DNA of 64,000 nt from Plumapathes pennacea. Taxonomy: Eukaryota; Cnidaria; Anthozoa; Antipatharia; Myriopathidae. The stretch lies in NCBI GenBank assembly GCA_964036295.1, contig OZ038464.1, positions 28,160,008 through 28,224,007 on the forward strand, read 5' to 3'. Positions 1 through 64,000 of this stretch are shown here, piece after piece; the stretch's first letter is position 1, and each line of letters begins with the position of its first letter. The translations under genes were made by a program, and so were the position numbers. The notes beneath the pieces were generated by a model. The model did no database searches. It was not told the origin of the DNA and was given only the letters and a program-made list of their open reading frames with translations.

Positions 1-1022
1 TTAACCCTCCCCCTAAAGGCTCCCCTCAGCATTGATATGCAATCTTTTTTCAGGGAAATGTCACTGGATGCACAATGGATAAAAGGACACATACAAGGAG
101 GTACAGTAATGAGGATTTTATGACAGTAAATGGCTCAACAACAGGTATGTTATACCATATATAACTGTTAGATTTTTTAGCTGTTTCTAATGTCTGCAAT
201 AATTATTGATACCATGCACATATGACAGACGTTATTGTGTAATCCTTTTTCATTATATTTTTAGTTTAATCTCCTTCAGTATTTAATAATATTGGTATCA
301 AACCAATGGCCAAAGTCGCATGACAAAGTCAACTAACAGCAACTTTGAACCCAAATGATAGCTATGTACATTGAATCTCTACGACAGCTGCAAGTCAGTA
401 ATGTCAATCGATTAATGCATTGGTAGTAATACTATGTGCTAAAACCACAAGTGCTCTAACAGATCCTCTAACAGCAGTTTTGGCAATAAAGGGTATTCTG
501 CTGAACCATGCTCCCAGGATGGCAGCACGGATTTACCACAGAGGGAGGGGGTGGTGTGCTCCCTATGATGAGCTATACAGCGAGGCTCTGCCCAAATAGA
601 GTTCCTGTTATGCTTCAGGCGTACATAAAGGCATAGAAAATAAATACCAAATCTTTGCCATTTTAAAGGTCCGTAAAAATGGTGGACTGAGGTACATTTT
701 GGTTTCTTGTAAAGGTGTTCCAAAACTCCTGTCTCGGTTGATTAGTCTTTGCAAAATAATGTACTGTCAATTATCGCATGTGGTTTATCTGGCAGCGTGT
801 TACAGTGCCCTAAAGTCTTTGTGTTCAAAGGCACAGAAATAGGGCTAATTTTTGCTAAGGTATGGTCACCAATTTGACTTGAGATTGGTACATCAAAGGG
901 TAAAGAGTTGAACGTCTGGGCAAAGCCTCCCCTTTAAAAAATATGGTCAAGCGCCCTCCAGATTAAAAGCGTTTAGTCAGAGGTTAGCTGATTATACTGC
1001 AGAAGTTCTGTACGAAATATGT

Positions 1023-2114
1023 TTACTCGAAGGGAACCCCAAGCTCAGCCTTTTTAGGCTCAAACTTCTTCTCAAATTCACCACCTGGTGCCCTCATATC
1101 ATCAAGAATGCATTTCATAAGACATCCACGGTTGCAAACATACGTGCCACCGTCTGTTTCACCTTTAGCCCTGAGCCCTGTGTATCCCTGATGAATACCA
1201 ATCAATTGAAAATCATCATTGAACATTGGCGCTCCTGAAGATCCACCTTCCGTATCTGCTTCATCAAGAATCATATTTGGATTATTGGTGTACTTTGCAG
1301 CATCCAAAAACTCTGCTGGGAACGTCATAAACTTTTTTTTTTGTGGTTCCCCGACTGCAAGATTTTTCCTAAGCGAAGCTTTCATAGGGGAGCCGCCTGG
1401 ATAACTGAGTATATTGATGTGCTGACCTAAGATGTGCTCCTTGTCTCCCTTATAAATGTGTTTGACCAAACTAATTTGTGGTTCCTTAATCTCTTCAGTA
1501 GCCATGATTGCATAGTCTAGTTTATCATTAATGTGTTTAAACACGTCTAGTTGAAGGGTTACTCTCGTTTTCTTGGGAGGAGTTGAGTCGGCTTCGGCTG
1601 GGCAATTTATGTAATCTTCTTCATAATACTGAAACTGGATGAATGAATTGCCTGGAACTAGTGCCTTTGCTACATGTGCAGCGGTCATTACCAAGCGTTT
1701 GGACACTCTAAACCCAGTACCAATTGGCTTATTTCCATCCATAATCCGACCAATACTACCTCTAATAAAATACGCATTCCTTACAAAAAGCTCGTCGACA
1801 AGTTCGTTGTTTATGGCCATCTCATCTGTGTTTGAACCCCGCACCATCTTTTCTTCTGTCTTGTCTTTTGGTGGAACGCGTCCGCACATGATGTTAACGA
1901 CTTTTCCCAAGTGCTTAAGGTCGGGGAAATCCTCGTCTTTCGTGCATTGGAGAGCGTCACTGGCTTGCAGATCCAGCACTTCTCTGGCAACACTAGAAGG
2001 GAAAAATGAAGACAGTTCTTCGTCAATACTGGCTAAACGAATGAAGTTTTTCAAAGAGTCTTGATTTTTTTTGCAGCTGTTCAGGCTGCTTATAAGCTCC
2101 TGCGCAGAACACAT
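1023..2114 (-). CDS. Trypsin-like serine peptidase, paralogue 1 of 3
   Basis: Single open exon of 363 codons from the ATG at 2114 to a TAA at 1023. The chymotrypsin-fold (Trypsin_2/V8/HtrA-like) triad is visible: His147 in MTAAHVA, Asp200 in LDYAIMA, Ser293 in GGSSGAPMF. No signal peptide or membrane segment is seen, so the enzyme is probably cytosolic. About 85 N-terminal residues form a helical-looking region (AQELISSLNSC to HLGKVVNIMCGRVPP) that is not the PDZ of paralogue 3 nor the N-terminus of paralogue 2. The frame stays open about 20 codons upstream of the ATG and a possible acceptor (CATTCAG) lies near 2179, so a spliced upstream exon cannot be excluded. It lacks the C-terminal tail ending FCSTKK seen in the other two copies. 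Family assignment is firm; substrate is unknown. Confidence 0.85.
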   Translation of the reverse strand: MCSAQELISSLNSCKKNQDSLKNFIRLASIDEELSSFFPSSVAREVLDLQASDALQCTKDEDFPDLKHLGKVVNIMCGRVPPKDKTEEKMVRGSNTDEMAINNELVDELFVRNAYFIRGSIGRIMDGNKPIGTGFRVSKRLVMTAAHVAKALVPGNSFIQFQYYEEDYINCPAEADSTPPKKTRVTLQLDVFKHINDKLDYAIMATEEIKEPQISLVKHIYKGDKEHILGQHINILSYPGGSPMKASLRKNLAVGEPQKKKFMTFPAEFLDAAKYTNNPNMILDEADTEGGSSGAPMFNDDFQLIGIHQGYTGLRAKGETDGGTYVCNRGCLMKCILDDMRAPGGEFEKKFEPKKAELGVPFE

Positions 2115-2453
2115 TGCCTTATTCTTGGTATGAGGCCTGGAAACATGGTCGAACTTCAGAAGATCAGGAGACAATACTGAATGTTATCAAGTCACAGAAA
2201 TGTTTCATCCAGAGGGAATTGCACGTGTGTGCCACACTTTCAAACAACACCAGAAAATTGCTGGATCAATGTACAGCGTACTCGCTTTTGCGTCGCGAAT
2301 TCTTAGGCCTAACAAAAGTCTTTGTGGCCAGGAAAGCCATATAAAGGAATGGAATGGAAAGTGGAGTGAAAAGGAAATCCCTCGAAATTCGAAATCATGT
2401 TCATTTCCACTACTGAAAGCACCCATCTCATATCTAGGTGTCACACTGAGTAA

Positions 2454-2762
2454 GGGGCCGTCGACATATTCACAAGTTCCCCGCTTAACGCCCACTAGAC
2501 GTTAAGGTCAACCCCCCCCTCTCTATCCTTAACGTCCATCTAAATTTTGTCGTCTGACAGTCGTTAAAACAGTTGCAAAATAATGATGGTTTGTGAGCAT
2601 TTCCCTCTCGCTGTAGCAATTTCTGCTCGCTCCGCTCGCTTTTCCCCGTAATCCCCGCACTAACGTCCAAGTCTTGGACCTACCGAGCCCTAACCCCCTC
2701 CCCCCCTCCCTAAACGTCCAGTGGAAGTTAAGCGGGGAACTGATAAATATGTCGACGGCCCC
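2454..2762. mobile_element. PIF/Harbinger-like MITE with TAA target duplication
   Basis: A 309-bp non-coding element. The left end reads GGGGCCGTCGACATATT and the right end is its inverted complement, continuing through GTTCCCCGCTTAAC on both sides. It is flanked by TAA at 2451-2453 and 2763-2765, the usual Harbinger target. The interior is pyrimidine-rich and has no meaningful frame. Confidence 0.75.
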
Positions 2763-3483
2763 TAAGTCCAAATGGGCTTATATATATTTTTGTGGTAAAG
2801 TAAGTAAAATTCTTGGAATGGTAAACAAGAAATCCAGTTTGTACAAGTGCCCCTGCAAGATCGTGGGAGAGACAGTGTACAAAGCCATCGTGCCAAAGCT
2901 CCGTAGAGTGTGCAGCCAGCAAGGACAGCATCATGCAGCAGCTTTAGAAAGAGTTCAAAGGAACGAAGTGCGATAGCAAACTGCCAGCGTCACGAACACG
3001 TTTTTGGAGCTGGGATGGGACATTTGATTTAATTTGTGATTCAATCTGGATTAGTCATTCTTTCATTCCAGTGCCCCTTGGAGGTGGACTACTTTGTCCC
3101 TCTCTGCTCGGCTGAACGTATGGGGACTGTTGCTGGCCACAGGAGAGCAAGATATGTATGGAGAAATTATGTAGACAATTTAAATATTTATATATATCCC
3201 CAAAATGCAATAGAAGTGTTAACTTTAGTGTGTACTTTCATGTGTTTTTGTCTGTGGCGACTTGGAGTGAGAGCGCTGGACATAGTGAGTTTCTATTACA
3301 GGGAAGTCTGACCTTTCCACTATGCGGCTAAACTCTTGTGGTTTTTTCAGTGTGATACAGTTTCCCATGTTCACACGTCGGGGTCTTGGAGTATATGTTC
3401 TGTGGAGTGTGGAAAAAATAAATAAATAAAAAACATTGATTGCCGAGTGGTAACTTTACTTATAAAACCATTTACGAATGATT

Positions 3484-3650
3484 GTCAAAAGTCATAATTG
3501 TGCCTTTTATGTGTTTGCTATGTTTTTGAATTGGTCCAAAGAAGTTTGGCACCTTTCTTGGCCAATCAAGAAAACCCAATTGAGTGTGACCTGTTCAAAC
3601 AAGCAAATGGCGTTGGGTTCTTTTTCGCACATCCAACTAATCTCTACTTC
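3484..3650 (+). repeat. Dispersed repeat with paired CCAAT-like boxes, copy A
   Basis: The block runs through TTGAATTGGTCC, AAGTTTGGCACC and GGCCAATCAAG. The same order of words recurs inverted at about 8460-8620 and directly at about 63146-63230. This is a dispersed non-coding repeat; its class is not known to me. Confidence 0.5.
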
Positions 3651-4015
3651 AAATCTCTACTAATCTCTAATTGCACATTACTTTGGCTTCTGTTTGGTTT
3701 AAAGCGTTTTCTTTTAGGCTTTTAAAACTGGTGCTACAGTTACTTTGTTTAGGGTTACAAAAGTCATCTGAAGTCCGCTTTTAGATTCTACAATAACACG
3801 GGCCGCAAATCCCAATAACACTTAGTTTGTTTTATCCACAGAAGGCTAACATCCAGGATACGAGACGCAAATGGCAAACCATTGTTGCCAACGTTTTACT
3901 AGAAAAATGGAGAAAAAGGTACGTACGCTTCAGTTTTATCTACTAAAATCCGCACCTAATGCATTTCGGCCTTATAAGTCACACCTTCCACCTGTCACCC
4001 AATCTTCCGCTGGAG

Positions 4016-4870
4016 CTAATAACACGTTAGCCGAGTCGAAAGCAACCGTATGTTATGCTCTTGTTGTTTGATCTGAGTTGTGTTGGTTTTAAAGTTCGTC
4101 ATGCTATTCATTTCCATCGAAAGTGACAAATTTAGCCATTTTCACTGCAGCATCTTGAGCTAGAATACGTGATGCACTAGTTGTTACAAATTGTTTTGTC
4201 GCGTGTGATTGCATGTAACAGTGTTGTTGACACAGGACAAAGAATGCGAGCAGAAGTTGACAAAGTGCGACATCATTGAAGTACTGAAGTACGCGCAGAA
4301 CCAGAACCAAAAAAAACACACAGAAACATGCACTGTACGAAAGATTTGTAACTTTGTAAATTTAGCGATTTTAAGCATAAAGTACAGACGCAAGACTGTT
4401 CGGGAATGAATGACTGCCCGTCGTGTAGAAAACGGCATCATGAATTCTAGTGAGTCACTTGGCGCTTTTTCGTTTCACTGTAATAGCTCGAATAACCAAA
4501 GGAAAAAAAGATTGAAATCCCTCCTGTTTAGATCAGTGCGATGGATGAAAAGATTGCGTGATATGTATAAAGAAACAGATAGTCATTTAGAGGGAAAGAC
4601 GAGTACATACCGAACAAAACTTGGTCAACAGATCCAGAGAGTCGGGACTGAAAGAAGTTCGATCTTGGGTAATTGGAACAAACTTATTATCCACTTTAAT
4701 ACCGTGATAAAATGGCATCACAAAAATGCGGTAAAATTTTTCTCATTTCTCGGTTACTAATTTGAACACAGGAAACAATTTCAATGATAAAAACAAAACA
4801 AGCGATCACCTGCGACGATGCGTATATCACGTTCGAAACCAATATGCATCATACGTTCCACAATATTGTT
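4016..4870. repeat. Duplicated non-coding block, copy 1 (parts R1-R2)
   Basis: Shares long diverged matches with 9137-10130. The R1 part contains ATGCACTAGTTGTTACAAAT and GACAAAGAATGCG; the R2 part contains ATGTATAAAGAAACAGATA and GACGAGTACATACCGAAC. R1 also recurs at about 5620-5885. Short frames in it are not conserved between copies, so it is treated as non-coding. Confidence 0.7.
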
Positions 4871-5019
4871 ATAAACAAACACCAACAGGGGGTGGCTTAA
4901 TTATCTTGATGGTTTTCCGATTTCTTTGGTTAATATGTCAAATAAATAATGTGATTAACGCCAACTTCATTTGCCGAGTTTCCAAGTGCTACTCGATGCC
5001 CATGGTTAAAACGATGAAC

Positions 5020-5885
5020 GTTTGTTGGAAAACATTTCAAGATTACCGGAGTTAGATTCGAGAGCCTTTCAATTTGGAACTCATATTGTTTTTGTTTGTT
5101 TCTACTTGATTGAAATCACTGTGAACGGACCCTTTGGCGCCAACTATGTAGTTATAATACTCTCACTGTAATGTATGAGAAGAACTTACAAAGAAAACTA
5201 ACCAAAGGAACTTTATTGATACCAGGATCCGGCTTACATCTAGAGAGGCCGTGTCGTTAAACACTTGTAGAATGTAGACAGATTTTTGATGATGACTTAT
5301 AATAAAATTGTAAACATTGCAAGTGTTTTGTTCCTTTGAACGCATTCATCACGCGATGGTGCTTTGTTAGTAAGCTATCAGCACGAACGGCTGTGTACTG
5401 AATATCATATGTATGATTTCTAATTATAAGACTTTTTGACTTGTAGGAGTATATTTCTCGCAAGAAAGTCTCCGAGTATTCAGTACGTCTTTGTAATTGT
5501 TGCCTCTTCTTTGAATGCTCGATAACGGCTACATTCAGTTCTTAAAATTTTGTGCACGCTCTGAAAACGACGTAGAAGTAAAGCATTTTTGAAGTTGCAC
5601 GCGAGAACACTCGAACTAGAATGCATGATTCACTAGTTATTACAAATCGTGTTGTCGCGTGTCAGGTCGCACGTATTAACAATGCTGTTGATACAAGACA
5701 AAGAATGCGGACATAGGTTGAAAGCGCGGCAAAGTGCGGCATCGCTAAAATTCTTACACGCACGGATAAAGAACCTGCATGAAACATAGTAACCTGTATT
5801 TGTACGAACCATGATATTTTTTTGTGAAAATAGTTTGTAACTTTTTTAATTTTAAGACATTTTAAGCACAATTACAGCCCCGAGG
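5020..5885. repeat. Duplicated non-coding block, copy 2 (parts R3-R1)
   Basis: R3 (about 5020-5400) matches 8700-9060 through CCTTTCAATTTGGAACTCAT and GTGTTTTGTTCCTTTGAACG. R1 (about 5620-5885) matches 4160-4290 and 9300-9420. The rest of the stretch between 2.8 and 6.5 kb shows no gene I can support. Confidence 0.65.
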
Positions 5886-6386
5886 CTGGCGCTAGTACAT
5901 TAATGAAACCACCTTACACAACATTGATCCAAGGTTTAAGTATGTATCTCTAATGACTAATTTGGCTGCTAATGCGCAAAGCATGTTGTCGGGACGTATT
6001 TAATAGAACTAAAGTAGTGAGCAGTTTTCTCCATAATATATTCTGTTCTATGACCCAGTATGCTTATTAGGTAATTATGTGTTTGAAAAGTGAATCACAA
6101 GCCCGCAGCCAAAAAATGGTTTGCGCTGAAATGGCAGTCTGGTTTGTTGATTTTGAATTCTTGGTTTTACTTTGAATTGAATGTGTCTGTTGCACTATTA
6201 CTAAAGATGTATGGCTACAAATTGTTGGAGCGCAAGCCTGCAAATATTCAGTTGTATTGAAGTTCCTATTTCTTTATTGTGGAGTAAGTTCACATCATCA
6301 TCATAAGGTTGGTTTAAAGAAAAAAGAAGGCAACCCTCGTATCTGATCGACTTTCAGCCCTGCAACGTGGACTTGCGCCTGTGCCT

Positions 6387-6410
6387 TGTTTGTTTGTTTG
6401 TTTGTTTGTT
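6387..6410. repeat. (GTTT)n microsatellite
   Basis: About six tandem GTTT/TTTG units in an otherwise AT-rich non-coding stretch downstream of the second protease gene. Confidence 0.8.
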
Positions 6411-6579
6411 TTTCGGATGAGTTTTTGATTTTTTAGAGTTTTTTTTTTGCCAGGAGTTATTGTAGAATTGAGATGAGTGGTAAAACTTTATTAGCATAAC
6501 CCTAGTTACAAGAGGTTATATATAGTTGCTATAAAATCGAATTGTCCAACATGCATTACTACATTTGCGAAGTTGTACT

Positions 6580-6715
6580 TTGCCGTAAACATTCTAAAAT
6601 AGCTGTGGATTAATCGTTGAATAGCATCAATGTAGATACTTTCTAATATCTGTATATTAAAGTAGTTGATCACGTTCTTGTATTATATGAATTCACGGAT
6701 TACGATTCATTGTAA
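6580..6715. repeat. Inverted copy of the 3' flank of paralogue 3
   Basis: Reads as the reverse complement of about 14455-14578 (shared words GTAAACATTCTA, GTGGATTAATCGTTG, AGATACTTTCTAATATCTGTA, GATCACGTTCTTGTA). With the adjoining protease exons it shows that paralogues 2 and 3 come from one inverted duplication that included the 3' flank. Confidence 0.8.
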
Positions 6716-6797
6716 CGGTCGCAAAATTCTTTCTTGTTAGACTTTTAAAATCATAGTATGTTATTGAGCTGCTACGACGTGTCCTGACGTCAGTTAA

Positions 6798-8445
6798 TCA
6801 TTTTTTCGTGCTACAAAAGTTCTTTGTGAAAGCGGTGCCTTCAAAGGGAACTCCCAATTCAACTTTGTTACCCAGTTTTTGCTCAAATTTAGTGCTGGAC
6901 TCACTTCCTTGTGAATACATATCATTAAGAATGCTGGAAATAAGACATCCGCGGTTACAGACAAAATGTGCGTTCGGGTCTGTTTCACCTTCAGCCCTGA
7001 GCCCTGTCCATCCCTGATGGATACCAATCAACTGAAAATCATCATTGAACATTGGGGCCCCCGAAGATCCATAATCGGTATCTGCTTCATCGAGAATCAC
7101 ATCTGGATTTTTTGTGTACTTTGCGGAATCCAAAAACTCTCCTGGAAATGTCAAGAACTTTTTCTTTTCAGGTTGCGCAACTGCGAGATTTTTCCTCATT
7201 GAAACCTTCATGGTGGAGCCACCTGGGTGGCTAAGTATATTAATATGTTTACCTAAGAGGTGCTTTTTATCTCCTACATAAATGTGCTTCACAATACCAA
7301 CTTCTGATTGTTCCTGAATCTCTTCGGTGGCCATGATTGCATAGTCTAGCTCCTTATTAATGTGACTAAAGGTGTTTTGGTCCAGTTTTACTCTCGTTAA
7401 CTTTGGGGGAGTGAACATTGAGTCCTTAGCTGGGCAATCTGTGATTACGTCCTCATAATGATGAAACTGAATAGAGGAATTGCCTGGTTGCAGAGGTTCT
7501 GCTACGTGTGCAGCGGTCATAATCAAGCGTTTGGACACTCTAAACCCAGTACCTATCGCCTTATTTCCATCCATAATCCTCCCAATACTATTTCTCACTA
7601 AATACGCGTTCCTCAGGAAGATTTCATAGACAAATTCATCATTCATAACCATCTCATCTGTGTATGTACTTTTATGAGGTGGAACGCGTCCGGACATAAC
7701 GCTGACGACATTTCCCAAGTGCTGGAGATCTGGCAGATCTTTCTCCCACTTGGGAAGGTTACTGTGCTGGAAGACCAAATTTCCTGTTCCACTGGGAGGA
7801 AAAATGAAGATTCGTTAATAGAAAAGCTCAGATGAAAGCTAACTACGCTACAGTTTTCATTGTCATTCATACATTTTCTTTTTTTAAGGTTGAAAGAATC
7901 TGAATTTTTATCTTGGGAGTAAAAGGGTTTAAACTTACCCGAGGAGGTCCTCAGAATCGTCGATATCCAACTCACTTTCCTAGAGGAGAAAAAGGCTTTG
8001 AATTTTAATGTATACTTTAAACATAAAAATAAAAAGTTGTCATATTACGCTCGTTAGGGCCCGTTCACACTTGGGTGCTTTTTTATGCCAATTGGCAACA
8101 TGAGCTACTGTAAAATGTACAGAAATATACCATTCATATCTCGGTTACCTTCCCAAGCGTTTTAGGCTCTACCCATAGGGTTGTTCCAGCAAGAGCGGAT
8201 AGCAGCTCTCCTTGAGGATTCGGTATTTCGGAAAAAAGAGCTTTACCAGACACGGGATGATTAACAAGCTTTGACACAGTATACGTGGTTCTTTGGCTAT
8301 CGTCCTCGTTGTGATGGCACAGTAGGTTGTTTCTGATAGCTTGGTCTAACGTAGTTTGGCCATCTTCACTGGAAAGTAGTTTAGCGTCGATGTTCAAACC
8401 TTTTATCCAGAACACCTTTGCAGTATATTTCTCTTCTGCTGCCAT
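6798..8445 (-). CDS. Trypsin-like serine peptidase, paralogue 2, novel N-terminal module
   Basis: Three exons give 443 codons plus stop: 8445-8149 (99 codons, phase 0), 7979-7939 (41 nt) and 7791-6798. Junctions are AAG|gtaacc, ctag|GAAAG, CTCGG|gtaagt and cccag|TGG, and the frame is continuous. The last exon has His in MTAAHVA, Asp in LDYAIMA and Ser in YGSSGAPMF, and ends FTKNFCSTKK. The first exon (starts MAAEEKYTAKVFWIKG, ends LWVEPKTLGK) resembles no domain I recognise. The 41-nt middle exon encodes an acidic linker and matches, in length and phase, the 12665-12705 exon of paralogue 3. The start was chosen at the ATG at 8445; sequence just upstream is a dispersed repeat, consistent with 5' UTR. 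The encoded enzyme is probably cytosolic. Confidence 0.8.
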
Positions 8446-8459
8446 GACCAGATGCTGAA

Positions 8460-8620
8460 CAGCCTCACTTCTGTAGAGTACGAGAAAACGCCATCGCGGC
8501 TTACTTGCTTGGTCGCAATCAAGTTTTACAATTTGATTCTGATTGGTCGAGAACGCTGCCAAACTTGATTTGACCAATCCAAACGCAAAACCAATTAAAA
8601 GCAATGACACGATACAGTTC
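8460..8620 (-). repeat. Dispersed repeat with paired CCAAT-like boxes, copy B
   Basis: On the minus strand it reads TGTCATTGCTTTTAATTGG, then GATTGGTCAAATCAAGTTTGG, then GACCAATCAGAA, as in the 3484 and 63146 copies. It abuts the proposed start codon of paralogue 2, so the repeat may supply that gene's promoter or 5' UTR. Confidence 0.55.
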
Positions 8621-8699
8621 GACAGTCATCCAAAAACCTCTATATGCTGGTATTTTGTTTGATGCGCAAGGACCTCTAGCCGAATTTCTTCAGGTAAAA

Positions 8700-10130
8700 A
8701 ACTTTTGACGGTTTTTGGAAAATATTTTGAGATTACTGAAGCAGATGCGAGAACCTTTCAATTTGGAACTCATTTGTTGAATGTTTTTTTCTGCTTGATT
8801 GAATTTAGCGCCGACGACACATACTGTCGCTTGTAATGCTTTAAAAAATAACTTACAAAAAATAACTCAAAGTAATTTTATTCATACCAGGTAAGCAATT
8901 TTGGCTTATACTGAGCTGGTGGGGCCGTGTCGTTTAAAACACTTGTAGAATGCAAACAGACTGCTGGTAATTAGAAGAATATTGTAAACATTGTAAGTGT
9001 TTTGTTCCTTTGAACGCTTTTATCACGTGATGGTGTTTTGTTGATACATGAACGACTGTTTATTTGATGTGGGGTTTTTAGAAGTGTATTTCTTGGAAAA
9101 AAGGTCCGAATTTTTACATGAGATGTAGAGTTAGACTATAAACTGAACACGTTAGCTGAGTCAAACACGACGGCGGGAAGAGAAAGTGTAGGCCGTTAAT
9201 ATGCTCTTGTTCTTTGGCCTCAGCTATCTTCCTCGTGTCCTTCATTACCATCAAACGTGAAAATTTAACCATTTCACCAAAAGACAGAACAGAACATGTG
9301 TGATGCACTAGTTGTTACAAATTGTGTTGTCGCGTGTCAGGTCACACATAACAATGTTGTTGACACAAAACAAAGAATGCGGATAGCACAGCGAAATACT
9401 TAACACGCGCTGACAATCACTAAACTAGAACATTTGTATGAACCGTGCAGTGTTATCAAAGATTGTAGCTTTCTAACTGTAGCTTTAACAATTTTCAAGC
9501 ATTAATAATATTGGCGCAAGACTGGTTAATATAGTGTTGCTGCGGGAGAATTGAGTAAAAATGATTAATAAATGCTAATTAACAATGATAATACAGTGGA
9601 GAGTTAGTGATTGCCTCTCACGTGGCCGAAAGCGAGTTAGATGGTCACTTCATATTCGTTCCAGAATAGTATACCAACTTGGCCCGAGTACATGCAACAG
9701 CAACACATACAGTCTTGTTATTTGAAGCTCTGGGCCATCGTCTGAAACGAATGTTTTCTTTGAGTGGAGTCTTGATATCACGAATTCACTCTTTGTAAAT
9801 TTATTTTTCGCTTTACTGAATACCGTAACTCGAAAACCAAAAACGACGAAACGTAATGGCTACCTGTTACTGCGATGGGTCAAATGCGACGGCGTGGCAT
9901 GTATAAAGAAACAGATACTGGTAGAGGCAAAGACGAGTACATACCGAACAAAACTTGGTCACGAATGCTGCAAGTTAAAGTTGTCACTTACCACAATAAG
10001 TCATGGCATCACAAAAATGTGGTAAAATTTATCTCATTTCTTGGTTGCCAGTTGAACACAGGAAACAGTTTCAATCATCAAAACAAAACACCCAATCACC
10101 TGAGACGACGCGAAATCATGTACGTAGCCA
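8700..10130. repeat. Duplicated non-coding block, copy 3 (R3-R1-R2)
   Basis: The only copy with all three parts in order. It lies between the divergent paralogues 2 and 3 and so contains whatever promoter sequence they share. R3 matches 5020-5400, R1 matches 4016-4290 and 5620-5885, and R2 (9840-10130) matches 4495-4860. Confidence 0.7.
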
Positions 10131-10542
10131 ATTAACCCCCCTCCCGCCTCCCCTTTCTCCGGCCAGTGTTTACAGAGTTAAATTCCGTGTGCGCTGATTG
10201 GTCAGTCAATTACGTCCAAAATAGTTTGCCTAGATTAAATAAGTAGCCCTTTCACTGCCATAGAACAACGAACTCGACAGTAGAAAACGCTTTCCTCCGA
10301 AACTGTCAAACGAAACCTAAAGGTGTGACCACTCAAATGAGTATAGTCTAATAACAGTGTTCAATTTCAACTCCTCAACTGTCGAATGAAACAGCTAAAC
10401 ATGGCAGCCAAAACTGTTCAAAACAATTTGACGTATAATACAGGCCCACATTACCATTTTACTGCCAACAGGACGTCTTCGTGGTGATTACAAGATCGCA
10501 GTGTTCGCGTTGTTGTTGAACTTTATGTTTTTCTTTTGCAGT

Positions 10543-13500
10543 AACAGTGGTTTGACTTGGACAAAGAAACATGGAAAAGGAAGCTAAAGAGTCAACAAGG
10601 CCTTCCTCTGCCCTATCAATTTTAAGTTCAGTTATTTCAGGGTTCACTGGTTCTGCCGGTATGTAGCAATGTTCTATTTATTTTCTTATCGCATGCCCTC
10701 TATTCACCTGTAGCCATTACGCTATTTTCATTTTTACCTCTCAGCTGCAGTGCGTTTCTGTTGTTTGGTTTTCGAGCTATTCACATGTAGTTCTCGTGTT
10801 TCCGCGTTCTCAGCTTTTTGGCGTTTGTGTAAAGAACGAAGTTATGATAGGTCACTTCAACAGTGATTCCCATATAAAAAAGGACGGGGATGCTCGTCGT
10901 ACCTCTTAGGGGTCAGAATCACAGGTTTTGGTACCCCTTAGGTGCTCAACGTCAAACGCTGACATTTTTATGCGACGTACCTCTTAGGGGTCAAAACGAA
11001 AATCCCGACAAGCATCCTTGTCCTTTTTATGTGGGAGTACCCCCCTCCCCTCCCCTCTCCCGGGATCGGGGTTTCACTGTACTAGGATTTCATGTATTTT
11101 TAGCGACTTTAGGCGAGTTCGTATTGGGTAAAACAGAGACTAAGATACCAGTGAGGAGGGAGGTTCACCTCACCAGAGGACCAAATGGCTTTGGGATGAC
11201 TGTGAGGGGACCAATAGAGAGGCAGTTTAAAACATCAGATGGAAAGCTGGTAAAACATGCAGTCCAGCGCATAAGTGAAGTTGTGGAGAATGGCCCTGCA
11301 CAACAGGGAGGTATACAGCCTGGGGATTGCATCTTTAAACTTATAATGTAAATACTTTCTGTTCTCTGTTCTTTGTTGAGGAGATTGGCCTGCGAGGCGC
11401 CTGTCGCCTCTGTTTCAAAGCGAGGCCCAATGCAAATTTTTGAAGACAGCAAGTTCTAACGGGAAATAAAGGTTGTTGAATAATTTTGTCTTTGTTCTAG
11501 ATATTTCATCGATATCTTTATAATAAGCAGAATATTACAAGGCCGCTTGATACATTTCAACACTCGAAGCCATAAAATACATATCTTCGCGTGGCCGTGT
11601 AATATCCTTTATATTATTTACAACATGCGCACTGTACGAGTATCAGGATCACGGGTTTTATAGGTGACACTGTTCGGTGGACTTTTGGCGGAACCGGCTG
11701 TCCGTAAAGTCGACATAGAGTGATTTGTTTCGACTAAAGTTATTTGTGCCATAGCGCATGCTCCAGTTTTGTTTTTTGTTGTTTGACAAAGACGCGTATG
11801 GTTTTCAATGAGGCCCCTCACTAGCTAGAATTTGCTTGTGCTTCGCCGCTTAATCTAGTGACACATGCTACGTCATAAACATGATTCCTGAGCAAAATCT
11901 TTCCAGATGGGCAGTGTTTCTGGAATTGCTGTTCAGAAAATGTTCGGAAGAAGCTCGGATATAAACCACAGAGCTGCGAAATTTGCAGGAAAATAAAGAT
12001 GCATATGTTATGGAGTTCTGTCGAATAAGCGAAGGTCTTTTGAGGCTTTTTATTTCACCGTTTTATTCCTAATAAACTTGGATGCAAACGCTCTGCTTTG
12101 ATTCTCTTTTTCTCAGAAATGGTAGAGATGTGGAGACTGCTGATCATGATTATGTATGTGAGTGCATTAAGAAAACTGATGAGCTGACACTGATTGTTGT
12201 TTCCGACAGCGACTATGAGGTAAAAGTATTTCTTAGAAATTTGGTTTTGTATAGAGCGGTTTTCGGATGACTGTCGAAAGTAATTGTGCTTACAAATCAC
12301 AGGGCGCAGAGGAGTTCGCTTGCTTGCCATTATGTAAAACCCTATATATTGACCTACACGAAAGATACCGCAAGACGATTTCATCGTGGGCGCGCGAAGA
12401 TGCGCGTATAAAATACTGACTTGTGCCTTTGCGCGCCTACGATGCAGTCGTTCTCTGGTATCTTCATGTAGGTCAATATATAGGGTTTTGGAAAGCAAGC
12501 GAACTCCTCTGCGCTCTGTGATCAAAACACCTTCAAGCAATCAGAAGCTGAGGGTTACAGTGCCAATCACAGAGGCTCGCTAAGAAAACACTTTGAAGGC
12601 CAACCAGAAAAGTAAGTAATTTCCAAATATTACTTTGAACTCTCTTTTCTTATCTGTCCACTAGGCCAAAGATCAGTTGGATATATTTGGACAAGACATC
12701 CTCAGGTAAATTCCTATTGCATGAAAATCATTCATGCACTAGTGAGCAACATTAAGAATGAATGGTTGGTCAAGTTTGGACGCCATAAGGCATCGTGCTC
12801 CATCCAATAGAAGGACCATGTTTTCCTCCTTAGCACAAATGTATGGCACGTCACTCACCAATACATTCTTCGTAATTTTTGTAGATTTGGTAAGGTCGTT
12901 TCTTGAATATATTGGTAATTACAAAGTTTAACCATTTCTATTTATGGAGTTTGTTTGTTTGTAGATTTAAATTTGATTCAAAGAAAATTATAATTAAAGC
13001 AGTTAACCCTTACATCTCGCCTTCATAGGCCGAGAAAAGTTGCCCCGGGGACCAGAGTCACCCTCCTTCACGAGTTATAATCACACTATAAAATTGTTCA
13101 CACAATAAGTTGCTCATTCCCCTAAGAAGTTTCTCGTGTAAATGGCTTGTTTTGATTTTTATAAAGAAATGTATGAATAGTTGGCGCGCCCAGGTGACTC
13201 AGGAAGGAGGGCGTGTCGTTTCCCTTGACAACTTTTCTCTATACAAACAGGCCTTAGAAGACAAACAAGTACAAAAGAATAAATTGGTTGTGTTTGTTTG
13301 ATTGACTTCGTTGATGTATGCCTCTACCTATCACTGCATGAGAAAGAACTGTCTTTACGCTTTCTTGCAGAGGCGTAGAACTTGTTTTCCAGAATCTCGA
13401 CGCAGCTTTTGGTGGGGACAAACATTTGCCAGATCCTCAACACTTGCAAAATGTCTTCAACGTCATGAGCGGACATGTTCAACCAAAGAACCAGATTGAA

Positions 13501-14361
13501 TGGCGTTTGGTAGATGAGAAAAATATCAATAACGAACTTGTCGGTGAGCTATTCGTAAGGAGCGCTTATATAGTGAGAAATAGTATTGGCAGGATTATAA
13601 ATGGAAATAAGGCGATAGGTACTGGGTTTAGAGTGTCCAAACGCTTGATAATGACCGCTGCACATGTAGCAAAGGCACTGGACCCAGGCAATTCTTTTAT
13701 CCAGTTTCATCATTTTGATGACCCAATTGCCAATTGTCCAGCTGTTGACGACAAAACTCCCAAATCACCGGGAATAAAATTTCAAAAAGAAACGTTTCAC
13801 TGTAATGGCAATGCACCGCTAGACTATGCAATCTTGGCCACCGACGAAGAGATTCCGGATCAAGTTAGTGTAGTTAAATATGTTTATGAGGGAGATGTGG
13901 AGCACCTTTCAGGTAAACACATCAATATACTTAGCCACCCAGATGGTGACTCCATGAAATGTTCGTTAAGGAAAAATCTTGCAGTGACGCAAGACAAAAA
14001 AGAAAAACTTGTGGCGTTCTCAGAGGAGTCATTTTTAGATCAAGCAAAGCTTCAAAATGTAATTCTTAATGAAGCAGATACAGATGGTGGATCTTCAGGG
14101 GCGCCAATGTTCAATGATGATTTTCAGCTGATTGGTATTCATCAGGGATTTCTAAGCTCTTCACAAGCAGCACAAAGCCAAACGAAACCGGTTGTCTGTA
14201 ACCGTGGATGTCTTATTAGCTTTGTTCTTAGTGATATGTATTCACAAGGAAGTGAGTCCAGCACCGAATTTGAGCAAAAATTAAAGGGTAAAAAAGATGA
14301 ATTGGGAGTTCCCTTTGAAGGCACCATTTTCACAAAGAACTTTTGTAGTACGAAAAAATGA
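10543..14361 (+). CDS. PDZ-trypsin-like peptidase fusion, paralogue 3
   Basis: Exons: a tentative 10543-10659 (frame ends LSSVISGFTGSA, donor gtatgt), 11113 (or 11104)-11347, 12117-12219, 12665-12705 and 13371-14361; phases agree from 10659 onward. Exons two and three encode a PDZ domain: REVHLTRGPNGFGMTVRG holds the GLGF-type carboxylate-binding loop, and GPAQQGGIQPGDCIF and NGRDVETADHDYV follow. The 41-nt exon is the linker shared with paralogue 2. The last exon has His in MTAAHVA, Asp in LDYAILA and Ser in GGSSGAPMF, ending CSTKK-TGA. The order PDZ then protease is the reverse of HtrA. The initiator is not resolved: the ATG at 10571 is in the wrong phase, and an ATG at 10401 (MAAKTVQN) does not splice cleanly. 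AATAAA lies at 14404. No targeting signal is visible. Confidence 0.8.
10868..11060. repeat. Dispersed repeat inside intron, partly inverted
   Basis: The left side carries AAGGACGGGGATGCTCGTCG; the right side carries its inverted relative (CGACAAGCATCCTTGTCC). GTACCTCTTAGGGGTC occurs twice between them, and a run of C/T follows. The long frame that extends the PDZ exon leftwards through this block is repeat, not exon. Confidence 0.6.
12296..12522. mobile_element. 227-bp foldback (inverted-repeat) element in intron
   Basis: Begins ATCACAGGGCGCAGAGGAG and ends with the near-perfect inverted complement CTCCTCTGCGCTCTGTGAT. The arms pair through CCTATATATTGACCTACA over about 100 bases each with a short GC-rich centre. 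It sits between the PDZ and linker exons of paralogue 3. No frame and no convincing target duplication. Confidence 0.75.
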
Positions 14362-14403
14362 TTAACTAAACTCAGTTTCAGGTGTATGACACCGTAGCAA
14401 CAC

Positions 14404-14409
14404 AATAAA
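14404..14409 (+). promoter_or_regulatory. Polyadenylation signal AATAAA
   Basis: AATAAA 43 bases past the stop of the PDZ-peptidase gene; position is typical for an animal 3' UTR. Confidence 0.5.
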
Positions 14410-14454
14410 ATACCGTGGTTTTTAAGCCCTAACAAGAAAGAACTTGGCAATCCT

Positions 14455-14578
14455 CGAATCGCAATTCATTAATTCATATAGTACAAGAACGTGATCAACT
14501 ACTTACAGATATTAGAAAGTATCTACAGTTGATGCCATCCAACGATTAATCCACAGCTATTAGAATGTTTACGGCAGA
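14455..14578. repeat. 3' flank of paralogue 3 shared with 6580-6715
   Basis: Inverted match to the 3' flank of paralogue 2. It gives the outer limit of the inverted duplication; immediately beyond it the truncated gene tail begins. Confidence 0.8.
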
Positions 14579-14579
14579 G

Positions 14580-14695
14580 TTACTCACAAAAAGGCAAGCC
14601 CTTAACCGAATTTGAGTAAAAGCTTAAGGGCAGAGAGGACGAATTGAGGATTCCTGTTAAGGCGCCTTTTTCACAGAGAACTTCTGTCAGTAATC
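14580..14695 (+). pseudogene. Decayed 3' tail of a fourth trypsin-like peptidase copy
   Basis: Aligns with the last 115 bases of the 13371-14361 exon (ACCGAATTTGAG, TTAAGGG, GACGAATTG, TTCACA-AGAACTTCTGT). The third matched word is followed by an in-frame TAA (GAG TAA), and several further substitutions and frame breaks are present. No upstream protease domain exists here. Confidence 0.7.
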
Positions 14696-14699
14696 AAGC

Positions 14700-16480
14700 T
14701 TCATTATGACGTCATTCAGTTGGCTGGATGCGCGCAGTGAATGCTGGTTCACCTGTTGAAGTCACGCCGTAAGCTCTTTATAGAATTCTAGCTTTTCTCA
14801 AAGTTCTTACGTGGTTGTAGTGGCTTCACGTGTTTATATAGCAGGATGTTTCAACAACAACAACTACGTCAAGAATCCGCAGTCATCACGGATTTTAATT
14901 TAAAGTTCATTCGCCTACATCATTACGATGATAAATAAAAAAATTAAAACGTCTGAAATTTGTGAAATCCCTGGCTTCTATAACCAGAATACGGTGTACA
15001 CATCAAACCAATTGACGTCATAATGTTAAAGTGTAGCAAATGAGAGTTGCTACAACCAAAGGCCAAGTGGTCAAGTTTTGAGGCAAAGGAACAGGCCAAA
15101 AGAAACTGACAAAAAGAAAACCCGTTTGCGATCTGCTTACGCAAGCAAACAAATGGCGATGGTACATTTCCTCGACTATTTCTGATTGGGCTCTTCAAAG
15201 CACAACTGCAAATTATTTAGTTGGCCCCTTTTTGATTGAAAGTGTTTTGGGCTTATAGCCTTTTGATTGGCGTTGTAAATACCAGCTTTGATTTTAGTTT
15301 TACGAAAGTCATTCGAAAACCGCTTCTATTTTTTTTTAGAACTTTTGTGTTAGTTTCCAGTTTGGTTCCTTGACCGTGCATTCTGGCATTTTAATAGATC
15401 GAGCTTGTGTAAAAAGTAAACTGTTTCTAAAGTCAGTGTTGTTGTTGTTTGTTATTTTACCTTTGTTTGACCCGTCCTTGACGAACGATTTGGTACTGGA
15501 AGTTCTGTCGGCCAAGAATGTCCTACACGGCTGATCTCCTTTTCTGCTTGGTTGTCACTGTTCTTTCTCCTTTTGTTCGACGAACTTTTTGCAACTGGAA
15601 TGCTTTACTGCTACCAGATTGTGTGGGTTGTAATGTTCGCTTATGCGCTATTAGCATTCTCCTATGCAGCTGCTATTAGTATTCCTTCCCCTTCCCTCCA
15701 CCTCCACCCCCACCCCTACCCCCACCCTCCCCAATCCTTAGAGCCTGGCCCGATCATTGCACGTGCCGCCATCTTGGATTCAAAGCGAGGTTAACCTGGC
15801 ACGAAATTTGTCATACATGAAACAAGGGAGTTTCCTATCATTCTGAAGCACCAAACTTCTACAAAGGATATGGTACATGTTTCATTTGGGGAGTTACTTG
15901 CACAAATTTCCAAGGCAACTTTTCAATTATGCCAGGACAGCCTCGTTTTGAAGCTCGTGCCAGTTCCCGTGCAAGGAACCCAATGCCGGGAAACTCCGGC
16001 GAATCTGGGTGCCGCTAAATCGAGCCAAAAACAGCCCACCCAAAGGTTCGAGTGAACTACACTCGGTACAAATCGACATCTGTGCTGAAATGTTTTCTGT
16101 TATCAAAAATATGGTATTCATTCATTGAGCTGCGTTGTGGCGTTTCCATGCCGACAAAACTGTTTGCCAAGAATGATAAAACATTTTCTTGAAACTATTA
16201 ATCTAATTGAGGGATTTCCTTTCTTTGTCTTCTAAAATGAAAAGGTTATATATATTTTTGAATGAGGGACTTAGGGGCAAACATTTTATTATTTATTGCC
16301 AGCTCCCCTCCCCTCCCCTCTTTCCTTTTTTCCAACGTGCGCTAGCCGAAAAGAGGTGAGGGGCCATATTTAAACACTTATGTGCTAATGGATTAAAGAT
16401 GCTAATGGATTAAGATGAGGAATTGATTTTTTTTCTTTTTCTTTTTCTTTTTCTTTTCCGTGAGTGTGAACTGCCGTTTG
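14700..16480. other. Intergenic stretch without a supported gene
   Basis: Short frames only, none with domain-like sequence. It holds a C/T-rich CACCC tract near 15690-15735 and a CTTTTT-rich microsatellite near 16430-16458, which produces a spurious poly-lysine frame on the minus strand. Confidence 0.5.
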
Positions 16481-16482
16481 CA

Positions 16483-16490
16483 CCGGAAGT
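16483..16490 (+). promoter_or_regulatory. ETS-family site CCGGAAGT
   Basis: Perfect ETS/GABP consensus 179 bases before the TMED start codon, where housekeeping promoters of animals often carry it. Function is inferred from motif and position only. Confidence 0.35.
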
Positions 16491-16668
16491 GAGTCGCAAT
16501 TGACCCAGCAAAAGAGCAAGGGATGCTGGGAGGTGTTGGGTTATCCAGGCGGCTCCACGTCATATGCGCGAGTTTTCTTGCTGTACTGCGGGCCTCCTTT
16601 GCTTTGTTATGTGTTAGAAATCCCTTGGTTTCCATTGATAGTATTTTCTTGGTAAATTTAGCACGGGG

Positions 16669-19600
16669 ATGAATTCTTTAGCGGGTACTTTGCTGTTGTG
16701 CTGGCTCACAAGCGTTGCTTCACTTCGGAATGGCTTCACTACGATCGTCCAACCTGGCAAAAGAGACTGCTTTTACGAGCAAGTTGACGGGAATGTTACA
16801 CTAGATCTTGAATACCAGGTAAATTTTTTTTACGAGCTACAAATGAAGCACAGGTTTGAGTAGGTTCAGTTGTGTAAACAGGTGAAGTAAACAGCCAAAC
16901 TCTTCGACAACGAATTGGTGATTCATTTTTGTCGCTTATTTGCAATTGCTTTCGCCGAAGAACAAGTTCTGCATTTTCTGGAATTTGTTTATTAGCTCGT
17001 TTGAAACTTTCTGTTCTGTTGAATTTTGTATTGCGCATTAAAAGGTTACGACATGGATAAAATGTTCGCAGCGTAAAATGTTTTGCCTCTTAATACGCGT
17101 GCTGGTGGTTAGCTGAATAAACAATAGAATAATATGTACGTTTTTAACAGTTCAATTTACCAGTTCAGCTTCCTTTATATTGAGATACGTGTAATTGGAT
17201 CTCTAGTAGTATTAAAGAGTTCAACAACTTATAAATGCTAGTGAAACCCCTCTAGAATACTATTTATTTAGTATAATCATGTGCTATATTTTATATAATC
17301 ATTTTGTATATTATACTCTGTGACACAGTTTTTTGACTAGTGCTTGCAAATTAGACAATGAGAACTACAGAATAATTCTTCATTATTAAATATCTGACTA
17401 GTTTACAAAAAAACAAAAAGTTTCCTACTATTAATACAATGTTGTTGATACTGATGAGAGGGGTGCTTCTGGTTATGGTAGCTTCCCTTTTTAACTCGTT
17501 TGCACCTACACCAGCCCCAAAACAGTGGCATTTGTTCCCATACCTGTGTCCTAGCGGATTTGGACCCCCTGGTCCAAATCTGCGAGCAGATATGGACCCC
17601 TCTTGCAGATTTGAACTCCTATGTCGAAGAACAGAAAAGTCTGCTGGTAAAATATGAAGCTGTTCTTGGTAGCATAATGATTGTAGACTTACAACTGACC
17701 TGACCCACCTACCATTCCTTGGTGACAACCAGATATGCAGAAACTGAAAGAGAAGATCAAATTTAACCCTTATGTTTATTTATTTATTTATTTATTTATT
17801 TTTGTGGCAGGTTATTGAGGGTGGAATGGAGTTGGATATAGATTTTTCAGTGACAGATCCTATGGGAAATAGCATCATACAAGAGTTCAGGAGAACAGAT
17901 GAAGTCCACTCACTAACAACCACAACAGATGGAATATATGAATTCTGCTTTGACAACTCATTTAGCACTATTGCCGACAAGACTGTGTTTGTCGATCTTG
18001 GGTTTTATCAATATGCTGATGAAGAATGGATGGATGCCACAACCACAGATCAGTTGGATGGAGAATTACAGATTGAAGTGATGAAGGTGAGTTATTTAAA
18101 CTTATGACCCATCAAATATTTCCTCCCACTCGTGATTGGTGGAATCGTGACACGTGACCGAATAACATCTGCTCACAAGTGGACGTTATCAGCGAATAAC
18201 CCCCACCTGGCGAACTATCGCTGTTTATTGACAATATCCGAACACAATTTTAAATATTAATCACAAAAAACCATTACGAGATGATTACCGAGGAGGACAT
18301 CAATTCATTTGACGAAAAAGCAGTTGCAGAAAGCACCAAAGAGCTTCACAGTCCTTGCACCATTATTTGCACTGCGAGAGGAAATAGTTGAAGGATAATA
18401 AAGACAATAAACTACTTTTGGCTTCAGAAGTATGCACAGATAATAATTGTCCTTGGACATTATCTATTCCTCGAAGCTCACAGTTGCCCTCAAGCTTCGC
18501 TCTCAGGCAACTGTTAGCTTCTTGGAACAGATAATATCCTCTGACAATTATCCGTGCATATTTCCTTGCCAAAAGTAGTTTAGACCAAATTTATGGCAAT
18601 TCCTTTGGGCATTCCTTTGGGACAATTTCTGCATGAGAATGCACAGAATAAGAATGGAAGAATACTCTGCATGCTACTAATCAATAGAATGACTTCCAGG
18701 GGAACCATAAATGATGAAGGCTCATTTATACAACCAACAGAACACATTCATTGGCCACTATACTCTACAAACTGGTTTCGGAGTGATCCTATTCATTCTA
18801 CCCATGGAGTCAACATAATAGCAGTTCCATTCATTCTGGAATAAGAGAACACATCTTGTATCTCTTCTGTGCAGTCTCATTCTGGAGTAGTCCCAGAAAA
18901 ATGCACCCTTGACTGGTTTCCTTATGCCATTGCTCAGTAACTACACAGGATAGCAGTCCATTCATTCTGGAATAAAAGAACACATAATTATTACATCTCT
19001 TCTGTGCATTCTCATTCTGGAGTAGTCCCCAGAAGAATGCACCCTTGACTGGATTCCTTATGCCATTGCTCAGTAACTACACAGGCTTGCCATGGGATAT
19101 CCTATATTTATTTACCCACACATTGCACTTTTAGATTTAGAAACACAAGGGTTTCTGGTGCTGGATCCTAACCCTCAACCAAAAATTTTTTATAGGAGCA
19201 GCTCAAGTACAAATATATAAGTATGTAAGAGATAGAAATGCATCACGTCCTTATACTTGAGTTGGGTAATTGTGAACAAGTTGAACTGTCAGTAAGTGGT
19301 CGGTATACGATTTACCGACCACATACCAACCACGCGATTGACTTTACCAACCACATACCGACCACTCAAAAACTTTTACCGATCACTTACCGACCACACT
19401 TTTTGCTACATATCTTTTTAAGACCGTTTGATTTATTCGCGATGTAATTTGCACGTGTGCTGTAATCGATGTGCGTGAGCGAAATCAGTCTGGTGGCGAA
19501 GTGAAGTTGTCATTTTTATTGAACTTGGTGGCTCCTAAAGGAGCCGTTGTTTTCGAGGCAAATCTCACTCAAAGAAGTTGAAAATTGAAAATGACTCGTC

Positions 19601-20992
19601 CAAGCTCGTGACTGACTGGATGCACGTGCGTATGGACGTGAGCCAAAAATTTACTCGTATTTTATACATTCACAATAAACTTGGCAGATCGAAATGCACT
19701 AACTTTTATTGGTCTAAAGAATCTTGTTTGTTCTATTCATGGATAAAAATACACCGAAATACACCAGCGTTTAGAAAAGCTTTTAAAAGGATTCATTGTT
19801 TACGCGATTTGACACCTCAACACGTCAACGCCTGAACGCCTCTTTTGGCTCATTAGCGCTAAACGTTTATTGAAACAGATTATTTGTGCTTGTGCTTCTT
19901 TGTGCTCAGGTTTCTAGTTGAATCTCTTTCAAGATTTAATAATTAATTGTTTAATTAAATGTTTAATAATTAATTTCTAGTGTTTGCAAATGTGTTTGTG
20001 TTTTGTGTTTCGCCCAGAGGATTCTTTTCCCTTCCGATCAGTGTCGCGCGAATTTTATTTACGTTAAGAAAAGTGAATGATTCATCTAGCGCTCAAATAA
20101 ACGTTATCCGAAATGAAAAACGCTACTGACCACTTACCGACCAAACCTTTCACTTTACCGACCACTTACCGACCACATCATAAATCTTACCGACCACATA
20201 CCAACCACTTACTGACCACGTTACCGACCACGTTACTGACCATGTTGCCGACCACATACCGACCACATACCGACCACATACCAACCACATACCGACCACA
20301 TACCGACCACTTACCGACCACATACCGACCACTTACCGACCAGTTCAACTTGTTCACAATTACCCTTGAGTTGTATATCGGTATACTGGTACCTTCCAAA
20401 TTTCTCTTCTCCAATGCAGACACAATAAAACATAACATATTAACAGAAACTATACAGTGTTTCTGTTCATTTCTGTTTCCACTTTATTGCATTATGTTAC
20501 AGTAGAATTTTTTATAAAATAACTATGATACTACACACATTCTGATTGGCTAAATAATATTGTGTAGGATGAGTGTCTTACTCACTGATGTGATATGTGA
20601 TGTATTCTTTTGACTAATTATTTTTATAAAAGAAATATTGTTGGAGGCCTTGTGGCTCTCATGTTCTCCCAACTTCCAGTGTGTCTAGATGAGGCTATAT
20701 TACACAGGAATGTGTTATATATTTTTTCTTAACAAATGTCAAGAGAAATGTGAATGACTTTGATTTCTGATTTTAGGAAGCCCTTGATAAAATTAGAACC
20801 AAATTGGACAAGTCCTCCAGCATTCAAGACTTCATTCAAGCACGAGAGATGAGACATTTCAGGATTGTCAGGGGAAACAACAGCAGAGTCCTTTGGTGGT
20901 CACTTATCCAGAGCGTTTCACTAGTTGGTGTGGCTATTGCCCAGGTTACAATTTTGAAGACTTTCTTTGGAGTTGGCAAGACAAGAGTTTGA
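16669..20992 (+). CDS. p24 family cargo receptor, TMED1/TMED5-like (gamma type)
   Basis: Exons 16669-16818, 17811-18086 and 20777-20992, all phase 0, encode 213 residues. Residues 1-19 are a signal peptide. A GOLD domain follows (about 22-115) with Cys34 (RDCFYEQ) and Cys96 (YEFCFDNSFST), the pair that forms the conserved disulfide; then a coiled-coil stretch (EALDKIRTKLDKS) and one membrane span (about 180-202). The short cytosolic tail KTFFGVGKTRV has the di-phenylalanine COPII signal but no dilysine COPI motif. p24 proteins cycle between ER and Golgi and help load secretory and GPI-anchored cargo. FCFDNSFSTI and the overall length fit the TMED1/5 branch. The 2.7-kb second intron is full of repeats. 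Confidence 0.93.
18281..18391 (+). pseudogene. Possible fragment of a tyrosine-recombinase-type (Crypton-like) ORF
   Basis: A 36-codon frame starts MITEEDINSFDEKAVAEST and then runs into a stop. The opening resembles the TEEDIN/VxxFVxEKxxxNTKK start of KIAA1958/Crypton-like recombinases abundant in cnidarians. This is recalled similarity over about 20 residues only. It lies next to the 18409 foldback. Confidence 0.3.
18409..18581. mobile_element. Foldback repeat, 173 bp, in TMED intron 2
   Basis: The outer ends AAACTACTTTTGG and CCAAAAGTAGTTT are complementary. The arms pair through GCACAGATAATAATTGTCC versus GACAATTATCCGTGCATA, with a centre near GAGCTTCGCTCT-type sequence. One arm recurs at 52037-52132. 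Confidence 0.7.
18820..19084. repeat. Tandem duplication, two units of about 131 bp
   Basis: CATTCATTCTGGAATAA, TCTCATTCTGGAGTAGTCC and TTATGCCATTGCTCAGTAAC each occur twice in the same order, at about 18831-18951 and 18962-19084, with few differences. Intronic. Confidence 0.85.
19264..20365. mobile_element. 1.1-kb non-autonomous DNA transposon with 7-bp target duplication
   Basis: The left end GGGTAATTGTGAACAAGTTG and the right end are inverted repeats of about 46 bp. Identical heptamers TTGAGTT flank it (19257-19263, 20366-20372). Just inside each end are arrays of the word ACCGACCACATACC and variants, short on the left (19310-19400), long on the right (20127-20340). No transposase frame. 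A decayed relative lies at about 39340-39425. The 7-bp duplication does not fix the superfamily. Confidence 0.85.
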
Positions 20993-23900
20993 GAGAGGTA
21001 GATGTAGACACTTGTTGGTATATATTTGATACTTTCAGAGAGTGGCTAAAAATGTAAGTGTGGAGTTTTTTGTTTTTCCTGATGTTCGGTATAACATTTA
21101 TATGATTTGTATAACATTTCGCTTGTTCACTGTACCAAAATTTCAGTGAGGAGAATTTCTCAAACACTTGGAGGCTTAAAGAAACCTTAAGGTGTATACC
21201 ATAATAATTTATTCATATGCACTGTGAGTAAATTGTATTTTAAAAGCCATTTCTATTATACACAGCTTCTGTTCAACTAAACAGTCATGCTGTTCAAACT
21301 AAAAGTGTGTTTTGAGGGGGTATTTCTTAATGTTAGATTCCTGCTGAAATTATGTTTTAGTGGTTTGTCCCAGTTTGTTATCTGTTTTCGGTAATGTCTT
21401 AATTGTCAGATCTCAAGACTTTAGATTGTAACATTGAATGAAAGTTTAATGATTCAAAACTAATAGGATCATATTTTTAAACATTAATAAATTAATGTGA
21501 CAGGTGGGTTTAATATAGTGTTGTTAGGTTTTGCTTTCCCTGCAGTGCTAAAAGTGTCCAAAATATTCTTATCTCTAATTAATAAGTTGCAAATTTTGTC
21601 TACATGGCAAATATACATTAATGGCAGTTAGCTGTTCAGCCCTGCAGTGTTGTCATCTTAATATTTATTTATTATTTTAAGTTATGAATAATAGCATAAC
21701 CTGTTTGTTAACTTTCATATTTTCCTCTTGCTTTATTTGGAGATTGTGCCTTTTACCAAATTTGTCAAAACAAGTCAAGTCCCATTGACACTGTTAATCA
21801 ACTGCACACAAATTAAGTAAAATTCAGCATAGATTTGCCAGGTGTACCTGGAAACAGCTAAGAAAGCTTAATCAGTGTCAAGTGAAAACTCAATCATCAA
21901 TAACACCTAGCTGTTGATCATAAATTTTCATCATTATTAATAATTTATTATGATAAATCATAATTTTTGAAATATTGATGTTTTGGTGAAATTCTCGCAA
22001 GTATATATACAGTAACAGTTTAGTAGATGTACCTGGTAAACAATTCCCAGAATATTCATGTCAAATTCAATAATAAAACATGTAGTATTTTATGTCAAAA
22101 TACACCAAGCCAATGGTCATTTTCATCTTTAGTTTAAAATACAATTTTTGATGAAAATTGTACAAAGGAATGGTTTAGATTTAGTAGGTGTATGATACCC
22201 AGAAGAAAAGTTTACAGAATTAAATTTTTGGACTTACCATGTTGGGTGTTTTTATCTCGAATTACAGTACATAGCCTGCACAGTTTACTGAACCCCCTCC
22301 CCCCCCCCTGATAGCCAGCCCAGTTTATACAGTATGGGGAGGGCCGGGAGGGTGGGGGGGGGGGGTGGGGGGGAGGGTGGGGGGGGGGGTGGGGGGGAGG
22401 GGGGGAGGTGGATGGGAGGTAGGGTAAATATTAGTATAAAGTGCCTTCAATCACACTGAAAATAATATTTTAAGTTGAGCAGCAAACAAACTTTCTAATT
22501 TTCCATTGGATAAATGTGGAACCTGTAAGTTTTCCGACTGTGAGTTTCTTCAAGTTCTAATAATATAATATAATATTTGATGGGGCAGTTCTTCATATTT
22601 ATAATGGATTGTGCGGGGTGTTTTTCTTTATGTATTAGTAATGTTATTGACTAGATGAAATCACTTGATTAGGGAAGGTGTTAACCTCTTTTGCTACTGA
22701 CAATAAAGGAGGTTTTTCTTGTCACTCAATCAATTCTCACTGAAGTATTCATACAGTTTGTTTCATCTTGAATGTTTGAGAGCAAACAACACAGGTAGTA
22801 GAGGTAAGTATATCTGTTTAATAAAGAACTTTTAGCAAGCTTCAAATAAATTTGATTTACAAATGCATATCCTGGCATGACTTCACAAAGCACCAAAGTT
22901 CTACCTACCTACATATGTACAGATTTACATCATAATATTATATTACTCTGTTCATGAAAAATATCTGAAGTGGCTGTTAATGATGACATCTAACCAAACC
23001 ATGGGGTTGTTCAGGTCCCGTTGTCTGGAAATTTGGGATTGCTTTACAGGGCAATCAAGGCCTAAGGGAAGTTTTTTTTAAGGATAATGTATTTTGGATT
23101 TCTGACTTAAAACAGAGGACACATTCTAGCCACAGGAATCTAGTTATTATGTACACCTACAAAAAAATATGTTGGAATTATAGCTAACAATAGAAAAGGG
23201 AAAACACAAGAAATCAAGAGACTAAAATTTACAACCTATTATAATCAGTTAATTCCTAAGTAATTTTCTTGTAATGAGTGAATTATTATTATTATTATTG
23301 TAATCGTAAACTTCTGTCTGGAGAAGTTTTGATGTTGTTTGGCACAACAGGACTAAATAAGATAAGATATTTTTAAACTGAAATATAAGTAAGCAAAAAG
23401 AACTAAGAATGCGTGAACCTAAAGCAAAAATAACCCTTACATCTGAAGCAAAGCAATCACCAATTTAGATTCTTTTTAAACCAAAAGATAGAAGAGCTTT
23501 TTAAACACCAATAATTGGATTACATAATAAGTAAAAACATAATATTTAATATTAATTTGAAAGCGTCAAAGCACAGCAGGGGCACTGTCTGGTATATGAC
23601 TACTCCTCAATTAAATATGGTAATAAGGCAATGCATAAATGATGTGATGTGAACCATCATCAGTCAAAACAGCATGAAATAAAACTACAAAATTAATATA
23701 AATTGCTCAGGTCTTGCCATATATTTATACTCTGAGTTTACAAAATAATACACAAGTGTCAAGAAAAGATTGAGAGCTAAAATGGTTGCATGATAAATTT
23801 TAACTTTCTCATCTCGTACTCCTATCAGGTGTATGTCATGCAGTAAAAAGAATCTGGCTTTTGATAGCTTGGGCGAATGCTAGTGGAAGGAGAAATTCTC

Positions 23901-24542
23901 ACTTGGTTCTTCATATAATATTACTTTCTGTGTAAAGGAGAATTGCTATCAAAGGACTATGACAGATTTAATGATCACATTATCAATACCAGAACAACAC
24001 TGCTGTATGCCAGAGGATGCTAAGATTTTTTTTAATTCAGGTAAAAGTTCTTGAAATGACAAATTTTCCAGTGAAGTTTACCCTAGAGTTGTTGCACATT
24101 GTTCAAGTAAAAAATTTTATAAATAAACAATTCTGACTGTCTTTGTTGAGAAGTTGCCAGGCATCAAATTTATGAAACATAATGTTAGGGGTGGCGAATG
24201 GTAAAATCTGAGACTCGCCGAGACGCTTGTTTGAAAATCCAAGAACGAGACTTTAACCACTCCGAGACTCCCAGACGAAAAGAAACAAAAAAAAAAAAAC
24301 GAGACTCATCGCTAAGGCTGCCGAGATTCTGCAATTTCTAAGTACCATTTGACACCCCTAATGTTATCAAAGCATCACTACTCGCAGACATGACTGCACT
24401 GACATATTTTCCAGGAGACCATTTACTTTTTATATTCTCATAAAGCAACTGACTGAGGGAGTATACAATATACTATTATGCTGACACATTACATGTAGTG
24501 AATTGAAATTAGTTTGAAGTCATAATTCCTAAAATATACTCA
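20993..24542. other. AT-rich intergenic stretch without a gene
   Basis: No coding frame of interest on either strand. Contains a C run followed by a long G-rich tract (22297-22412) and an ATT microsatellite near 23285-23300. It separates the convergent 3' ends of the TMED and FoxN1/4 genes. Confidence 0.5.
22297..22412. repeat. Adjacent C-run and G-rich low-complexity tract
   Basis: A run of C is followed after about 20 bases by some 70 bases made almost wholly of G runs interrupted by T or A. There are far more than four runs of three or more G, so quadruplexes could form on the plus strand; the C run offers a pairing partner. Confidence 0.8.
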
Positions 24543-27500
24543 TCAAAAACCTACATGTAAATGCTGAGGCGGAGGAACACTGTAGTAATGTGAGGCGTAC
24601 TGCATTTGAAAATCATAATCCTGGCGGCCACTGGTGTTTCCATAATATTGAGAGGAACTGTCCAGTTCCACTGTCGTGGTGAGCGGATCACACACGTTGT
24701 GTACTATGGTAGTTGTGGTGGTTAGCGTTGGGTCAAGAGGAAGATGGTTGGACGAGATGATGTCATCCCAGTCCAGGACTTCGTGATGCTGGATTTCTTG
24801 GATTAGATTGTTGCCAAACAACTCTTTTGCAGCATCTGCTGCAGCTTTGTCTTCTACGTGGTCTACATGTACTATGGCAGTGGTTGCATACTCATCTAAG
24901 TCATCAGCTGAAATGTTGAGTTCATCTGGGAGAGGGAGGCCATGGGGAATCATTATTATTTATGCAAAGGTGGTGGAATTGTATATCCAATCTAAAAAAA
25001 TTAAGAACTTTGCTGTAAAATTGAGTATTGCATGAAAATAAATTGTACCACAACAAGAAGCAGTCTTTCTGTGATTGATATACAATTTGATTTGTGAAAT
25101 TTGCAGAAGTATTATAAACTTTAAGAAAGGAGTTGGTAAGAAAATTTATCCTCCTGCAAGATATCTTCTTGGAACTGGTGAAAATTTCAGAAGCCATTTT
25201 ACAAAATATTCTTATCTTTCTGCAAGATATACTGGTGTTTATCATAATTCTGTGAAGGCATACCTGGGTTGGCCATGCTAGCCCTTATAGCATCACAGTG
25301 TTTCTTTTTCCACTTTTGTATTTCCTTGTCCATCTGTTCTCTCCTCTCTGGCTTCAACGACCAGAGGCATCCCTTCCGTTGAGACGCTCCCTGCGGTCGC
25401 TCTAGCTTGCAGAAGGCCTTGTTCAGAGACAGGTTGTGCCTCACAGAATTCTGAAAAAGAATACTATTCTTAGAAGAAACTAAATTTAAAGTGATTCATC
25501 TCAAATGTCTCAATCTTGAGGGTGTGGTTGAGGCCTAGCATACAGTAGCTCATAAATTTTGCACAGTACAAATCTTATACGGTACTTCTCTGGTTATACT
25601 GTACTTTACTGGTTAAATAAATAACTGAACTACATTAATTTGATGATGCACTTCTGTATGTGCAGCACTGTGACATTTCTAACACCCTAACCTCTTATTT
25701 AGAAATGAGGCCTTCATTTCATAAAACTAATTACAGCTGCTCCAAAAACAAAAAAACAAAAAAAGATTCGGGTACTTACAATTATTTTTTTCTACTATAA
25801 TTTATTGCAGAGGTATTTTGTTCTGAAGGAAAGTGTGCTCTCAAGACATGTTGCAAAAAAGTATTGGAATCAAGCAAGCCCTGCTAACGATACTGTATTT
25901 GCATCAATGAGTACAAGGGAAGAACCAGCAGGAAAAAGGAGTGGCTCTCCTTGCTCAGAAATTTTAAGACATGCATAATATATATCACCAACCTGTACAG
26001 TATCTTGAACAGAGGGGCTGAAAGTTATGCCCACCAAACAATATTCTAATTAGGATTTCACTTAAAAAGGCAATTTTAGATCTAATCATTAAATAGGAAA
26101 AAGTATAACAGAGGTTAAAAACTTTAAATTTGTAGTACTTTAGCTATAACTATGCTTGTTCATCTTATTGATAAATAGAAGAAAAGCATATTCCTAAAAC
26201 AACAAAAAATATTGCAAGCTGGTGTCTAACACATGGATTATTTATTTTCATGAAAATAGTATTCTGCCTATTTTTCCACACATGAACTGGTACTAGAATA
26301 ACACAGAAATCTAAAAAAAGTCACCCTCAAAACATCAGTAGGGCTTAAATAGATTGTTCAGAAGAAGGGAAAACGAAACGGGAAAATCTACGTGTAAGTA
26401 CCACAAAGAAAAGAGCCATTTAAATATTAAATAGTTCCAACCACCTGTTACACCGAAGACGAGGAAAATGAAGTTGAATCTGCCATTTTAATACCACGAG
26501 AAACTTTAAAATGGGTAGAAGCAATTCCTTAAATCTACTACCTTTTGTCTGTTTTACAACTGTTCGTAATTTTGCGCCACGAGCATCGATTCGAAGCGCG
26601 CGAATCGCTTTCTCGCAAAGTCCGAAATTTAAATCTCAATAGATTTACCGTTTGGGTGAAGTTATGCTTTAAAGCCAAAGTTGTGGTGTCCTAAATGGAA
26701 GAATTTCCAAGGATCTAAAGAGAATTCGGTTTGTACGCGATAGGGAACGGTTAGGGAGCGCGGTAAAATGTGAACATGCGAAATTTCATCTTTCTTTCTG
26801 CCCCACCCTATTCTCAGCATGTCACATCACATTGTAAATATCGTTAACAGGATCGGTTCAAAGCGATCGACTCTTCATCCTCTGTAACCCGAAGTTATGA
26901 TACGAAAAATCTAACACGACTTACGGTCCTAAATGTTGCCTAATGATATAGATTTGAAGTTATGAGATCAGTAATCACACACACCCTCAGAACGGTTAAA
27001 ATTGTGAAATCACTCGACCTTCCTTCGACCTAAACTATGAATCCTGTCCTGATCTTATACCTTATTAGAACTGTCAAAAGCTAAAGAACAGAAATTGCAC
27101 AAAAAGTTAACGACGACCCAGCAAGCTCTCGCCAGCGTACTTCCTTTCCCAAAACAGGAAAGTTATTGTGTTACATATAAACAGTGTTGTGTCACTCAGC
27201 CGTGCAAGAAACCTGATTTGAACGCAAGTACTTCTTATATTAGATTGTCGAAACATTTATGAAATGTATGGTCGAGATTTTGCGTGCGAATAAAACTTCA
27301 ATTTGAGCTTGTTCTTGAGTTTAACCGTGTTTTCTTCGGTCAGCTGTTCGCGAAGCCATTGTAGTGCAAGAAAACCATTGTAGTGCAAGAAAACCATTCA
27401 GCTGCACAATCTCACGATCTCGGGAAACCGTTCAAATGCAATTCAGAAATTTCACGCGAAACCAGTTAAAACGTTTATCAGCGACAATCTTTGGGGATTT

Positions 27501-28308
27501 TTAACGACAAAATCGTGCGTAAATCCGCAAGAAAGTCGATGTGAAAAGCGTTTTGTGACAGACCGTTACTCATTCTGTTCGAATTTTAAATTCAAAAATC
27601 GCGAGGTTACTGGTCTCAAAGAACACTCACCTTCCATCCATCAGGAGCGGTCTTGAAATACGGAAACTTGCCCCTGTGGTGGAAAAGAAACCTTTACATT
27701 AATTGATCGCTAAATTTACCAAGGAATCATTCAGGGCGGGCAACTCACATCATGAACTTGTATATCTCGCTGACAGGTAGGGTCCCATTTTCACTGTTCT
27801 TCAAGGCCATCGCGATGAGACAAGAGTAGGAGAACACTGGTTTCGGGTAGGGTTTTTCCTGTGTTTTCGTCTTGTCCTTACTCTGGATTTTAGTGCAGGG
27901 CTCGGCGGCTTTTGGCTGGCTTTCTACTGCACGTGTTTGATGCACCATTTGGGGTGGTGCAACCGATACAGATGCGAGATGATGCTGGCTCGAAGACCAC
28001 TGAACGGGTAACGCAGTATTTGGATCGACCATCACTTGCTCCTTGTTCGATGAGCCTTTCTCCATTGGAATACTGACATGTTGTAGCCATTGGAGATTCG
28101 TTAGATCGCCCGGAGCAGGGCGAACTGGACTTCCTTCCTGTTTTATCGTTGCTCGTTGCAAAATTTCTGGCGAGACAAACGTGTGTTGATCTGCGAAGAG
28201 CGGGTCGTTAAAATTGAAATCCATCTCCTGCATATCGCATTCCACCATCTCTTGCAAAGACATGGCTTCCGAGGAATCAAAATACGCCGTGTCGAAGTTT
28301 CCGTTCAT
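24543..28308 (-). CDS. Forkhead transcription factor, FoxN1/FoxN4 group
   Basis: Four exons give 390 codons: 28308-27749, 27673-27631, 25450-25264 and 24925-24543; junction phases all agree. The winged-helix domain spans residues about 155-250 and is split by two introns: [18 protein letters not shown], then [14 protein letters not shown], then [15 protein letters not shown] and GCLWSLKP. The words [22 protein letters not shown] and RKGCLW are diagnostic of FoxN1/4 rather than FoxJ or FoxN2/3. The N-terminus is acidic and serine-rich with an NLQWLQ word; the C-terminus (after NPDELNI) has an acidic patch LDWDDII and a threonine run, consistent with a transactivation region. The start is the ATG at 28308. 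In vertebrates this group directs thymic epithelium, skin and retinal progenitors; the role here is unknown. A 2.2-kb third-exon-flanking intron carries no gene. Confidence 0.93.
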
Positions 28309-28412
28309 CACTAAAATTCGTATGAAAAATTTCCGTCTGCAAGAACTGGGGACTGAAGTTATCTCCTCTGTGAATCAGTTACTGGTTATTTGACCAACTG
28401 ACAGAGTCGCCC

Positions 28413-28490
28413 TGATTGGCTAAAAAATGGCGGTCTTCTCACTCATTGGTTGTTAGGAAAACAATCCCGCGGGGCTCCGTCCAAATAAGG
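28413..28490 (-). promoter_or_regulatory. Putative FoxN1/4 proximal promoter: two CCAAT boxes and a CArG box
   Basis: Inverted CCAAT words lie at 28413-28419 and 28443-28449, and a perfect CArG box CCAAATAAGG at 28481-28490, about 105-180 bases before the start codon. Motif matches only; no transcription start is known. Confidence 0.35.
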
Positions 28491-31100
28491 ACGAGTTACT
28501 ACATTCGGGTGCTTACAAATTCTTTAGGCATGATCTGTTCCAGCCAATTACCGCAAACCTCAAGTGACTTAGTTCAAATCTCGCTCAGAGTTCGAGAATA
28601 CCATTTCTGTCGCTCGATTTCCTCTCTTGAATTTAGCGCGGTTGAAGTAAAATTTCACAGGCTTACTCAAGCAAAACGAGAGCGGTTTGTCATATTCATA
28701 ATAAAGAACCACACCCCAGGTGCAAATTTGCATAACCCGAAGGTGGAAGTGGGACAATAGAGAATTATAAATTAAATTTTCACCAGCATTGTGCACCCGG
28801 CCTACGCACTCTGACTCATCTAAGCAGAAAAAAGACCTGACTTGCCGTTGTCGCCATAGAAACACAGTGCCCGAATTTTTTAATGATTTATTCTTGGGGA
28901 AAAAAATTGGCGCATCATAGCAGAAATGATCGTTTTATAGAATCCTTTGCTCTTATTAAAATAGCCGGCGGATTTCGCGTTAGATGCCAATTTACCTTCA
29001 CAAGAGCGGTCAAAAAGCGATAGTTTTTTATTTGAACTTTCCGATTGGTGTACTACGGGCCGTTTTTAAACGAAAAATTGTTTTACCGGTACCAGCAAAT
29101 GGTTTTGTTTTTAAGTTCTCGCTCTTCCGTCCAAGTACCAACCCTTTAAAATGTCATATCACACTTAGCCTACATAAATCTCTGACCAGCTACCCTTTGG
29201 TAAAAGCAAGTTGTCTCCGTAAAAGAAAGCTACCGCCGCAAGACTGCGGGTTGTCAAACAACTTCTCGCATGATGATGAGTCGCCATTTCTTTGCGGCGT
29301 CTTTGGATCTTCATTTTAGGAACCGCGCGGGATTCGAGCGGCATCGACTAAAATCGCGATTGCGGGACTTGAACTTCAAGAGTATCGCAGGTGAGACAGA
29401 GGGAGAGAGACAGAGAAAACTCCTGAGCCGGTGGCCTGACCAGTACTCTTTGTTTATTCCGCCTTTTTTTCGGTGGCTTCTGCCAAGTTATTTTATTTCT
29501 TTGGAGGAGTCGTTCAAGATCAAATGAATCTTTCAGTCCACTGTCTCCTTGTATCTGTCTGTCTGTCTTGACTCAGCTGCGCCGAGCTTGGAACTGATCA
29601 ACAGGTGGAGCTCCTTTTTTGTTTCTGTTTTCGTGATCCAAAAATTCTATTCTGGATAAAGAGATAAAACTGTCAAACGCATGAATGTCCTGCCGTCTGT
29701 TTTTTCCCCCGCCGGATTTCAACTTTGCATATCCGGACTAATCGCCATGCGTCTGGAAGGCTTTGCACGATGTTTACACAGCAATAAGCTACTTCGTATC
29801 ACTTAAACTTTGGTACACACCAAAAATCAATACGGTATGCCTAAATTCCTGTGCTTATGTAAGATCTCTGCAATAACACTTTTTGGGTTCGCGACTTCCA
29901 TAAATGATTGCGCGCAATCGGTTACGGTGGCCAATTCCCGTCCTCTTCTGAAAAATAATACTGAGCTATTTAATAGAATGGCGGCCGTCTTAGAAAGCCC
30001 CAGTTTTATCCAACTGCACAGTCCCGTCCGTTGAGATATTAATAAACCGTTTCTTTCTTTCTTTCTTTCTTTCTGTCTTTTCTTTTTGTTTAGAATTTGT
30101 GCGACAAAAGTTTGGCCAATTTAGTGGATAGGTTCTATAATGTAGCAACATATATAGAATATATGTAGCAACTATACTGGCTACTTTTTTTAGTCGCGAG
30201 GTTTTTATAAGAAGTCTTGTTCGGCCTCCAGAAGGAGTATATAAAATAATTCATGACAATACACGAACTGGGGCCGTGCGGTTGAAAATTATCGAAGGCT
30301 ATTGTAGAATGGTGAACTTTCCATAGAGCAGTAAAAGTGAACCATATTTTCAAACAGTTGCAGTCAGGAAATTATTGTTTTAAAAGTATGTTTGATTCCT
30401 AATCGGAATCCAAGTTTTTATTCGTGCGTCAGTTGCAGTTTGGCACTCCTTAAAGCACTCCCCTCCCCCCACGGGTGGGCGTGCAACAGGTGGAACGGCG
30501 CAAGCCGCGCGCTGGAGTCGAGCCAGCTGCACAAAAGTTTAAAATCAATCAACACGCGCCGTCTTGCCCACATGCGCGAGAAATTCACAAACAACTGGCC
30601 GAAATAATGCACAGCAAAAAACGGTTAGCTTGACTGTTTGTAAACTAGCCACTGGTGGTCTATTGAAACACTTGTTCGCACGCTCCGGCTTTGTCTTCTG
30701 AATCGTGGCTGTTAAACTCCCTCCCCTGCGGAGGACCCAATTAAGTGCCGAATGAAAAACAGGTCTTGGCTCGTGGACAGGTCACCCCTGATGCGAGGTT
30801 TGTGCCGAGAACAAAGAAATAGATAGCTCGAAAGAAAAGCGGAAAACCGCACAAGAGGGATAATGGAAATAGGATTTACATGTACATGCACATGCTCCGT
30901 TTGCCATTTCTGATAACCCCCCCCCCCCCCCCTTCATTTCTACCCTCCTCCCCTTTTTTGTAACCCCCCCTCCTTTTCTCTGTATACCAATAACAATTGA
31001 CCAATAAACTGGACGTTCCAACTTCGAAACAAAAGGAAAAGGCCCTGGGAAAGAGGTTGCACCAGGTTCTTTCGCGTGAGAAGTTCGCAGGACCCTGGGT
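28491..31100. other. Divergent intergenic region between FoxN1/4 and DPH2
   Basis: Several frames of 60-110 codons occur on both strands but show no domain, no codon conservation cue and no matching splice partners, so none is called. A CTTT microsatellite lies near 30050-30075 and a poly-C tract near 30917-30940. Confidence 0.45.
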
Positions 31101-31115
31101 ACTGGTTGCGGTTTC

Positions 31116-31127
31116 CAAGATGGCGGG
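31116..31127 (+). promoter_or_regulatory. TISU/YY1-like element around the DPH2 start codon
   Basis: CAAGATGGCGGG matches the SAASATGGCGGC consensus at all but the last base and embeds the ATG at 31120. In vertebrates this element sets both transcription and cap-proximal initiation with very short 5' UTRs. Whether it works so here is inference. Confidence 0.4.
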
Positions 31128-34100
31128 CAAAACACTGACTATTTCTGGCACGCGTTTCAGTCAGGCAGAACAAGACGTTATAGAGAGAAAGCTGGGCATC
31201 ACTTCAACCAAAACAAGGTCAAGAGAACAGCTGGAGAGATTCTATGAGATTCATAACTGTGTGCAAGCGATAATACAAAACGGATTTACTAAGGTTGGTT
31301 TGGCCTTCTTGTGTTACGATATTTTCTGTAATTTTATTTGTATACTGTACATACTGTGCGTTAAGTTTATGTAGAAACATGCGATAATATTTGCAAGAGG
31401 ACGAGAGAAGTAGAGAAGCACGGCGGTGCGGAGTCATTTACCACACATAGCAGAGTCATGGGCAAAATATATTAAAAGGGGGCTGGCCGGGGCTGACATG
31501 GGTAAAACAAATCTAGCTAGTCCGCAAGAATTTCAGAAATAATCTGGCAAGAAACTTACAGTCTTGAAAAAATCTGACAATAGTTTTGAATTTGTAATTT
31601 ATCTTTTACATTTGAATGATTCTATTGCTTCCAGATTGCCCTCCAGTTTCCAGATTCCATGTTGGCTGATTCTGCCACTGTAGCATCTTTTATTGAAGAA
31701 GAGACAAAGCAGAAAGTGTTCATCTTAGCAGACACTTCTTATGGAAGGTAAGGAACCTGGTCAACACTCCTGAGCTCAAAATACAAAATCATTGAAAAGG
31801 ATATTCCACAGAACCCTAGGCGTCCTGACAGCAGGTTTACCCTCGAGCAGCTTCCGTTTTACTTTGCTGCCCATAGGCAAAGTACAACAAAAGCTCCTTG
31901 TGAGTCTGCTGTCAGGAGGCTAACAGGATCTTAGACAGAATTCCATTGAATATGTTTAGGATATCCCAGGGAATTTTGTCAGGCTCCTTCAGGATCATTT
32001 TATCATCAGTCAGGCTTGAAAACTGTATCATTTCAATAAAAGCAAGTCTCTTTTACCTTGTAGCTGCTGTGTAGATGAAGTGGCAGCCGAACACGTCAGT
32101 GCAGACCTTGTCATACACTATGGAAGAGCATGCCTCAGCAGGTAGATTGACAAGTCATACTTGAATGTCACACAAACCCATTCCAATATCAAGAGTTTAA
32201 CCCCACACTGCCCAACTCCCACTCCCACCCCCACCCCCACCCCCACCGTCCATCCCAACCTCCACCTCTGTTAAAAGAATTCTCTCCACCCCCACCCCTG
32301 TGTGAACCTTACCAAACACCCCAATGGGTCAATCTCTTGCTATGAGGGTGGGGGTGGGTTCTCGACACAGTGGTGTAGAAGGAGTTCTATTTTGATGTGC
32401 TCATTCTCATGTTGAAAGATCATTCTCTAGTCTCCAAAATCCCAACCACCTGCACCACCACACCGCATCTGTCATAAGGTTGATCTCGGAGATCACCTGA
32501 CATTTTCTCCATACTAAATAACACATAGATGACTAAGTAATGAAGGAGAAGATTGACTCTGATCATTCTTGGCTGCTTGACCCTTCCACTGCATTGTGAA
32601 ATGTCCTAATCAACTTTTCTTTGGTTAGAAGTTTTTAGGATTAAGATAAAAAATTCATAAGACTTTGACAATAAAAGAGTTGAAATTATATGATCATTTT
32701 GCAGGGTAAAAAGACTGCCTGTTATTTATGTGTTTGGCAAGAAAGCTGTCAATGTTGAGCACTGCTGCAGCTGTTTCAGGGAAATGTTTCCTGCTACCAG
32801 TAGCCAAGTGATCATCATGTATGATGTTGTTTATGGTCACTGTGTAGGTAAGCCTGGAAACTCCACAGAAACAACTCTGCCCTTCCTGAGATCTTCACAT
32901 AAACTCTCCCAATCATTCAAGAAGAACATGTATGAGTGATGTAGTGAGAATATTGATAGTAACACCAGCTTTTGACAGTGAAAGGACTAGGGGTACAATA
33001 TGTAGTTAGTGATTTATAACATCCCTGGTTTCATCTCCTCCCACCCTCCCCAATTTTAGAGAACTCCACCTGACCTTACCAGTCCCCACCTAATAACCCC
33101 CACCCCCACCCATCTAATTTAGCAACCCCCACTTACCAGGTATCTGGAATAAGTTTATTATCAGCCTCCTCACATATACTTTTTCTGCTGCATAAAGTTT
33201 GATTACAAGAAACATGATTCCATGTTGCACATACAGTGGAACCCCACCTGACAGCCACCCATTATTCCGGCCACCTCATTATTACAGCCATATTTTGTTG
33301 TCCTGCGGAACAAACTCCCAGTCATTTTCTTATCTGAAAGCCCCGTTAATATGGCCAGAGTTTTATGTCCCAATGGTGGCCATATTAACAGAGTTCCACT
33401 GTAAATAGTTTTATATGTGAGCACTCTGATTTGTTCCACTCATTTTATCTTGTTATTTTGTCCAAACTAGATGAGATCCAAAAGATTCTTGGACCATCAT
33501 ACCCCAACACAGTGTTCTCCAAATTAAATTATCCAACCCTTGAGAGTTTCATTTCATCAGTAGAGGAGGATGAAGAAAGTGTAGAAAAGGATGAAGAAGA
33601 ATCAGAGGGTTTCTACTGTAGGCAAGTAAATGCTTGAGCAAGTCACCCTAATTCTCCCAACCTGCCCTGAAAAAATGTATCAGTAATGTGAGGAGAATTG
33701 ATAGTCTGACCAACTTTAGCCCATTAAAAGTGATCATCTGCCATTTTCTTAACACTATAAACAACATAGTAGTTTACTTGTACATTTAAAGGAGAATTAT
33801 GTTTCACTTTGATCTATCTACATTGGTGGAGAAGGTGTGCTTAAAAGTTACAGATATCTTGACTTGTTGTTTATCTAACTTGTAACTCCAGGTTTGGACG
33901 ACAGTTTGAATTGAGCAAAGGAACAGTGCCAAAGGATTATTCCATATTTTACATTGGAAATGAAAGTTTAACCCTGACAAACTTAATGATGACATACAAT
34001 AGGTGCCAAGTAAGTGGGAGCATCAATCTTATTCCTGACTTCTTTAGAAATGTCATGCATTATTGTTTGCAAGTAAATTTGTCTCCCATTTTGTCTTTTC

Positions 34101-37100
34101 TAGTTTTACACTTATGACACATCATCCAGTACTGTACGTAAGGAGACTCTGAACGTTAATAGAGCCTTGATGAAGAGGTAAGTGCAGCAACACTCTCCAC
34201 CTTCTTCCACCTTCTTTTCACTCCTTAGTTCAAAGTACAAATGTTCAAAACGACACAGAAAGAATCTGTGTGTGATTGAGTAATGTTCAAATACTATACT
34301 GTTTGATATATCTCTGGTGAGAGATTCATACCCAGAGAAAGTTGAAGGGGTTGACCACCCTTAGGAAAGACTTCAATTTTCTCTTTCAGTTCCTCACCAG
34401 TGACATTGTCATATACTCATGTGAAAGCTGACTGAGCTATCAATTCTCACATATTACATTCAGTTTTCTTGGATGGTTAGGAGAATTTGCATTATGAAAT
34501 TGGGAGTGAACAAAAGTTGGCATCCAAAACAGAGTACATGTATTGCATAATTGACTACAGTCAAACCTGTATTTAGCGGTCCTGTATTAAGCGGACACCC
34601 TGTCTTATATTTAAGCAGGCAGCTGTCCCAGTCCTGAAAATCTGCTCTCCAGTAAGATACTGAAATAGTTCAAGATAGTGGGGGATCGAGATAGTGGGGT
34701 TCTACCACGGGAAATTTCTACCAAGTTCATTTGTGAGGGAAATCGGCTTCTGTGATTGAGAAAGCGGGGAGTTCAAGATAGCAGGGTTCTACTGTATTAT
34801 GACAGATTAATATTTTATTATGTTACATTGCTTATTAATTATTTCAGGCAAGTTGAATTAAAGTTAAATCATGTTTGTAACTTTGAGCTGTTAATAAATT
34901 GTTACAGATACTACATGATCCAGAAAGCCAAAGATGCCCAAGTTGTGGGGATTGTCGTTGGTACCCTGGGAGTGGGTTAGTTCAGCTTTCTGTCATTATC
35001 AAAAATGGCTGGGTCCTGACTATTTTTTGTAATATTTTCAGGAACACCAAGCTGGAACCACACTGTTTATACAAGTCTTCTCACTAGAATTTTGCTTTTC
35101 ACATCTCTGTAATCCCAGGTTGATTTTTTCCTGTATGATGAGTACCTACTCTATGTGTGGTTATAATATTGTTTGTTTGATAAGACTCAGTTTCTTTAGT
35201 GGAGTGTGCTCCCTACGTTATGCTTCCCCATCCCACTCTTTCATATATTTTGTGTGTATTTGTAAATTTGTCTCTCCTTTGTTTCATTTTCTTTGCTTTT
35301 TCTTTTTAAATATTATTTTGATTCAGTGTGTATTTGAGAATTTCACTACCCTGCACTCTTCAAAAATTGTTAAAAAATTTCACCACCTGCTGATCATCAA
35401 AACTTTCCAACAATTTCACCACTCTGCAGTCATCAACATTTTCCAAAAATTTCACCACCCCACAGTCATAAAATATTTGGCCAAGAAAAATTACCACCCT
35501 GAGGTCATCCAAGATGGCAAAAAACTTCAATCTCTGTCAATTTTGATATTGTTATTTTTCAATATCCAGTTGATTACCTGAAAGTCATAGAAAGGCTCAA
35601 GAAAGTATTACAAGTGGCAGGTAAAAAGGTAAAAATGGGAAGTTGATTTTCAATGCAGCTGTAACTTCCCCTGTAACAATCCTTGATGAAATGTTGGGAA
35701 GAAAACATCAACAGGGCAGCAATATTTCTCCTTTCCCTCCCCAATGTGCATTGTCAGCTATTCATCTTCAAAATTTCTTGGACTTTGAAATACAATTTAT
35801 AGCATCTGTGAGTTATGAGCCACTCAAGTTGTATATTGCATTTTTTCTTAGAGGTTTTGTGGAAAAATAGAGTATCAATGACTGAAATACTCAGCCACCA
35901 CTAATGGGTGAGCAAAATATTGAACAAATGTACCCATGTTACGGATCAAGTTTGAAGAACTTTTATCATGCTCAGATGAAAGCTGGTTGAAATTTCAATT
36001 CTCTCTACATCACTTTGTCTCACTACATCACTACATCAGTTTCTTCTTGAGTAGTTGGAGAATCTGCATATTATAATCTTGGCAGTGAAAGGATTGATAC
36101 CTGGGATTGGGGGTGGCCTTGAAATACCAACCGGTGCATTATAAATCACTGTAACTAAGCTGATGGTGGATATTATGAACTATTTTGCAGTCATATCTAT
36201 TTGTGATGGGAAAACTGAATGTCGCCAAAATGGCCAACTTTATGGAGGTGGACATTTTTGTTCTGGTGGCTTGTCCTGAAAATACTTTAATCGATTCAGA
36301 GGTATGTGCTTGATTTTCTCTAACACACTGTAAAATCCCAGTTTTTACCTCCACCCTCTCTCAAAGAATCCCCCTCACATGTCATAGGCTCTTGAGTAGT
36401 TAACAGTTAAGAATCCCCTCCTCATGTGCTGGAAGCAATATTTCTCTACAAATTGAAGAACACTCTAGTCCACTACCATAGCAAAATATTTTTATATTTT
36501 TATATTTTTACAGATGTTTGTCATGTTAAGCCAGTTTATAGCAGTGTAATATTGTGGGCGTGACTCTGTTCTATTTCACTGCAGGAGTTTTACAAGCCAG
36601 TTGTTACTCCATTTGAGATGGAAGTTGCTTGCCTTAGGTTTGTTCTGGGTTTCTGTGCCATTTTCACTCCTGACGCATAAGTTTTGATAATAATTCTCCC
36701 AAACTTCTGACAAGAGAGCTTATGAGTGATGTAGTAAGAATATTGTTAGTTCAATCAGCTTTCACCTGAACAAACTATTACAGTTTTCCCAGATGTATGC
36801 AGACTCATCGACTCTTTCATGAATTTGTGTAAACTCTCGACTAGACCCTGTCTCCTGCAAAATTATCTCATGTTGGTCTTGGCCAAAAATTGCTAGTTAG
36901 AACTTTCATCTTTAGATATTGGTTAATATGACATAAGAGAGCTAGATAAAGGCATAACTTTGATTCATTTAAATTTCACTTATGGTACTAATATACCCCT
37001 CCCCTACACCTAGAAAATTTTGCCCATCAACCATGGGTCCCAAACCCTGACCTAAATGTCTCACCTGAAAATTTGTTGAGATTGTCATATTTGTGTGATA

Positions 37101-39104
37101 TGTCAACCAATGGGAGGTTGAAGGAATAGTATGTTGAACTGTGGGGAGATTTTGGCTCCAATCATTGTTGAATCCAGTCTTTTTATTGCAGAAGTCAGGA
37201 ATGGACTGGAGAGTATATCACAGACTTCCAGGAACTTCTTCCTGGTATGCCAAATTTTGTATAGAAAAATTTATAAATTTGAGTTTTACAATCAGCCTGC
37301 ACAATAGACTTCTTCATGTATAACCAGGACCTCTCTGAAAATTGTTTTGGGATGAGAGCTTCCTGTTAAAGTCACTCCTCTGGTCGCTGATTATCTTTAT
37401 AAAATTAATATATTAATAATATTATTGTTTGTATGCACAGGTGGTGCTCATTCTGTTGAGTTGGATGAGGAGGTGTGTAAACTGCTTCTTGTTCAAACTC
37501 TTGATCCTAGTATTTTTTAGAAGTGTTCACATTTCAATTTTGTTTCTTCATATTTTTCTTTATATTTTTCTCTTCTTTTCATTTTCTTCTCTTTTGTCTT
37601 CTCTGTCTTTTTTTGATATCTATCTTTCCTCAATCTTTTTCAGGAAGCCTTAGATTCCACTGATGCCCCAGATATTTCCTTGGTGACTGGAAACATGAGG
37701 CCCAGTTATAAAACCCAGACAGGTGTGACTACCATACACTACAAAATGTTCTCAATTATTATTGAAATTGGATAGGGTTACCTATTCCAGGCCAAAAAGA
37801 CAATATCTATGCTCTATTCCAGACCTGTACCCTATCCCAGAGTAAAACGATAACAAAATCTATACCCTTTCCAGACCAAAATGCTTAAAATGATACTCTT
37901 TGGGGTGGCATATGCCTCTGTGGCTCATTTATCAGAGAAACACATATATAGAGGATATTACACGGCGGCGCGAAGATATAAATTTTATTTTCGAGTGGTA
38001 AAAACAATATTTTACGAACGAGCGCTTCGCGAGTGAGTAAAATATTGTTTTTACCACGAGAAAATAAAATCCATATCTTCGCGCCGCCGTGTAATTTTCT
38101 TTTTATTATATTTGACACAAATGTTTTACCAGAAATTGCACAAACAACCGTGCAAAAGCGGGAAATGATTCCAACGATATCCTCACTAGTGAAGATATGG
38201 AAAATACGCCACTCGGGTCCCGGATGTAGTTTCGTATGGATTTTACGCACGGTATATTTTCCAGTAAAACACTCGTGTCTATATAATAAAATATAATACT
38301 GCATCACACTTGATCTGAGAAAGATGTCATGGCAAACTTCGTGGCAATGTATGTGATGGTAGTATCATTTTCTTTGTCTTATGTTTATTTCCACAGATAC
38401 TATATCTTTGTCGGTTGTCCAAAGAAATCAAGAAACTGCCATAGCCACACAGCACCACACATCAGGAGGTAGATTTCACGAGAGAAGAATGCAGCTTGAA
38501 CAATGGGGAGGAGTCAAGAATGCTACATACACAGTCTTCCCTCAACCAGTCTCAGTCACAAACCTCAGTCGCACTAATATTGATTTCACTACAAGCCACA
38601 TACACTCTCCCTTGTTCACTCACTCTATTCCAAACCAGTCACTGACCCTGCTCCACGCAAAAATATGCCCTCCCCGTAATTGACTCCCAAAACAAAGCAC
38701 CTTACTGCATTGTGATTTGAACACTTGCTCTTAAAGTATTTTAGCAATGCTTGAGTATGTAACGAACACTCACGTTTCACTTGCTCAGGTCAAAATAAAA
38801 AATCAATGAGAAACACTGCTAAAAAATAATTGTATTTTCTGAACATTTTGATTTTGAGGGGTGGGGGAGGGGGAATTGGGGGTCTGGACCAGACTGCTCT
38901 CTCAAAACAGTCATTTTAACATGGATGTCATTCTTATTTCTTGCAGCGGAATTTCTCACTTCGCGCTCATGGCAAGGCCTTGAGCAGAAACTTGGGGAAA
39001 GCCAGGTCACAACAGCAGTAGTAGGGAGAAAAGGAATCGCAGCAGGATATACCCACGAAACGGGCTCAGAAATGACAGACGGAGGAACAAACCTGGGAGA
39101 ATAA
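31120..39104 (+). CDS. DPH2: Diphthamide biosynthesis protein 2
   Basis: Sixteen exons give 511 codons with continuous phase: 31120-31293, 31635-31747, 32064-32141, 32705-32847, 33471-33621, 33892-34009, 34104-34177, 34908-34975, 35570-35628, 36191-36301, 36585-36637, 37192-37244, 37441-37472, 37644-37722, 38397-38468 and 38947-39104. Recognisable family words: [90 protein letters not shown], and the C-terminal [10 protein letters not shown]...[15 protein letters not shown]2 forms a dimer with DPH1 in the cytosol. This iron-sulfur enzyme transfers the 3-amino-3-carboxypropyl group of S-adenosylmethionine to a histidine of eEF2, the first step of diphthamide. The length fits the human protein (about 490). 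Intron 5 starts with GC. Some introns carry MITEs. Confidence 0.95.
31809..31918. repeat. Short inverted-repeat element in DPH2 intron
   Basis: GTCCTGACAGCAG at the left and CTGCTGTCAGGAG at the right are complementary, about 110 bases apart. A second inner pair (ACTTTGCTGCC / GGCAAAGT) lies between. A small MITE is likely; no clear target duplication. Confidence 0.5.
32212..32250. repeat. (CCCCCA)n low-complexity tract
   Basis: Tandem CCCAC/CCCCCA units inside DPH2 intron 3, followed by further C-rich sequence to about 32305. Confidence 0.7.
33234..33401. mobile_element. Tc1/mariner (pogo/Tigger-like) MITE
   Basis: 168 bp, starts CAGTGGAACCCC and ends GAGTTCCACTG, flanked by TA on both sides. 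Lies in DPH2 intron 4. No coding capacity. Confidence 0.65.
34558..34794. mobile_element. Tigger-like MITE, diverged or composite
   Basis: 237 bp, starts CAGTCAAACCTGTATTTAG and ends GATAGCAGGGTTCTACTG, flanked by TA. Internal words repeat (AAGATAGTGGGG, GAGATAGTGGGGTTCTACCA), suggesting nesting of two related copies. In DPH2 intron 7. Confidence 0.55.
37775..37920. repeat. SINE-like dispersed fragment
   Basis: Contains GGTTACCTATTCCAGGCC, CTATTCCAGACCTGTACCC and TTCCAGACCAAAATG, the style of the body of the SINE at 53430-53824 (AACAGGGTATATTTG, CCAGACAAAATGAC). A partial copy in DPH2 intron 14. Confidence 0.4.
37956..38096. mobile_element. Foldback repeat, about 140 bp
   Basis: The left arm (TTACACGGCGGCGCGAAGATA, then GTGGTAAAAACAATATTTTAC) is the inverted complement of the right arm, around a short CGAGCGCTTCGCGAG centre. 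Lies in DPH2 intron 14. The word ATATCTTCGCG(C/T) also occurs at 11580-11592. Confidence 0.75.
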
Positions 39105-39339
39105 GATAGGTGGACAGGAATTTAGCCTTATGCCTTTGTACTCTGTCCAAGAAAAAAAAGTAAGAATGGAGATGCCAGTTGCCTCTATTTGAAAGTGAGG
39201 CCCAATACGAAACTTTTCTTACAAAAAGTAGTTTTACTGTCCATTTTCATGCAAATCAAACTCATTTTCAAAGAGAAAGATTTACATTAGGCCTCGCTTC
39301 GAAACAGAGGTAACAAGCATCTCAAGCGTAGGTATGTAC

Positions 39340-39425
39340 TCGGTAACATGATCAGTTAGTGATCAATAAGTGGTCGATGAGTAGTCGACATGTTGTCGAT
39401 AACATGGTCGGTATGTGGTCGGAAG
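39340..39425. repeat. Decayed copy of the 19264-type element end
   Basis: Holds repeated GGTCGGTATGTGGTCGG and diverged GTGGTCGATGAGTAGTCGA words, the same motif as the arrays of the 19264-20365 transposon in inverted sense. No intact terminal repeat found. Confidence 0.5.
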
Positions 39426-39725
39426 ATTACTGATATATTGAATGAGCAGGATCTTCCCCTTGATGCATTTGAACTTTTCTGAACACGAAAGAAAAGAGAA
39501 GGCAAGAATATGGACATCAGCGAGAATTCAGTCATTGAGAACATTTTATTTACTGAATCTGCGCTCAGGTTCAGGATCATGAAATCTAGAGGTTACAAAC
39601 TAGATAAATGTTAAAAACAACCGCCAGTTGTTGCTACTATTAAATCTTACACTGTGCATCATTTTCTATCCGGCGCTGGTCGCCCATATTTTTACAAGAA
39701 CTGCACGAGCTCCAGCTCCGAGTAA

Positions 39726-39846
39726 AGGTGGTGTTACACTGGTCGATTTGCAACGATACGATGTTGCGCTAAAAATCGTCGAGGTGCATTAAACACCCAT
39801 TGCGAACGATTTTTTTGCGGCGATCTTTGCAGTGCTGCAACGCGTT
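39726..39846. mobile_element. Truncated Harbinger-type MITE
   Basis: Starts TAA-AGGTGGTGTTACACTGGTCG and follows the 43192-43409 element through GCTAAAAATCGT and GCAGTGCTGCAACGCGTTG, then stops where the CHAT fragment begins. The right terminal repeat is missing. Confidence 0.7.
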
Positions 39847-39849
39847 GGA

Positions 39850-40264
39850 TTAGTTCCAGGTTGAGAATGGCTGAAAATGGCAGTCTTGGCACAGGAACTA
39901 TTTCACCCCCCTTGATAATTTTGCCTACTGGTTCTTTTCGGCGCTCTCTGATCATCTTTGCTGTTGTTATTGACGGAACAAGTCTCACCCGTAAGGATTC
40001 TGGCACGTGGTGCCCGTTTTTATCCACTGGATGATTAGGGCGGCAAATGGAAGCAGAGCGAGTGAACCTTCAGGGACGACAACTACTTGTGATCCCATTA
40101 AATATTGTCCCACAGGCTTCAGAAGGATGTGGTACAGATTTGTGAGTAGACAGTTCAGACAGTTCACTGACTTGTCCCGCTGTCCAGGGTTGATAGAAAC
40201 CTCAGTCTCGCCCTGACGAACTGAGGCCATCGATGTTTGCTGCCCTTCAATAGGTTCAGCAGGT
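39850..40264 (-). pseudogene. CHAT-domain protein fragment, frameshifted
   Basis: On the minus strand one frame reads LYHILLKPVGQYLMGSQVV and VVPEGSLALLPFAALI. After a one-base shift near 40025 a second frame continues DKNGHHVPESLRVRLVPSIT and TAKMI. These are the hallmarks of a CHAT (caspase-HetF-associated) domain of the kind found in TPR-CHAT proteins. An in-frame TAG closes it upstream (40270) and the MITE cuts it downstream, so the catalytic His and Cys region is absent. A few hundred bases downstream of the death-domain gene on the same strand. Confidence 0.6.
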
Positions 40265-40488
40265 GGAACCTATGGCTGAGAAACTACTGGTTGTGAAAAA
40301 GTCAAATCGTCATGTCTTGAGGCGCAGAAAAGCGTAGATTTTTGTCTTTGTGGATTCACGTACTTCTCCTTTTTCTTGTTAAAGAAATGTGTGAACGGTC
40401 TTTGCATTTCACAGCCCCACATAGTGGTTTCATCAACTCTATTACTTTGTTGAGTAATACGTTAAATTACTCAGTAGGTCATTTATGT

Positions 40489-41987
40489 CTACTTTTTGCC
40501 ATAGACGTAAACAGTGTGGTTGAAGCCTCTGGCAAATTGTGACGTAACCTTCACCTGGACATGTTTTTGACCAACCCCACCGCTGATGATTTCTGGGTCG
40601 CCGCCAGTTTCATCGTCCCAGTTATCACGGGCCACTACAGCAGTTATCTCCTTGTTCCCGATGTATTGAAAAACGTGGGTGACGCAACCAAGCAATTTAA
40701 AACTCGGACACTTTCTTTCTTCGTGTAACAGGATATCTCCGAGTTTTGGTGTGCCTACTAATAGGTTATGTCGTCCACTACCACTGTGTAGTAATTCGTT
40801 CACAGTTCCCCATACTTTTCCAGCTTTGTCGACAAGCTCCTCAGCAACACAATCCGTTGCAATCACATTCCTGTTACAATCTGAATAAAAACATATATTA
40901 CTCCCACGTAAACTCTACAGTCATTATATACAATACTTGCTGGACTCCCGTAAAATACGGGTTTCTGGCGGTTTCTGAAAGTTACTGGAGTTAAGGAGCT
41001 TTCTTTGGAGTTATTCTAGCTCAGGAGTCAAGACCAAACGTGAATGTGAACCTGTTAACCTTTGAGCCTTTCGAATTTGTAAGAAGCGTATTTTCCGTTC
41101 CTAAGACTCCTGTAATTATTTGTTTTATAGTTTTTACCGTATCTGTGTACTTGTGAAGTCGGCCCAGTCTGAATTAAACTGTTTAAATCTCGCTGTCCAC
41201 CTGCTGCCTGTACGCATTGGTTAAACTGGCGAACTTCGGCACGCCACGCCCCGTGTCGGTGGTGCTGGGAACGCGACAATTTGTGTCACTAAGATGACTT
41301 GAATTAATATATTTTTGCGTTGAAAATCCATTGCTTGACGCCGTACGTGTAAATACATCGTTGCGCCAAATTTTTTCATGCAGTTTGACGGGCAGATTTT
41401 CCCGCATTTACTTGTGAAGTTTGTCGGCCGTAGCACGGGAATGAATGAACACAAATTGGTTTCCAGTTTTGAATTCATTTATGGAGTACGATTAAATAGC
41501 TTCCCGTCCAAATTTTCGGGCTTCACTGGACGGTGGCATGTTTGTCTCAGACATGCATGTTTAATGACTGACAGACTGACGAACTTAAGAATGCAAATAG
41601 CGTCTTAATTATTACCCTCGCATCGGGCAGACAAAATGTTTCAAAATGACTTCGTGAAATGATGTAAAATCGAAACATTTTGCCTTTCTTTAACATTAAT
41701 AGCAATAGAATTGCAAAATTCAGTGTTTTAAACTCACCTGCTTCCAAATCATCAGCAAGGCGACTTTGGTTGACTTGTCTAAGGGCACTTATCAGCATGC
41801 TACGCTGTGATTCCACAGGACAATTGTCAGACCAGGCTATGAGCATATCAAACGCTTTATCGGAAGGATTACACTGCTTCATAGATATCTCTTGAATTGT
41901 ATACCGATCCACTCCCAGTTTATACGCCAAATCCACCCAACATCCGATCACTTTTTTGGACAACTCTCGCAGTTTCCCGTAATCCAT
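40489..41987 (-). CDS. Death-domain protein with unrecognised C-terminal domain
   Basis: Two exons, 41987-41738 and 40880-40489, joined in phase 1 (GCAG|gtgagt, attcag|ATTG), give 213 residues. Residues 3-83 are a death domain: VIGCWVDLAYKLGVD, a helix-2 IQEISMKQ, DKAFDMLIAWSDN and LISALRQVNQSRLADDLE. Residues 84-213 contain no domain I know. They begin with CNRNVIATDCVAEELVDKAG and end with VTSQFARGFNHTVYVYGKK. An acceptor (ttttgacag) lies just before the ATG, so a 5' UTR intron or an upstream exon is possible. Death domains assemble apoptotic and innate-immune complexes through like-like binding. A deleted copy of this gene lies at 49620-49960. Confidence 0.8.
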
Positions 41988-42110
41988 GTTACGCCCTGTC
42001 AAAACTAAAAAGGAAAGAAAACAATAATTCAAACATTTCTTACTAGAATTACAATAATCGCAGATATAACCTCGCCCTGTAGTGGGTTTTCGGAAAGCCG
42101 GATTCGTGTC

Positions 42111-43180
42111 TTTCTATTTCGTCATTGGTTTAAGTCGCTAGTAAGTTGATAAAGCGCGGGAACCCGAGCCTTCAGTTTTAGAGTTGAACTTCTGGCAGTC
42201 AGTGATTGAAGAAGGGCAGTTTTTGGATCAAATTAAAGTACAACCACGTTAAGAGAGTCCAATCATAGAGGTTATACTGGTATCTGAAATTTTCATCGTT
42301 TAGCGACACACAGAGCAGTCGTGATACCAAGTTAATTTGCTTTATAAAAAAACGTTGACAAACGAGTAACTTAAGTTGGCTGACCGAGTGGACGTAAACA
42401 ATGAAAGTATATTGTTCCTCACCTTAATTTAGAACAGATAAAGAGCACTAATGTTTCTCATCAGCAGAGATTAGTCTTTCTACATATACTGTACTCACAA
42501 AACTTGCAGACGGGGGACAGGTATAACCCCCCTTACAGGGCCCTACTATTTGGATAGCTCGAGAGCGCTATGCCGCGCAGCTCCTTTCAAGTGTTACCAT
42601 AATTTGCCTCCAAGCATCACAGACGATTTAAGGTTTCCGCTGTAAACTCGAGTAATCATCACCGTCAACAATTCTTGTACCAACACAATTTATTTGTGAT
42701 TGAGAATTTTTTGCCACTTAATGCCAGGCATCTTTCACTGTAACACCGAAAGATAATTCACAAAACTCTCCAAGAAACAGGAGGACGAATATTCGTATCA
42801 AACTCTTATTTTGCAATGACAACGCACGTATTATTGCGCATTTTGAGCTAGGAAGGCAACCAAAAACACACATCTTTCCTCACGCTTCTTGAATATTTTC
42901 GGTGTTACTCATGCATGCATGATCGTCTTTATTACATAGTCAAACAAGGAAGTCAAAATATGTCACATAAATAGTGCTTCTTTTCCTGGTACAGACTTTT
43001 TGCGAGCATTGCTCGAATTTACAGCGGAAAACCTTAAGAGCTGTTTTACTCTTGGCTTAGCGAAAAAAATATTCCGTATTGCAATGGTTTCTTGCCAGTA
43101 CAGTGTTTTGTTTCGTATATTTTGTCCGTTGTATACAAGTTGTAAATAAACTTCATTTGTCATCGGCCGCGTTGATAATT
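42111..43180. other. Intergenic, no gene seen
   Basis: AT-rich sequence with only short frames. The first part (42036-42110) is the flank duplicated at about 49885-49960. Confidence 0.45.
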
Positions 43181-43191
43181 CTGGATGGTAA

Positions 43192-43409
43192 AGGTGGTGT
43201 TACACTGGTCGATTTGCAACGATGCGATGTTGCGCTAAAAATCGTTGAGGTGTAACACCGCGTTGGAACGATTTTTTGCGATGTTTGCAGTGCTGCAACG
43301 CGTTGCAAGTTTTTGAAAGCGATTCAAAAACTTGCAACACCGTTGCGTGAGTTTGGAGCAAATCGGCGTTGCAAATCATCGTTGCAAATTGACCAGTGTA
43401 ACACCACCT
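43192..43409. mobile_element. Harbinger-type MITE, complete
   Basis: 218 bp, AGGTGGTGTTACACTGGTC at the left and its inverted complement at the right, flanked by TAA (43189-43191, 43410-43412). The interior is itself palindromic (GCAAGTTTTTGAA / TTCAAAAACTTGC). A truncated relative is at 39726. Confidence 0.85.
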
Positions 43410-43865
43410 TAAAGTCTTAGAAAGTTCGTACACTAACGATCGAATAAAATACGATCGAGCCCATAATCGTTCGCTGGGAACTACTATCATAAAATTAAAG
43501 CGGTTACAATTTCTATATTAGCTGCGCCACTTGTAGTCACCAGTAAATCACCCACCTTATAGTTTAGTCCTGGTGAATCTGATGTCGACAATGTTTGCGT
43601 TTATCATATAGCGTATCATCAGGACTCGGCTGTTTTGTGGTTGATTGACCAAATATTCATTTACGTCACACCCGATAAAGTTTGCGCAAAGCTGGATGAG
43701 TCGTGACTATATTGAACTTGCACACGCTTTGTTCATTTAAGCTTACGTGGATCACGATCTCTGAGAAAATACTTTATGTATTTATTAGATCGTTGAAGAC
43801 AAGCCGCACTTTATTCTTGCTCGTTACACATCAAATTGTGCATTATGTGATATCACCCTCCGCAG

Positions 43866-43965
43866 TCGTTTCCGGTCGTTCATTTCACTCGTCAGAAACG
43901 CCTGCTTGTATAAACTTCCATTGTTTCTGGGGAGTGAACAACAACGAACGACCGGAAACGACTCC
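43866..43965. repeat. Inverted repeat, 20-bp arms
   Basis: GTCGTTTCCGGTCGTTC and GAACGACCGGAAACGAC flank a loop of about 60 bases. Possibly a small MITE end pair. Confidence 0.6.
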
Positions 43966-45358
43966 AGCAGGCACACAGCTTCCAGTTGACGACAGAACTG
44001 AGATATTTATTTCCCGTGTTTCTCAGAATATGACGTTTTGGAGAGCAAGATCTCAATAGTTTTTCAATCTAGAAGCACATTTGGAAACGGCCAGATTTTT
44101 TTTCCTGGATCCGCCCCTGTTGTTGATTGCAAAGTTTGGGGTCCGATTGCGTTCCGTTGCACAAATCAGTGTCGACTGGGCCATTTTCTCACGGTTATAT
44201 TAGTGCGCGCATTCAAGCTTGACAGGCCAACACTTTCAGATTTATCTTTAGCTTTCTTTCACGGCGGACTGTGTTCGGTCTCGATGTAAATGATTTAATA
44301 TGCTGCGCTCTTATTTGAGTTAGGACGGCCTCTTGATTTTTAAACCCGTTTTCTGCAACGTACGCATACGTCCTTGCTAAATAATTCTCACTTACAACTT
44401 AACACTTTGCACATCTAACTTCACAAATTAAAGTAGTTTGTTGACCAAGAATACAGTACCTTTTACTGTTATCTAATCTTTTTAAATATCTCCCCTTTAA
44501 TAAGTTCCTTTCTCTAATAAGCCCCCCCTCCCTCCCTCCCTCCTTACAAGGTCAGTTTTTAAACCGAACCATTCTTAGTTTGCCTTTCTATTGGGCTCGT
44601 TACCTGCGTTTATACTCGTTGTGTGTCGACTCGCTGACGTGATGACTCGTGCTTCTAAAGTGGCATATTAGTTTAAATTCGCCGATTGGTGAGGCTGATC
44701 GTCGATTGTTACGAAATTGTTACCCGTCGACCACTCTCTTTAAACATAAAATATGGCGAAGAACAAATCCATTGCCAGCTCTCGGAACCAAACCTTTCTT
44801 CTATCATTTGGGCACACAGATCTCGCAACAAAAGAACTGCATTCAGCGCGCACCAGTGATTATTTTGAGCCAATTCCACCTTGAAAAGCCGGCAGCCATG
44901 TAAAATAACGCGCGCCCGCCGAATGAACTCACTTGGAATTTGATCCTTGCTTTTCTCTATTTGGCTTCTAAGACGTCAAAACAATAACGCTGTTGACAGA
45001 CATTTCGTGGGACCAAAAACTGCCATTACTATTGAGTGCAATCTAATTAACACTTTGGAGGCCACAACCCAACGCCTAATGGGAACCCTGTTGTGACAAG
45101 AATGCAGGCTCTCTCTGGGGCTCCTCATGTTTATCGGTAAAAGGTAAGAGCGTTATCTATTTGACCGGGGAACCCCCTGCAAATGTTAACCAATCGGAAC
45201 CCCGGCACGTACATGACGTAATGGCATAAGCGCAAGGAACCGATCAGATCACTTACCATCCATTCCGGGAAAAATCACGTGACCTGGAACCCGATTATTA
45301 ACGGTAAAACACAGACGCTCCTTTCCGAGGTACGAAGAATGGGACAGCTGCACACAGG

Positions 45359-45741
45359 CTATCCTTCGCACTGCTGTGAAATGCTGATTTCAGCAACCCA
45401 GAGAAAATAATGTATAAGAGAGAATGCTGTAGTCTTCGCTACGTACACAAACAAACAAAGCTTTACAGTAAAACGCAAGCTGAAATCAGACCTCTGGAAT
45501 GTTGCAATAGAGGGTTTGCACGGCGGCCATGTTGGATGGCAGGAACAATATAATTCATTTCCTCTGGGAAAGAAATGCTATTGTTATGGAAAAATATTAT
45601 ATATAAAGGATACGAGAATGCAAAGTCAAAGTCTACATTGTCTAAGATATCCCATCCTTCGCACTGCTGTAAAATGCTGATTTCAGCAAACGCAAAGAAG
45701 AAGAATAATGTACAGTAAGAGAGAAAGCTGTGATCTTCGCT
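45359..45741. repeat. Direct repeat, two units of about 85 bp
   Basis: CCTTCGCACTGCTG, AAATGCTGATTTCAGCAA and AGAGAGAA-GCTGT-TCTTCGCT occur in both 45359-45440 and 45651-45741. The units flank about 210 bases of unrelated sequence, so they may be the direct ends of an insertion. Confidence 0.6.
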
Positions 45742-45945
45742 TAACATGGCTACAATAAACGGAATCACAGGACTATGCAAACACTAGTGCTTGATTTACT
45801 CCTTTAACACTCGCAGCTCTTACAATTGGCTCTTGTATGACTGCATCAAATGAATTCCGTTACATAACTGTGCTAGTCATGACCTTGAGGTGATTCACCA
45901 TAAGAAAAGCAATGAAGTAGTTTAAAATGAAGTACTCATACAATA

Positions 45946-46104
45946 CAGTAAACTCTATAAAGTGGACAACTTTCTAAAGCGGAAAGCATGCTGATTTCCA
46001 CTCGTTTCTCTGTAAATGAACTCTCTCCCAGGCGGACACCTTTCTAAGGCGGGCATCAGCTATAAAATGCTAGTCCCGAGGTGTCCGCCTCAAAGAGATC
46101 ACTG
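45946..46104. mobile_element. Tigger-like MITE
   Basis: 159 bp, starts CAGTAAACTCTATAAAGTGG and ends CAAAGAGATCACTG, flanked by TA. Interior words GCGGACACC and GGTGTCCGC are complementary. Confidence 0.55.
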
Positions 46105-47010
46105 TATTCACTTCCGCTTTCCGCACGTATCTTCGTTCGTATTACGTAGAGAGGCTTCCAAAAAAACAAATATACGCCTTAAAAACACAGTAACATACAG
46201 GACGGTACAGGCAGTATTATCAAACTCAACTTCTAGCATTTGATGAAATGAATAACTGAATTCTACCAGCCAGCCGAGAGCCTTGCACAGACACGTTCGT
46301 GCCGATTTATGATTTCAAATTTTCATGCGACGAACACACGTGTATATAAATAGTGTTACCTACCGTATCAGTACATCATGCAGTTTCTATACGTCTAGTA
46401 ACTTGTCTTTCTTTCACTGCTCACACCAAACGCAAACAAAATTACTGCCTTGTTGGACTGAACTGGTAGCGATCAGCATACCAGTAATACTTTGCATGTC
46501 TCAAATTCCATTTGAAGTGAAAACGGTAAAGGAGCTCATTGGCTCTTCTTGACACATTCACAACATGTCAACGGATGTACAGTAAACAGGCTACACATGA
46601 GGAGCCGCAGCCGGGTTGAGCCGTAAGTACTCGTTGCTAACCAAGCTGTTTTAATCCCAATTAACTGCGGCGAACAAAGGTGTAAGCAAAACAGCACGAA
46701 AGCGCCTCGATCCTTGGGGTGAGAATGTTTCCCGTGGGGCAAACGCCAGCCTGCTGAGCTGCTTTGTGAAAGCCGGATATCAAGAATTCACTGAGCTTTG
46801 GGGCTGTTTTGCTGTATTTTTTGAGTCTCTTCAAAGTTTGTCATTTTTCTTCGACAAATGGGCTGATACACTAAACTATTGCGCAAATTTAAAGTAGCCG
46901 TCCGTCGCCGAGTATTAAAATTGACAACTTTTTATCCTACCAAAATAAGCTGATACGCAAGATTGAAGCGTATATCAGTCTTGGAAAAAAGCCAATCACT
47001 ACAAAAACGG

Positions 47011-47378
47011 TTTTACCTGATTTTGACTTCACTTCCGTGCAATATTCCCTCCCAAAGATTCGTGTCGGAACATCCACTTCCTGGGAACATTGCAGCAACT
47101 AAGATTCTGTCTAGTCAGGTAGTAATAGAAAGATCCCAAATGGCTGAAATTTGGTCCAAAAAAAGCCGAGATGTTTACTTCGCACAGGCGAGATCTTACT
47201 TGTTTTGTTTGAGTTACGATCGCAACGACAAGAAGACTGCTGAAACTGGACGGCTACAAGCTATTTTACCTGAATTTGACTTCACTTCCATACAATGTTC
47301 CTTCACAAAGATTCGTGCCGAAACACACACTTCCTCAGAACATTGCTGCTCTAAGATTCTGCCAGGTCAGGTAATAAC
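47011..47378. repeat. Two direct repeat units of about 110 bp inside an incidental ORF
   Basis: Units at 47011-47130 and 47273-47378 share TTGACTTCACTTCC, AAGATTCGTG and GAACATTGC. A third, inverted unit lies at 48603-48692. The 194-codon plus-strand frame across them (46963-47547) has no known domain and is best explained by the repeats. Confidence 0.6.
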
Positions 47379-48602
47379 CGAAGTCGTAAAATATGTATCC
47401 GAAATTATAGTATCTCGCAGTATTGGTAGCCGATTGAAAGCCAAGGTGTTCTCTTTTTTTCGCACAAGGTTGCGGTTCAACTCAAAACCCCCAAACACCA
47501 CTGAAAACACCAGTAGAGTTCTCGACAAAACTTCAATCAAACTATAAATACTTCGCCCTATAATTGATCAAAGACTCAAACGACCATGTACGAGTTAATG
47601 CTCTTGCATTTTCTGTGTGAGTCTGCCCGGAGTTTTGTCTTGTGTTCTCCTAACAAAGCTTAATTTAGCTTTAAACCATTCCATTTGCCGCAATGAGTAA
47701 AATACATTTCATAAAGCTGCCTGCAATGTCCAAACATCGATCAGTTTTGAAAATTAAACTTAATCTTTCGCTATGACTGTATAAACCTTTGGACCTGCGC
47801 GAGTTTACAAGTAACCATGTTGTGATCAGATAATACTATACGCGGGCCGAGGGACCTTTGACAAGTACCCTGGGCTTCGTTCGCGAGGTGACCTCGCAGT
47901 AATATGGTTCGCTCAAAACCACCGATTGAACGGATCGGCCGTCACACAAAAAGAGCCACAATCACTTCAACATATAATTTTTAAAGCTATGAGCCATACT
48001 TCAAGAAACATAAGTCTAAACTAATATATCTACCCATCCTGAAATTTGCAGCTAAACAATTACAGAGCAAGATCCGGCCACAAAACCTAACATGTGGCCA
48101 GCACGTACACACGGGAAATCGGCCCGAATAAATCTCGCGGATTAACTGAAATAGCGATAGCTTACCCTCAACCGATTATACCACTACACAAGCGATTTGC
48201 TAGCCCTCTCAATCCTACCTCTTGTCCTTCCCGCGTAAAATAGTAATGCCCCGCGAATGTAATTTTATTCCTAAAACAGGAACTGGATGCTATCATGCTG
48301 ATTTTATGACAGCTGAGAGCTGCCTGATGTGGATGAGCCTGATTGAATCGACTGTTATTGGATTAATACCGCGGGACATTTTTCACTAAACTTGAAACAG
48401 TCTTTTGTAAGATTTTGATAACGGCTTCAGCATCTAATTTGAAATTCGGATTTACAAAAATTGACTTTCGATTCGGCACATTGTCTGCTAGCAGCTGATT
48501 CAGTCATAAAACTCGATAACGTGACATAACAGGGAAGAGATTGAACTGACATATTATAACTTTTTGATTGCGGTGCATAGAAACCATTCATTGAATGTTT
48601 CG

Positions 48603-48692
48603 GCGACTACCTGACCACTGTAATGTTCTCAGGAAGTGCGTGTTTCGACGCGAATCTTTGTGAGGAAATATTGCACGGAAGTGAAGTCAAAT
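48603..48692. repeat. Inverted unit of the 47-kb repeat
   Basis: On the minus strand it reads GACTTCACTTCCGTGCAATA, CACAAAGATTCGCG and CTTCCTGAGAACATT, matching the two plus-sense units at 47011-47378. Confidence 0.6.
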
Positions 48693-49619
48693 CAATGACA
48701 TTGTTTGTGACTGGCGGAAAACTACTAAGATTTTTTTTAGTGGGCATCAAGCTCTTTCGTTAGATGCCGACTGATAATTTTCGCCACATAAGCGCGACTT
48801 CTGTTATAGAGTGAGAAAGGCACCCCAGAGCACGATTGCCGGCTAAAATTACAATTTCTAATTCAGGACAAAGTGATTGTCAGCACACCGACTGTGCTAA
48901 TGGTTTGGAGTTTACACCTCTGTCATTCATACCAAGCAGACCGCACTCCACGGGCAGTGGGGACAATTTGTCCCCACCGAAAGGCCGTTGTCAAGGCGTG
49001 CGGCTCGTCATGCCTCGTTTCCAGCCTCTTTATCCCACCCCATCTCTGAATACATCTGATCTTGTTTTTGAACACGTTTTAAAATACAAACGTATCTTAG
49101 CACTTCGGTTACTTTTGGCAATCTTCTTTTTGAAGTTGTAGCTTTCTCGCAGCGATGGTTTATTGATCCTAATATTCTCTTTAAATTTGTGTGGCTTTCT
49201 ATCGTTCCCACGTTGTTTACGCGCACGTTCACTGAACGCATTGGCATTATGAAGTTTGTAAGCTTGGGTATAATCACGAACTTTTGACGACTTTGGGACA
49301 TTCTTTGAAATGTATTCTTGCATCAGTCACCTGCTTTTTCTACTCTTGTTCAAAATGCGGGAACGGTTATTCAAGGGTACGCGGCTCGGCTCACCACTTC
49401 GTCTTCGAGGACTTCAATTTTCTTTCACATAAACAAATGTTTATTGATGTTACAAATGTTACAAAAGTTTATTGAAAATCACTGTGTGCTGATTCTCGAT
49501 CCGAAAAAATAGCAAAAAATAAATAAATAAATAAATACATGAACTGTTTTAAAAACAGCCAATTAGAGATATCGCAATTTTAGCTAGAAGAAAAAATACT
49601 AAAATTACCGATTAGAAAT

Positions 49620-49960
49620 GACAATGTCTACTTTTTGCCATAGACGTAAACAGTGTGGTTGAAGCCTCTTGCCACTTGTGACGCGGTAACCTTCACCTTG
49701 ACGTGTTTATAACCAACTCAGTTCTGAACTTCTTTTTCGGTGAAATTGGGGTCGGTCAGAACCGCTACGAATTCGAAAATCAATTTCTCTGAATTCGAGA
49801 GTGCACCAATGCTCAGATCTTTGCGAATCTAATTTGTATTTTCAGCTTTTGCGTTTCAAACTTGACGGTACTTTTCTAATCAACACTTAACTAGAAATAC
49901 GATAATCGCAGATATCCCCTCGCTCAGTAGTGGGTTTTCGGAAAGCGGGATTCTTGTTTA
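49620..49960 (-). pseudogene. Internally deleted second copy of the death-domain gene
   Basis: 49620-49790 matches the 3' end of the 40489 gene: on the minus strand it still ends ARGFNHTVYVYGKK then TAG, but a TGA follows VQN a few codons upstream of VGYKHVKVKVT. 49885-49960 matches the gene's 5' flank (42036-42110; ATAATCGCAGATAT, GTAGTGGGTTTTCGGAAAG). The death domain and intron between them are gone. Confidence 0.75.
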
Positions 49961-51600
49961 TTTTCCGTTCGGAGATTATTTAAATTTTTTTGCAAACCAC
50001 GGCTGTGTAGCGACGTCACCAGTCGGCCGTTAAAAAAAATCTTTGTCACACAAAGTCTGGTTTAGTTCAGACAACGTGCACAGTCTGCAATTTTCGTAGA
50101 CACTAGCTGAACTTCAAAATTCGCTGAGAAAACATTTACACGCAACTGCAGAATACTCCCGAGGCTTGAAAGCCAAGCAAAGTCGATCTTGGACACCGAA
50201 GTTTTTATGAATTTCAAGAAAAGCCGCGATTTCTCCAGCCAATGCTTTATCCTAACCACATACGTGTGTTTTTTTTGTGTGTGTGTGTGGGTGCCAAATT
50301 TAGAACCGTCAAAGCGAGTCTCTTGTTTACACGCTTTCGAAGTCTCGGAATCGTGTGAATTTTGGCAGGGATTCAATTTTGAACACAACTTTTCAAACTG
50401 CGTTTGTCGATTTTAAAATCTTTGACAGAAAAAAGAAATCAAGTCACTAAATAATACAAGGTCCGATTTTATTGAGCGAGCAAACCCGGTCACTAAATAA
50501 TACAAAGTGCGATTGTGTTGAGCGAGTATCTTACGGGGGTCCCGCTAGTAGACACATTGTTTAATTTGGAAAGCAGTGGCCGGATATTTTCTACTTTAAT
50601 AGCCTTCAAAAAGCAAAAGCATTTTAACCCGGTTACATTTTATCCTTGAATACAGTGTGCCAACAAACGCGGCGACAAAATTTCACAGCATGTGTCAGAC
50701 TGTCAATGAAATTATGCAAACATGTCAGGAATCGGATGACACAATCTTGCACGAAGGCACTCTGAAATAGCTTTGAAAACCAGGGAAAAGATCACAGTAT
50801 AATCCTAATTGGCCTTCATCACAGTCACCGGGGCATCAAACGACAAAATATACGGCAATTGTTGAAATACCAATGATAACACGACCGTCGTTTAACAAAA
50901 GTGTATTTAACGTTAATTGAATTAGATTTTCAAAACTCACCGGTTCCTGAAAGCCATAGCTTTAGCTCTTTTCCAGCAAAGGAAACAAAACCCAAAACAC
51001 TATTGTTTACGTCTTCAATGATTTTAAAATACACGGTATAGAGCAGTCCTCATACAGTACGAAAATTCCACTTTCCATTGTATTGTGTTGTCATCTTGTC
51101 AAACTTGGATTCTGAAAACTGCATTCCTGTTATTGCGAAAGGTCAAATTTGCCACAGTGATTGTTCGATTTCCACCGACTGTATTTTGCTATTCCTTTCT
51201 GAAGAAGTGTCTGCGTTTTAACACAATACTGGCGTCTAGGATTGTGTTCAGGTCGACCAATTGGGCCTTAAAGAATCCGTTTTACGTCTAGTAAAGCTTG
51301 CCTCCCATGCACTGGCAAAATATCCGGGCAATTTACAGCCGTCCGTCGAACTGCTTGGCCTTGTATCTGCATCTTGTTGTACAAAATCACTTCAGTTCGT
51401 ACTCTATCGCATGTCTCCAAGAAAATGACGGTTTACAGTTAAGCTGCCGATGTAACCTCGCCTGCTGTGATCGCTCGACGCGGAGGGCCTTGGGACGAGG
51501 TCGTATGGCACAAACACACGAACATTAGATTTCGAGATGGCGACACGCTTGGAGTCTCCGATAAGGCGATAATACTACTGCATTAGCGTCGTAAATATTT
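49961..51600. other. Intergenic, no gene seen
   Basis: Short frames only. A (GT)n tract lies near 50273-50290, and a pair of near-identical words (GGTCACTAAATAATACAA) lies about 40 bases apart near 50480. Confidence 0.4.
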
Positions 51601-51801
51601 CCCTCACTTCGTTCGGGGATTATGTCATCAATAGCAATTTTTACCACAACACACTAGTTTCTCGCTCTCTGATTGGTCGATTAACCGTGGTAAATAAGAG
51701 TCCAGACAACGATGTGACGCCAGCTGACGCCAGCGTGTCACGTTTTGCAACGAAATACAGCGAAATTTTCTTGTATATTTCTAAATAGTGTGGTAAAAAA
51801 C

Positions 51802-51981
51802 AAATTTCCACTGGTTTGCCGTTGTGTGGACTCTTATTTACCACGATTTACGCCATCACAAGGTCAAAATTTGTTGTGGACTCACTCGGCGAAGCGCCTC
51901 GTGAGTCCACAACATTTTGACCATGTGATGACGTAAATCGTGGTAAATAAGAGTCCACACCATGGCAAACCAGTGGAAATT
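51802..51981. mobile_element. Near-perfect 180-bp palindrome (foldback element)
   Basis: AAATTTCCACTGGTTTGCC at the left pairs with its complement at the right. The arms of nearly 90 bases run through TGTGGACTCTTATTTACCACG to a CGGCGAAGCGCC centre. A further, weaker copy of the arm start lies upstream (51690-51705). It is next to 52037-52132. Confidence 0.8.
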
Positions 51982-52036
51982 TATTAATTATTTTTAGGCT
52001 GCATTAATGTACACTTGATTTCAGTCGCTTGGGTCT

Positions 52037-52132
52037 TATCGAGCTTCGCTCTCGGGCAACTGTTCGCTTCTCGGAACAGATAATATCCTCGGCCAATTAT
52101 CCGTGCATATTTCCTCGCCAAAAGTAGTTTAT
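52037..52132. repeat. Single arm of the 18409-type foldback
   Basis: Shares GAACAGATAATATCCTC, AATTATCCGTGCATATTTCC and GCCAAAAGTAGTTTA with 18500-18581, after a GAGCTTCGCTCTCGGGCAACTG centre. The other arm is missing. Confidence 0.7.
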
Positions 52133-52480
52133 TGTTTATTTATGGCGATATCTTCATAACCCACTGAAAGACTCGTTACCAGATCCCTGAGCCTGCGTCG
52201 CTTGTGGCCTGGGCAGAGTGTGTCTTGCATAATTTACAAACCAATGCAGTGGTTCTTCACGTTGCCCGCGAAGACGTAGCCCACCCGAATCCCCGACTGC
52301 TCATGAGTGTGAGAGTAGCGAGTAAACGTAATGAAGTGGTGACTGAGCTTCGTAATAGTGCCCGCGCTTCGTTAGCCAGCGTCGACCTCATACCCAGGGT
52401 TCTGGAAACGTGCTCGGTCGATTTCAGCTCTAGACACATCTATCACATCGACAATATTTTGCCGATGATACAAGAGGGCA

Positions 52481-55400
52481 ATGAGTTTCAAGGCGTTTGA
52501 ATTGGCACCTGTCATAGAGAAAGTAGTTACATCGTCAAGTGATCGACCAAAGACGGTGGGTTTTCACTCTCTCTCTTTGTTTTGGTTGTATTAATACGTA
52601 CCGTAGTAAACTCGGTTGTACCCTTCAACAGATAGAATGTTTGGACTGTGCAATCCAAAATCTGTACCTGGGAACGTCTGACTGGTAAGGTTTTCCTAAT
52701 CCTTCTAATTCTTGAGAGCAAAGGTTTAGTATTTTCGTAAATACTCCAAAAAGAGGTTACATACAGTGTGAAGAGAATGCATTCATCGACATCTGTCCAT
52801 ATGAGGAGACGAACTTTTGTCAGTTTCAGTACGCACACCCTTATAGTATACAGCACGTGTGTTCATATTTATATATATTCTAATATTAATTTCACTGTAT
52901 TGATGCAGTATCAATTTCAATTACATTTTAATTTATCATTTTATTGAGCACTATTGCCATGTTATTAACAGATATGTAAAACAAAAGTGTAACAGGGATA
53001 CCCTTAGAAAAGTTTGAGTAAACTTGCTGGGATCTCCTGCCAGCAACATCAGTGCTATGCAAAAACGAGAATTGTGAGAAGAAATGGGGTGAATAAAGAT
53101 TATTGTTATTATTGTTATTATTTTATTATTATCTAGAAACAGCTGGGCCTGGTGATGCACACTGTCATGCATGATTACCCACATCTTTAATAAGTTTAGT
53201 TGAAAGTTCAATATTGATTTTTCTCAGCTGTGTTCTACACTACATCATCGATGATGGAGTATCACCTCTCGGAGGAACCACCTTTCAATATGCACTCCAG
53301 TCAGGCAAGAATCTTGGCATGGTAAGGCTCATGCATATGCTGGTCAATGGCAAACCCAAAGGGTGGGGTGGGGGGGGGGGGGGGCACAATAGCCCTCGAG
53401 AGACTTAGAATACAGTTCAAAATCAGTTTGCTGACCTGCCAGCAATGAGCCCCAGGGGAGGGGGAGGGTACTCCCTTAAATTTAGTGTGGGGGTGTGCCG
53501 CTGAGTCCCTGTGACCCGGACCCTGTTCCTGAGCAAAGGTAGATGTTTTTTTTTTTGCTACCCAGTTCCAGATTAGAGGTCAGAGAAATGTGACGCGCAA
53601 CTCAGAAACAACAGGTGGCGTTGTGTGCCAAACAACTGTTCATAGCCGTTTTGTGGCGACAGACTCGGCTATAAATCACCAAGGATACTGGCAATAAAAA
53701 TCAACCCTGTTTCAGAGCCAGACAAAATGACAAATATACCCTGTTCTAGTGGTCAGAGTGGGACTTGAACCCGGGACCTCCAAATTTCAAGTCTGGCGTC
53801 CTAACCACTCGGCCACATTACCTCCAGTTATTAGCCAGTTATCTCCAGTTATTAACTGCTTGTTAACTTCCAGAAAAAACCTGTGATACAAGTTCTTACA
53901 GCCCCAGCAATTAACAGACTGCTGGTCATCTGTGATGGTAAGGTTTTGTTATTTATGATTTAGCCAGTATTCCTCATTTTCATAAAATGTCATCTTGTAC
54001 AAATATCAAATCATATTCTTTTATATTTAGGTATGCTCTTGATGTTTAGCATGTTTGGTCTTGAGGTATGTTAACTCTTTCACTCCTAAAGCTTATAACT
54101 ACATGGGATTATTCACAAATCCTCCCAATATATATAATTATATGTATGTCTGTAGTTTCCTATTAAAAGAACAATTTTAGTGAGAATTGATACTTCAATC
54201 GAATTTCATCTGTGCAAGTTATCTGAGTAGCCAGATTCTCCTGTTTCAACCTACATGAGCAACATTACTGTGGACTGTTTGGCTATTATATTATTATATA
54301 TAGCAGCGTGGGTCAGCATGCTACTCAGTTGTAGAAGCACACAGAAATTTAAAAAAACACAACAGAGTAGAGTCTGGAGTAGAGCAGCACTACAGAGTGC
54401 TTGATCTATACCCTTCTTTCACGTTCTATCAAATTTCCAAGTTGACAAGTGTTTTTACTATTTTATAGCTGCATTAGACAAACAATAACTTAGAAGAAGA
54501 TGTGAATCTAGTTTGATGCCAGACTGGCAGATATATGGCTACATCAGGCTGTCATGAATGAATGAACGAATGAATAACTTTATTAACTTGTCCAAAATCC
54601 TTTAGCATCACTACTCTGCTATGTTGTGTTATAATATACACATTTCGACTTAGGGTCATTCCACAGTATTTGGTAATGTTATGGAGGGGAAAATCAGAGC
54701 ATTTCAAGGCCTCAAAATTTGACAAATTCCACAACAGCCAAATAAAATGCATATGGTATCATAGAGATTTGGGGAAGCTACAACTTGAATATGTTTTAAA
54801 CTGCAGGGCTTTTATGCTGGCAGCACTAAGGGGTGAAATTTACCTGTTACGGAGGGGAATCAGAGAATTGGCATTTTTCACTAGTTTGTTTTTGCTCTCA
54901 AATTTCTCTGAGTTTGCAGCATGGATTGAAACAAGAGTATGCTCTGATTATTTGACAATGCATATGCTATTAATTCATTGCGATAAAAAAATTGAATTTC
55001 TTGCCATTATTCAGTAAGTGCATCTTTTTTGTAAGGATGTTCCGTTACGGAGGGGAAGTTACGGAGGGGAACTTTTTGTCCACATCAAGTTAGCATATAT
55101 ATTTTTATTTAAGAATATGTTTTTAGTTTAGAATGTATATATACTGGTATATGTCGTCAGTTCAGAAGTCATGTCTTCAGTTTAGAATCTATGTTATCAA
55201 CGTGGACAATCTATTTATCATTTATAATAGAAATATGAAGTGTTTGCAATATTGTCCATATGGATGCCCCATAACCTTCCCCTCCGTAACAATTTCCCCT
55301 CCGTAACAAAATTTTCCCCTCCGTAACAAATTTCAAATTGCAATATTTTGATCAATAAACTTTGTCCAGTTTTACTGGTTATCTCATCTGAACACTTCCA

Positions 55401-58400
55401 CTTCAAATTGGAACTTCACAAAGTATGACATGCCAGGCCACACTACACTAGGAATAAAATAAAGTTTTCCAACTAAATTTGTTACGGAGGGGAAAATGGT
55501 ACTTTAGCTGCATTCTGGATTTTTGCTGAAAATTTTTTTCTGGATTCCATTCACTTTTTTATAATGTTAGTATAAGGTACTTTATGTCTTTACCACCTTG
55601 GTTTCTATTTCTCTTAAAATGCCTCCTTTAGAATATAAAACTTATTTCCCCTCCGTAACAGCATTTTTTAGTTATGCATATAATTAATGATAATTTATGC
55701 ATGATGTCACATGATGATTAAATTTTTGGGCCCACCTGAATCAAATTTAACTCTTCTACTTTTCAAATATGTCAGTTTTGTCTTCTTGCTGTTTACTTTT
55801 TCCTACTCATATTTTTGTCCAAAATACTGCGGAATGACCCCTTACCAATCAGCATTTTCAAGCATCTTCTAATGAATGAATTCTATCCACTGCTTGATTT
55901 GTGTGCTTTTTATTTGTTTCAGTTCATTGTCACAGCAGCCAAAGACAAGTTAAAAGGAGTGAGTAGCCACTTCTGAACTTTCTGAAAATTGAAGGCTGGT
56001 CTTGTTTCCCAATGCATATCCCCTTCTCCTCTGTAATAAACTAGTATTGATGGGAAAATAGTACTTTTTGGCCAAGTGAAATTTATCTTGATTTCTTAGA
56101 TGTAGAGTTCAAATTGAGATTTGCTAATCCTGTGGATGAATTACCAGTGACTGTTTTTTGTTTTCCAGGTGTCAGCATTAGCAAGAAATGACAACCCAAA
56201 CAACTTTGACCCATTTTCTGTCGAGGCAAGATACAGCAATAATATTATTTCTTATTATTCTTGACAACTATTGGACAAAAGATAAATAAACACTTTCATT
56301 ACATGAACAGAAGGTGCTCAAAGTTGCTAATTTAGAAGAAGTAACTCCCCCTCCCCCCAATAAATAATGGGGTCCATGCAAAAACAATAGTGCTGCTTTT
56401 TTGCCTAGTTTTATACTTTAGTTTCTTTTTTCTGATTTCTGTTTTTTTTTTTTTTTTTTAAGATATTTATCTTCAGTTACAGTACACTGATAACTGTAGT
56501 AACAACTTTGAAAAACCTGCAGGACGGGTGTTTCTGTGTCCATAAAATTGCAAAATATTTAAACTTAGGTTTCATATGACAATTTATACACTCAGGACGT
56601 TTTCTGGGTTGAGTCAAATTTGTTTTTGACAGGGCAATATTAAACATACAACTGTTGCCATTCTTTGAAAGCTTGTATTTGTGGTAAATATAGATCTGCA
56701 TGGCTTTTGGCAAGAAGAAGTCAATTCAAATCTTCTGCATCACAGAGGACCAGATGATCCCCATGAAAGAGATACCTTTACCAGATCCTCCCTTAGTAAT
56801 GGTAAGGAAACATATTGTTATACATACATTGTACCATACACTGATATTATTTATATTACATAGTGCTTATAACTCTTATAGGAGTTATCAACATTGATCA
56901 GATATGTTAATGATAGAGTTTTCTTATTTTTCTAAAGGCAATTGACGGAGGAGCTGCATGTATTGTTCTGGCCAATCAAAACAGATACTGTATGGTGAAT
57001 GTGTTAACAGGAAGGGTGAGTATAGTGTGCAAAATGTGCCTGATTTCCTCCCTTGCTACTGAGGAAGCTAGACTTACCCGATACTATCTACTCTCCCACT
57101 CTACTCCTCCCCTCCACCTCCCCTCTTCCTTCCCCTCCTCTCCCTCTCCTTTTCCATCTCCTGCACTCCCTGCCCTGACAGTTGGAGAACTGGAACACTG
57201 GGGGTGGGGAGCTAGAAATCTGGTAATGACAAAAGCATTATAAAGCTTGAATATGTGCAGTTCTGTTAGAGGGATCCTTAGTTCAACATCCTGTTATCTT
57301 ATAGCTGTAAGTGATTTTTATGTTGAATGGATGAATGAATGGTTGTCATACCCTGCCTCTGTTCCCTGGGACAACCTTTCTCCAAATATTAAACAGGGTC
57401 TAAGTTACATGATTGTCTCCTTTATAGGTTCAGGATCTGTTCCATTATGAGGCTGAGAACACCAAAGCACTGATCATGAAAGTTGGAATGGTAAAGTCCT
57501 TATTGATTGACACATGAGACCTTGTTTATAAGAATTAATTAACCAGGCATAAGGTGACCCTATTCTCACACTTATTTTCCTTTCTATTATGAATGTGCAA
57601 GAAATGGATGCAAATTATTTGCTTTAGAACTCCATCAGATATTTTCAGGATCAGTGAATTAAACATTAAACTGCATTTTTTTTTGTAAGTGTAAGGGGAT
57701 ATTTATACTAGTACTCCCATTCACCTATAGGTCTAACGTCTGCGTGAGTGTGCTTGTAGGATCATGCTACTGCTTTAACATTACCATTTACCTTTTTGGG
57801 ACAATTCATTTCAATTTTTTTTTTTTCATTCTCTCCTCTGAGGTAATTTACTGGCACTCAACAAGGGCTAGATGGGTTGCTTTTTTTTTCACAGGAGGAG
57901 TTCCTTCTCAACGGTCCCACAAATGTGCTGGGAATGTTTGTCACATCGGAGGGGACGTCCCAGCGTGCTCCGTTGAGTTGGGCTGAAGAAGTGCGAGCAT
58001 TAGGATACTCCTTCCCTTATGTTGTCTCTCTGGCAACAAACTCGGTCACCGTTCACAGGTAGAGGAAGGCAGATTACTCAAAAATGCACCATTACAGCTG
58101 TGGTAATAAAAGCAAAGTACAGAAGAGGTTATTGCAGAAATAGAAAGGAAGAGTCGTGGACAGAAACGGAACAAATGACAGACAGATGACATAGTACTGA
58201 CAGAAAGACGGATGGGAAGAAATTGGCCTGGCAAAGACAAGATGGACAGTCAGAGATGGACAGGACAGAAAAGAGACACACAGTTTAATGCAGCAACATA
58301 TTTTTTTTTCTTTAGCATTATGAGTCAAGACTCAAAGCCTCAGAAACAGTCCATCCCTTTCAAGGTATTGAATGTGCTATAACAGGCCCTTTGCAGGACC

Positions 58401-61400
58401 TGGACATTTATAGAGTGTTTACATGTTACTAACACTTACTTTAAATCAGACTCAAACAGCTTCAAATAGCCTGTTTTGTCTTTGAGAACATTGATCTTCT
58501 CAGTCATGTTGGATTTTTCTTATTGGCAGGGTGGCAAAGCCATGTTAAACTACGAAGGACAGGTGTTTGTGTGCTCTCAGAGGGAAGTGTATTGCTTGGT
58601 TCAACTGTCATTTGATAAACAGGTCAGTGGTTGAGGATTTAACCCACTGACAGCTTCAATTTTTCCCTTGTGTCCATGTACCGTATTGTAATGCGCGAGC
58701 ATTAGGTGCTAGCAAGTATTGAGTTGAGTTCGTTAATCGAATGTAATGCGCGAGCATGAGGCGTTCACGTGTGTAAGTTTAGTCCGTTTGTTATCCGTTA
58801 AGTGTTAGCGTATGTAGTAAATTCCGTTAAAGTGGCGACTGATAGCGAATCGGTTAGCGTGTGTCTAGTATAAAAGGGATCACAAGCCGTTGTGGTACGA
58901 GTTTTGTACGGGAGTTTTGTACGGGAGTTTGTACGAGAGTTTCGTACGAGTCATTAGTGACCTTAAGCAGCGACGACGAGAACGTCGACGTGGACGGGAA
59001 TATGACGTCAGAGCATAAAAAGGACTGGGACGAGAACCGCGTCCTTTGGCGCGATAAAACAAACTTAAGCAAGCCGCGCGTGTCGACGAGAACGGCAAAT
59101 CTATTTGTTTAGTTCGCGAATAAAATGGCCTCTTTAAGAGAACTTCGAGACGTGCTTCTGTTGTACCATGACGAAGGAATAATTGACGACGAGGAGTTGA
59201 TCATCCTTCATGACTTGTACCAATCGAAAAATCCCGACTTTCCATACCAAAGTTATCCTGCTTTTAATTTAGACGAACTTGATGACTCCGAATGCGTTGC
59301 CGAGTTTCGAGTTCAAAAGCAGCATATTCCCCTCTTGGCACACCATCTTCAAATTCCAGCCACCTTCCGCTGTCAGCAACGCTCCGTCTGCGATGGCATA
59401 GAAGGCCTCTGTATGCTGCTTAGACGCCTCTCCTACCCGTGCAGGTACGGAGACATGATTCCGCGCTTCGCGAGGCCAGTGCCTGTTTTAAGTATGGTTA
59501 CTAACACTGTTCTGGACTACATCTACGAGCATCACGGGCACAGAATCATTCAGTGGAACAACGCAATTATGAGCCCACCTCAGCTACAGCTTTATGCTGA
59601 TGCCATCGCTGCCCACGGTGCTCCACTTGATAACTGCTTTGGCTTTATTGATGGCACTGTCAGGCCGATATGTCGTCCGGGACAAAACCAAAGGATAGTG
59701 TACAATGGACACAAGCGGGTGCATGCACTTAAGTTTCAATCTGTTGCTTTGCCAAATGGGATAATTGGCAACCTGTATGGCCCAGTTGGTAAGTCTTTTA
59801 AAAATGGAAGGAAGTTTATCTTTATTTCACTGGGACATATTTACTTTATCTCGCACATTATGTTCAATTGACCTGTGTTTTTTGTTGGTTACAGAGGGAA
59901 GAAAGCATGATGCTGGAATGCTGGCTGACTCAGGCCTCCTACAAACTATGGAGCAGTTTGCAGTCTCTCCGACTGGTCAGCAAATGTGCCTATATGGTGA
60001 TCCTGCCTACCCACTCAGGGTGCACTTGCAAGGACCATTTAGGAATGCTGTTCTACCTCCTCAGATGCAGGAGTATAATGCTGCAATGAGTGCAGTGCGA
60101 GTGTCAGTTGAGTGGCTGTTTGCAGATATTATAAATTACTTTAAGTTTATGGACTTCAAAAAAAATTTGAAAATCAGGTTGAGTAGCGTTGGTAAAATGT
60201 ATGTTGTGTGTGCCATTCTCCGAAATGCTCTCACATGCCTTTATGGCAACCAAACATCAGCCTTTTTTCAGTTGGATCCACCAACATTACAGGAGTACTT
60301 TGCATAAACTACCTAATAAAGCCATGTTCATTTCATTTCATTGCATGGTTATCTGAGTCCCATACCAGCAGAAAAGCTGATCTACATTCCAAAGTAAAGG
60401 GCAATTGAGATCTCTACTTTACCATAAATGTAACAAGACAAAGCAAAACAAAAATGAAGACTTGTTTTGCTTGAATAAATATGAAAAGGGTACGAAACTG
60501 TCCACAATGTATGTTTAATAAACCAAACATCTTCAGTATAATGTAAATAAACACTTGCAGTCCTTGTTTCAGGTACATAACAGGTTTATATAATTTTGAT
60601 AAATCTCAATTCAGTCTTTTTAGAATGTCAAAGCACACAAACATGCGTGATCATAAGTGTCTTCTAAAATAAGTTTGCCAAGTCATGTATGAAAATAGAA
60701 ACTCAACGACCAAATCAACAGACCTCTGAGGACAACATGTGCATAAAATGAACGGAATACAGTGTTGCTGTTTCAGAAAACATTAAACACAGCAGTCATG
60801 AAAAACAACAAGTTTCCAGTTGCCAACTACACTGGTACTTTTCAAAATCCTCCCTTTCGTAGTTGATAAACAGAGCAAAACATACTGGAATACTTTCATG
60901 AACGCTTGACCTTTTCGAGCAGGTTCGCCAAAAGCTGGTTTTGTTGTTGTTGTTGCTGCTGTTGCTGCAGGAACAGGGCCTGAAAATTTTGCTGCTGTTG
61001 CTGCATGATTGTCAGCATGTCCTGTTGCTGCTTCTGCAGTTGTTTGTTTTGGTTCTCCATGAGTCGCTCTTGCACCATTCTTTGTTCGTAATCCTTCTTC
61101 TTCCAAGCCATTTCTTCATTCTTGAGAACCGAATCTCTCTCATGTTTTTCTCTCAGGTACAGATAAACGTCGGAGCTTTGCCTTCTTCCCTTCTTTGGTG
61201 GTAGTTCCCCTTCCTCTGCAATATCAGCACCATGTCTTCTTTTATTTGTGCCAAGACGTTCCATAGCTTTTATCCTCACCTCCTCAGCAGCGGCTTTGTC
61301 GCTTGCATTTTTCTTTGCTGTGACAGTCGCATCTTTCTCTCTCTCTTGATCAGCTAGTTTTTCTTTCTCAAGAATATCAGCCAATGCTGCATCCACTTCT

Positions 61401-63617
61401 GTTTCTTCGCATTCTATTCCTGAAGCTCTCTCTTCCGTTCGTATCTTTTGTTTGTGTTTGGTGAGCAGAAGGGTCAAACGATCTCTCACAGACCTCTTGG
61501 TTACTCTGAACTGCGGTTGGCTTATTCCATTCAGACTCTTAGCTATCTGATCCCATATCTCGCCCCTCTCTTTACTCCGTTTCGGAAACCTGAACGGTTC
61601 CGATACAAGAACTTCTCGGCAAAGTAGTTGATCATGCTGTTCGGACCATTCCATATGATTTCTAAAAAAATATATATTCCAGCACTCAAGATTCACAATA
61701 TTGCAAATTCTTGTTAATGATCGAAAGAGGATAAACATTACACGAACTATGCAACCAAAAGCAAATCAGTCAAGAATTTCATTCAGCATTACCTTTGCTG
61801 ATCCGCCATGGCGATGCTGCAAAACGCAAAGAAACAACCAAATGTAAGCGATCGCAGTGAGTTTCTCCTTGAAATACAAACGAAAACTTGTATTTGCTCC
61901 ATGGGAACATTATGCTTTGGTCAAAATGAACCGAAAGTAAGAAAAAATCAGTTTGTATACTTACGTTCACCAGAAGACGGCAAAATCACCCCTCCCACGT
62001 TCTCAACACAAGGAGGACGACGTGTGACGTACATATTGACATGCGCAATGATGCATAATCTGCTTTTTTTACTTCCGGTCGTCCACGTCGACGTTCTCGT
62101 CGTCGCTGCTTAAGGTCACTATTTTGTATGAGTCGACGTACTGTTGAGAGGTTAATACAGTTGGACGTTGTTGAAGCTCTGTTTCCTGTGTTTGTGGACC
62201 CTGGGTACGTTACAGTGTGTACAGTCAAACCTCGCTATTTTGAACTCGGTTAATTCAAAGTCCGCCGTTATTTCGAAGTCAAGCCGAATCCCCTTGGAGT
62301 AATTTTTTCAGTCATTTACTATCGGCTATTTTGAAACCTTGCTATTTCGAACTTTTTTTCATGTCCCGTGTGACCTCGAAATAGCAGGGTTTGACTGTAT
62401 ATGATAAGAATTCAGTAAATGATAGCTTGCGCAGGTAAATGATAATATATTTGACAGAGTTTTCTATCTGTTTTCGTATTAGGTTCAAATGCTCATTAAT
62501 GAGAGGAGAGTTAACGAGGCTTTACAGCTGGCCCATGTTGCCATGGAAACCACAACAGGCTCTACACGGGATGAAAAGGCAATCAATCATGCTTTTTTAA
62601 TATTGTTTTCTTCCAGAATATATAAACACTTCCATCTTTCCATCTCAGCTCAGCTGTATTGATATTGCTCTGTCCCTATCTTCTGTCTGTTTGTGTCTAT
62701 TCTATGACTGACTGCCTGTCTGTCTGTCTCGCCGCAGCTTCTCAGCCGTGCACAGCAACAAGCTGGATTTGTCTACATGGCGGAGGGCTACTTCACAGAG
62801 GCAAGGGACTTGATGACAGAGGGGAGATTGGATCCAAGAGAGGTTACTGTGCTGCATGCAAATTTATTATTTTCAAATATGTCATGATATTTTGTTTATT
62901 TTCTCATTACTGATATTTAATGTATCATATTCTTCCTTTAGCTGATCGTCCTTTTCCCATCCCTTCTGACGTCCACCTGGAAGTACTTTCCTTCAAAAGA
63001 CCTGCAAGAAATCAAGGAGATCAGTGGACTTGGTAAGCTTGAAGAACCCAGTTGAAATGTCATCAGTTATTATAAAGAATGGGTCATAAATCACCACAAA
63101 TTATACTTTTGTCTCAGAACCGTCTTCGGTTGAAGGTTGAATGTACTCGTGTGTCATTGCTTTGGTTTTACTATGTTTTCAGATTGGTTCAATTAAGTTT
63201 AGGGGCATTCTTTTCTAACCAGGAACAACTAACAATAATCATTCATTCAACATTGCAAATGAGCAAATTTGATCAAATTTGTTTTAATTTTTTTTCAGTG
63301 AAGGGAAGTAAAAGATTTCTTGCCGAAGCCAAGCAGTTTCTCCTTAAATATCTGGTAAGTTAGCTCAGTGTGGGGACCATTTTAGGCAATAAATACGTGA
63401 AAGCTAATATAGGACTTCCCGTTTACCCTTCAAATTCCTTGGGTCACAATTTTTAGTACCGTATCTTTGCATTTGTGCAAAATGTGAAATTACCATATCT
63501 TAACCATTTTTATACATTTGTCCAGGAACCGGACACTGCTTTATCAACATTATTTCTGTGAAATTTCAGGAAGAGGCGAGACAGGAACACCACTACAAAC
63601 ACGCAGAGTACAAAGAG
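52481..63617 (+). CDS. TGFBRAP1: TGFBRAP1/Vps3-type CORVET subunit, 5' part
   Basis: Eighteen exons (455 codons) before the window edge: 52481-52555, 52632-52684, 53228-53321, 53874-53937, 54031-54065, 55923-55958, 56169-56225, 56694-56801, 56938-57015, 57428-57490, 57895-58058, 58316-58364, 58530-58622, 62483-62578, 62738-62842, 62942-63032, 63299-63354 and 63570-63617; all phases agree. It starts MSFKAFELAPVIEK and reads IECLDCAIQNLYLGTSD. A CNH beta-propeller occupies about the first 310 residues (EEFLLNGPTNVLGMF and SQRAPLSWAEEVRALGYSFP are clear TGFBRAP1 signatures). Then comes the start of the Vps39-type helical solenoid (QMLINERRVNEALQLA, AEGYFTEARDLM). The subunit tethers Rab5 endosomes in the CORVET complex. 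The last donor (GAG|gtgtgc) shows it continues. Introns 7 and 14 begin with GC. Intron 13 holds a Harbinger element. Confidence 0.93.
53430..53824 (-). mobile_element. tRNA-Ser-derived SINE in TGFBRAP1 intron 3
   Basis: On the minus strand the head has a pol III A box TGGCCGAGTGG (53816-53806) and B box GGTTCAAGTCC (53771-53761). Between them AGACTTGAAATTT resembles the anticodon arm of tRNA-Ser(TGA). The acceptor stem does not pair and the variable arm is short, so it is not a functional tRNA. The body contains AACAGGGTATATTTGTC and, at the far end, GGGAGTACCCTCC-type sequence. The 3' limit is uncertain. Confidence 0.6.
54653..55840. mobile_element. 1.2-kb non-autonomous DNA transposon with GTTACGGAGGGGAA arrays
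   Basis: Ends GGGTCATTCCACAGTATTT and the inverted complement of GGGTCATTCCGCAGTATTTT. Flanked by CTTA at 54649-54652 and 55841-55844. The word GTTACGGAGGGGAA or its complement occurs about nine times inside, in both orientations (54677, 54847, 55044, 55058, 55277-55325, 55480, 55646). A 115-codon frame inside has no known domain. Lies in TGFBRAP1 intron 5. The 4-bp duplication is compatible with Sola-like elements but the class is not settled. Confidence 0.8.
59125..60307 (+). CDS. Harbinger transposase (HARBI1/DDE_4-like nuclease)
   Basis: Two exons, 59125-59788 and 59895-60307 (GTTG|gtaagt, ttacag|AGGG), give 358 residues. The catalytic triad is visible: Asp176 in GFIDGTVRP, Asp257 in YGDPAYPL and Glu294 in VSVEWLF, with the KHDAGMLADSGLL word between the first two. 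The N-terminal part has the helical region (FRCQQRSVCDGIEGLCMLL) common to Harbinger nucleases. The enzyme cuts and rejoins the element ends with the help of the SANT-type partner encoded opposite. The stop is followed eight bases later by AATAAA (60315-60320). All catalytic residues are present, so it may be active. Confidence 0.95.
60896..61809 (-). CDS. Harbinger Myb/SANT-like DNA-binding partner
   Basis: Two exons, 61809-61793 (MADQQ) and 61661-60896, joined at CAAAG|gtaatg and tttttag|AAATC, give 260 residues. Residues about 9-90 look like a Myb/SANT (MADF-like) domain: MEWSEQHDQLLCREVLV, RGEIWDQIAKSLN and VTKRSVRDRLTLLLTKHK. Next is an acidic and then a basic stretch (LPPKKGRRQ), then a long coiled coil rich in Gln with runs of up to nine Gln. 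In known Harbingers this partner binds the subterminal DNA and brings the transposase to the nucleus. Assignment of role is by family and location. Confidence 0.9.
62222..62397. mobile_element. Tigger-like MITE
   Basis: 176 bp, starts CAGTCAAACCTCGCTATTTT and ends GAAATAGCAGGGTTTGACTG. TA duplications at 62220-62221 and 62398-62399. In TGFBRAP1 intron 13, just right of the Harbinger. Confidence 0.8.
63146..63240 (+). repeat. Dispersed repeat with paired CCAAT-like boxes, copy C
   Basis: TGTCATTGCTTTGGTTTTAC, AGATTGGTTCAATTAAG and TTTCTAACCAGGA follow the order seen in the copies at 3484 and 8460. In TGFBRAP1 intron 16. Confidence 0.5.
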
Positions 63618-63860
63618 GTGTGCAATATCTGCTGACGTTAAATGGGAAAACCTAGAAGCTCCGTTCAACAGCAACGTGAACTTTAGGTTTCATTTGACAG
63701 TTCAGGAGTTGGAAGTTTTCTAGGTCGAGCTGGCAGTGATAGGGTGAAAATAAAAATGTACGAGTAGTTTGCAATGAAGACATTCTGTGCCTGTTCTGTT
63801 CTGAGGAAGCCACACGCCCATCCCCTTCTTCTGACGTTTGTCACGGAGCGCCCACATCGC

Positions 63861-63956
63861 AGGCTCAATCCCCAGTCGTTGGTGTTTCGGCGCCCGCGAT
63901 CTTTATGGTGGGGAGGATCGCGGGCGCTGAAACACCAACGGCTAGGGACTGAGCCT
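63861..63956. repeat. Palindrome with 41-bp arms and 14-bp loop
   Basis: AGGCTCAATCCCCAGTCG followed by GTTGGTGTTTCGGCGCCC pairs with the right arm ending ACTGAGCCT; four or so mismatches over 41 bases. In the TGFBRAP1 intron at the right window edge. Confidence 0.8.
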
Positions 63957-64000
63957 AGTGACGATCATATTGTACGGTGCGCTTTCATCACAGCTAGCTA

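Follow-up and report, generated by a model that had tools for sequence, protein, structure and literature searches.

Three protease genes lie at 1.0-14.4 kb of the window, the 64,000-nucleotide stretch of Plumapathes pennacea DNA analysed here, and a fourth member of the cluster (G3, locus L003) sits just to its left, at C3:28157746-28158702. We refer to the three genes inside the window as paralogues 1, 2 and 3, which in the family numbering are G2, G1 and G4, respectively. G5-G26 denote the remaining family members, numbered as loci L005-L026 of our genome search. The exons of the three genes are collected in Table 1.

Table 1. Exons of the three protease genes, in window coordinates.
Feature	Position	Strand	Remarks
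Paralogue 1 (G2), Met-started extension of the ORF	1993..2114	-	coding or intron; the proposed third N-terminus
Paralogue 1, protease exon	1023..1992	-	counted from a phase-2 acceptor placed as in the paralogues
Paralogue 2 (G1), first coding exon	8149..8445	-	99 codons from ATG; orphan module
Paralogue 2, linker exon	7939..7979	-	41 nt; phase 0 in, phase 2 out; splice sum 10.2
Paralogue 2, protease exon	6798..7791	-	phase-2 acceptor; ends with the stop codon
Paralogue 3 (G4), first coding exon	10571..10658	+	gene model
Paralogue 3, PDZ exon, first part	11113..11347	+	Pfam PDZ (4.5e-6) and PDZ_6 (1.5e-6) on 11109-11348
Paralogue 3, PDZ exon, second part	12117..12219	+	gene model
Paralogue 3, linker exon	12665..12705	+	41 nt; phase 0 in, phase 2 out; splice sum 5.37
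Paralogue 3, protease exon	13371..14361	+	Pfam Trypsin_2 (2.8e-12) on 13342-14361

The first-pass annotation had proposed that a PDZ exon in paralogue 3 and an unrelated 99-residue exon in paralogue 2 each precede a 41-nt linker exon and a homologous protease exon. Both exon orders were borne out. The five exons of paralogue 3 join into a single open protein of 485 residues that carries the Pfam PDZ match; the 31 residues of the second part of the PDZ exon, searched alone, have no Pfam match. The three exons of paralogue 2, joined by hand, give an open protein of 443 residues with matching phases. Homology of the protease exons is equally clear, the other three cluster members being 64-70% identical to paralogue 2, whose catalytic triad is visible as His (AAHV), Asp (LDYA) and Ser (GSSGAP) motifs. 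G3 retains an open frame in which both the catalytic His (AANV) and the Asp (LNYA) have become Asn, while the paralogues beside it keep full motifs; it is likely a pseudoenzyme.

The suggestion that paralogues 2 and 3 carry the same linker held for place, length and phase, but not for sequence. Only three open 41-nt AG..GT pairs on the two strands of the window reach a splice sum of at least 5, namely the two linkers and 7172-7212, and the linker of paralogue 2 scores highest. The linkers have length, phases and position in common, and their peptides are not alike beyond chance: the in-register BLOSUM score is 0 and the best score at a small offset was reached in 746 of 5000 shuffles, so we discarded homology by sequence. 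A search for linker-like 41-nt exons before G2, G3, G5, G6, G7 and G11 returned a best score of 3, against 63-65 for the linkers themselves.

The 99-residue exon of paralogue 2 ends in phase 0 at AAG/GTAACC, a donor scoring 2.12 against a 95th percentile of 1.32 for the GTs of that window strand. Its own-frame score of -1.0 is the best of six without being positive, the five other frames scoring -17.7 to -33.1, and our gene finder shortened the exon at an internal GT. Neither a Pfam match nor a further copy in its own genome turned up. An AlphaFold2 model from the single sequence was uninformative (pLDDT 47.6) and was left out of fold searches. By eye a beta-grasp (ubiquitin-like) fold seems conceivable, which we treat as speculation.

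The first-pass annotation gave paralogue 1 a third N-terminus, and here the picture is mixed. Its ORF does have a Met-started extension, but it also contains an acceptor at window position 1992 (score 2.91), in phase 2 as in G1, G3 and G4, which the gene finder chose. The 122 nt before this acceptor score -2.7 in frame, -19.8 and -9.1 in the other sense frames and +2.8 in one antisense frame; these frame scores are compatible with coding sequence as well as with an intron. Upstream of paralogues 1 and 2, the DNA at ~4160-5750 and 8740-10110 has several similar blocks in common, with apparent changes of order, which should be useful for dating the duplication and for placing the first exon of paralogue 1.

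Elsewhere in the window, an ORF on the minus strand at 41550-42113 contains a Death domain (Pfam 1.4e-7) and marks another gene of cell-death type, and the start of a Forkhead domain gene lies at 27748-28374, also on the minus strand (Pfam 1.3e-7). A non-protease, ORF-like stretch at 37888-38364 (minus strand) recurs upstream of locus L022 and is probably a repeat element.

The cluster belongs to a large family. Searching the 290-Mb genome with the protease exon of paralogue 2 gave 32 matches, 26 of which span most of the protease domain; the alignment omits the others, which comprise four fragments and a divergent gene split over two matches. Of the 26 protease exons, 25 carry the His, Asp and Ser motifs, the exception being G3, which has lost His and Asp. 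Since a Trypsin_2 search of the genome yields 48 matches, including places outside these 26, the count is a lower bound for the wider family. Crude NG86 estimates of dN/dS over 220-230 codons range from 0.20 to 0.81 in 11 chosen paralogue pairs, among them young pairs with few changes.

A profile of the 26 exons, searched against the PDB, placed human FAM111A first (8s9l, 8.1e-13) and staphylococcal Spl proteases next (2.4e-10), with HtrA far below at 0.09. Consistent with this, a Foldseek search with an AlphaFold2 model of the protease (pLDDT 74.7) returned FAM111A on top (8s9k, 4.1e-12, 20% identity, TM-score 0.52 by query length and 0.66 by target length), with many other trypsin-fold chains closely behind. 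By profile and predicted fold, the family is most like the human FAM111A protease domain among PDB structures, a ranking that covers S1 proteases of known structure. Bacterial genomes contained 404 stretches with the family motifs, of which 171 were relatives and 80 were kept, the latter with 23-31% identity. Viral contigs gave 19 pattern stretches and no relatives.

What precedes the protease exon varies widely. We examined 1.5 to about 8.6 kb of upstream DNA per member and found an assignable module on the same strand, within about 6 kb, in 11 of the 26, representing seven kinds. Besides the PDZ domain of paralogue 3 and the orphan exon of paralogue 2, which lies ~0.3 kb before its protease exon, G9 has TPR_12 (5.2e-31, 4.6-6 kb upstream) and ZU5 (2.6e-13, ~3.5-3.9 kb upstream), G10 has Death (1.6e-10) in the exon directly before the protease exon, and G13 has Roc (3.6e-15, 4.4-5.7 kb upstream) and COR-A (1.6e-12, 2.0-2.5 kb upstream). 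G12 is a close copy of the G13 exons over the 1.5 kb examined, a span that stops short of Roc and COR-A. An HEPN-like ORF, whose HEPN match is at best 0.0096 and below Pfam's cut-off, precedes all three tandem members at C1:7.21-7.28 Mb (G22, G23 and G24). A 208-residue module that has no name precedes G17 and G19. The distance from module to protease exon thus runs from that of the orphan exon to ~6 kb for TPR in G9 and Roc in G13. In G9, G12 and G13, the exon directly before the protease, behind ZU5 or COR, has no Pfam name.

The 208-residue module is itself repeated. An array at C11:11.42-12.32 Mb (L128-L135, L028 and L029) holds eight copies; a full protease exon lies less than 3 kb beyond two of them, and a short inverted protease fragment ~2 kb beyond four. 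Thirteen further, more distant matches on C2, C3, C7 and C12 bring the number to 21. We considered whether the module is a dead trypsin copy and rejected the idea (hhalign probability 1.1%, no PDB match, best Pfam match 0.016). Two other candidates were likewise dropped: a NACHT domain before G19, for which only a sub-threshold NLRC4_HD2 match turned up (0.027, ~6 kb upstream), and a UPA domain in G9, seen by eye and negative in Pfam.

The 15 members to which we assigned no module are G2, G3, G5-G8, G11, G14-G16, G18, G20, G21, G25 and G26, the last of which has coiled-coil-like predicted exons. As a control, we scanned 150 of 161 ORFs of at least 58 residues upstream of such members, a length below which exons would escape; 11 low-complexity or overlapping ORFs, including the only one of G8, were dropped. 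The span covered was ~3.5 to 8.6 kb for G3, G5, G6, G7, G11, G16, G18, G25 and G26 and ~1.5 kb for G8, G14, G15, G20 and G21. No Pfam match was better than 0.005, and three families had a single match each at 0.005-0.008, none convincing. The recognised modules therefore do not appear upstream at random, because the control ORFs gave none below 0.005. Across the scanned family pieces there was also no Pfam match to a ubiquitin-like (UBL) domain.

For most members with a module, splice sites at the module and protease ends correspond in phase. In G9, G10, G12 and G13, the last exon before the protease reaches a phase-0 donor ahead of an in-frame stop (AAG/GTGTGT in G12 and G13, ACG/GTCAGT in G9, CAG/GTGAAT in G10), and all four protease exons start at a phase-0 acceptor before Glu/Lys-Asp. 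The best donor of the HEPN-like exon in G23 and G24 is in phase 1 (AAG/GTGAGT, score 5.59), as is that of the 208-residue module in all eight copies tested. Matching phase-1 acceptors are the best ones in the protease exons of G17, G19, G22 and G24; G23 has no acceptor above threshold. The gene finder settled on a phase-2 acceptor for the window cluster and for G6, G7, G8 and G11; for G5, reading by eye pointed to a phase-2 acceptor and the gene finder to a phase-1 site. Donors this good, in a set phase and within 30 nt, are expected by chance at 0.02% to 2% of places. Individual sites can be weak, such as the acceptor of G10 at -0.64, or modest, such as the donor of G9 at 1.66.

The gene finder took up the joins of G9, G12, G13, G19, G23 and G24 in outline. 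It also passed over the Death exon of G10, preferred a different acceptor in G9 and a phase-0 one in G17, and predicted tiny exons that are implausible. It is a small script with hand-set costs, partly trained on these protease exons, so its agreement or disagreement is soft. From the donors and acceptors together we infer that module and protease exons are spliced together in RNA.

We set the modules against a maximum-likelihood tree of the 26 protease exons and eight bacterial relatives chosen from the 80 loci. Subclade A (G1-G4, support 100/99) contains two module kinds, subclade C (G9, G10, G12 and G13, 100/100) three, and subclade E (G15-G17, G19, G20 and G22-G25, 100/99) two. The best joining sites share one phase per subclade, 2 in A, 0 in C and 1 in E, with exceptions. 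Support for the bacterial root is weak (56/92), and long branches lead to G26 and to two of the bacterial rows. Because no homology is recognisable between the modules, there is no second tree to set against that of the protease, and the mapping is itself the test. Tabulated over the homologues in this one genome, the N-termini differ within three protease subclades, and a single fixed N-terminus, the outcome that would have contradicted the first-pass annotation, is not what we see. These sequence comparisons support a constant protease with an exchanged front well beyond the window cluster. The accompanying suggestion of a sensor-effector immune family stands apart, in that sensing and immunity can only be inferred.

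Combining these observations, we think it somewhat probable that the genes form an expanded intracellular family of FAM111-like, trypsin-like proteases in which splicing across an intron connects the protease exon with an exchangeable module upstream. In our models the protease exon is always the last exon. New architectures may have arisen when the protease exon and its upstream intron were duplicated and the upstream exons were then replaced by exons of the same phase. Roc-COR, Death, ZU5/TPR and PDZ domains are clustering or docking modules. The upstream module could accordingly sense a ligand or oligomerise (Roc-COR, ZU5/TPR, Death, HEPN-like) or dock on a partner (PDZ), and clustering would then activate the protease in the way that dimerisation activates FAM111A. 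According to PMC10920703, FAM111A requires dimerisation for activity against substrates; we favour activation by proximity because of this requirement and because the modules are of clustering or docking kinds. Once active, the protease might serve defence or cell death by cleaving a protein of the host or of an invader. For immunity, a sensor-effector role is our best guess.

One challenge to this reading is that each protease exon is a short gene in its own right and the modules belong to separate genes of immune type that happen to lie nearby. Such an arrangement could pass for fusion in joins read from genomic DNA alone, and some of the 15 members that show no module in the upstream DNA examined may indeed be stand-alone proteases; a plausible Met lies near the start of the protease exon in some (G25 and G21), and HEPN-like ORFs also occur far from family proteases. 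Separate genes would not be expected, however, to carry a donor of the right phase before the stop in G9, G10, G12, G13, G23, G24 and every tested copy of the 208-residue module, with most of the matching protease exons beginning at acceptors of the same phase. Nor would they be expected to place an HEPN-like ORF before each member of the C1 tandem while members lacking a module have no recognised domains upstream. We regard simple neighbourhood as unlikely.

The protease itself invites a more conventional account, in which an ordinary FAM111/HtrA-like family with loosely evolving N-termini does DNA-protein crosslink or protein quality work and has no immune role. FAM111A acts at replication forks and PDZ domains occur in Deg/HtrA proteases, as described in PMC9798293. 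Against this, the PDZ domain here lies upstream of the protease, HtrA trails FAM111A by many orders of magnitude in the profile search, and one loose PIP-box pattern found no match in paralogues 1-3 (according to the same source, the PIP box is first seen within mammals). In our judgement, Roc-COR, ZU5 and Death also suit signalling better than repair, and we consider this account quite improbable. Even less credence goes to the notion that most members are decaying tandem duplicates collecting random flanking exons. Decay has left its mark on G3, which lacks two triad residues, and on the inverted protease fragments beside four C11 copies of the 208-residue module, but the triad motifs survive in every other exon and dN/dS is below 1 in all 11 pairs tested, which makes wholesale decay very unlikely.

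A bolder reading goes further, and we offer it as possible but doubtful. Beside caspases, animals would have a second class of protease-armed receptors, combining a FAM111-like protease with Roco, ZU5/TPR, Death and HEPN-like sensors, with an ancestry that lies in, or is shared with, bacterial EAD-trypsin and NucA-trypsin conflict systems. Vertebrate FAM111A, an antiviral restriction factor, would be a survivor of this class whose sensor end has been lost. What drove the evolution of FAM111A, a protein studied for its part in human disease and virus restriction, is a question posed in PMC9798293. If an early-animal family carries this protease fused to modules of immune type, restricting invaders would seem to be the older role. 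The family would also supply ready constructs for asking what activates the protease, and would extend from bacteria to animals the domain swapping around a fixed core that characterises conflict systems.

Comparison with known systems brings out both shared and differing features. With FAM111A and FAM111B (S1, unassigned subfamily), the family shares a Trypsin_2 domain with an H-D-S triad. A helix before the first strand of the family model (residues 47-57) falls where FAM111A has its dimer helix, as described in PMC10920703, and the stretch after the last strands also aligned in the profile search against the PDB. The family differs in having 26 members rather than one or two, varied N-termini and, in the pieces scanned with Pfam, no recognised ubiquitin-like domains; FAM111A of the octocoral Paramuricea clavata also lacks UBLs, as PMC9798293 reports. 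The contrast with HtrA/Deg proteases is one of order, as here the PDZ domain is upstream of the protease and is found in paralogue 3 only. There it is C-terminal to the protease.

Bacterial relatives share the same Trypsin_2 core. All seven that we scanned with Pfam have it; two also match Endonuclease_NS and one each EAD8, Peptidase_C25 and GDSL lipase, while two match trypsin families only. PMC7159879 treats NucA-trypsin and EAD-trypsin proteins as conflict systems. The partner domains differ from those found here, and the two nuclease fusions begin with the trypsin part and end with the nuclease.

In the open-licence literature we found no report of fusions like those proposed here, which is weak support for their novelty. 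Cnidarian NACHT occurs with 35 Pfam domains, including HEPN, Death and ZU5 (PMC8260672, whose main text does not contain the word "Trypsin"), and COR is listed with apoptotic GTPases in PMC8195603. Animal NLR and Roco proteins are a close parallel in layout: Roc-COR, ZU5, TPR, Death or HEPN-like modules would precede an enzymatic end in one chain, provided that the joins are real. The family differs in that no NACHT domain is shown in it, and its enzymatic end is a FAM111-like serine protease.
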